Part shown: piece after piece, positions 1 to 33,413 of the stretch
How positions within the stretch are numbered: the stretch's first letter is position 1
Layout of the letters: the number at the start of each line of letters is the position of its first letter
DNA from: a virus
Length of the DNA stretch: 33,413 nucleotides
Virus record (IMG/VR): IMGVR_UViG_3300003322_000746
Coordinates: 1-33,413 of that record
Strand: one strand, 5' to 3'
Program-made: the position numbers and the translations under genes
Notes under the pieces: generated by a model
Seen by the model: only the letters and a program-made list of their open reading frames with translations
What the model was told of the DNA's origin: nothing
Database searches by the model: none

Positions 1-80
1 CCGGCGGCGATCAGGGCGCTGGGCGATGGTTTACTTTGTGCGGCAATCGCCAATTGCTGTCGCGTCATCTGCTTGCTCAT
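1..80 (-). CDS. N-terminal part of a small phage protein (continues past base 1; joins 33413)
   Basis: The ATG at 80-78 overlaps the stop of the yqaJ-like gene as ATGA and has a purine-rich ribosome site (GGAAGGA) just upstream. The visible 26 codons begin MSKQMTRQQLAIAAQ and run off the window at base 1 with two bases left over. If base 1 is joined to base 33413, those two bases complete a glycine codon and the frame continues into the open frame ending at 33221. This gives a protein of about 90 residues with a GYGAATASG junction. By position after an exonuclease one might expect a RecT annealing protein, but the in-frame join argues for the small protein described at 33221-33413. No function is known to me. 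Confidence 0.7.
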   Translation of the reverse strand, partial: MSKQMTRQQLAIAAQSKPSPSALIAA

Positions 81-1024
81 GGTTTGTCCTTCCTTGGTGT
101 TATGCGAAATCCTCGATATGCGTTTCGGTGGTAAGAAATATCTGCCTCACCCACCACCCCAGCCGAAATCGTAAACCCCGGCGAGATCACCTTCTCCGCG
201 TCGCCAATCAGCGTCAGCAACTCGGCTTTCGCGGCCTGCTTGTACTCTTCGTGCTCTTTGGCGAGTGCGGCCGCGCCGTTGTAGGCGTCGACCAGCTCCA
301 GTACGCGCGCACGGCCCGGCAGATCGTCCACACGCACCACCTTGTCCGGCTCGGCGTAGCCGTACAGCTTGGCGATGAACTCGGCGTCCTGCAGGTAATC
401 GGCGGCCGGCGCGGCGCCTTGTTCGATGGATGACCAGAACGCCGTCGCTTCGGCGATCAGCGCCGCGCCCACGTTGGTATTGCGTGATCTCCGGTACGTC
501 ACCGCCCGATTTCCGCCCACCAGCACGCCGACGATAGCCCAGTCGCGGTTGATGACTTCAAGCTGGTGCTGCACTTGGCACTCGATGTGATCGGGCATGT
601 CGTCCTCGGTCCACTTGTCGCGGAACACAAGTTCGTCTACCTTCTTGATCTCGAAAAGGCCGGGCCCGTCTTGGTTGACCGCGCCCACAATCTCGAAATC
701 GAACGACGCGCCCAACCGAGTGGCCGTGTGCCGCACATAGGCGTTCAGCTTCCTGATCTTCAATCCGAGGTCATGCGCGATGCCGTGCGCGATCACGGCC
801 TCCATGCGCCGCCCCCATTTCATGCGGTCGTTCTCTTCGATGGTCACGATTGCACCATCGCGCTTGCGGTGCCACAGCTCGAACGGCGTCACGTAGGGCG
901 AGAGGCCGAAGAATGCCGCCGACTCGGTGCTCGTCACGTCCTGGGCGCGGAGCGCATGCCACGCGGCCTCGCTGCCCGGATTGAAGATATCGCGGTCGCG
1001 GATGCGAATGGGGGGGGCGTTCAC
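77..1024 (-). CDS. YqaJ/lambda-exonuclease-like viral recombinase nuclease
   Basis: A 315-aa PD-(D/E)XK-family protein of the YqaJ group, which degrades one strand of double-stranded DNA ends to start phage homologous recombination. What shows it: an N-terminal TSTESAAFFGLSPYVTPFEL block (residues 31-50) typical of the family, a helix with E75, an acidic D109 in ASFDFEI, the E125-x-K127 nuclease signature in LFEIKKV, and the Q-rich QCQHQ-like helix at 150-154. The C-terminal part (about 230-290) is a predicted helical linker. The start is a GTG at 1024-1022 that overlaps the upstream stop as GTGA and follows a GGAGGG ribosome site. The partner annealing protein usually encoded next to it is not recognisable in this genome. 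Confidence 0.88.
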   Translation of the reverse strand: MNAPPIRIRDRDIFNPGSEAAWHALRAQDVTSTESAAFFGLSPYVTPFELWHRKRDGAIVTIEENDRMKWGRRMEAVIAHGIAHDLGLKIRKLNAYVRHTATRLGASFDFEIVGAVNQDGPGLFEIKKVDELVFRDKWTEDDMPDHIECQVQHQLEVINRDWAIVGVLVGGNRAVTYRRSRNTNVGAALIAEATAFWSSIEQGAAPAADYLQDAEFIAKLYGYAEPDKVVRVDDLPGRARVLELVDAYNGAAALAKEHEEYKQAAKAELLTLIGDAEKVISPGFTISAGVVGEADISYHRNAYRGFRITPRKDKP

Positions 1025-1296
1025 CGGCCCTCCGACTTGGCGAATTCATGAGCGAAAAGTAATGCCATGGTGCGCAAATGCGTGGCCTCTGGACCGCAAT
1101 GACGAGGGTCCTCCGAGAGGTCGCGAATGGCGGCCCAAATTTCGTGCTCGAAGTCGTAGTTTTCGACGGAGAAAATTTCAACATACCGCTCTACCGCATC
1201 GTCTCCGCCAATTCTGGCGACCAAGTTGCAAGAAAAATTCTCGCCGCCAGCCGCCATGCCTTCCGCTGCTTTCAGGAAAACCTCACTAGTTTTCAT
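1021..1296 (-). CDS. Hypothetical early protein, 91 aa
   Basis: Not recognised. The start is placed at the ATG at 1296, after an AGAGGGGAAG ribosome site, rather than at a longer in-frame start upstream that lacks one. The protein begins MKTSEVFLKAAEGMAAGGEN and ends FAHEFAKSEGR. It is acidic and mostly helical, with one cysteine and no membrane segment. Its stop overlaps the GTG start of the YqaJ-like exonuclease (GTGA), so the two are probably translationally coupled. A host-modulating or recombination-accessory role is possible from position only. Confidence 0.72.
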   Translation of the reverse strand: MKTSEVFLKAAEGMAAGGENFSCNLVARIGGDDAVERYVEIFSVENYDFEHEIWAAIRDLSEDPRHCGPEATHLRTMALLFAHEFAKSEGR

Positions 1297-1315
1297 CTTC
1301 CCCTCTGCGTCGTAG

Positions 1316-1642
1316 TTATAGGCGAATGCGGCGCCGCACGCTGGCGATTTCGTCAAAGATGTCGTTGGCGCGATTCAGGCAGGTGCGCAGTTCGGCCTCG
1401 ATGGGCGATTCGATCTCGCCCACCTCTCTGGAGGTGGGGACGTTTGGTGCCGGTGGATCCTCGATGCTCACCTTGTCGGTGGTTTCGCGCAGTTTTGAGA
1501 ACTCGTCCGCGATCTTGGTGAGTGCGTTACGCAAGTCGCTGATGCGCTGCTCGACCGGCGTGTTTTGGCGAACAGCTTGGCCAGCAGCCGCTTGCAATGC
1601 TGTGGTCAGCGGGCCGCGTCTGTTTTCGTAACCTTCCATCAT
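1316..1642 (-). CDS. Hypothetical coiled-coil early protein, 108 aa
   Basis: Not recognised. The start is the ATG at 1642, six to seven bases after an AGAGGAGATA ribosome site; a second ATG follows immediately, so initiation at 1639 is equally likely. The middle of the protein (about 35-65, around ISDLRNALTKIADEFSKLRE) has the heptad spacing of a coiled coil, and a second helix ends ANDIFDEIASVRRRIRL. This looks like the short two-helix phage protein type (often annotated DUF7681-like), but I cannot confirm the family. It sits 19 bases upstream of the next gene in the leftward early operon. Confidence 0.7.
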   Translation of the reverse strand: MMEGYENRRGPLTTALQAAAGQAVRQNTPVEQRISDLRNALTKIADEFSKLRETTDKVSIEDPPAPNVPTSREVGEIESPIEAELRTCLNRANDIFDEIASVRRRIRL

Positions 1643-1644
1643 GC

Positions 1645-1824
1645 TTATCTCCTCTGCGTCTGTGAACAAACCACGGCCTGCACCATGAGCGATTCATGTT
1701 TCAGCGCATCAGCACAAGCCTTCCAGGACCGCGCCCAATCGTCGCGCACCAACCATATGCCCAAGCAGGTTCCGAGAAGGAAACCGATCAGCAGGCAGAT
1801 TAGGGCGTCGGCGAGGCGGGTCAT
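1645..1824 (-). CDS. Small single-pass membrane protein, first gene of leftward operon
   Basis: About 59 aa from the ATG at 1824; a TTG at 1860 would add 12 residues. Neither start has a convincing ribosome site, so the start is uncertain. The N-terminus contains one strong membrane segment (ALICLLIGFLLGTCLGIWLV, residues 5-24) followed by a charged tail with three cysteines in total. The stop is two bases before the next gene. Being first in the leftward early operon and a mini membrane protein fits a spanin-like, superinfection or host-membrane factor, but there is no recognisable family. The shared 1.82-1.94 kb stretch must also hold the divergent early promoters; I see no consensus promoter there. 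Confidence 0.55.
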   Translation of the reverse strand: MTRLADALICLLIGFLLGTCLGIWLVRDDWARSWKACADALKHESLMVQAVVCSQTQRR

Positions 1825-1940
1825 GGGCGCACTGTAGAACCGAGACGAAAACGCGTCCAATGAATAATTTCAATCACCACCCAAAAACTGATTGCCAAAA
1901 ACAATTTGCCGAGGACCGCTACCAGGGCTACATTTGCCGC

Positions 1941-2141
1941 ATGACAATCGAGACTACCAATATCGCTCTGCTGGCGGAAGTGAAGCGAGCAACGTGCATG
2001 TTCTCCACCGCGCAGATCAAAAATCTCTCTATGCGTTCCGGCGTGAACGTGGCGACCATCTACCGCATCTCGCGCGGGTTGGTGAACTCGCCACGCGGAA
2101 ATGTGCTGCGGCGTCTGGCGCGCGCGCTTGAGTTGCAATGA
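1941..2141 (+). CDS. Small HTH DNA-binding protein (Cro/CI-like)
   Basis: 66 aa from the ATG at 1941 (an in-frame ATG at 1860 would give 93 aa). The central part carries a helix-turn-helix pattern: TAQIKNLSMRSGVNVATIYR followed by ISRG, then LRRLARALEL, matching the XRE/Cro arrangement of scaffold helix, recognition helix and closing helix. It is divergently oriented to the leftward early operon, the usual place of a lytic-switch regulator. Start choice is weakly supported because neither ATG has a clear ribosome site. No partner repressor gene is recognisable, so whether this is a Cro-type regulator, a repressor or a transcription activator is open. Confidence 0.65.
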   Translation: MTIETTNIALLAEVKRATCMFSTAQIKNLSMRSGVNVATIYRISRGLVNSPRGNVLRRLARALELQ

Positions 2142-2341
2142 CGATCGCCGAGCTGAACGCCTTGATCGCCAGCTACCGCGCCACCCACGGCGGCCGCAAT
2201 CCCATCGTGGTGCTCGATGGCGTCATGGAAGCATCTTGGTTGGCCGGTGTCATGGGCTTGGAAGGTGATATTGGCTCCGCTGTCGTTCGCATCGACGGCG
2301 CTCGATACGATGGGTGTTTGGTGATGGTGGATTGGACGTGA
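2138..2341 (+). CDS. Hypothetical protein, 67 aa
   Basis: Not recognised. The ATG overlaps the stop of the HTH gene (ATGA), suggesting coupling. It begins MTIAELNALIASYRATHGG and continues with alternating beta-like stretches (NPIVVLDG, SAVVRIDG, GCLVMVDW). It has no membrane segment. The pattern is that of many short phage early proteins of unknown role. Its last 92 bases overlap, on the other strand, a possible small secreted protein. Confidence 0.65.
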   Translation: MTIAELNALIASYRATHGGRNPIVVLDGVMEASWLAGVMGLEGDIGSAVVRIDGARYDGCLVMVDWT

Positions 2342-2558
2342 AAGTATCCCTGAGCGCGTGCAGTGACGGCGCGGCGGCCGGCAAGCTTGCCACTGGGCAA
2401 CCCGGCTGCGGCTTTACAGTGGCTGCTGCCGTGTGATGTGACGGTTGACAGTTCGGAAAGGCGATCACCCGCTGGCCATGAGAGAACGCCAGCGCTGGAC
2501 GAGGGTAACCAGCACCCAGAAGCAACGCGATCACGAAATAAGGCAACCCGGCGCGCAT
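2250..2558 (-). CDS. Possible small secreted protein (antisense, signal peptide)
   Basis: A 102-aa reading frame opposite the early genes. The start ATG at 2558 is preceded by a purine-rich AAAGGGAGGAG ribosome site. The first 24 residues form a plausible signal peptide: MRAG, a hydrophobic core YFVIALLLGAG, then a PALA cleavage site. The mature part is proline-, serine- and histidine-rich with three cysteines and no known domain. Against it: it overlaps the 67-aa gene on the opposite strand, and the mature sequence looks like low-constraint GC-rich translation. No strong promoter is visible; a TAGTAT at about 25 bases upstream of the ATG could be a -10 box. It may be an accessory moron-type gene or a chance frame. 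Confidence 0.35.
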   Translation of the reverse strand: MRAGLPYFVIALLLGAGYPRPALAFSHGQRVIAFPNCQPSHHTAAATVKPQPGCPVASLPAAAPSLHALRDTFTSNPPSPNTHRIERRRCERQRSQYHLPSP

Positions 2559-2637
2559 CTCCTCCCTTTGTGCGCCGATACTACAGGGCCTCGCCAGTGG
2601 GTCTTTGCCGAATAAATTGGACTTGGTGATCGCGTTG
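2461..2637. repeat. Three copies of GCGATCAC, two forming a 12-bp inverted repeat
   Basis: In the otherwise gene-poor stretch 2342-2702 the octamer GCGATCAC occurs at 2461-2468 and 2527-2534 and inverted at 2626-2633. The last two copies extend to a perfect 12-bp inverted repeat (CAACGCGATCAC at 2523-2534, GTGATCGCGTTG at 2626-2637) separated by 91 bases. A TTGACT that could be a -35 box overlaps the last copy (2635-2640). These could be operators for the nearby HTH protein acting on early rightward transcription. This is inference from spacing and location. Confidence 0.35.
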
Positions 2638-2814
2638 ACTTGTGGGTGAATGCGCAGGCTGATGCGCGAGTGAAAAAGAGCTGCGGAGCAGAAGGAGCCC
2701 CGATGCTTTATCGACCTGGAGAGACACCAAGGCGAATCGGTTGGCCGTCGAGGCGGTACCGCCGCAAGCCGGAGATCAGCGCCGGCCACCCACTCAACAA
2801 ACGGAGACGCAGCA

Positions 2815-2999
2815 TGCTCGACCATCATAAAGCGATCATGATTCCGAGTTGGGTATTTCAGGTCAAGCCGCGACTTAAGCTTGCCAAATACGATCACGAT
2901 TGGCAATGTCAGTCGCATCTCTGTAAGGCTTATGGGAGCACGCCATGGATTGCCTATTCCAGATGGGCAACTTTGGTGATGGCGAAGGGCTATGCCTGA
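2815..2999 (+). CDS. Small hypothetical phage protein, 61 aa
   Basis: The start at 2815 follows a GGAGACGCAGC ribosome site. An upstream in-frame ATG at 2703 also has a good site (AAGGAGCCCCG) and would give 98 aa, but the extra sequence is arginine-rich and unlike a folded domain. The C-terminal half (DHDWQCQSHLCKAYGSTPWI then AYSRW) matches a pattern seen in many short phage proteins: W-x-C, G-Y/YG-x-TP, then A-x-x-W. The function is unknown. The stop lies inside the start region of the next gene. Confidence 0.55.
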
Positions 3000-3174
3000 C
3001 CGCTGCCGCACATGCCAACACTACGTCTCAGGCCGCACGCTCCGCTACGCCGGCGTTTGCAAGTTGATGCCGCGCAAGCGCAGTGGGGCGCCAATGGTAA
3101 TCAGTCCGAACGGGGTGTGCTACTTCGCTGTATCGCGCTACGAACGGAGGCCCGATGAGCACACCAACGGCTGA
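2992..3174 (+). CDS. Cysteine-containing mini-protein, possible zinc binder
   Basis: 60 aa. The ATG at 2992 has a GAAGGG ribosome site and overlaps the previous stop. Four cysteines are arranged as C-x2-C (CRTCQHY, residues 5-8), then GVCKL and GVCYF, fitting a small zinc ribbon or knuckle often found in phage early regions. It ends in a charged tail that overlaps the methyltransferase start by 20 bases. No function can be assigned beyond likely metal binding. Confidence 0.65.
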   Translation: MPDRCRTCQHYVSGRTLRYAGVCKLMPRKRSGAPMVISPNGVCYFAVSRYERRPDEHTNG

Positions 3175-3958
3175 CCAGCAACTATTCCTCGCCATGGACT
3201 ACCTGCAGCCCTACACCTTCAGCGAACTGCTGCTTGGCGATTGTCGAAACATAGCGCCCGGGATTGAAGCGCAATCTGTTGATCTCGTTATCGCCGATCC
3301 TCCATACGCAGAAACTTCACTGAAATGGGACCGCTGGCCATCTGGCTGGCTCGATGCGATCAAACCAGCCATGAAACCGAGCGCATCGTTGTGGGTGTTC
3401 GGGTCTGTGCGGATGTTCATGGAGCGCGGAGAAGAGTTTCGCAATGCTGGCTTTAAACTGGCGCAAGAGGTGGTGTGGGAAAAACATAATGGCAGCAATG
3501 CATTCGCCGATCGCTTTCGCCGAGTGCATGAGTTAGCCGCCCAGTTCTATCTCGGAAAGTGGAGCGACATTTACAAGAATCCACTATTCAGTGAAGATGC
3601 TGTTGCTCGGGCCGTGCGACGCAAGAAAAAACCGCAACAATGGGGTGGCATAGGAGACTCATTCTACGAATCCCATGATGGCGGCCCGCGCATGATGCGC
3701 TCCGTTTGGTGCTGCAGATCGGAGCATGGGCGCGCAGTTCACCCAACGCAAAAGCCGCTAGGCGTCATCCAACCGATCATCGAGTATTCATGTCCTCCAG
3801 GCGGCCTGATTCTCGATCCGATGGCAGGTAGCGGCACCGTCGGCATTGCTGCCCGACCTAATCGTCGCTCGATTCTGATTGAAAGTGATCCTGGGTATTT
3901 CGCTATCGCTGAGCAGCGCTTAAACGCGCCTATTACTGACCTTCAGGCGGCTGACTAA
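3155..3958 (+). CDS. DNA N6-adenine/N4-cytosine methyltransferase (beta class)
   Basis: 267 aa. It transfers a methyl group from S-adenosylmethionine to an exocyclic amino group of adenine or cytosine in DNA. The catalytic motif DPPY (residues 48-51, in VIADPPYAE) comes before the SAM-binding motif LDPMAGSGT (about 220-228), the order that defines the beta class (pfam N6_N4_Mtase). HPTQKPL just before the SAM motif is also typical. The ATG at 3155 has a GGAGGCCCG ribosome site. There is no cognate restriction gene nearby, so it is an orphan enzyme that could protect phage DNA from host restriction or regulate packaging or replication. Its stop overlaps the helicase start (TAATG). Confidence 0.92.
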   Translation: MSTPTADQQLFLAMDYLQPYTFSELLLGDCRNIAPGIEAQSVDLVIADPPYAETSLKWDRWPSGWLDAIKPAMKPSASLWVFGSVRMFMERGEEFRNAGFKLAQEVVWEKHNGSNAFADRFRRVHELAAQFYLGKWSDIYKNPLFSEDAVARAVRRKKKPQQWGGIGDSFYESHDGGPRMMRSVWCCRSEHGRAVHPTQKPLGVIQPIIEYSCPPGGLILDPMAGSGTVGIAARPNRRSILIESDPGYFAIAEQRLNAPITDLQAAD

Positions 3959-5367
3959 TGCACCTCCGCCCCTACCAGCAAGACATCATCGAAGCCACGC
4001 GCACCCATTTGCGCGCGGGCACGAAGTCCATTCTGATCGAGTCCCCCACCGGCTCAGGCAAGACCGTGCTGACCGCGTTCATGCTCTCGAACGCGGCCAA
4101 GAAAAATAACGTCGCATGGTTCGTCGTGCACCGCCGCGAATTGATTGAGCAATCGAGCGCCACGTTTCAACGTGTCGGCTTACCGCATGGCATCGTTGGC
4201 GCGGGCTACATGCAGGACCGCCGGCTTCGAGTGCAGATATGTGGAGTGCAGACCTTGGTCAACAGGCTCGACCAGCTGCCGGCGCCGGGACTAATAGTGT
4301 GGGATGAATGCCCCCACTGTTCTGCAGGAATGTGGAACCGCGTCTATCAAGCACACCCCACCGCAACGCACATCGGCCTCAGTGCCACGCCAGAACGCCT
4401 AGACGGCACCGGCCTGCGTCACTGGTTCTCCGTCATGGTCGAAGGCCCCTCCGTACGCTGGCTGATGGACAACGGTTACCTCTCCGACTACCGCCTATTC
4501 GCCCCCGCTAAGCCCAACCTGGACGCCGTGCATACGCGCATGGGCGAGTTCGTGACCACAGAGTTGGATGCCGCCATGGACGTGCCCAGCATTACTGGTG
4601 ACGCCATAGGTCACTACCGCAAACTAGCCGATGGCAAGCCCGCTGTCGTGTTCGCGTGCTCGGTCAAGCATAGCCAGCGCATCGTTGAACAGTTCCGCCA
4701 TGCCGGATACGTCGCTGCGCACATCGATGGCACTACGCACGCTGATGAGCGGCGCTATGCCATGGCCGAGTTCCGCGCCGGCCGCATCCAGGTGCTCAGC
4801 AATGTGCAGCTCTTCGGTGAAGGCTTGGACGTACCGGGAATCGAAGTGCTGATCGACCTCAACCCCACGCAGTCCCTCGGTTGGTGCATGCAAAAATGGG
4901 GGCGCGCACTGCGTCCGGCTGAGGGCAAGACGCACGCGATCATCCTCGATCACGCTGGCAACTCGGCGCGACACGGGCTGCCCGACGACGACCGCGAGTG
5001 GTCATTGGATGGCCGAGTCAAGCGGCGCAAGGCCGACGACGCACCGGTGCCGGTAAAACAGTGCCCGCGTTGCTACGTCAGCCTGCGCGCGCACGTCATG
5101 ACGTGCAAGGCGTGTGGCTTCTTGTTCGAGGTAAACGGGCGTGAAATCGAACAGCGGGAGGGCGAATTGGCTGAGGTAGACAAGGAAGCGATCAAGCGCG
5201 CCGCGCGGCGCGAACAGGGTGAAGCGAAATCGTACGAAGAACTCGTTGCATTGGGGCGTCGCCGTGGCGTACGCTGGCCGGAGAAGTGGGCCAACTACAT
5301 CATGGAAGGGCGCAAAGCGAAGGCATTACGTGAGCAACTTACCAGGAGGGAATATGGCCAAGTTTAA
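3958..5367 (+). CDS. SF2 DNA/RNA helicase with C-terminal zinc finger
   Basis: 469 aa, DEAD/DEAH-type superfamily 2 helicase (ResIII plus Helicase_C). Visible motifs in order: the Q-like RPYQQDI start (4-10), Walker A PTGSGKT (30-36), motif II DECPH (116-120), motif III SATPERLDG (142-150) and motif VI QKWGRALRP (about residue 311). A four-cysteine zinc finger (CPRC...CKAC) lies near residue 365, followed by a charged helical tail ending RREQGEAKSYEELVALGRR. Such proteins in podoviruses are thought to remodel replication or recombination intermediates. The start overlaps the methyltransferase stop and the end overlaps the next gene by 14 bases. Confidence 0.93.
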   Translation: MHLRPYQQDIIEATRTHLRAGTKSILIESPTGSGKTVLTAFMLSNAAKKNNVAWFVVHRRELIEQSSATFQRVGLPHGIVGAGYMQDRRLRVQICGVQTLVNRLDQLPAPGLIVWDECPHCSAGMWNRVYQAHPTATHIGLSATPERLDGTGLRHWFSVMVEGPSVRWLMDNGYLSDYRLFAPAKPNLDAVHTRMGEFVTTELDAAMDVPSITGDAIGHYRKLADGKPAVVFACSVKHSQRIVEQFRHAGYVAAHIDGTTHADERRYAMAEFRAGRIQVLSNVQLFGEGLDVPGIEVLIDLNPTQSLGWCMQKWGRALRPAEGKTHAIILDHAGNSARHGLPDDDREWSLDGRVKRRKADDAPVPVKQCPRCYVSLRAHVMTCKACGFLFEVNGREIEQREGELAEVDKEAIKRAARREQGEAKSYEELVALGRRRGVRWPEKWANYIMEGRKAKALREQLTRREYGQV

Positions 5368-5686
5368 GGTGGGGGACAGAGTTAAGGTGGTGCGCGTCTC
5401 GTGCGCATCGGTGCATTGCTATCTTGGCCAAGAGGGCATCATCACTAGGCCTGGCTGGATATTAGATTGGTGCGTTGATTTTGGCCGGCCAATTAACCCG
5501 GCCGTTCTGGCCGGCGTTCCGTCGGGGTGCAGTGTTGTCGAAGGAACTTTTGACGAGAACCAGCTGGTTCCGGGCATTACTCCATCGGTTAATGCCTGGG
5601 CCACCGAAGCAGTGCGCAAGGTAACGAAGCCGGAGCCGGTGCAGCCGGCGGTGCCGACCAAGACGGAGGTATGCCATGGCCAATAA
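5354..5686 (+). CDS. Small SH3/KOW-like hypothetical protein
   Basis: 110 aa. The start is placed at the ATG at 5354, directly after AGGAGGGAAT; a longer frame upstream overlaps the helicase and lacks a ribosome site. The N-terminal half (MAKFKVGDRVKVVR, then GQEGIITRPGW and WCVDFGRP) has the short beta-strand pattern of an SH3/KOW-like barrel. The C-terminal tail is rich in proline and valine (KPEPVQPAVPTKTE) and looks disordered. Proteins of this type in phages are uncharacterised; nucleic-acid binding is a reasonable guess only. Confidence 0.75.
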   Translation: MAKFKVGDRVKVVRVSCASVHCYLGQEGIITRPGWILDWCVDFGRPINPAVLAGVPSGCSVVEGTFDENQLVPGITPSVNAWATEAVRKVTKPEPVQPAVPTKTEVCHGQ

Positions 5687-5849
5687 CAAACTCTTCATTT
5701 TCGATACCGAGACCAATGACTCATTGCTGGTAGGCAAAGGATTTGGGCAAGGATGGGGTGGGAGCAGACAGCAGAGGCCATGTATACGTGGATCAAAGAT
5801 CGCGATATTGCGGCAAGTAATGCTGGCGCATCAAAACTCATACTCATAA
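5676..5849 (+). CDS. N-terminal piece of a small phage gene, broken by a -1 frameshift
   Basis: 57 aa. The ATG has an excellent ribosome site (GGAGG, six-base spacing) and starts MANNKLFIFDTETND, a beginning I recognise from short uncharacterised phage proteins. After GKGFGQGWG the frame turns into non-protein-like sequence (SRQQRPCIRGSK) and stops. The -1 frame, however, continues with WEQTAEAMYTWIKDRDIAAS, which is what the rest of such a protein looks like. Restoring one G in the TGGGGTGGG run at about 5752-5760 would join both into a protein of roughly 170 aa. It could be a mutation, a sequencing error or a natural frameshift. Confidence 0.6.
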   Translation: MANNKLFIFDTETNDSLLVGKGFGQGWGGSRQQRPCIRGSKIAILRQVMLAHQNSYS

Positions 5850-6187
5850 CACAAGATGAGTATGACGAATCAAAAAAACTCGCTGCCCCGCAACCCGCCA
5901 TGGATAGGTTCGAGCACATGGTGGCGATCCTGTACGCGGGGCGCGATGGGAAGTCGCTGCAGCTGCGCCGACGCGGCACGGCCGAGAAGTGGTTTGATCT
6001 CGGAGCATGCCGTGAGAACTTCGCGCCCGACTTCGCCACTTACGAATACCGCATCAAGCAGGTGGCGCGAGAGTGGTGGATAGTTCCAGGAAGAATCGGT
6101 GAACGCCCGGCAGCTATTGCTGAATATCAAGCTGGCGCAGTCACCCATCCTCACGCCATCCATGTCCGCGAGGTGCTGGATGAGTGA
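5753..6187 (+). CDS. Hypothetical protein, probably the C-terminal part of the frameshifted gene
   Basis: 144 aa from the ATG at 5753 (preceded by GGGCAAGG, so it could start independently). The first third (TAEAMYTWIKDRDIAASNAG then SKLILITQDEYDES) resembles the continuation of the MANNK protein encoded one frame away. The remainder (about residues 45-144, beginning MDRFEHMVAILYAGRDGKSL) may be a second domain, with a tryptophan-rich strand EWWIVPGR near the end. The function is unknown. It overlaps the VRR-NUC gene by eight bases. Confidence 0.65.
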   Translation: MGWEQTAEAMYTWIKDRDIAASNAGASKLILITQDEYDESKKLAAPQPAMDRFEHMVAILYAGRDGKSLQLRRRGTAEKWFDLGACRENFAPDFATYEYRIKQVAREWWIVPGRIGERPAAIAEYQAGAVTHPHAIHVREVLDE

Positions 6188-6584
6188 GCGCTCGACGCAA
6201 GCCGACATCCTGCTGCGCTGCTCGATCGGCGACACGCGGCTGTTTCGGAACAACGTCGGGCAAGCGTGGATGCCGAGTCGTGGTGGCGAAGTTATCAAGA
6301 CGCGTTACAAGGGCCAGGAGGGGGTCATCATCACGAACCCCATCCCTGTGCGCTATGGCCTCCACGTCGGCTCCGGCGACCTCATCGGCTGGCGTAGCAT
6401 CACCATCACGCCGGACATGGTGGGCCAGCGGGTGGCGGTGTTCTGTTCATTGGAGGTCAAGTCATCGACCGGCCGCGCCACCGACGAACAGCTCAACTGG
6501 GAACGCCAGGTGAACGAAGCCGGCGGCCGCGCGGGGATTGCACGCAATGTCGCCGAAGCCGGCCTAGTGCTCGACGGCGCCTGA
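6180..6584 (+). CDS. VRR-NUC domain nuclease
   Basis: 134 aa. The VRR-NUC fold is a PD-(D/E)XK nuclease domain linked to DNA repair and Holliday-junction-type structures. Visible signatures: an N-terminal helix with a conserved E (QADILLRCSIGD), the GSGDLIGWRSI segment with the catalytic aspartate (about residue 68), CSLEVKSSTGRATDEQLNW carrying the E-x-K (about 93-95) and the downstream Q, then the closing helix GGRAGIARNVAEA. The ATG at 6180 is inside the end of the previous gene; a longer upstream frame is unlikely. It lies between the helicase and primase, consistent with a role in replication-linked DNA processing. Confidence 0.88.
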   Translation: MSERSTQADILLRCSIGDTRLFRNNVGQAWMPSRGGEVIKTRYKGQEGVIITNPIPVRYGLHVGSGDLIGWRSITITPDMVGQRVAVFCSLEVKSSTGRATDEQLNWERQVNEAGGRAGIARNVAEAGLVLDGA

Positions 6585-6617
6585 CGCCAACAACTACAAC
6601 ACGCCGAGGGGATCTCC

Positions 6618-8768
6618 ATGCTGGACATGGACGGGTGCATTGCCCACTTACACCAGGACATTACGAAGTGGTTACAGGCATGGCTGCCTGATGGATGGAA
6701 GTCTGATGGACATTACGTCGCCGACCTGGAGGAGCGCGGCCTCGTTCGAATCAACGTCGACACCGCAGCCTGGTCGCTGACGCGCGGCGACACCAGCGGC
6801 ACCGATTTGCTGTCGTTGTACTGCTTCCTGCATGGCGCGCCCATAGAGCGAGCGCTACAGCGCCTGCACCCAGCGAAGTGCGGCCTCTCCACGCTGTCGG
6901 CTGATGGCCCGGTGGTCATCGTCTCGACACTGGCCGACGCCGCCGAGTGTCTGCGCTTGGTGCCGGCCTACAGCCCGCTGCTGTGGCCTGGCCTGATCCA
7001 TTGCTGGGAGGATGCCGACTACGCCAGGTTGGCCGGCCGCAAGGCGCTCCTGCTCCCCAAACCAGAAGACGAGGGCTTCATGCGCGCCTTCGGCCAGAAA
7101 TCGCTCCTGGGCCTGGTGGGCGAGGTCAAGCTCTGCCCCCAAGACGGCCCGGCGCTCGCCAGCTTCGACACGCCGGGCTTCATCGCCTGGGCACGCGGCC
7201 GCGCACGCACCCTCACGGCGCCGGAGCCTCCCATCGTGCCGCCCGCGCCGACTGTTGAGGCACCCCCGGCCGCCGCCACGCCCAAACGCCGCCCACCGCG
7301 CCTGACCGTGGTGCCCAACCAGACGGACGGAAACACTGCGCTCAAGCCCGACCCTAACGCGTTGCCTGATGGCCTTCCTCCCGAATATAGCGATGACGCC
7401 TTGGCGCTCGCCTTCACCGCAGCCCACCCGGACATGCGCTACGTCAACGCCTGGGGCAAGTGGCTCAACTGGAACGGCCGCCAGTGGGCAATCGATACCA
7501 CCCTCGCCGTGTTCGACCGCGCGCGCCTCGTCTGCCGCCAGTTCGCCGAACAGGCTAGCCACAACCCCACCTTATCGCCCAGCCAGCAGACCCGCATCGC
7601 CAGCCACATCGCCTCCGCCAAGACCATCGCCAACGTGGAGCGCCTGGCGCGCGCCGACCCACGCCATGCCAGTTCGCCCGACCTGTGGGACGCCGATCCC
7701 TGGCTACTGAACACGCCCGCCGGCACGCTGCACCTCCAGACCGGCAAGCTCCATCCCCACCGGCAGTCCGACCATATTACCCGCTGCACAGCCTGCTCAC
7801 CAAGCTCTCAGGCGCCCGCCACGTGGCTGGCCTTCCTATCACGCGTCCTGAACGGCGATGACGCCTTGGCGGCCTATCTACAGCGCTTGGCGGGGTATTG
7901 CCTGACCGGCCTCACGCGCGAACACAGCTTGGGATTCTTCTACGGCACGGGCGGCAACGGCAAGGGCACGTTTTTGAATACGCTCACCGCGATCATGGCC
8001 GACTACGCTGCCGTCGCTAGCATGGATAGTTTCACAGAGAACAAAACCACTCAGCATCCGGCTGACCTCGCCATGCTACGCGGCGCGCGCCTCGTGACCG
8101 CCCAGGAAACGGAGGCCGGCAAGCATTGGAATGAGCAGCGCATCACGAGCCTGACCGGCGGCGACCCGATCACTGCGCGCTTCATGCGCCAGGATTTTTT
8201 CACCTACATTCCACAGTTCAAGCTCATCATCGCCGGCAACCACAAGCCGCGCCTCAAGTCCATAAACGAGGCCATCCGTCGGCGCATGCACTTGGTGCCC
8301 TTCACACAGACGATCCCCGAGAGCGAGCGCGACCCCACGCTGCCCGACCGTCTGCGCGAGGAATGGCCGCAGATCCTCGGTTGGGCTGTTGCTGGCTGCC
8401 TGCAGTGGCAGCAAGCGCGCCTTGACCCGCCCAGCGCAGTGCTGGAGGCGACGAATACTTACCTTACCGATGAGGATCGCCTCGGCGCTTGGATTACCGA
8501 GTGCTGCGATGTCAAACCGAGCCATGCCGGCACCCACGGTGACCTCTATGCGAGCTACGAACGCTGGTGCGACCGCAACAAAGAGTCGAAGTACGGAGGG
8601 GTCCGTTTTGGCAACGAAATGGAGCAGCGCGGCTTTTCTAGGTTGGCGCGAGCGGAGCGAAGAGAGCGTGGCTATTCGGGCATTCGGTTGGCCGACCAAG
8701 CCATTGGACCGCCCTCTTTGCCCGGTTCCCCGCCCCCTTATTGGCAGGAGGAATTCCCTGATGAATAG
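6618..8768 (+). CDS. Primase-helicase, P4 alpha / D5 type (SF3 helicase)
   Basis: 716 aa replication initiator protein. The N-terminal ~200 residues contain a reduced primase/TOPRIM-like region (LVRINVDTAAWSLTRGDTSG, GPVVIVSTLADAAECLRLV). A proline-rich linker (about 205-250) follows, then a D5_N domain (LLNTPAGTLHLQTGKL) and the superfamily 3 helicase. The helicase has Walker A GTGGNGKGT at residues 443-451, a Walker B-like RLVTAQETE and the sensor GNHKPRLKS. The C-terminus (about 620-700) resembles the winged-helix DNA-binding end of such proteins. The ATG at 6618 follows GAGGGGATCTCC. Homologous P4-type initiators bind iterons and unwind the origin, which fits the repeats directly downstream. 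Confidence 0.93.
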   Translation: MLDMDGCIAHLHQDITKWLQAWLPDGWKSDGHYVADLEERGLVRINVDTAAWSLTRGDTSGTDLLSLYCFLHGAPIERALQRLHPAKCGLSTLSADGPVVIVSTLADAAECLRLVPAYSPLLWPGLIHCWEDADYARLAGRKALLLPKPEDEGFMRAFGQKSLLGLVGEVKLCPQDGPALASFDTPGFIAWARGRARTLTAPEPPIVPPAPTVEAPPAAATPKRRPPRLTVVPNQTDGNTALKPDPNALPDGLPPEYSDDALALAFTAAHPDMRYVNAWGKWLNWNGRQWAIDTTLAVFDRARLVCRQFAEQASHNPTLSPSQQTRIASHIASAKTIANVERLARADPRHASSPDLWDADPWLLNTPAGTLHLQTGKLHPHRQSDHITRCTACSPSSQAPATWLAFLSRVLNGDDALAAYLQRLAGYCLTGLTREHSLGFFYGTGGNGKGTFLNTLTAIMADYAAVASMDSFTENKTTQHPADLAMLRGARLVTAQETEAGKHWNEQRITSLTGGDPITARFMRQDFFTYIPQFKLIIAGNHKPRLKSINEAIRRRMHLVPFTQTIPESERDPTLPDRLREEWPQILGWAVAGCLQWQQARLDPPSAVLEATNTYLTDEDRLGAWITECCDVKPSHAGTHGDLYASYERWCDRNKESKYGGVRFGNEMEQRGFSRLARAERRERGYSGIRLADQAIGPPSLPGSPPPYWQEEFPDE

Positions 8769-8997
8769 CTCAGGTTTTCAGAAATCCTGTGCCAACCTGT
8801 GCCAATGCCCCGAAAATCACTTGGCACAGGTTGAAAAATCACACATGGAAAATATCATTGCGCATCAACAACTTAAAAAATCTGGCACAAGTTGGTACAG
8901 GTTTGCTGTATCCCCCTCTACGCGTACGCGCGCGTGTGAACGGTCAAACCCGGAAGGTTGTGCCAACCTGTGCCAGCTGTGCCAAGGAATTTATTAA
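8761..8997 (+). CDS. Possible 78-aa protein encoded across the iterons
   Basis: An ATG at 8761 overlapping the primase stop has an AGGAGGAATTCC ribosome site and opens a 78-codon frame. The translation is dominated by the iteron sequence: CANLCQ appears near both ends, LAQV and GTSW in between. It has six cysteines and no recognisable fold. The ribosome site favours translation, but the DNA repeats in both orientations explain the peptide repeats better than protein constraint does. It may be both coding and origin, or only origin. Confidence 0.35.
   Translation: MNSSGFQKSCANLCQCPENHLAQVEKSHMENIIAHQQLKKSGTSWYRFAVSPSTRTRACERSNPEGCANLCQLCQGIY
8786..8985. repeat. Iteron cluster: candidate replication origin
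   Basis: Eight copies of a 10-bp unit CCTGTGCCAA or close variants lie in 200 bases. Two perfect copies stand head-to-tail at 8786-8795 and 8796-8805. One perfect inverted copy is at 8821-8830. Two inverted variants are at 8882-8891 and 8892-8901. Three direct variants are at 8957-8966, 8967-8976 and 8976-8985. Between the inner groups (8831-8880) the sequence is strikingly AT-rich for this genome, like a DNA-unwinding element. The position directly after a P4/D5-type primase-helicase fits an initiator-binding origin. A transcription-operator role is an alternative. Confidence 0.65.
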
Positions 8998-9015
8998 GTG
9001 AGCGTTAACTAACTT

Positions 9016-9297
9016 ATGGAAATGTCAGCAGCTCTTCCGGACTTCCACGACTTCGCTGGCGCCTTCATCGGCAACGGTGCGACCATGGCCGATGTGCTGT
9101 CGGAGTTGACAGGCATCTCCTGGCCGCTTACAGTCGCGGCTATGGCCAACCAACTCATCACGCCGCGACAGATGAAGCGCGAAGTCTTGCGTCAGGCGCG
9201 CATTGCCTGCGAGCGCAACGGACTCGACAACCGAGCGCGAAAGCAGATTGCGAAGGCGATGTTGGCTGCGCTTGGGCTTGGTGCAATCAAGCATTGA
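9016..9297 (+). CDS. Hypothetical protein, 93 aa
   Basis: Not recognised. The starts at 9016 or 9022 are in the same frame and neither has a strong ribosome site. The protein is helical with a basic C-terminal half (RQMKREVLRQARIACERNGL then RARKQIAKAMLAALGLG) that could bind nucleic acid. It sits between the origin-like repeats and the packaging genes, where late-gene regulators or antiterminators are often found in related layouts; that is positional inference only. Confidence 0.65.
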   Translation: MEMSAALPDFHDFAGAFIGNGATMADVLSELTGISWPLTVAAMANQLITPRQMKREVLRQARIACERNGLDNRARKQIAKAMLAALGLGAIKH

Positions 9298-9318
9298 AAA
9301 CGCCCGCAAGGGGGCTTC
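9297..9318 (+). terminator. Weak terminator-like GC hairpin
   Basis: Right after the stop of the 93-aa gene, GCCC and GGGC are separated by a six-base loop, flanked by AA upstream and TTCT downstream. The stem is short with one mismatch and the T-tract is poor, so this is at most a weak terminator between the early and late rightward genes. Confidence 0.2.
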
Positions 9319-9384
9319 TCGCAAGCCACAGAGGCATCGGCAGCGCCACATATCAACCGCAATTTCTGAACTAGATGCAACTCG

Positions 9385-9660
9385 ATGGCAAAAGGACGAA
9401 AAACAGGTGGACGCGCGACCGGAACGCCGAACAAGGCCACGGCCGACGTGCGCGCGATGATCGCGAAGGTGGCCGAAGAAAACGCGACTGCGTTTGGCCG
9501 CTGGCTCGCGCGCGTCGCCAAGGACGACCCAGCAAAGGCCGCCGATCTCTACCTCAAGGCGATCGAGTATCACATTCCGAAGCTCGCTCGCACCGAGGTA
9601 ACTGGCAAGGATGGCGAGCCGGTCCGCATCGTCGCCAGCACGCATGATGAACAACTTTGA
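9385..9660 (+). CDS. Candidate small terminase subunit (DUF5681-like)
   Basis: 91 aa. The N-terminus MAKGRKTGGRATGTPNKATA matches the G-R-x-x-G-x-x-x-GTPNK start common to a family of short phage proteins found just upstream of large terminase genes. The rest is helical (DVRAMIAKVAEENATAFGRW, DPAKAADLYLKAIEYHIPKL) with a short C-terminal strand. Small terminases recognise the packaging site and feed DNA to the large subunit. At 91 aa it is shorter than P22 gp3, so it may be only the DNA-binding/oligomerising part. The ribosome site is weak. The role is inferred from position and the N-terminal motif. Confidence 0.6.
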   Translation: MAKGRKTGGRATGTPNKATADVRAMIAKVAEENATAFGRWLARVAKDDPAKAADLYLKAIEYHIPKLARTEVTGKDGEPVRIVASTHDEQL

Positions 9661-9672
9661 CACGGAGGCTGC

Positions 9673-9903
9673 ATGACCAATGTTGTGAACAACACCCCGA
9701 CCCCCACGACGCAAGAGTTGGGCATCACGCCGCAGAACGCGACGATTCAGCATGACGGCCGATTTTGGCAGGTTTCGCAGTACCAGGACATCCCCAACAG
9801 CAAGACCATGATCGTGGCATTCGAGACCGGCGAGTTCCTGTGGCTCGACAACTCCACCATCGTGGACTATTACCCGACCGCTGTTGTGTACGCCTGGACG
9901 TAG
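9673..9903 (+). CDS. Hypothetical protein, 76 aa
   Basis: The start has a strong GGAGG ribosome site. It begins with a Thr/Pro/Asn-rich stretch and continues with beta-like segments (ATIQHDGRFWQVSQYQD, TMIVAFETGEFLWLDNSTIV). It has no cysteines or membrane segment. It lies between the small and large terminase candidates and could be a packaging accessory or decoration protein. Not recognised. Confidence 0.7.
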   Translation: MTNVVNNTPTPTTQELGITPQNATIQHDGRFWQVSQYQDIPNSKTMIVAFETGEFLWLDNSTIVDYYPTAVVYAWT

Positions 9904-9936
9904 ATTTGCCCCGTCATCGCAGCTGGCTGGCGGCTG

Positions 9937-9958
9937 GGCGTCACGGGTAAATGACGCC
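9937..9958. other. Perfect inverted repeat before the large terminase gene
   Basis: GGCGTCA (9937-9943) and TGACGCC (9952-9958) are separated by eight bases, in the 107-base gap between the 76-aa gene and the large terminase gene. There is no T-tract after it. It could be a protein-binding site such as a packaging (pac) or regulatory site, or an RNA hairpin. The rest of the gap contains nothing else I can identify. Confidence 0.3.
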
Positions 9959-10010
9959 ACTTCTTGCCCTCTGCGCGGCCCCGAGGGTTTGACCAGCAGG
10001 CCGTGATTCG

Positions 10011-11345
10011 ATGAAGCTGACCCCAAAGCAGCTCGAAGCCCAGGCCATTCTCGCTGGCATCGCGATCCACCTGATGCTGTTCGGTGGGTCGCGCTCCGGC
10101 AAGACATTTCTCCACGTGCGCAACGTGGTGTTTCGCGCACTCAAGGCGCCGAAGTCGCGCCACCTCATCCTTCGCTTCCGCTTCAACCACCTCAAGGCGT
10201 CCATCATCCTGGACACTTTTCCGAAGGTGATGGCGCTCGCGTTCCCCGGCGTCGAGTGGCACCTCGACAAGACCGACTGGTTCGTCACGTTGCCCAACGG
10301 TTCCGAGATTTGGTTCGCCGGCCTCGACGACAAGGAACGCACCGAGAAAATCCTCGGCCTGGAGTTCGTGACGATCTACCTCAATGAATGCAGCCAGATC
10401 AGTTTCGAGTCCTGGCAGATGGCCGTGACGCGCCTAGCGCAGCTGGTGATGACCGACATCGAGGGCGCGGAGCCAGTGCCGCTGAAGCCGCGCATGTACT
10501 ACGACGAAAACCCGCCGTCTAAGGCGCACTGGACCTACAAGCTGTTCATCCTCAAGATCGATCCTGAGACGCGCAAACCACTTCCTAAGCCGGAGAACTA
10601 CGCGCACTTCCGTATCAACCCCGAGGACAACGAGGAGAACCTGTCGAGCGCCTACATGGACACGCTGCGCTCGCTCTCGGCACGCATGCAGAAGCGTTTC
10701 TTGCGCGGCGAGTTCGCTGATGCGACGCCGAATCAGCTCTTTCCTGAGGAGCACATCGACAAGTGGCGCGTGGTCGATGGCGATGTGCCCGAGCTGGTGC
10801 GCGTGGTGGTTGCGGTTGACCCGTCGGGCTCTGGTGACGAGAACAACGCGGACAACGATGCCATCGGCGTGGTGATCGGTGGCCTAGGTATCGATGGCAA
10901 TGCCTATGTGATCGAAGATGCGACGGTCAAAGCCGGCCCAGCGACGTGGGGCCGCGTCGCCACGACCGCCTACGACCGCCACGAGGCCGATGTGATCGTG
11001 GGCGAGACAAACTTCGGCGGCGACATGGTGCGCCAGGTCATCCACACGGCGCGACCGCGCACGCCGTTCAAGAAGGTGCACGCATCGCGCGGCAAGGTGC
11101 AGCGCGCCGAGCCGTTCAGCGCGCTCTACGAACAGGGCAAGGTGCGCCACGTTGGCAACTTCCCCGAGCTGGAGGATGAGATGGCTGGCTTCTCCACGAA
11201 CGGCTACACTGGCCAAGGCTCGCCCAACCGCGCCGACGCGTTGTTCTGGCTGCTGGCCGAGCTATTCCCGGCTATGGTGAAGCCGCGCAAGCCGGCGAAG
11301 GTAGAGCAGGACGTGTACGAAGGGGGCGCCTCATGGATGCGTTGA
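10011..11345 (+). CDS. Terminase large subunit
   Basis: 444 aa packaging motor that translocates DNA into the prohead and cuts it. The ATPase domain has Walker A GGSRSGKT (25-32) and a Walker B-like TIYLNECSQ with N125-E126, an N replacing the usual D. The RNase-H-like nuclease domain has its acidic residues at D270 (VVAVDPSGSG), E332 (IVGETNFGG) and D409 (SPNRADALFWLL). Length is close to other podovirus large terminases (P22 gp2 is 499 aa). The start at 10011 has no obvious ribosome site. The P22-like virion genes that follow suggest headful packaging and circularly permuted DNA. Confidence 0.95.
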   Translation: MKLTPKQLEAQAILAGIAIHLMLFGGSRSGKTFLHVRNVVFRALKAPKSRHLILRFRFNHLKASIILDTFPKVMALAFPGVEWHLDKTDWFVTLPNGSEIWFAGLDDKERTEKILGLEFVTIYLNECSQISFESWQMAVTRLAQLVMTDIEGAEPVPLKPRMYYDENPPSKAHWTYKLFILKIDPETRKPLPKPENYAHFRINPEDNEENLSSAYMDTLRSLSARMQKRFLRGEFADATPNQLFPEEHIDKWRVVDGDVPELVRVVVAVDPSGSGDENNADNDAIGVVIGGLGIDGNAYVIEDATVKAGPATWGRVATTAYDRHEADVIVGETNFGGDMVRQVIHTARPRTPFKKVHASRGKVQRAEPFSALYEQGKVRHVGNFPELEDEMAGFSTNGYTGQGSPNRADALFWLLAELFPAMVKPRKPAKVEQDVYEGGASWMR

Positions 11346-11431
11346 CCGGCTACGAGGTGGCGGCGCTGATCGTCGCCATTGTGTGGTGCGCGGTATTGGT
11401 GCTGCTGTTGCTGTCGAGCCCAGACGATTGA
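11333..11431 (+). CDS. 32-aa single-pass membrane microprotein
   Basis: The ATG at 11333 follows an AGGGGG ribosome site and overlaps the end of the large terminase gene by 13 bases. The product starts MDALTGYEV, is then one long membrane segment (AALIVAIVWCAVLVLLLLS) and ends PDD. It is a typical N-out or N-in single-pass microprotein. Function unknown; small membrane proteins next to terminase may act on the host envelope. Confidence 0.55.
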   Translation: MDALTGYEVAALIVAIVWCAVLVLLLLSSPDD

Positions 11432-11464
11432 CAGTGAGCGCACACTGTGACACCCTGCTAGACC

Positions 11465-11998
11465 ATGGACGCGTTCATCCGTGGTGACTACTTAGGCTTT
11501 CACCCTTCGGTGCTGGTGCACCGGCTCGCGAACATTGCGGGCGATGTGGATCTGGGCGAGCACACGCGGGTTGACGCGTTCGTGACCATCACCGGCCGCG
11601 TGCGCACCGGACGCAACTGCCACATCGCGACAGGTGTGGCCATCTTCGGTGGCGCCGGCACCATGTTTGACGATGCGGGCGTGATCCTGGGTGAAGGCGT
11701 CGCGCTCTCGCCGGGCGTTAAGGTGTTCACGGCTACAACGGACCTGGAATCAGGCCTGATCACCGGCCACACTGGCGCCGATCTTGAGCGCGCCGCGTTC
11801 GAGGCGCCTGTGGTGATTGAGCGCTATGCCAGCATCGGCTCCAACAGCGTGGTGCTGCCCGGCGTGCGCATCGGCGCGCAAGCGCAGATCGGTGCACTCT
11901 CCCTCGTCAATGAATCCATCGCGGGCGGTTTCGTCTATGCCGGCTGCCCTGTGCGCCTGCTACGCGCACGTCCACCGCTGAAATACGCCAATGCCTGA
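11465..11998 (+). CDS. Hexapeptide-repeat (left-handed beta-helix) acyltransferase
   Basis: 177 aa. Most of the chain is the hexad repeat pattern of left-handed beta-helix acyltransferases. The C-terminal part is almost canonical: APVVIERYASIGSNSVVLPG, then VRIGAQAQIGALSLV and the closing YAGCPVRLLRAR, resembling WbbJ/NeuD-type O-acetyltransferases. Such enzymes use acetyl-CoA or another acyl-CoA to modify sugars. The enzyme is cytoplasmic (no signal or membrane segment). Its place between large terminase and portal is unusual. It could modify sugar on phage structural proteins together with the glycosyltransferase at 18629, or host surface polysaccharide. No clear ribosome site is visible. 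The end overlaps the portal start by eight bases. Confidence 0.85.
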   Translation: MDAFIRGDYLGFHPSVLVHRLANIAGDVDLGEHTRVDAFVTITGRVRTGRNCHIATGVAIFGGAGTMFDDAGVILGEGVALSPGVKVFTATTDLESGLITGHTGADLERAAFEAPVVIERYASIGSNSVVLPGVRIGAQAQIGALSLVNESIAGGFVYAGCPVRLLRARPPLKYANA

Positions 11999-14162
11999 AG
12001 CAACCACGCTCGACGACGCAAAGGCGCCTAAGGCGTCCGAGTTTCCAGAATCGTTCATGACCGAGGCGCGCAAGCGGTTCGCGCGCGCGGTCGATTCGGT
12101 ATCAACCAATCGCAGTCAGCAACTCGACGATCTCAAGTTTGCCGCCGGTAGCCCGGACAACAAATGGCAATGGGATGACTACGCGCTGTCCAACCGCGCA
12201 GCAGACCCTGCAGCGATTCGCCCAGCGCTGACGATCAACCAGCTGCCGCAGCACATCAACCAGATCACAGGCGACCAGAGGCAGAACCGGCCGCAATGCC
12301 ACGTCATCCCAGCGAACAATGGCGACGAAGAAGTCGCCAAGATGTACGACGGGTATATCCGCTACGTCCAGGTGTCGTCTGACGCGGACATCGCCTACGA
12401 CACGGCTTGCGATGCCCAGGTGACGCACGGCGAGGGGTTCTTCCGCCTCGTCACCGAATACTGCGACAACATGTCGTTTGACCAGGACCTGAAGGTCAAG
12501 CGCGTGCGCAATCCGTTCGGTGTGTACATGGACCCATCCATCCAAGATCCGGTCGGCGCGGATGCCAACTGGTGCTTCCTTGTTGACGACATGACCAAGG
12601 ATGAGTTCGAGGCACGCTGGCCGAACGCGGATTGCGTGGGCTGGGAGTCTGGAGACCGCAGCGCGGACAATGCGCTGTGGTACGGCAACGGCACCATCCG
12701 CGTGGCTGAGTACTACTACGTCGAAAAGACGAATCGCGATATCTACCTGATGCCCAATGGCCAAGTCTATGACGTGCTGCCCGAAGGCTGGGTCGCCGGC
12801 ATGGCGCTCAAGACGCGCAAGGCCGAGTTCAAGAAGGTAAAGTGGTGCAAGATGTCGGGCAAGGAAGTGCTGGAGTCCACAGAATGGCTCGGCACTCGCA
12901 TCCCGGTCTATCGTGTCGTGGGTAACGAGTGGCTTGTTGAGGGTCAAGTCGTGGTATCTGGCATCGTGCGCAATGCTAAGGACCCGCAGCGCATGATTAA
13001 CTATTGGACCTCGCAGGAAGCCGAGATGCTGGCGCTGGCGCCCAAGGCGCCGTTCGTGGGGGCGGCCGGCGCATTTGAAGGCTACGAGAAGAAGTGGCGC
13101 CAGGCGAATACGGTGGCATGGCCGTATTTGGAGTACAACCCGATTCTTGAGGGCGAAGTGATGGCGCCCCCGCCACAGCGCATGCCGCCGCCCATGCCAG
13201 CAGCCGGCATCATCGAGGCCAAGCTGCAAGCCATCGATGCATTGAAGCAGACGACCGGCCAGTACGACTCGTCCATCGGCCGCGCGTCGAACGAAACGTC
13301 TGGCCGCGCAATCATCGCGCGCGAACGTCAGTCGGATACTGGCACATTCCACTATATTGACAACCTCTCTCGCGCGATTCGACAGATGGGCCGCGATGTT
13401 GTGGAGATCGCGCCCAAAGTCCTCGATACGCCGCGCCTGCTGCGCATCCTTGGCGAGGATGGCACGCCGTCTTTGGTTGGTGTGGACGTGAACCAGCAGA
13501 ACGCAGTGACCGAACGCGAAGGCCCGGACGGTGCGCTGGTGAAGTTCTACAACCCGAAAGTGGGCAAGTACGACATCACCGTAGTGGTTGGCCCATCCTA
13601 TTCAACCAAACGAGTAGAAGCGGCCGAGAACATGGGGCAACTCATCACCGCCGCGCCGAATCTGATGGACATTGTCGGCGATTTGTGGATGAAGAACTCT
13701 GATTTTCCTGGCGCTGACGAGATGGCCGCGCGATTGAAGAAGTTCATCGGTAAGGTGAACCCAGAACTCATCGACGAAGAGGGCAAAAAGCAAGACGATC
13801 CGCGCCTCATGCAAGCGATGCAGATGGTCGAGGCGCTGACTCAGCAGATGCACGAGATGCAGGCAATGCTCGAAGAGGCGCAGAGCGGTGTGGACGCACA
13901 GAAGGCCGACAACGACCACATCAAGGCCATGGCGACCGTCTACGACGCCGAAACGAAACGCTTGCAGGCTCTAGCGCCTGCGTTGGATGCCGCTGCCGTG
14001 CAGCAGATTGTGATCGATACCATCACGGGGCTGCTCTCGACACAGGCACTCAGCGAAGAGGCAGCCGAAGATGAGGCTGAACCGGCTGCCGGCGGCGCTG
14101 GTGCTGCCATGCCGCCGCAACCCCCGATTTCCACTGCCGCTCCGGCGGCGCCCACGCCATAG
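11991..14162 (+). CDS. Portal protein, P22 gp1 type
   Basis: 723 aa, essentially the length of P22 gp1 (725 aa). The portal forms the dodecameric ring at one head vertex through which DNA passes. The N-terminal region (residues 30-130) with RPALTINQLPQHINQITGDQ then RQNRPQCHVIP and DADIAYDTACDAQVTHGEGF is highly typical of P22-like portals. YIDNLSRAIRQMGRDVVEIA marks the wing/stem region, and a long helical barrel-like C-terminus (MQMVEALTQQMHEMQAMLEE, about 605-625) is followed by an Ala/Pro tail. The start is inside the acyltransferase gene end. Confidence 0.93.
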   Translation: MPEATTLDDAKAPKASEFPESFMTEARKRFARAVDSVSTNRSQQLDDLKFAAGSPDNKWQWDDYALSNRAADPAAIRPALTINQLPQHINQITGDQRQNRPQCHVIPANNGDEEVAKMYDGYIRYVQVSSDADIAYDTACDAQVTHGEGFFRLVTEYCDNMSFDQDLKVKRVRNPFGVYMDPSIQDPVGADANWCFLVDDMTKDEFEARWPNADCVGWESGDRSADNALWYGNGTIRVAEYYYVEKTNRDIYLMPNGQVYDVLPEGWVAGMALKTRKAEFKKVKWCKMSGKEVLESTEWLGTRIPVYRVVGNEWLVEGQVVVSGIVRNAKDPQRMINYWTSQEAEMLALAPKAPFVGAAGAFEGYEKKWRQANTVAWPYLEYNPILEGEVMAPPPQRMPPPMPAAGIIEAKLQAIDALKQTTGQYDSSIGRASNETSGRAIIARERQSDTGTFHYIDNLSRAIRQMGRDVVEIAPKVLDTPRLLRILGEDGTPSLVGVDVNQQNAVTEREGPDGALVKFYNPKVGKYDITVVVGPSYSTKRVEAAENMGQLITAAPNLMDIVGDLWMKNSDFPGADEMAARLKKFIGKVNPELIDEEGKKQDDPRLMQAMQMVEALTQQMHEMQAMLEEAQSGVDAQKADNDHIKAMATVYDAETKRLQALAPALDAAAVQQIVIDTITGLLSTQALSEEAAEDEAEPAAGGAGAAMPPQPPISTAAPAAPTP

Positions 14163-14171
14163 GAGGGCATC

Positions 14172-14489
14172 ATGGGCATCAAGAAAACCACCGAAGGCAT
14201 CGGCTGCGCGCAATACAGCGGTGCCGATGCGGTTGTGACGCTGTCTACCGCGCCGGCATCAGGCATCGCACTACCTGGCAGCGCGTCGCCTGGCGTCACG
14301 TGTCCGTCGTATGCGGTGATCATTATCGAAGGCGGCACCGGACGTTGGATGTGCGATCCGCTGCGCCTAGCACCCACGTCATCGCTCGGCATGCCGCTCT
14401 CTGGTGAGCTAGATCTTGATGGGCCGCTGGCGCAGTTCCGCATTTTCCTGCCTTCGGGCACCACCATGAACGTGGCGTACTTCGTCTAG
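14172..14489 (+). CDS. Hypothetical small virion-type protein, 105 aa
   Basis: A strong AGGAGGGCATC ribosome site precedes the ATG. The sequence is Gly/Ala/Ser-rich with beta-like strands (PSYAVIIIEGGTGRWMCDP, AQFRIFLPSGTTMNVAYFV), no signal peptide and two further cysteines. It lies between portal and scaffold, and its composition resembles the two small genes after the coat gene. A head decoration or fibre-base role is plausible. The family is not recognised. Confidence 0.7.
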   Translation: MGIKKTTEGIGCAQYSGADAVVTLSTAPASGIALPGSASPGVTCPSYAVIIIEGGTGRWMCDPLRLAPTSSLGMPLSGELDLDGPLAQFRIFLPSGTTMNVAYFV

Positions 14490-14497
14490 GAGGCATC

Positions 14498-15322
14498 ATG
14501 CGCATCTTCGTCATGCTGTTTTCGCTACTGATTGGCGTTGCGTTCGCGCAACCCCATGGCAACCCGTCGCCTACGTCTGGTACTGCCGCTATCACCGGCG
14601 GCACGATCAATGGAGCAACGATAGGCGCCACCACGCCCGCCAGCGGCACCTTTACCACGCTACGCTTCACTACATCGCTGACGGCTGATAGCCCGGGCCT
14701 GATTATTCCGTCCGGCGATTCGCTAGATATACGCAGAGGCACGAATGCGCAATCAATGTACCTCTACAACACGTATACAAGTGCCACAAGCTATGAACGC
14801 GCCCGGTTGCAATGGTCAAACAACGTGCTCTTCATCGGGACGCAAGTTGGCAGCGGCGGCGGCACGGATCGCGGCATTCGCATTTCCAGCTCCGGCGGCG
14901 GTATTTTCGCGATAAATGAATCCAACCTCGCCGCTGTTTCGTGGGCGGTGCAGTCGAGCAACCATTTTCTCCCTGGCAGCACAAACAGTTTCGATTTAGG
15001 CAGCAGTTCACAGACTGTGCGAACTGGATATTTCGGAACATCTGTCGTGGTTGGTGGTGCAACGCTCTTGCCGACGCTATCTGGCACATCGGCGTCCCTG
15101 GGCGGTGGCGCGTTGCTAGCCGGGGATTGCGCGTCCAACACGACGACCGTAACCGGGGCTGCTTCTGGCATGACGGTCGTCGCAACGCCCGGCACCTATC
15201 CAGGCGACGGCAATTACTGGCTAGCCTACGTTTCAGCGTCGAACACGGTGACCACGAAGGTGTGCGCTGTCATCGCTGGTACACCCACGGCAAGCACTTA
15301 CAACATCCGAGTCATTCAATGA
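14498..15322 (+). CDS. Fibre-like protein with an N-terminal signal peptide
   Basis: 274 aa with an AGGAGGCATC ribosome site. The first 17 residues are a textbook signal peptide (MRIFVMLFSLLIGVAFA, then QP). The mature part starts with TAAITGGTINGATIGATTPA then SGTFTTL, a repeat type common in tail fibres and trailing phage structural proteins. It then has beta-rich segments and a C-terminal module (CASNTTTVTGAASGMTVVAT, GDGNYWLAYVSASNTVTTKV) that I have seen in other fibre-like proteins of GC-rich phages. A signal peptide on a virion-like protein is odd because virions assemble in the cytoplasm. It may be a secreted fibre-like factor rather than part of the particle. Confidence 0.75.
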   Translation: MRIFVMLFSLLIGVAFAQPHGNPSPTSGTAAITGGTINGATIGATTPASGTFTTLRFTTSLTADSPGLIIPSGDSLDIRRGTNAQSMYLYNTYTSATSYERARLQWSNNVLFIGTQVGSGGGTDRGIRISSSGGGIFAINESNLAAVSWAVQSSNHFLPGSTNSFDLGSSSQTVRTGYFGTSVVVGGATLLPTLSGTSASLGGGALLAGDCASNTTTVTGAASGMTVVATPGTYPGDGNYWLAYVSASNTVTTKVCAVIAGTPTASTYNIRVIQ

Positions 15323-15840
15323 CCTGGCGCAGCAAACAAGACACCGACTCATTTGCCGGTTCCACTCTCACTCCGCGCGGGGAGTGCTTCGAGATTTCAC
15401 ATCCGATCAGCGGGCAGAAAATATACATCGTTCCTTACAACTCGGGTTTTGCGATCGAGTACAAAGGCACGATAGAAATGTGGGTAGATGATTTCTCCGT
15501 GCACAACAACAACCGTGGCGGTAGCGTGGTCGGACAGCCGGCGCGGCACTGGGTTGGAGATAACCTGGATCTCGGCGGCATCATGCTTACAGCGGTGCTT
15601 GAAACGCATCTGGATGGTGGTGGTGCACCGATTGTCGACGATCAATGGACCGAAGTGGTGTCGCAGCGATTTTCTGGTGCTTCACATGGTGGCATGAGAT
15701 TTGTCACCCGGAGCACTGGAGACGGATGGCAATTTCGGCGTGGCCCCATCGGCAACGAAACCGTTGTTGCTGACATTGACACTATGGTTGCACAGATTGC
15801 AGCTCTGACGGCGCGCGTGACAGCGCTCGAAGGGACTTGA
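15319..15840 (+). CDS. Hypothetical fibre- or virion-associated protein, 173 aa
   Basis: The ATG overlaps the previous stop (ATGA). The protein is beta-rich with many W/Y/G residues (ECFEISHPISGQKIYIVPYN, GWQFRRGPIGNETV) and ends in a short coiled coil (DIDTMVAQIAALTARVTALE) of the trimerising type. It has no signal peptide. It is probably co-expressed with the fibre-like gene just upstream and could be its partner. Not recognised. Confidence 0.7.
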   Translation: MTWRSKQDTDSFAGSTLTPRGECFEISHPISGQKIYIVPYNSGFAIEYKGTIEMWVDDFSVHNNNRGGSVVGQPARHWVGDNLDLGGIMLTAVLETHLDGGGAPIVDDQWTEVVSQRFSGASHGGMRFVTRSTGDGWQFRRGPIGNETVVADIDTMVAQIAALTARVTALEGT

Positions 15841-15866
15841 CAAGCATCGGAGTAGGCGTTCACACT
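15837..15866 (+). promoter_or_regulatory. Possible promoter upstream of scaffold and coat genes
   Basis: A perfect TTGACA (15837-15842) sits at the start of the 86-base gap before the scaffold gene. The best partner at 18-base spacing is CACACT (15861-15866), only three of six matches to TATAAT, so this is a weak candidate. A separate promoter here would raise scaffold and coat levels, which are needed in large amounts. Confidence 0.2.
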
Positions 15867-15926
15867 ACGAACTGTGAGTGAAAACTTACACCGAATAACG
15901 GACTAGACCGGATTCTAGGAGCCACA

Positions 15927-16775
15927 ATGGCAGAGCAGGACAACGCAACACCAGCAGCACAACCCACGGGGGGTAACCCGGCACCTACGGCAGCGGACCC
16001 GGCAAGCACCGCCACAGGAGGGGAAGCGGCAACCCCGCCAACATCAAGTGAGCCGAAGTGGAAGCCCGAGACTCCGGAGCAGCAAGCCGAAGTCCAAAGG
16101 ATGATCCACAACCGCGTTGAGCGTGAAAGACGCGCGCGCGAACGTGCCGAGGCGGAAGCCGACACGCTGCGAAAGCTGATTCCCCAGCCCAAACAGCCCG
16201 AGGCCCCCACCGACAGCGATCCGCGCCCGAAGCAAGGGGATTTTGAACACTGGGACGATTACCAAATTGCCCTCGGGCAGTGGGGTGCGCGCCAGGAGTT
16301 CAAGACCCTCCGAGAATCGGAGCGGAAGCAGGACCAGGAACGACAGGCAACGGAACATGCGACCTCGGTACACCAGCGCTACGGCGCGGCAATTGAGGAA
16401 GCCGAAACCCTCAACTCGGGATTCCGAGACGGGTTTGACAAGCTGATCCGACTGCCCATGTCTGCCGCGACAGGCGACGCCTTGCAAGAGGCGATTGCCA
16501 TGTCAGACCGGGGCGCCGACTTGCTGGCGCATTTGGCGGGCAACCTGGCCGAGGCCGAGCGCATCGCGAAACTCTCACCGTTCATCGCCGTGAAGGAACT
16601 CGGCAAGCTGGAAGCCTCGCTCCCGGCACGCCAAAAGGTGTCCGTTTCGCAGGCGCCTGCTCCGGTGAACCCGGGCGGCGGCTCCGGCGGCGCGGTGGTG
16701 GACGACAAGGCGCCCACGAACAGCGACGATTACCGGAAGTGGCGAGAGAAGCAACTCGCGGCGGGACGGAGGTGA
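15927..16775 (+). CDS. Scaffolding protein, P22 gp8-like
   Basis: 282 aa (P22 gp8 is 303 aa). Highly charged, helical and without cysteine: a Pro/Ala/Thr-rich N-terminus, a coiled coil (VERERRARERAEAEADTLRK, about 68-87) and a basic end (DDYRKWREKQLAAGRR) suited to binding the coat, as the helix-loop-helix of P22 scaffold does. Scaffold directs coat assembly into proheads and is released before or during packaging. The ATG has a GGAGCCACA ribosome site, and the gene lies directly before the coat gene, as in P22. Confidence 0.88.
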   Translation: MAEQDNATPAAQPTGGNPAPTAADPASTATGGEAATPPTSSEPKWKPETPEQQAEVQRMIHNRVERERRARERAEAEADTLRKLIPQPKQPEAPTDSDPRPKQGDFEHWDDYQIALGQWGARQEFKTLRESERKQDQERQATEHATSVHQRYGAAIEEAETLNSGFRDGFDKLIRLPMSAATGDALQEAIAMSDRGADLLAHLAGNLAEAERIAKLSPFIAVKELGKLEASLPARQKVSVSQAPAPVNPGGGSGGAVVDDKAPTNSDDYRKWREKQLAAGRR

Positions 16776-16816
16776 AAAACGCGGCCGGCTGACGGCCATA
16801 GCTGGAGGACCCAACG

Positions 16817-18028
16817 GTGTCCAATACCCTGCTCACCCCCGACATGATCACCGATGAAGCATTGGTGATTCTCCACAACAACCTCGCCTTCGCGCGCAAC
16901 GTCAACCGCCAATACGATTCGTCTTTCGCGCAGACCGGCGCCAAGATCGGTGACACGCTGCGCATCCGCCTGCCGAACCGCTACACGGTGACGACTGGCG
17001 CAGCCATGCTGGCCCAGGACACGATCGAAACTAAGGTCAGCCTGACCGTCTCGACGCAAAAGCACGTCGCGATGAATTTCACCAGCAAAGAACTCACGCT
17101 GTCCATCCAGGACTTCAGCGAGCGCATCATCCAGCCTGCCATGGCCGTGTTGGCGTCCGCTGTTGATCAAGACGGATTGGCCCTCTACAGCAATATCTAC
17201 AATTCGGTGGGCACACCCGGAACCACGCCGGCCACGTCGCTGGTGATGCTGCAAGCGAACCAAAAGATGAACGAGTTCGCCACGCCGATGGATCGCCGCA
17301 ATCTGATCGTGAACCCAGCTGCCAACGCGTCCCTGGTTGACGGCATGAAGGGCCTGTTCAACGCCGCCACGCCGATCAGCGAACAATTCAAGCGCGGCAA
17401 GCTGGCGTCCAACGTTCTGGGCTACGACACCATCGACATGGACCAGAACGTGGCCATCCACACCACAGGCTCGCGCTCCACGTCGGACCCGATCCTGGTC
17501 AACGACACGGTTGTCAGCGGCGACAGCACTATCAGCCTGGACGGCGGCACCGGCTCGGCCACCATCAAGGTGGGCGATGTGTTCACCATCGCCAACGTCT
17601 ACGCCGTGAACCCGGAGAACTACACGTCCACCGGCCAACTGCAACAGTTCGTGTGCACGGCAACCAACACGGCTTCGGGCGGCGCTTGGACCGATGTGGC
17701 GGTGTCCCCGTCGTTCATCACATCTGGACCGTTCCAGACCATCAACGCACTGCCGGCCAACGATGCGGCAGTCACGTTCATGGGTGCGGCCAGTACCGCA
17801 TACCCGCAGAACATGGCATACCACCGTGATGCGTTCACGCTGGCGACCGCCGACCTGGAACTGCCGCCCGGCAACGGTATTTTCGCGTCGCGCCGCGTCA
17901 TGGATGGCATCTCGATGCGCATCTGGCGTCAGGGCGACATCTTCAACGACCAGGTGCCGTGCCGTGTGGACATTCTCTACGGCTGGGCTACGCTGCGTCC
18001 GACAATGGCCGCACGCATGTGGGGGTGA
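16817..18028 (+). CDS. Major coat protein, P22 gp5-like
   Basis: 403 aa (P22 gp5 is 430 aa), HK97-fold coat of the P22_CoatProtein family. Typical features: the N-terminal MSNTLLTPDMITDEALVILH, then NNLAFARNVNRQYD, GDTLRIRLPNRYTV and TQKHVAMNFTSKELTLSI. The inserted I-domain-like region (about 215-310) holds IKVGDVFTIANVYAVNPENY and the C-terminal region VPCRVDILYGWATLRP. The start is a GTG with a GGAGGACCC ribosome site. Expected to be the most abundant virion protein. Confidence 0.94.
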   Translation: MSNTLLTPDMITDEALVILHNNLAFARNVNRQYDSSFAQTGAKIGDTLRIRLPNRYTVTTGAAMLAQDTIETKVSLTVSTQKHVAMNFTSKELTLSIQDFSERIIQPAMAVLASAVDQDGLALYSNIYNSVGTPGTTPATSLVMLQANQKMNEFATPMDRRNLIVNPAANASLVDGMKGLFNAATPISEQFKRGKLASNVLGYDTIDMDQNVAIHTTGSRSTSDPILVNDTVVSGDSTISLDGGTGSATIKVGDVFTIANVYAVNPENYTSTGQLQQFVCTATNTASGGAWTDVAVSPSFITSGPFQTINALPANDAAVTFMGAASTAYPQNMAYHRDAFTLATADLELPPGNGIFASRRVMDGISMRIWRQGDIFNDQVPCRVDILYGWATLRPTMAARMWG

Positions 18029-18031
18029 TCC

Positions 18032-18340
18032 ATGGGCGCGACCATTTGGGAAGATCGCTACGGCGTCGTCGCCGCGACCCTCACGCCGGTCAGCACGGCC
18101 GCCGGCACGACGGCAGAGCAGACATTCACGGTTCAGGGGCTTCTGCCTACTGACTTCGTGAGCGTCAATCTGCCGGCTGCGACGGCCTATCTTGGCTTGG
18201 TGGGCGCGCGCGTCTCCGCTGCCAATACGCTGGCCCTGACGTTCTCGAATCAGAGTTCGGCTGGGCTGACATCCGCCTCCGGCGTGCACCGCATCTATGT
18301 GCACCGCGCCGAAAAGCAGATGACCTCGTTCCAAGTTTGA
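18032..18340 (+). CDS. Small structural/decoration candidate, 102 aa
   Basis: Starts two bases after the coat stop with a GGGGGTGATCC ribosome site. Beta-rich (WEDRYGVVAATLTPVSTAAG, QTFTVQGLLPTDFVSVNLP, ALTFSNQSSAG) and it ends VHRIYVHRAEKQ. Small proteins of this kind right after coat genes are often capsid decoration or stabilising proteins. No family is recognised; the role is inferred from position. Confidence 0.72.
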   Translation: MGATIWEDRYGVVAATLTPVSTAAGTTAEQTFTVQGLLPTDFVSVNLPAATAYLGLVGARVSAANTLALTFSNQSSAGLTSASGVHRIYVHRAEKQMTSFQV

Positions 18341-18364
18341 CCACCGTCCACACAGGAGGTAATC

Positions 18365-18619
18365 ATGGCTGGTCGCCAACCTTATGACGGCAATACCGAC
18401 CCGGGCGTCACGCTCGGTCGCTCCACGTCGTCTCTCGTTCACCTTTACGGCGGCACGGGCGTGGCCCAAGCGTCCGCCATCACGTCCGTGGGCACGACTG
18501 CGGCAACGTCAACCACCAACGCGTTCGGCTACACGACATCGACGCAGGCTGATGCCCTTGTGACAGCCGTCAACGCGCTGCTGGTGGCCGCGCGCAACAT
18601 CGGTATCATCGCAACGTAA
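18365..18619 (+). CDS. Small hypothetical structural protein, 84 aa
   Basis: ATG with a strong AGGAGGTAATC ribosome site. Thr/Ser/Ala/Gly-rich, beginning MAGRQPYDGNTDPGVTLGRS, with a helix at the end (ADALVTAVNALLVAARNIG). No cysteine, signal or membrane segment. Found between coat and the glycosyltransferase-like gene. Possibly a virion component; Ser/Thr richness makes it a conceivable glycosylation target, which is speculation. Confidence 0.7.
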   Translation: MAGRQPYDGNTDPGVTLGRSTSSLVHLYGGTGVAQASAITSVGTTAATSTTNAFGYTTSTQADALVTAVNALLVAARNIGIIAT

Positions 18620-18628
18620 GGAGCGCGC

Positions 18629-19429
18629 ATGGCCGATCTGAAGCCGGCGCGCACTGAAATTGGCCAGGTTCCTGCCCTGCAATTCGATGGGAGCCTGGTC
18701 ATTTTCACTTCGTTCTACGAACAGCACGGATACGCTGGGTACATTCACTCTCTTGCGGTGACGCAGATGGTACTAGAGCGCTTGGGCGTCAAATACGACT
18801 ACTGGCCGGCATCGGGCGACTTCCATGTGGAGCGCGCTGTCAACAAGGCGCTGACCGAGTTCGTTAACTCGGAGCACACCGACTTCCTGTGCATAGATGC
18901 GGACGAATCGTGGGATGCGGCCGGGTTGCTGCGGGTGATCAACGCGCCGGAGGATATCGTGGGCGCGGCCTATCCGATGAAGAATCGGTGGCAGGAGTGG
19001 ACCGCCCAGGTCAAGACGAACGAGCAAGGCCATCCGATGGGCATCATGCGCGAGGACGGTTCGCCGTTCCTGGAGGCCGAACGCTTGCCGTTTGGCTTTC
19101 TGCGGCTCAAGAAAGCGCCCTTGCAGGCCTACCAGGCCGCGCACCCGGACCGCTGGTATTGGGATGGTGAGTTGAAGGTCACGCAGTTCATCTCGATGGC
19201 GATTCGCGATCACCAGCTATTCAGCCAGGATTTCAATTTCTGCGAGGACTTGAAGGCACTCGGCTTCCGGCTTTGGATGGAGCCTGACGTGACCATCGGA
19301 CACTTCGGCCTGGTCGAGCACATCGGGAACTGGGACAAGGACATGCAGCGCCGCCACAAGGAACGCCAGGCGTTCGCTACGGTGGCGCAGATGGCCGATC
19401 ACATCGCCAATCGCCGCGAGGCGGCGTAG
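18629..19429 (+). CDS. Glycosyltransferase-like protein (GT-A fold)
   Basis: 266 aa. A GT-A nucleotide-sugar transferase layout is visible: an N-terminal strand LVIFTSFYEQHGYAGYIHSL, a helix, then TDFLCIDADESWDAAGLL containing the D-x-D metal/nucleotide motif (D90-A-D92). IVGAAYPMKNRWQEW, the acceptor-side LPFGFLRLKK and a late DFNFCEDLKALGFRLWMEPD follow, with E-D acting like the base of inverting enzymes, and GHFGLVEH. No membrane segment. It sits in the head-gene cluster between coat and tail genes, so glycosylation of virion proteins or host sugars are both possible. The ribosome site (AAGGAGCGC) is strong. Confidence 0.82.
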   Translation: MADLKPARTEIGQVPALQFDGSLVIFTSFYEQHGYAGYIHSLAVTQMVLERLGVKYDYWPASGDFHVERAVNKALTEFVNSEHTDFLCIDADESWDAAGLLRVINAPEDIVGAAYPMKNRWQEWTAQVKTNEQGHPMGIMREDGSPFLEAERLPFGFLRLKKAPLQAYQAAHPDRWYWDGELKVTQFISMAIRDHQLFSQDFNFCEDLKALGFRLWMEPDVTIGHFGLVEHIGNWDKDMQRRHKERQAFATVAQMADHIANRREAA

Positions 19430-19437
19430 GAGGTTAT

Positions 19438-19773
19438 ATGCAGAATACCGTGTTGGTTCACCCGGTGCACGGCACCAAGGTGGCAACTCTCGAAGCCGAG
19501 ATCGAGCAGGACAAGAAATCCGGCTGGAAGGTCCGCGAGGATCAGCCTCGCGCGGAACCGCCTGCGCCACCCGCGCCCCAGGTTAACACGTTGGCCGGCC
19601 CCGGTCCGATCACAGCCGGGACGCCATGGCCCGAAGAGACGCCCAAGCGTAGCTTGCCTATGGGCGTCGAGCAACTGCGCGCCGAATACGAAAAACGCTT
19701 CGGCCGCAAGGCGCATCGTGCGTTGACCGAGAACCAGCTGCGTGACGCGCTAGCGGATGCGGCGGTGGTGTAA
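19438..19773 (+). CDS. Hypothetical virion-region protein, 111 aa
   Basis: Strong AGGAGGTTAT ribosome site. An N-terminal short beta domain (VLVHPVHGTKVATLEAEIEQ, then SGWKV), a proline/alanine-rich linker (about 37-65), and a C-terminal helical segment (GVEQLRAEYEKRFGRKAHRA then LTENQLRDAL) reminiscent of a helix-extension-helix motif. Proteins with this three-part design occur next to head-completion genes. Not recognised. The stop overlaps the next start (TAATG). Confidence 0.72.
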   Translation: MQNTVLVHPVHGTKVATLEAEIEQDKKSGWKVREDQPRAEPPAPPAPQVNTLAGPGPITAGTPWPEETPKRSLPMGVEQLRAEYEKRFGRKAHRALTENQLRDALADAAVV

Positions 19774-20501
19774 TGACCGCGACGACGGTAAACGACCTCG
19801 TCAACGGCTCGCTCAGCCTGATTGGTCAGCTTGCCGAGGGCGAGACGCCGTCCGCTGCCACGTCGCAGCTGGGGCTACGCTGCCTGCGAGACATGGTCGA
19901 GTCGATGAACAACGATTCGCTCATGATCTACGTCATCTTGGACAACAGCGTGGCGCTGCCAGCTGGCACGCAGACCATGAACGTGGGCGTCGGGCAGACG
20001 CTGAATATCGATTGGCCGACGGTCGTTTACGATGCCGTGTTCGTGCGTGACAACAACGTGAGTCCACCGCTGGACTTTCCCCTCACGCTCCTCGATGAGA
20101 TGCAGTTCGCCTCCATCGCGGCCAAGACGATCCAGTCCAGTTACCCGCGCTACGTGTACGCGGAGCGCAACTACCCAGTCATGGTGCTGAAATTCTGGCC
20201 GGTGCCGCAACTGACGCTTCAATTGCATGTACCCACCTACAAGCAGCTTACTGACATTGCCAGCCTCACCACGTCCATCAACTTGCCGCCCGGCTACAAC
20301 CGCATGCTGAAGTACAACCTGGCTATCGAGCTGGCAAACGAGTTCGGCGTGGAACCGCTGCCGTCCACCGTGAAGGTGGCGGCCAAGTCCAAGCGCTCGC
20401 TGATGCGCGTGAACGACAAGGAAGAAGTCATGAACATGCCCACCGGCTTGATGGCCGGTTACTGGGGCGCCAATATCTATCTGGGCGACACCACGCGATA
20501 G
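19773..20501 (+). CDS. Head-tail connector, P22 gp4-like tail accessory factor
   Basis: 242 aa (P22 gp4 is 166 aa; many relatives are longer). The N-terminus MTATTVNDLVNGSLSLIGQL then AEGETPSAATSQLGLRCLRD MVESMNND is characteristic: a helical adaptor that docks under the portal. The middle carries PVPQLTLQLHVPTYKQL, and the later LPPGYNRMLKYNLAIELANE segment is also typical. This factor closes the filled head and provides the platform for the tail needle and gp10. Followed by the gp10-like gene as in P22. Confidence 0.85.
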   Translation: MTATTVNDLVNGSLSLIGQLAEGETPSAATSQLGLRCLRDMVESMNNDSLMIYVILDNSVALPAGTQTMNVGVGQTLNIDWPTVVYDAVFVRDNNVSPPLDFPLTLLDEMQFASIAAKTIQSSYPRYVYAERNYPVMVLKFWPVPQLTLQLHVPTYKQLTDIASLTTSINLPPGYNRMLKYNLAIELANEFGVEPLPSTVKVAAKSKRSLMRVNDKEEVMNMPTGLMAGYWGANIYLGDTTR

Positions 20502-20504
20502 GCC

Positions 20505-21953
20505 ATGAAAACGCCCTTCCTCGGCGGTGCGTACAAGGCTCGATCTGAAAATCTCGCCTGCCAACGACTCGTGAATCTGTACCCGGAATTGGCCCAGGAC
20601 GGTGGCCAGGACGTGGGCGCGTTTTTCGGTACGCCGGGGCTGCGCTATCTCACCACCGTGGGCACAGGTCCGATTCGTGGCATTCGCCCGTTTTTCGATC
20701 AGCAACTTGCCGTTGTATCTGGCAATGATCTTGTTGCCGTTACGCCCACATTTTCTCAATCAGTGGTGGGCACGATCCCAGGTACTGGCCCTGTATGGAT
20801 CTCGAATGACGATGCCAGCGTTGTCGTGGTGGCGGATGGACGCATGTTTCAGTTCGATGTGTTCACGAACACTTTTTTCGAGGTAACAACAAACTTCGCG
20901 GGCGCTGGGTCGCTGGACTTCCAGGGTGGATTTTTTATCTTCAATCAGCCGAATTCGGACATCTTCTGGATTTACGATGGTTCTGGCAGCATTGATCTAC
21001 TGGACAACGCCGTTGCGGAGAGCGGCGCCGATCATCTGGTGGCTGTGCTGGTCGATCACAACGAGCTGTGGTTGTTCGGCACCTCTACTATTGAGGTGTG
21101 GACCAACGTGGGCGGCGCCGACTTTCCCTATCAGCCGATTTCCGGCGCATTCATCGAATCCGGTCTGGCGGCCGCGAGCAGTCCAGCCAAGTTGGACAAC
21201 TCCATTTTCTGGCTTGGCTCGGATACTCGTGGCGGCGCTGTCGTTTATCGCGCGCAGGGTTACACTCCCGCGCGTGTATCCACGCATGCTATCGAGCTGG
21301 CTATTCAGGGCTACGAACGCGTTGACGATGCCATTGGGTTTGCCTATCAGCAGGAAGGGCACTCGTTCTACGTGCTCTCGTTTCCAACCGGCAATGCGAC
21401 CTGGGTGTTTGACGTGGCAACCGGTCTCTGGCATGAGCGCGCCTACATGGACCCTGAGACTGGCGAGTTGGGGCGTCACCTCGCGAATTGTCATTCGTTT
21501 TTCCGTCCGATTGGTGAGCACGTGGTCGGTGATTACCGGAATGGCAATTTGTATGCATTCGACCTCGACACCTATACGGATAACGGCGACTATATCAAGT
21601 GGATGCGCTCCTGGCGCGCTCTGAAACAGGGCACTAATACACTGAAACGCACGTTCCAACATACTCTGCAGTTGGTCGGCCAGACCGGCGTAGGGCGTGG
21701 TACGGTGGCGCCGGATATTCAGGGCTATGATCCCCAAGTGATGCTGCGTTGGTCTGATGATGGTGGCCATACGTGGAGCAATGAGCACTGGAAATCTTTC
21801 GGCCGATTCGGTGCATCCGGATATCGCGCGATCTGGCGCAAATTAGGTGCTACCGAAAAGCTGCGCGACCGCGTCTATGAAGTATCTGGCACCGATCCGA
21901 CCAAGCGCGCGTTTATCGGCGCGGAACTAGAAGCCAGTCAGGGGGTCTCGTGA
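20505..21953 (+). CDS. Tail hub / DNA stabilisation protein, P22 gp10-like
   Basis: 482 aa (P22 gp10 is 472 aa). It begins FLGGAYKARSENLACQRLVN then LYPELAQDGG and GTPGL, the hallmark N-terminus of the phage stabilisation family, followed by repeated beta-propeller-like strands (IRPFFDQQLAVVSGNDLVAV, AVLVDHNELWLFGTSTIEVW, EGHSFYVLSFPTGNATWVFD). It forms the hub that seals the head and carries the tailspikes. The start is four bases after the gp4-like gene. No gp26-like tail needle gene follows, unlike in P22. Confidence 0.88.
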   Translation: MKTPFLGGAYKARSENLACQRLVNLYPELAQDGGQDVGAFFGTPGLRYLTTVGTGPIRGIRPFFDQQLAVVSGNDLVAVTPTFSQSVVGTIPGTGPVWISNDDASVVVVADGRMFQFDVFTNTFFEVTTNFAGAGSLDFQGGFFIFNQPNSDIFWIYDGSGSIDLLDNAVAESGADHLVAVLVDHNELWLFGTSTIEVWTNVGGADFPYQPISGAFIESGLAAASSPAKLDNSIFWLGSDTRGGAVVYRAQGYTPARVSTHAIELAIQGYERVDDAIGFAYQQEGHSFYVLSFPTGNATWVFDVATGLWHERAYMDPETGELGRHLANCHSFFRPIGEHVVGDYRNGNLYAFDLDTYTDNGDYIKWMRSWRALKQGTNTLKRTFQHTLQLVGQTGVGRGTVAPDIQGYDPQVMLRWSDDGGHTWSNEHWKSFGRFGASGYRAIWRKLGATEKLRDRVYEVSGTDPTKRAFIGAELEASQGVS

Positions 21954-22366
21954 CTTTGTCCGATGATCGTGCGGCTGCGCTCGATGCATGCTGGGAGTCA
22001 ATTGGACGACGATTCTTGGATCGCGCGCATTTTGACGAATTCATGCAGTCGTTCCAATTCCTTGCGTTCAAGGATGGCGAGCGAACGGCCGGCGCATTTT
22101 TTTTCGCTGGCCCCGAGGTGCATGTGGCCATCGTGCCGGCCTATCATCGTCGCTGGGCGACACGCGGGCTAATTGAGCGCTGTCTGGCGCCCGTCCTGGA
22201 GCGCTACGGTTATTTGAGTACCACAGCGCAGAACGATGCGCCGGCCAATATCCGGTTTGTTTTGCGCTTGGGCTTCAAGTCGGTGCATAATGATGGTGTA
22301 AACACTCACTTCGTTATGGTTCCACGTGGAACTTTCGTAGAGGGCGACGATGCGCATCTACACTAA
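21950..22366 (+). CDS. GNAT-like N-acetyltransferase
   Basis: 138 aa, GTG start overlapping the previous stop (GTGA) after an AGGGGGTCTC ribosome site. The segment EVHVAIVPAYHRRWATRGLI followed by ERCLAPVLERYG (about 59-90) fits GNAT motif A, where a beta strand leads into a helix around the acyl-CoA pyrophosphate. NIRFVLRLGFKSVHNDGVNT fits motif B. In P22 the head protein gp14 lies here; similar GNAT-like proteins occur at this place in other podoviruses. Whether it acetylates a phage or host target is unknown. Confidence 0.7.
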   Translation: MTLSDDRAAALDACWESIGRRFLDRAHFDEFMQSFQFLAFKDGERTAGAFFFAGPEVHVAIVPAYHRRWATRGLIERCLAPVLERYGYLSTTAQNDAPANIRFVLRLGFKSVHNDGVNTHFVMVPRGTFVEGDDAHLH

Positions 22367-23219
22367 AATCGTCATGGATTGGTCCGGAAACATGCTCGAA
22401 TCGGAAGGTTTTGAGTACGATGGACCTGTTGCGCAATGCGGTCCGGCGCTCATCCCGGCAGCGGCTGCCATTGGGGGCGCCCTGATCGGCAGCAAAGCGT
22501 CCAAGGACGCTGCGAGCACGCAAGCCCGTGCTGCCGAGTCAGCGGCTGAAGCGCAGTTGACCGCTGCACGCGAGGCGAACGCGCTGCAGGAGCGCATCTA
22601 TAACCAGAATCGCGAGGACATGGCGCCGTGGCGCGCGGCCGGCGTCAATGCGCTGGGTGGATTATCCGCTGGCTTGGCGCCAGGCGGTGATTTTTCGCGC
22701 GCCTTCACGATGGCCGACTTCCAGCAAGATCCCGGCTACGAATTCCGCATGAACGAGGGGCTGCGCGCGCTCCGCAACGCTGCCTCAGCGCGTCGGATGG
22801 GTCGCTCACCAGCCTCATCCATGGCATTGACCCGATATGCCCAGGATTACGCGTCTGGTGAGTTCGGGAGGGCGTTTGACCGCTATCAGGCCGACCTGGG
22901 GGGCCGCTACAATCGACTTGCGGGCGTTGCTGGTACTGGACAGCAAGCCACAAGCCAAATCGGCGCCTATGGCTCGAATTTCGCGAACCAAGCCGGTGCG
23001 AATATCACTGGTGCAGCTGCCGGTGCGGCCAATGCTGGACTGGCAGGCGCCAACGCGCGCGCCTCTGGTTATGTGGGCGGCGCTAACGCGTTGGCTGGTG
23101 GCCTGTCGAATTTGGCCAACTACTATCAACAGAATCAATTGCTGAACCGATTCAGTGGTGGCGGCCTTGGCTATGGCACTGCCGATCCAACGCAGGCTGG
23201 GAGCGGTTACCCATACTGA
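22350..23219 (+). CDS. Ejection (DNA-transfer) protein, P22 gp7-like
   Basis: 289 aa. It has an N-terminal hydrophobic Gly/Ala segment (ALIPAAAAIGGALIGSKASK, about 33-52), a helical region (AESAAEAQLTAAREANALQE), the MADFQQDPGYEFRMNEGLRA then LRNAASARRMG block common to this family, and a Gly/Ala/Asn-rich C-terminus. Proteins of this type are packed in the head and leave with the DNA to form a channel through the envelope. The ATG follows GAGGGCGACG. It is the first of three ejection genes in P22 order. Confidence 0.85.
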   Translation: MRIYTKIVMDWSGNMLESEGFEYDGPVAQCGPALIPAAAAIGGALIGSKASKDAASTQARAAESAAEAQLTAAREANALQERIYNQNREDMAPWRAAGVNALGGLSAGLAPGGDFSRAFTMADFQQDPGYEFRMNEGLRALRNAASARRMGRSPASSMALTRYAQDYASGEFGRAFDRYQADLGGRYNRLAGVAGTGQQATSQIGAYGSNFANQAGANITGAAAGAANAGLAGANARASGYVGGANALAGGLSNLANYYQQNQLLNRFSGGGLGYGTADPTQAGSGYPY

Positions 23220-23220
23220 C

Positions 23221-23433
23221 ATGGCCGAGGATCTGAAAAAATTTCTCCAAGAGCAGGCCGAGGCTGCCGGCATTGCCAAGGCAATTATTCGCGATGAAAC
23301 GGCACCTTACGGACTGCGCTTCGATGCCGTACAACTCGAGTTGCGACGTTGCGAGATGGCTGCAACTCCAACAACGCCAGAAGAGGTAGTAAAAGGCGCG
23401 CGCGTGTTTGAGAGTTACTTGAAAGGCGACTAA
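23221..23433 (+). CDS. Small hypothetical protein between ejection genes, 70 aa
   Basis: Starts one base after the previous stop. Helical and charged (MAEDLKKFLQEQAEAAGIAK, PEEVVKGARVFESYLKGD) with one cysteine. It could be a chaperone or accessory of the neighbouring ejection proteins, by position only. Not recognised. Confidence 0.7.
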   Translation: MAEDLKKFLQEQAEAAGIAKAIIRDETAPYGLRFDAVQLELRRCEMAATPTTPEEVVKGARVFESYLKGD

Positions 23434-23434
23434 T

Positions 23435-24850
23435 ATGCCTCTCGATCCCAACATCGCCCTCAGCTTCCGCATGCCGGCGCTCACCAGTCCGCTGGAACTG
23501 GCCGGTCAATTTGCCCAATTGCGTGCCGCCGAGAATGCCAACGCGCTCGCCGGCTACAACCTGTCAAAGGCGCGCCGCGAGGACGAGGCCGAGAACGCGC
23601 TTGCCGATGCCTACCGCGCATCGGTGGGCGCGGGCGGCCAGATCGATCGGACGACGTTCCTGAACAAGCTGGCGATGGGCGCCGGCGCGGGCCGCATCCC
23701 CACCGCGATGAAGAATTTTCGCGAAGAGGACAAGCAAAAGGTCGAACTCGACAAGACCAAGGCCGAGACGCGCGACAAGAACCTGGCCATCATCGGTGGC
23801 GCGCTGGTGTCGTCAATGCAGGATCCGAGCGATGAGAACCTGGTTCGCAACTTCACCGCGCTCGATGGTATCGGCATTGACACCGCATCATTGCGCCAAC
23901 AGTTCGCCGGCATGAATCCTGATCAGCGACGCCAGACGATCAAGGGATTCGCGAGCGGTACGGCTGTAGGTCGAGAAGCAATGCAAGCGCTCACTTCAAA
24001 GGTCGAATACAAGGATGCTGGTGGCGCACTGGTGCCAGTGGAGACGAATGCACTGGCTGGTGTGATTGGTCCGACAGCTGGCCCGCAAATCGCCAGGACC
24101 CTGACGCCTGGTGAGCGCCTTGTCGATGCTCGGACGCGCGCCGAGGGCGCCGCAAACCGTGCGGTGACGATCCGTGGTCAGGACTTGGCGGCGGCCGAGC
24201 GCGGCATTCCGTCTGGCTATCGCCGTACAGCTTCTGGCGAATTGACCTTCATTCCTGGCGGCCCCGCAGATCCTGCTGTGAAAGAAGCTGGAAAGCCTCT
24301 CACCGAATTCCAAGGAAAATCGACTGCGTTTGGACTTCGTGCCCAAGCTGCGCATGACATTTTGAATGAGTTGGCCACGGCAGGCAATGCGATGCCCAGC
24401 GTTCTGAAACAGTCTGTTCAAGGCATTCCTCTGGTCGGCGGCGCGCTTGGAATGGGCGCCAATGTCATGGCATCGGGGCCGCAGCAGCAAGTTGAACAGG
24501 CCCAGCGCGATTTCATCAATGCCGTGCTGCGTCAAGAATCTGGCGCGGTCATTTCTGACTCTGAATTCATCAATGCCCGCCAGCAATATTTCCCGCAGCC
24601 TGGCGATTCGCCTAAGGTGATCGAGCAAAAGCGCGCTAACCGAGAGCGAGCAATCGAAGGCTTCAAGGTTTCTGCTGGCCCTGGCGCAGGCCAGATCAAA
24701 TCGGAGCCGCGTGGCGCCGCAACCACTGCTGGAGTGGATTCTTTCGATGAGATGCCCGATCCTCGTCTTTACAATGGCCGCACAATTGACGACTCGAAAA
24801 CCGGCATTGCATATCGCTCCAACGGCAGCAGCTGGGTGAAGGTGAAATAA
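23435..24850 (+). CDS. Ejection (internal virion) protein, P22 gp20-like
   Basis: 471 aa, the same length as P22 gp20. It begins with a short LTSPLELAGQFAQLRAAENA segment and a long helical region, then a Gly/Ala-rich middle. The C-terminal block DFINAVLRQESGAVISDSEF then INARQQYFPQPGDSP and KRANRERAIEGFK is one I recognise from internal proteins of podoviruses and some siphoviruses. It ends with a small hydrophilic tip (GIAYRSNGSSWVKVK). The stop overlaps the next start (TAATG). Confidence 0.82.
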   Translation: MPLDPNIALSFRMPALTSPLELAGQFAQLRAAENANALAGYNLSKARREDEAENALADAYRASVGAGGQIDRTTFLNKLAMGAGAGRIPTAMKNFREEDKQKVELDKTKAETRDKNLAIIGGALVSSMQDPSDENLVRNFTALDGIGIDTASLRQQFAGMNPDQRRQTIKGFASGTAVGREAMQALTSKVEYKDAGGALVPVETNALAGVIGPTAGPQIARTLTPGERLVDARTRAEGAANRAVTIRGQDLAAAERGIPSGYRRTASGELTFIPGGPADPAVKEAGKPLTEFQGKSTAFGLRAQAAHDILNELATAGNAMPSVLKQSVQGIPLVGGALGMGANVMASGPQQQVEQAQRDFINAVLRQESGAVISDSEFINARQQYFPQPGDSPKVIEQKRANRERAIEGFKVSAGPGAGQIKSEPRGAATTAGVDSFDEMPDPRLYNGRTIDDSKTGIAYRSNGSSWVKVK

Positions 24851-26649
24851 TGGCCGGCCGATTTGCCCTTCGCGCCGATGATGTTGCAACGACCGCGCCG
24901 CTGCCGACAGCGACCAGCAATGGGCGCTTTTCGCTGCGAGCACCAGAGGCCGCGCCCCCATCAATGGCCGACGCCATGGCTGCTGTGCCAGGCGGCGAGA
25001 TCGTGCCTGGCTTGGAAACTGCTGCCGCACTCGGTACAGGAATGATCGGCGGCCTCGTTGGTAACGTTGCTGGTGTAGTGAAGGGCCTTACCAGCGGCAA
25101 GCTGGGTACTGCCGAAGGAACCCAAGAAGCAGCCAAGTTTGGTTCTGATGTTGGCAAAGCGATGGTATACGAACCTCGCTCGGCAAAGGCGCGCGACTTC
25201 CTGGCGTTGCTGGGGAAGGCCATTGAGGAAACCAAGATTGCTGGCCTCAACCCCGCAACCGCAATTCCCGCTGCACCAGCTATTGCGCCGGCCGCGCGCC
25301 AAGGCGCTCAAGCAGCCGAGCGCGGCGCAGCGGCCGTTGCTGAAGCCATTCCGGCGCGCGCGGCCACTGCTGCCATGCCAGGCGTCGGGGCAGCCGAAAC
25401 CGCAGCCACTGCATTGCGTGCCGAACGCGCAGCCGATCTACCGGTTCCGGTACGCCTGACGAAGGGCGAGTTGACGCGCGACGCGGAACAGCTTCGTTTC
25501 GAGCGCGAAACCGCCAAGTCGGATGCCATTGGTGCACCGCTTCGCGAGCGCGCGCAGGAAAAGAACAAGGCCATTGCGCAGAATTTTGACGCATGGATTG
25601 ATCAGACCGGATCGCAACTGCCCGGCACTGGCTCGCTGGTTGATACTGGCAAATCAGTTGACCGTGCGCTGACCGCCAAGGCGGAATTCTACAAAGGCAA
25701 GATCAACCAGGCTTACAACGAAGCCCGCGCTGCCGGTGAGATGGAGGCGCCCGTTGGTGTGGCGCCGTTGGCCGAGTTCCTGAACAGTCCTGAAGCCATC
25801 GCTGCGCGCGCAACCGGCAATGCCGGCGTCATCAACGGCGTCGAGAAAGCGCTAGAAACATTCGGCGCAATCCAACGCACGCCTGAAGGTCAGATCATTC
25901 CAGGCCAGATCAAAATTAACGATATCGAGCGTGTGCGCCAGATGGTGAATGAGATTTCTTCGCCAGGTACGCCTGATGGACGTTTCGGCCCGATCATTAA
26001 GGGCTTGATCGATCAATCAACCGAAGGCGCTGGGGGTGAAATCTACCGACGCGCACGCATGCTGCGTCGCGAGTATGCGCGCGAATTTGATGACCGCGCC
26101 ATGATCACAAGCCTGATGTCCGAAAAGAAAGGGAGCGTTGATCGCAAAGTCGCCTATGAGAAGGTCTTTGACACAGCCATCTTGAATGGCAGTCTTGATG
26201 ATATTCGCTCCCTTCGTCGCACCCTGCAAACTGCTGGAAAAGAAGGCGATGCCGCATGGAAAGACTTGCAGGCGCAGACCGTGAAGTACATTCGCGATGA
26301 AACGCTATCGAATGCCGCGCGCGATACCGCGGGACAGCCTATTCCTTCATTTGCTAAGCTGAACGGTGCTATCGAAAAACTGGACAAGAGCGGCAAACTG
26401 GACTTCGTTTTCGGCAAAAAGGGGGCCGAGCAACTGCGTCAACTGCGTGACGTGGTGGGCGATCTGCAACCACCGCCCGGCGTGGTGAATACGTCGAACA
26501 CAACCGCCACGATTATGGCGGCGCTTGCCGAAACCAGCGTGCTTGGAGGGCCTGTGCTAACTGGTTTGCGTCAGCTCAAGAATTACGCCGCCGAGCGCAA
26601 AATGAAAAAGCGCGTCAATGAAGCCCTGTCCGATCAGGCGGCGCCGTAA
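24850..26649 (+). CDS. Ejection (internal virion) protein, P22 gp16-like
   Basis: 599 aa (P22 gp16 is 609 aa). The N-terminus has two related short motifs, GRFALRADD (3-11) and GRFSLRAPE (25-33). A hydrophobic Gly/Ala membrane-like stretch follows (LGTGMIGGLVGNVAGVVKGL, about 61-80), then a long Ala-rich helical part and a soluble helical C-terminus ending in a hydrophobic helix and a basic tail. P22 gp16 is needed for DNA to cross the inner membrane. The paired GRF-LRA motifs may be peptides for packaging into the head; this is inference. Confidence 0.82.
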   Translation: MAGRFALRADDVATTAPLPTATSNGRFSLRAPEAAPPSMADAMAAVPGGEIVPGLETAAALGTGMIGGLVGNVAGVVKGLTSGKLGTAEGTQEAAKFGSDVGKAMVYEPRSAKARDFLALLGKAIEETKIAGLNPATAIPAAPAIAPAARQGAQAAERGAAAVAEAIPARAATAAMPGVGAAETAATALRAERAADLPVPVRLTKGELTRDAEQLRFERETAKSDAIGAPLRERAQEKNKAIAQNFDAWIDQTGSQLPGTGSLVDTGKSVDRALTAKAEFYKGKINQAYNEARAAGEMEAPVGVAPLAEFLNSPEAIAARATGNAGVINGVEKALETFGAIQRTPEGQIIPGQIKINDIERVRQMVNEISSPGTPDGRFGPIIKGLIDQSTEGAGGEIYRRARMLRREYAREFDDRAMITSLMSEKKGSVDRKVAYEKVFDTAILNGSLDDIRSLRRTLQTAGKEGDAAWKDLQAQTVKYIRDETLSNAARDTAGQPIPSFAKLNGAIEKLDKSGKLDFVFGKKGAEQLRQLRDVVGDLQPPPGVVNTSNTTATIMAALAETSVLGGPVLTGLRQLKNYAAERKMKKRVNEALSDQAAP

Positions 26650-28721
26650 TGGCCGAAATCATTACTCTCACCGCCCCCATGTCGGGCGGCTACCTGTGGT
26701 TCGCGCTGAAGCGCTCGAACACTGTTCAGGTAGTGGAATTCGACATTGATGCGGGTGACTTTTATGCAGCCTATCCGACCGATCACATCTACGTTCTTGC
26801 CGATACCATGTTCACGAACTGGTATTACGGACGCGGCATGGCGATCTGGAGCGATCACGCTTGCATCGAATATTTCGACGGCTCGCAGAATCCGCCACTC
26901 TACGAATGCGCGGCGATCCCCGTCAGTGCAACACGGCATGTCACACTCAAGGTTAACAATTCATACGTATGCGCGTTCATCGATGGCGACTATATCGCCT
27001 CGTACCCAGTCGCAAATCCCAACACATCTGGGCTTTCGTTGGTGCTCATTGGTGCCACCTCGGACTCGAATCCTGCGCATCCCGAAACCCAATTTACGAT
27101 CAGCAATCTATCGGTAACCGAAGTATTTACGAGCGATTGCCCAGGAGATACCATGCCCATCAACATCGTCGCGCCGCCGCCTAAATTTCAGGCCATCGAC
27201 GCCAACGGCAATCCCTATGCTGGCGGTAAGCTCTACACCTATTTCGCCGGCACCACCACACCTCAGCCAACCTATCAGGGGCTTGGTACGGGATCGCCTA
27301 ATACCAACCCGATTATTTTGGATTCAGCAGGTCGCGCAACTATTTTCCTGCTGCCAGATACGCGGTACAAATTTGTACTCTACGACGCCAACGATGTACT
27401 CGTTTACAGCGTTGATCAGATTTCGGGCGACATCTCCAATCTCAGCCAGTATGTGGCAACGGCGACGGGCGCCAACACCGCCATTACGATGGCCAATCGC
27501 TTTGCGTGGTCGTACGATGTTCGGGATTTTGGCGCAGTTTGCGACGGCAACACCGATGACACAGCAGCGGTACAAGCCGCGATTGCCGCATTCCCCACCG
27601 TGGGCGGCGATCTGTATTACTCCGGTCAAGTGCTCATCAGCGAAACCATCGTCGTGGATAAGCCTATTCGACTGATCGGCCGAGGTGGCTCCGGTTCAGG
27701 AACCGCATTGCCTCGCTCGTTCTTTTTGAAGAAATCCCCCATGACAACGGCGGGTATTCAGCTTACCGCTGTGTACGCCTGCATGTTGGGCGGTGGCGTG
27801 GCGGCGCAGGCCGGCGTGGACGGCAACGGCATTGAATTGCTTGCCGGCTCTCAATATCTGCGCGATGTGCATGTTGACCTACATACAGCATCGACTACGA
27901 ACACGCCAATCAAGGTTGGCAACGGTGTCGCCAATGTAGATGGCTGGTTTATTGACCACTGTAGCGCCGTCAATGGATTCAACGGCATCAGCATCGATGG
28001 CGATTACGGAACATTGCTGCACTTCAATGCCAACTCGAATTTTGCCAACGGCGTTCGCCTGGAAACTGGTGCCACCAAGAACAATCTTGTCAACGTGGTC
28101 ACCGCGTCTAATGGCGGTAACGGTATTTTCTTCAATACCGGCGCCAACAACAACACAGTAATTGGCGGTATCCGCAACGAGGCCACCAAGGTGGTGGTCA
28201 GCGCCAGCGCGACCGGCAACCAATTCTTCGGTTTTGACACAGCCGAGGTGTCTGACTCTAACACCGGAACGTCACAGAACACCGTTCGCGCAGAACGTAC
28301 TATCGCTGCGCGAGGAACGTTCACGCCATCACTCGCCGGTTCAACGACGCCGGGCACACAAACCTATTCAACGCGAGCTGGGAATTGGGTGCGCTATGGC
28401 GATTTCGTTTGGGTGGGAATCGCCATTGAAATGACCGCCAAGGACGCGGCGACAGCAGGCAATTTGCGCATCACCAACTTGCCGTTCGCTCTGCCGTCTG
28501 GCCTCACATCGATGGTTGCGAGTGCCGCCGTTGGTTCATTCGGCAACATCGATCTGGATGCGGGATACTCCACCATTGGCATCGGAATCGAGGCAGGCAA
28601 CACGTACATCACCATGACGCAGGCGGGTGACAATGTGGCGGTCGCGTTTCTTGCGGCAGCCAATTTGCAGGCCACAACGCGCATTTACTGTTCATTGGTT
28701 TACCCGGTGGCGCTGGTATGA
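26649..28721 (+). CDS. Tailspike with extra N-terminal domain and beta-helix
   Basis: 690 aa (P22 gp9 is 667). Four parts are visible. Residues 1-165 form a beta-rich domain homologous to the secreted protein at 30746. Residues 169-260 (MPINIVAPPPKFQAIDANGN, GGKLYTYFAGTTTPQP) form the usual virion-attachment-type start of such spikes. Residues about 289-545 form a pectate-lyase-like right-handed beta-helix (YDVRDFGAVCDGNTDDTAAV), the fold of depolymerising tailspikes. Residues about 554-690 (GTFTPSLAGSTTPGTQ) form a C-terminal beta-sandwich. It binds and perhaps cleaves host surface polysaccharide. The start at 26649 overlaps the previous stop and has only a weak ribosome site. Confidence 0.9.
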   Translation: MAEIITLTAPMSGGYLWFALKRSNTVQVVEFDIDAGDFYAAYPTDHIYVLADTMFTNWYYGRGMAIWSDHACIEYFDGSQNPPLYECAAIPVSATRHVTLKVNNSYVCAFIDGDYIASYPVANPNTSGLSLVLIGATSDSNPAHPETQFTISNLSVTEVFTSDCPGDTMPINIVAPPPKFQAIDANGNPYAGGKLYTYFAGTTTPQPTYQGLGTGSPNTNPIILDSAGRATIFLLPDTRYKFVLYDANDVLVYSVDQISGDISNLSQYVATATGANTAITMANRFAWSYDVRDFGAVCDGNTDDTAAVQAAIAAFPTVGGDLYYSGQVLISETIVVDKPIRLIGRGGSGSGTALPRSFFLKKSPMTTAGIQLTAVYACMLGGGVAAQAGVDGNGIELLAGSQYLRDVHVDLHTASTTNTPIKVGNGVANVDGWFIDHCSAVNGFNGISIDGDYGTLLHFNANSNFANGVRLETGATKNNLVNVVTASNGGNGIFFNTGANNNTVIGGIRNEATKVVVSASATGNQFFGFDTAEVSDSNTGTSQNTVRAERTIAARGTFTPSLAGSTTPGTQTYSTRAGNWVRYGDFVWVGIAIEMTAKDAATAGNLRITNLPFALPSGLTSMVASAAVGSFGNIDLDAGYSTIGIGIEAGNTYITMTQAGDNVAVAFLAAANLQATTRIYCSLVYPVALV
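27139..27155 (+). promoter_or_regulatory. In-frame ribosome site and start codon inside the tailspike gene
   Basis: CCAGGAGATACC precedes the ATG at 27153 (codon 169), giving a near-ideal AGGAG with good spacing. Translation from here would start MPINIVAPPPKFQ, the normal first residues of many phage tail-fibre/spike proteins, and yield 522 aa. It is probably the ancestral start, now inside a longer fused frame. If still used, the phage makes spikes with and without the first domain. Confidence 0.65.
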
Positions 28722-29185
28722 CGATCCCGGCTGCGCGCACACAGGTACTCAACGCTGACGGCACGGCCGAGCGGGCCTGGTATCTGTACTTTTCACAACT
28801 TTCTGGCGATGTGCAGGAGTACGCGCCAACCATCGATACTGCCGGGGGCGGCACGGTGTTGGGCAATAGTGCCGTGGTGGGGCGATGGTCGCGCAATGGG
28901 GGCACTATCTCCGTGGACGTGCAAATTACCATCGGCGTTGGGTTGGTTTTCGGCGCTGGCATCATTCGCGTCAGCCTGCCAATCAGGAATGTTTATCCGA
29001 TTCGGCAAATGCAAGGCTGTTGCATGGGCGACGATAGTGGTACTCTCTATTTTGGCGTAGTGGTGATTGAGGCCAATGCCCAGGTAGCGGAACTTCGCGC
29101 CGATGGCGGCGGATTTACCGGCACGTTGCCGGCGACGTGGGGTGTGGGGGACGTGCTCAATGCCAGCTTCCAATATCAAGGGTGA
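28718..29185 (+). CDS. Tailspike-associated protein with a fibre-tip-like domain
   Basis: 155 aa, ATGA overlap with the tailspike. It starts MTIPAARTQVLNADGTAERA, then WYLYFSQLSGD, common to short fibre-associated proteins. Residues about 45-150 repeat the pattern of the tailspike C-terminal domain: GRWSRNGGTISVDVQITIGV against GNWVRYGDFVWVGIAIEMTA, and IRVSLPIRN against LRITNLPFAL. It is likely a second receptor-binding or assembly protein of the tail with the same beta-sandwich. Fold-level similarity is judged by eye. Confidence 0.72.
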   Translation: MTIPAARTQVLNADGTAERAWYLYFSQLSGDVQEYAPTIDTAGGGTVLGNSAVVGRWSRNGGTISVDVQITIGVGLVFGAGIIRVSLPIRNVYPIRQMQGCCMGDDSGTLYFGVVVIEANAQVAELRADGGGFTGTLPATWGVGDVLNASFQYQG

Positions 29186-29189
29186 GGAC

Positions 29190-29420
29190 GTGCAAGTCCG
29201 CGACTGGAATTGGCCCCTGATCGCATTCCTGGTGCAGATGGCCGGCATCGTCTGGATTGCGGCAACGCAATCGGAAAAGCTGAACCAACTCATACTCAAG
29301 GTAGACAAGATCGAGGCGGCCGGCTACACCAAAGCAGAAGCCGCGTCAGATGCACGGCTTCAGCGCGTGCGAGATGAGGCCCAGGACGCGCGCCTAATGG
29401 GCTTGGAGCGGCGCAGATGA
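29190..29420 (+). CDS. Membrane protein with coiled coil, lysis region
   Basis: 76 aa from a GTG at 29190 after AAGGGTGAGGAC. It has one N-terminal membrane segment (WPLIAFLVQMAGIVWIAATQ) and then a charged helix (SEKLNQLILKVDKIEAAGYT...) to the end. This shape is shared by inner-membrane spanin subunits (i-spanin/Rz-like) and by some uncharacterised pre-holin proteins. It overlaps the next gene as ATGA. Assigned to the lysis region by position and shape. Confidence 0.68.
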   Translation: MQVRDWNWPLIAFLVQMAGIVWIAATQSEKLNQLILKVDKIEAAGYTKAEAASDARLQRVRDEAQDARLMGLERRR

Positions 29421-29608
29421 GATGGGTTAGACCTATGCTGCTCATCACTCTGATGCTTGGGCTGTTCGTGGTCACAAGCTGGTTTGCGCGCGAAAAACTG
29501 ATCACGGCCGAGGTCTATCTGGCCACATGGTCGCCAATCATTTCGATCATGGTTGGCCATCTTTTCGGCGAGCGATCTGCGCTCAAAAAGCCCGGGACTG
29601 ATACTTGA
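29417..29608 (+). CDS. Candidate holin (two membrane segments)
   Basis: 63 aa. Two hydrophobic segments are visible: MLLITLMLGLFVVTSW (about 7-22) and VYLATWSPIISIMVGHLFG (about 33-51), with a short positively charged loop and a hydrophilic tail. This fits a small class II-type holin that would form holes in the inner membrane. There is no sequence signature of a specific holin family. The ATGA overlap and the next overlap (TGATG) tie it to the lysis operon. Confidence 0.6.
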   Translation: MRWVRPMLLITLMLGLFVVTSWFAREKLITAEVYLATWSPIISIMVGHLFGERSALKKPGTDT

Positions 29609-30027
29609 TGGAAATTGAGCTAGAGCGCCGCGCGCCGGTCGGCAATGCCACGCCGGGGCAGCTTTTCGTGGATGGACACCCGCAGTGCGGTTCGCTGGAG
29701 CGCGTCGCGGTGCAGATCCAGGCCGGCCGCTACCGCGTCATCCTGGCCAACTCGCCGCGCTTCGGCCCGGACACGCTCACCCTGATAGATGTGCCTGGGC
29801 GCACGCACATCCTGATCCACGCCCTGAACAGGCCCGAAGAGTCAGACGGTTGCATCGGCGTCGGCCACGTCGCCGGCAGCGCTATCCTGGGGGGCACGTC
29901 GCGGCCCGCATTGGCCGCCCTGAAAGCGAAAATCCTAGCGGCGATCCTGACGCGCCGCGAGCAAGTCTGGATCACGGTCAGGAACCCGCCGGGGTTGCCG
30001 GCAGATAGACAGGAGGTAACCAAGTGA
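29608..30027 (+). CDS. DUF5675-like protein, candidate lysis enzyme
   Basis: 139 aa from the ATG at 29608 (a TTG three bases upstream is also possible). The sequence fits the DUF5675 family: GQLFVDGHPQCGSLERVAVQ, AGRYRVILANSPRFGPD and ILIHALNRPEESDGCIGVG. The last segment has H71 and C82 in an H...S-x-GCI arrangement similar to the catalytic motif of YkuD-type L,D-transpeptidases. In this apparently complete genome no lysozyme or amidase is recognisable, so this protein is the best candidate for cell-wall cleavage. That function is inference; the family's role is not established. Confidence 0.72.
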   Translation: MEIELERRAPVGNATPGQLFVDGHPQCGSLERVAVQIQAGRYRVILANSPRFGPDTLTLIDVPGRTHILIHALNRPEESDGCIGVGHVAGSAILGGTSRPALAALKAKILAAILTRREQVWITVRNPPGLPADRQEVTK

Positions 30028-30299
30028 GCATGTCATTCGAGCGACCGGTCAACGCCGAGGCGATGGCCAAGATCAAGGAAGCATTCGGCGCCCACGCCGC
30101 CAGCGACGGCAAGACGCTGCTTTTCAACAACATGACCGGCTTCAATTCGCGCCAGATGACCGAGATCGCCAATGCGGCCGGCCAACCGGCGACGGTCGAA
30201 CTGCATGCCGATGGCGACATCAAGGTCATGGCCGACGGCACCCGCTACCGCGTCACGAAACAAGGCTGGCAACGACTGCCGGCCGGGGAGGTCGCATGA
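30024..30299 (+). CDS. Hypothetical protein, 91 aa, lysis region
   Basis: GTG start seven bases after a perfect AGGAGG; an ATG two codons later is an alternative. It carries a helical first half (PVNAEAMAKIKEAFGAHAAS) and a beta second half ending in a small hairpin (ADGDIKVMADGTRYRVTKQG). No membrane segment. It lies between the DUF5675-like and lipoprotein genes with GTGA/ATGA overlaps, so it is co-expressed with the lysis genes. Not recognised. Confidence 0.7.
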   Translation: MSMSFERPVNAEAMAKIKEAFGAHAASDGKTLLFNNMTGFNSRQMTEIANAAGQPATVELHADGDIKVMADGTRYRVTKQGWQRLPAGEVA

Positions 30300-30565
30300 A
30301 AACCATCACCAGGCTTGCGGGAATCGCCCTTGCGGGCATTTTCTCTGGCTGCGGGCTACTTACCCCCATGTCGGCCGAGCAATTGGCTGCAGCGGCCAAG
30401 GACAAGAACGCGGCCATCGTTTGCGGTAAAGGCACCGGCACGGGTGGGGCCGCCAATATCGTGGTCGTGAACGCGGACAAGGGCGTCGTCACCAACGGCA
30501 CGATTACTGTGGACGGTGACTGCAAGGTCACGTTCTCGAATGCGCCAGTCGCAAAAACGCCCTAA
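30296..30565 (+). CDS. Small outer-membrane-type lipoprotein
   Basis: 89 aa with a lipoprotein signal: MKTITRLAGIALAGIFSGC, where C19 would be lipidated after cleavage (lipobox F-S-G-C). The mature part is Ala/Lys-rich, then beta-like (NIVVVNADKGVVTNGTITVD). In lysis regions a small lipoprotein may be an o-spanin (Rz1-like), although it lacks the usual proline richness and the i-spanin candidate is not adjacent. It could alternatively be a surface-exclusion lipoprotein. ATGA overlap with the gene before; last gene before the tRNA and terminator. Confidence 0.68.
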   Translation: MKTITRLAGIALAGIFSGCGLLTPMSAEQLAAAAKDKNAAIVCGKGTGTGGAANIVVVNADKGVVTNGTITVDGDCKVTFSNAPVAKTP

Positions 30566-30567
30566 CC

Positions 30568-30641
30568 TGGAGCCAGCTCTTGGAATCGAACCAAGATCTG
30601 ATGCTTACAAGGCAACTGCTCTGCCACTGAGCTAAGCCGGC
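30568..30641 (-). tRNA. tRNA-Thr (anticodon UGU), CCA encoded
   Basis: A 74-nt cloverleaf on the minus strand. The acceptor stem of 7 bp pairs fully (one G-U), with discriminator U and an encoded CCA end. The D-arm GCTC/GAGC has a GG-containing loop. The anticodon loop is CTTGTAA with anticodon TGT, and its stem carries one U-U mismatch. The T-arm CTTGG/CCAAG has loop TTCGATT. It reads ACA threonine codons. It lies antisense to the rightward late genes, three bases after the lipoprotein stop, and its 5' end is a few bases from the terminator. It could act as a functional tRNA or a remnant of an att site. Confidence 0.9.
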
Positions 30642-30647
30642 CGAAAA

Positions 30648-30676
30648 AAGAAGCCCGCCAGAAGACGGGCTTTTTC
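30648..30676. terminator. Bidirectional rho-independent terminator
   Basis: The stem AAGCCCG/CGGGCTT (30651-30657 and 30666-30672) has an 8-base loop and is followed by TTT on the plus side and by TTTTTT (the A-tract at 30644-30649) on the minus side, so it can stop transcription both ways. On the plus strand it ends the late/lysis operon. On the minus strand it would stop the leftward early operon before the tRNA. The secreted tailspike homologue lies just beyond it. Confidence 0.85.
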
Positions 30677-30681
30677 TAAAG

Positions 30682-30744
30682 TGACACCACTCAGGGAGGA
30701 GAAATGGTGAGCCACCACCATAACTCCTACTAATCGAGGTGTCA
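30682..30744 (+). promoter_or_regulatory. Possible RNA switch hiding the ribosome site of the secreted protein
   Basis: TGACACC (30682-30688) can pair with GGTGTCA (30738-30744), the sequence that contains and follows the GAGGTG ribosome site of the 30746 gene. Inside the loop, ATGGTG (30704-30709) pairs with CACCAT (30716-30721), covering the leader start codon. Two nested perfect stems around a leader ORF suggest control of translation. No promoter with good -35/-10 boxes is visible downstream of the terminator, so expression may depend on read-through. Confidence 0.4.
30704..30733 (+). CDS. Possible 9-codon leader peptide
   Basis: ATGGTGAGC...TAA encodes MVSHHHNSY. It is preceded by the strongest ribosome site in the area (AGGGAGGAGAA) yet codes for only nine residues and ends 12 bases before the GTG of the secreted protein. 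Three consecutive histidine codons recall amino-acid-sensing leaders, but no attenuator follows. More likely it couples or modulates translation of the next gene. Confidence 0.45.
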   Translation: MVSHHHNSY

Positions 30745-30745
30745 A

Positions 30746-31342
30746 GTGAAAATTCTGCATGCGTTGCTGCTGGGAATGTTGTCATTGACCATAAATGCCA
30801 ATGCCCTCGAATTCTTCGATACATGGGAGCAGCCGGCAGGAACTGTGTCGCAACTCACGGTTCCCATGCGCGGTGGCGCGCTATACCTGGCAGGAAAGCG
30901 TGCCGCTGGAGAAACGCAATATGTCGAATTCACCATTGATGCGAGAGCGTTTTTCCAGGCATACCCAAACGATCATGTCTACGTGCTTCTGGATGCCACG
31001 CTATCTGGCGGACTATTCGGCCGAACAGGGCGCGGCATCACAATTCGCGCTGATGGGATTCGGTTTGAAAACTTCGCCTACGGCGCCGAGGTTTCTGGCG
31101 TTCGCGCTGTTCCATTCTCGACATCCGCCGTTCGCATAATCGCTCATGCCAACGCAGGCTATGTTGCCTGGTTCGTGATGAACGGCAATCAGGTCATGCT
31201 GACCGAATCTCTGGCGCTTCCTGACGAAACCATGTGGGCAGATAAATCGCTGATCATCATGGGCGCAACTTCTGATGCCAATCCAACTCGCGTCCCGGCC
31301 TCGGTCGAGATTCGTGATGTTAAGATTGGGAAGTTTCGGTAG
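30746..31342 (+). CDS. Secreted homologue of the tailspike N-terminal domain
   Basis: 198 aa, GTG start after GAGGTGTCAA. Residues 1-20 are a signal peptide (MKILHALLLGMLSLTINANA, then LEFF). The mature protein aligns along its full length with tailspike residues 4-160. VEFTIDARAFFQAYPNDHVY matches VEFDIDAGDFYAAYPTDHIY, LTVPMRGG matches LTAPMSGG, and IIMGATSDANP matches VLIGATSDSNP, with the strand order kept between. No cysteine and no membrane anchor after the signal, so it should be periplasmic or released. The last 23 bases overlap the convergent gene at 31320. It sits outside the late operon behind a terminator, like a moron. A decoy or exclusion role is inferred. Confidence 0.82.
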   Translation: MKILHALLLGMLSLTINANALEFFDTWEQPAGTVSQLTVPMRGGALYLAGKRAAGETQYVEFTIDARAFFQAYPNDHVYVLLDATLSGGLFGRTGRGITIRADGIRFENFAYGAEVSGVRAVPFSTSAVRIIAHANAGYVAWFVMNGNQVMLTESLALPDETMWADKSLIIMGATSDANPTRVPASVEIRDVKIGKFR

Positions 31343-31718
31343 GCTTCATCGCGGCATCGATGGCGATGTCCAGCGTATCGCCATAGACACATTTCGTTGC
31401 AGGAATCCCATGGTCAAGTTCAATGCGGACCGGCCATGGAATGCTTGGTTTTGGAATGGGTTTGAAATTGGAATTCTGCTCGGTCTTGCCGAAGTGCCAA
31501 GGCATCGGCACATCGTGCGGTTCGCGCAACCACCGATACCTATCTGCATCCTTCTTCGACTCAAGGCCGAGGAGGGCGAGTTTGCATAGCTCGATGTAAT
31601 AGTCCATGCCGATATCGGCCGCGCTTTGCGTGTAGTCGATGCCGCGCGCTATTGCGCACTGCTTTTCTTCTTCGGTTTGTTGGATCGCCTCGCGCAACTC
31701 TTCCGCTGTGATGGTCAT
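31320..31718 (-). CDS. Hypothetical phage protein with RYRWLRE motif, last gene of leftward operon
   Basis: 132 aa from the ATG at 31718, after GGAGGGGAA, overlapping the previous stop (ATGA). An N-terminal helical part (MTITAEELREAIQQTEEEKQ) is followed by KDADRYRWLREPHDV and a C-terminal TLDIAIDAAM. The DADRYRWLR...AIDAAM pair is common in uncharacterised early proteins of phages of proteobacteria. The function is unknown. Its 3' end overlaps the secreted tailspike homologue on the opposite strand. Confidence 0.78.
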   Translation of the reverse strand: MTITAEELREAIQQTEEEKQCAIARGIDYTQSAADIGMDYYIELCKLALLGLESKKDADRYRWLREPHDVPMPWHFGKTEQNSNFKPIPKPSIPWPVRIELDHGIPATKCVYGDTLDIAIDAAMKPTETSQS

Positions 31719-32011
31719 TTCCCCTCCATGAACGTTTCCCAGGCCAGCGTCGTGACCTTGTGACAGCACGCTGGGCAGTGGTTCAGCAAGCCGCCCTCGG
31801 CTTCGTCCCAGTCGCACTGGTTGCAACCCTTGAGCAATTCGCGAAACGCCTTTTGCAGCTTGGTGAGTTCTGTGCGCTCTTCCTTCAATAGCTTGTTCAC
31901 CATGGCGTTGACTTGCTCGGCGTAGGCTCTTTGAAAGTTGGCATCGAATTTAGCTAGCTCGCACTCACGCTGGGCACGTTGCAGCTTAGTCCGCTTTTGT
32001 GCGCTGCTCAC
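31715..32011 (-). CDS. Coiled-coil and zinc-ribbon hypothetical protein
   Basis: 98 aa, GTG start with a GGGGGAGAAGAA ribosome site, overlapping the previous stop (GTGA). The first 60 residues are a basic, then amphipathic helix (TKLQRAQRECELAKFDANFQ...). The C-terminal part has paired cysteines CNQC and CPAC (about 63-66 and 79-82), a four-cysteine zinc site. It could be a nucleic-acid-binding or host-factor-binding protein. Not recognised. Confidence 0.72.
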   Translation of the reverse strand: MSSAQKRTKLQRAQRECELAKFDANFQRAYAEQVNAMVNKLLKEERTELTKLQKAFRELLKGCNQCDWDEAEGGLLNHCPACCHKVTTLAWETFMEGK

Positions 32012-32256
32012 TTCTTCTCCCCCTTCCCGACCAAGATGGCGGAGCGCTTCGCTTTAAATAGCTTTCCATTTACACCGCAAGGCTCGCCTTCCTGGCGAAA
32101 CACATACAGCGCGCGGCCGAATCCGTTCGTTTCCTTTAAGCTCTTGGGATGTGCACAGAAAGTTCCGTCCATGTCGTATGACCAGAATCGACAATTACTG
32201 CAGTGTCGATCATCGTCCTTAATATGGCGGTTGTTGAATTGATCCTCTGTTTCCAT
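32008..32256 (-). CDS. Cysteine-rich hypothetical early protein, 82 aa
   Basis: The start is the second of two adjacent ATGs (32256; the other is 32259), four bases after AGGAGG. Cysteines lie in HCSNCRFW, GTFCAHP and GEPCGVNG, spacing that fits one zinc site: C-x2-C, then C and C around YVFRQEGEPCG. This layout (C-x2-C-x-F/W, later CxHP, later PCG) recurs in many short proteobacterial phage proteins of unknown role. Confidence 0.75.
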   Translation of the reverse strand: METEDQFNNRHIKDDDRHCSNCRFWSYDMDGTFCAHPKSLKETNGFGRALYVFRQEGEPCGVNGKLFKAKRSAILVGKGEKK

Positions 32257-32801
32257 CATTCCTCCTGTTTGTGTTGAGGCCCCGGCGTGTACTCGTACAC
32301 ATCCAGGCCCTTGTAGAAGCGAACGATCATCGCCATCGCTTGAACAGCCTCCTTGCGAACGGCGTCTTTGCTGCTCTTGTGCGGTTCGTAGGTGAGTTGG
32401 AGCACTTCTTTGTACAGTTCTCCAACTTCCTCGCCAACGACCTGACAGGCGTGAATCGGATCGGTCGGCCAGGTTGGAAATTTGGCAACGGCTTTCTGCA
32501 GCTCGGCGCGGAGATCGCATAGCCATAGTGGCTCGACGCGCTGTTCCAGCTCAGCAACCCTCTCCTGCGCGGCATCCAGCAATTGCTTTACTTCGCACCA
32601 GGCCTCCTGTGCAAGCGAACCTTGCTCCTGCTCAATGCGCAATTGAGTCTGCGCAGCGATTAGATCGCGTTCGAGTTGTTCTGCGTGCTGTTGGAGCGGG
32701 CTGATCCATTCGCGATGCAGAACATCTTTCATGGACCCCGAAGCCAGCTGCCGAAGCAGCGCATCCGTGCGAGGCGTCTCCTGCTTGTCGGTGTGGGGCA
32801 C
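32256..32801 (-). CDS. MazG-like C-terminal domain with a helical N-terminal part
   Basis: 181 aa, GTG start after AAAGGACTAATCACC. The N-terminal ~95 residues are long helices (QHAEQLERDLIAAQTQLRIE, EVKQLLDAAQERVAELEQRV) forming a coiled coil. The C-terminal ~80 residues resemble all-alpha NTP pyrophosphatases of the MazG type: CQVVGEEVGELYKEVLQLTY (E-x2-E-L) then RKEAVQAMAMIVRFYKGLDV. MazG-like enzymes hydrolyse (d)NTPs or alarmones; the second acidic metal-binding motif is not obvious, so activity is uncertain. Confidence 0.7.
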   Translation of the reverse strand: MPHTDKQETPRTDALLRQLASGSMKDVLHREWISPLQQHAEQLERDLIAAQTQLRIEQEQGSLAQEAWCEVKQLLDAAQERVAELEQRVEPLWLCDLRAELQKAVAKFPTWPTDPIHACQVVGEEVGELYKEVLQLTYEPHKSSKDAVRKEAVQAMAMIVRFYKGLDVYEYTPGPQHKQEE

Positions 32802-32806
32802 GGTGA

Positions 32807-33082
32807 TTAGTCCTTTATCCCGTGTGCATCTCGCTTGTGCTGCCCCAGTCCAACCTTCTTCACCCGCTTGTTGCAGATTGGACAGTTTGTTTTAGCGAGA
32901 TTAGGCTTCGGCCCCACGTCTTGGTAACCGCCAAGACCCGTTTTGCGGACATCTCGGCCGGATTCTCGACGATCCTGTGCGCATCCCTTGCACAAGCGTG
33001 CGAAGCCCACATCTTCGCCCATGAACACTCCGCACCCCTCGCATAGCGTCCCATCGAGCATCATGTCAGCTATTTCACCCAC
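32807..33082 (-). CDS. Zinc-finger hypothetical protein, 91 aa
   Basis: The GTG start at 33082 follows AGGAGCAGAGCC and overlaps the previous stop by eight bases. The N-terminal MGEIADMMLDGTLCEGCGVF and the later LCKGC make a four-cysteine zinc ribbon (about 14-17 and 30-33). The C-terminal CPICNKRVKKVGLGQHKRDAH has C2H2 spacing. The MxDGxLCExCG start is widely found in small phage proteins. DNA or RNA binding is plausible; the function is not known. Confidence 0.78.
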   Translation of the reverse strand: MGEIADMMLDGTLCEGCGVFMGEDVGFARLCKGCAQDRRESGRDVRKTGLGGYQDVGPKPNLAKTNCPICNKRVKKVGLGQHKRDAHGIKD

Positions 33083-33224
33083 GGCTCTGCTCCTGTTGGT
33101 TGAGGTTGCGGATGCGACGACCCTTAACGATGGTCGTTGCCATTTTCGCCTGCCTCTCGACTTCTGCACGCGCCGCTGTGAGCAAGCTTTTCAGCTCGCT
33201 GTCGCTCATGCCGGGGAGGTTCAT
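33075..33224 (-). CDS. Small hypothetical protein, 49 aa
   Basis: Starts at the ATG at 33224 overlapping the previous stop (ATGA). The alternative ATG five codons in (MSDSELKSLLTAARAEVERQ) is also possible. It is helical and basic at the end (TTIVKGRRIRNLNQQEQSRG). No recognisable family. A typical mini-gene of the leftward early operon. Confidence 0.6.
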   Translation of the reverse strand: MNLPGMSDSELKSLLTAARAEVERQAKMATTIVKGRRIRNLNQQEQSRG

Positions 33225-33413
33225 TCGGCCGCCAAGAACTCGCCAGACTCGTTCAACCAATACCACGTATCCGCCTTGATGCCGTCCTGGCCGACCACTG
33301 CGCCCTTTGCGTGCACGATCTTCCAATCGCTGTCGCGATATACCGCGAAAATTGCACAGCCGTCTTTGCCGCGCACTTTCCCATTCCGGCCGCTGGCCGT
33401 GGCCGCGCCGTAG
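33221..33413 (-). CDS. C-terminal part of small phage protein (5' end continues past 33413; joins base 1)
   Basis: 63 codons of open frame entering from the right window edge: YGAATASGRNGKVRG, GCAIFAVYRDSDWKIVHAKG, AVVGQDGIKADTWYWLNESG, ending FLAAE and TGA, which overlaps the next start. I recognise this C-terminal domain from phage proteins that carry YGAATASG-type pentapeptide-like repeats before GCAIF...HAKGAVVGQDGIK (DUF7666-like). Joined to the frame at 1-80 it makes a complete protein of about 90 aa with a very short repeat region (one unit). The function is unknown. Confidence 0.78.
   Translation of the reverse strand, partial: YGAATASGRNGKVRGKDGCAIFAVYRDSDWKIVHAKGAVVGQDGIKADTWYWLNESGEFLAAE

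Follow-up and report, generated by a model that had tools for sequence, protein, structure and literature searches.

A predicted exported homologue of the lectin-like module that precedes the virion-attachment domain of a P22-type phage tailspike

The window, that is, the whole stretch of 33,413 nucleotides analysed here (IMG/VR record IMGVR_UViG_3300003322_000746), comes from a phage with a P22-like gene set (portal, scaffold, coat, gp10-like and ejection proteins) and contains, by tblastn against the record itself, two copies only of a domain predicted to be lectin-like. One is found in the tailspike, ahead of its virion-attachment domain, and the other in a separate protein with a predicted signal peptide (Table 1). 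Tentatively, we propose as a possible reading that this exported, soluble paralogue of the spike module binds a glycan of the host envelope, masks it and limits superinfection or re-adsorption.

Table 1 Features discussed in the text. Positions are those of the window, except for the relatives in other IMG/VR records.
Feature	Position	Strand	Evidence
Second predicted exported protein, 274 aa, signal peptide MRIFVMLFSLLIGVAFA plus tail-fibre-like body	14498..15322	+	Signal-peptide scan; not homologous to the lectin-like protein
Tailspike ORF, 690 aa: lectin-like extension, P22-type virion-binding domain and pectate-lyase-like beta helix	26649..28721	+	Pfam, PHROG, tblastn
In-frame spike extension, residues 1-168, bearing the shared domain	26649..27152	+	Absent from relatives; ConA-like model
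AGGAGA ribosome-binding site and ATG of the canonical tailspike start M169 (27153), possible second start	27142..27155	+	Start mapping in relatives
Terminator-like hairpin with T-runs on both strands, between late block and exported gene	30651..30672	.	Pattern scan on minus strand; plus-strand T-run visible; fold -14 kcal/mol
Exported lectin-like protein (predicted), 198 aa	30746..31342	+	ORF, GTG start; homologous to spike residues 7-156
Predicted Sec signal peptide MKILHALLLGMLSLTINANA, cleavage after ANA	30746..30805	+	n/h/c regions and AXA rule
Tailspike-shared domain, free residues 37-194	30854..31327	+	BLASTP E=5e-20; shuffle z=34
Relatives of the 14498-15322 product	L152:4309-6249, L153:3787-6210, L154:412-6246		Signal peptides

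The homology between the free protein and the spike was confirmed. BLASTP aligned the two domains with 34% identity over 160 aa (74.7 bits), and their Smith-Waterman score was 185, against a mean of 28.7 and a maximum of 57 in 2000 shuffles. The initial annotation had already seen this homology, placing it at residues 27-195 of the free protein and 4-160 of the spike; the relationship holds and the extents are corrected to about 37-194 and 7-156. The blocks LTxPMxGG, VEFxIDAxxFxxAYPxDHxYVL and GATSDxNP do appear in the same order in both copies. It had also named a missing profile match or differing folds as grounds against the idea, and what we found was a significant sequence match and predicted secondary-structure elements that correspond. 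At the nucleotide level, the copies differ at 80, 49 and 100 of 148 codons in positions 1, 2 and 3 respectively, and the smallest number, at position 2, indicates that the protein has been conserved in both. Only 25 of the 54 residues identical between them share the codon, so that the split of the two copies is old. With an identity of only 34% they may differ in ligand.

The sequence of the domain found no match in Pfam (PF13385 included), PHROG, NCBIfam or PDB. AlphaFold2, given the spike copy with the free copy as a second row, produced for the spike copy an all-beta jelly roll (pLDDT 75.2, pTM 0.76), and with this model Foldseek retrieved 424 PDB matches at E<=0.001. The best 50 of these 424 are ConA-like lectins, glycan lyases/glucanases or glycan-binding domains. 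Among the matches listed are galectin-10, PL7 alginate lyases, ulvan lyase and GH16, together with the lectin-like part of clostridial neurotoxin binding domains, a match that is a likeness of fold only and has no bearing on toxicity. Annotated ConA-like lectins also appear among the matches to viral models. Modelled alone, the free protein gave a poor model (pLDDT 49.7), in which the order of the strands corresponds and the best matches belong to the same superfamily, none of them at E<=0.001. The structural comparison suggested by the initial annotation, done through database matches and strand order and with this poor model on the free side, thus found both models matching ConA-like folds. 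The shared domain is predicted to be a ConA-like jelly roll and, given that this fold is predicted and no sequence family matches, we file it by fold and not as a member of a sequence family. It would bind glycan, judging from the fold, although a ConA-like fold is also compatible with a catalytic or structural role. With the ConA-like modules of phage tails (LamG, PF13385) the window domain shares the superfamily jelly roll, as predicted, and the place on a tail protein; unlike them it has no sequence match to the family and its second copy is a separate exported protein.

The spike itself is of the P22 type. The ORF matches PHROG tail spike entries and, by tblastn, phage tailspikes, and PF12708 (pectate lyase-like) was found at residues 290-493 (E=1.5e-7, 31.9 bits against a cut-off of 27), so that PF12708 and PHROG together identify the beta-helix body of such a spike. 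Residues 169-690 follow the plan of the P22/Sf6-type tailspikes (Lederbergvirus-like head-binding domain plus beta helix), whereas the 168 residues before the canonical start, and the possible second start at M169, are additional to it. In annotated phages, the matches to relatives of the spike begin at residues 166-187. We also mapped the tailspike starts in 80 IMG/VR loci collected by the head-closure protein, taking as relatives the 38 loci, some of them near-duplicate records, in which the N-terminus of the spike could be aligned. In all 38 there is a tailspike start codon no more than about 2 codons from the window M169, and the open frame upstream of it is normally short. The virion-binding domain is present in the window spike and aligns with those of the 38 relatives, but it begins at residue 169 and not at the first start of the ORF. 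Since the relatives start near M169, the 168-residue domain stands before the canonical virion-binding end. The initial annotation had taken the spike copy for the N-terminal domain proper of the spike, and this view has to be given up, as the copy belongs to an in-frame extension upstream of the canonical start. By this mapping, the shared domain is an extra module ahead of the virion-attachment domain and sits at the inner, virion-proximal end of the spike, not at the receptor-binding tip; the spike copy would be part of the virion. A phage (H1, MW202483) that apparently spanned the extension was rejected as a chance match, since the gene upstream in that phage proved to be unrelated.

Before M169 stands a well-spaced AGGAGA (AGGAGA-TACC-ATG), and only 2 of the 155 in-frame internal ATGs in 18 genes of the window have such a ribosome-binding site. 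The extension begins by a TAATG overlap with the gp16-like gene. Perhaps the gene gives both products, of 690 and 522 aa, from its two starts. The same arrangement could come from an artefact or a recent accident, in which a separate small gene lost its stop by sequencing error or mutation, and the phage would then have two free lectins, one cytoplasmic and one exported. The TAATG start, a complete domain that ends where the free protein ends and the AGGAGA-TACC-ATG that follows do look like two genes in one frame, and the case is known from a single metagenome-derived record. We consider this explanation very improbable, however, because one of the 38 relatives (L018:3774-6092) likewise joins a lectin domain, unrelated to that of the window, in frame to its spike, and because the homology of the copies and the signal peptide are independent of the fusion.

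That cousin, L018, also carries a long in-frame extension before its P22-type virion-binding domain, likewise started by a TAATG overlap. The extension matches Pfam Laminin_G_3 (PF13385; Concanavalin A-like lectin/glucanases) with E=2.4e-10, above the curated cut-off, and since it contains a lectin domain we discarded the idea that this long open frame upstream of the spike arose by chance. An inner ATG is found at the position of the window M169, but without a ribosome-binding site. No sequence similarity was found between the L018 extension and the window domain, and on these alignments the lectin fusion of L018 at the same spike junction is an independent, convergent case. This case speaks for the fusion in the window being real and for the extension being a module of lectin type. 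Laminin_G_3 was also found in other large ORFs of two further cousins, at the C-terminus of a spike in Vibrio phage 1.211.A and, below the cut-off, in L089.

The gene of the free copy is present as the initial annotation gave it (plus strand, GTG start, 198 aa). Its signal peptide (MKILHALLLGMLSLTINANA/LEFF) is clear, as judged by the n/h/c and AXA rules only, and none was found at the N-terminus of the spike with the same crude, rule-based score, which agrees with the earlier description of both. The free copy contains no cysteine at all, and therefore no lipobox cysteine, while the spike copy has four. From its signal peptide the protein is predicted to leave the cytoplasm. In the reading that we prefer, the product would be exported through Sec and lose its signal peptide, and late in infection the mature single-domain lectin-like protein would bind a host-envelope glycan, probably the same one that the module on the spike contacts. 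The glycan would be masked on the infected cell and, after lysis, on the debris, and fewer superinfecting or progeny virions would attach. A ligand common to free protein and spike module is inferred; the masking or exclusion role is conjectural.

The interpretation in the initial annotation is supported in part: the homology and the predicted export hold. The decoy that it had proposed, in its simple form of a soluble receptor-binding part, is weakened because in this phage group the N-terminus of the spike attaches to the tail and the domain sits before that attachment domain. A soluble lectin that shares its ligand with a virion-proximal lectin module is plausible. A difficulty for masking is that Sec delivers its substrates to the periplasm; to get to the cell surface, the protein would have to be released by lysis or transported further. 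Access limited to the periplasm before lysis makes an effect at the lysis stage, keeping progeny off the debris, more likely than one that protects the living cell; otherwise the target may be periplasmic. It also counts against the masking reading that no binding site was identified in the domain. A precedent for a phage-exported protein in superinfection exclusion, with a periplasmic target, is Llp of T5, the gene of which adjoins that of the receptor-binding protein (PMC9586334). Like Llp and Cor of phi80/T1, small envelope-exported blockers of adsorption, the window protein has a signal peptide (by rule). Llp and Cor are, however, lipoproteins with an outer-membrane protein as their target, and neither is derived by copying a domain of a spike, whereas the window protein has a lectin-like predicted fold; as it lacks a cysteine and a lipobox we do not file it with the Llp/Cor family.

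The late block before the free gene comprises the spike, a small gene of tail type, two small membrane proteins, a DUF5675 protein and a lipoprotein-like gene. The hairpin that follows (Table 1) is apparently a bidirectional terminator, and the exported gene stands after it, before convergent genes on the opposite strand. A search of its own strand gave no sigma-70-type promoter for it; as it comes last in the late region, behind a terminator, it is probably transcribed on its own. The same interval holds a complete tRNA-Thr (anticodon TGT) at 30568-30641 and a candidate phage small RNA at 30644-30745, both on the minus strand. The latter has CUCCUCCC in a hairpin loop, a terminator and a sigma-70-like candidate promoter (TTGACA-17-TATGGT, 30745 to 30717). 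Its match to Rfam anti-hemB (RF02837) scored 36.1 bits (E=3.5e-7), below the cut-off of 49.5, and the Betaproteobacteria toxic sRNA family was matched more weakly. Together with a relative from Rhodoferax, the small RNA gives a weak indication that the host is perhaps a betaproteobacterium. Upstream of 30746 the leader on the plus strand contains a mini-ORF and a strong hairpin; it was considered as a riboregulator and rejected, since it is better explained as the complement of this small RNA and its promoter.

These surroundings bear on a different role, that of a periplasmic lysis or envelope factor, in which the domain would bind a glycan of the periplasm, either peptidoglycan or LPS in transit, and as infection ends would help to weaken or separate the envelope. 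The gene comes directly after the lysis-type block (the two small membrane proteins, the DUF5675 protein and the lipoprotein-like gene), and polysaccharide lyases are among the top fold matches listed. Xanthomonas phage PBR31, related to the window phage by the head-binding domain of the spike, encodes beside its lysis genes a signal-peptide esterase, gp40, that resembles tail-associated hydrolases and for which its authors suggest a role in lysis (PMC10975493). The two proteins are alike in being exported, in resembling tail-associated proteins and in adjoining the lysis block (PMC10975493), but gp40 is an enzyme of another fold, encoded on the opposite strand, and its description does not present it as copied from a spike domain of PBR31. 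We regard a lysis role as unlikely, since a terminator stands between the lysis block and the exported gene, the protein shows no catalytic motif that we could identify and the homology to the spike module offers no reason for such a role.

The isolated position of the gene after the terminator would also suit accessory cargo. ConA-like domains are common in bacterial secreted proteins of adhesion and glycan degradation, and the old split of the copies permits two separate captures of an adhesion domain, the free copy then altering the stickiness or aggregation of infected cells or the biofilm matrix. A lectin directed in this way at host or environment seems to us unlikely. No integrase or repressor was found by PHROG and Pfam in the larger ORFs of the 33-kb record, possibly a fragment, which makes a lasting benefit to a lysogen improbable, and no bacterial homologue appeared in genome contigs or in 369 + 289 genomes (658) of two classes, the latter without positive control and thus weak negatives.

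Searches elsewhere gave equally little. The whole free protein had no relative among phages at E<=0.01. Three weak matches, with E 0.2-3, were all that the spike copy and the mature form of the free protein gave at E<=5, and we judged them to be chance. Plasmids and 45 cousin records had no relative of the domain, nor did IMG/VR when searched, hmmsearch included, for the domain or its spike; weak matches to the domain in L015, L107 and L108 were rejected as chance. The free-standing versions that the initial annotation had expected in other phages were therefore not found, and with no relative in any of the collections searched there is no co-occurrence to support a linked function. Intragenomic paralogues in the cousins are mostly genes of tail appendages, and those that we read lack signal peptides. 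Exported phage exclusion proteins and ConA-like modules on tails are already known. The open-access literature searched contained no report of tail fibres with signal peptides or of exported copies of spike domains, and thus none of an exported paralogue of a phage's own spike module.

The window encodes a second predicted exported protein (14498-15322), with a strong ribosome-binding site before its gene and what we take to be a tail-fibre-type motif. Its C-terminal 70-80 residues have three IMG/VR relatives (65-79% identity), in proteins of 646, 807 and 1944 aa (L152, L153 and L154). By eye, each of the three has a signal peptide; their bodies are tail-fibre-like or collagen-like, and the genes adjoining the first are recognisably those of phage head and packaging. 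The four proteins, that of the window included, have an invariant cysteine pair and even cysteine counts (2, 8, 12 and 38), which points to folding outside the cytoplasm. We count this second exported tail-like protein, and the lectin fusion of L018, in favour of the preferred reading of the lectin-like protein. ORFs of at least 150 aa with a signal peptide numbered two in 903 kb of cousins, none in 402 kb of other IMG/VR contigs and two in the 33-kb window, in a small survey with a crude score that misses some true ones, such as the long L154 protein with its late start codon. Two P22-like cousins (L033:9610-10152 and L050:20944-21414) have after the ejection-protein genes a signal-peptide protein of ~180 aa, in L033 directly before lysis-type genes; considered as a relative of the exported proteins of the window, it was rejected as unrelated. 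Just before the portal gene of the window lies a hexapeptide-repeat protein (11465-11998, plus strand; Pfam Hexapep E=2.1e-14) with acyltransferase-type repeats.

Two exported proteins of one phage that resemble parts of the virion surface might suggest that the lectin-like protein is itself part of the particle, or binds the spike module, and joins virions at or after lysis. Phage DSL-LC05 has tail-spike-type genes between portal and scaffold, the interval that 14498-15322 occupies in the window. We find such an accessory of the virion quite unlikely, as the open-access literature provided no precedent and the exported lectin has no recognisable attachment domain.

The signal-peptide tail-fibre-like proteins of the four phages possibly represent a wider class of exported tail-like proteins. 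A broader generalisation, that phages export soluble counterparts of modules of the virion surface as effectors on the cell exterior or on released virions, with the spike made with and without its lectin from two in-frame starts, we hold to be doubtful. A spike with two starts and a lectin module at its inner end is relevant to the way in which P22-type tails acquire accessory binding. If the masking reading is true, it would suggest that the signal peptides on tail-like proteins in four phages mark a functional class and not annotation noise, and if the exported copy masks the glycan recognised by the virion module, the phage would have a receptor-side exclusion system built from a part of its own spike.
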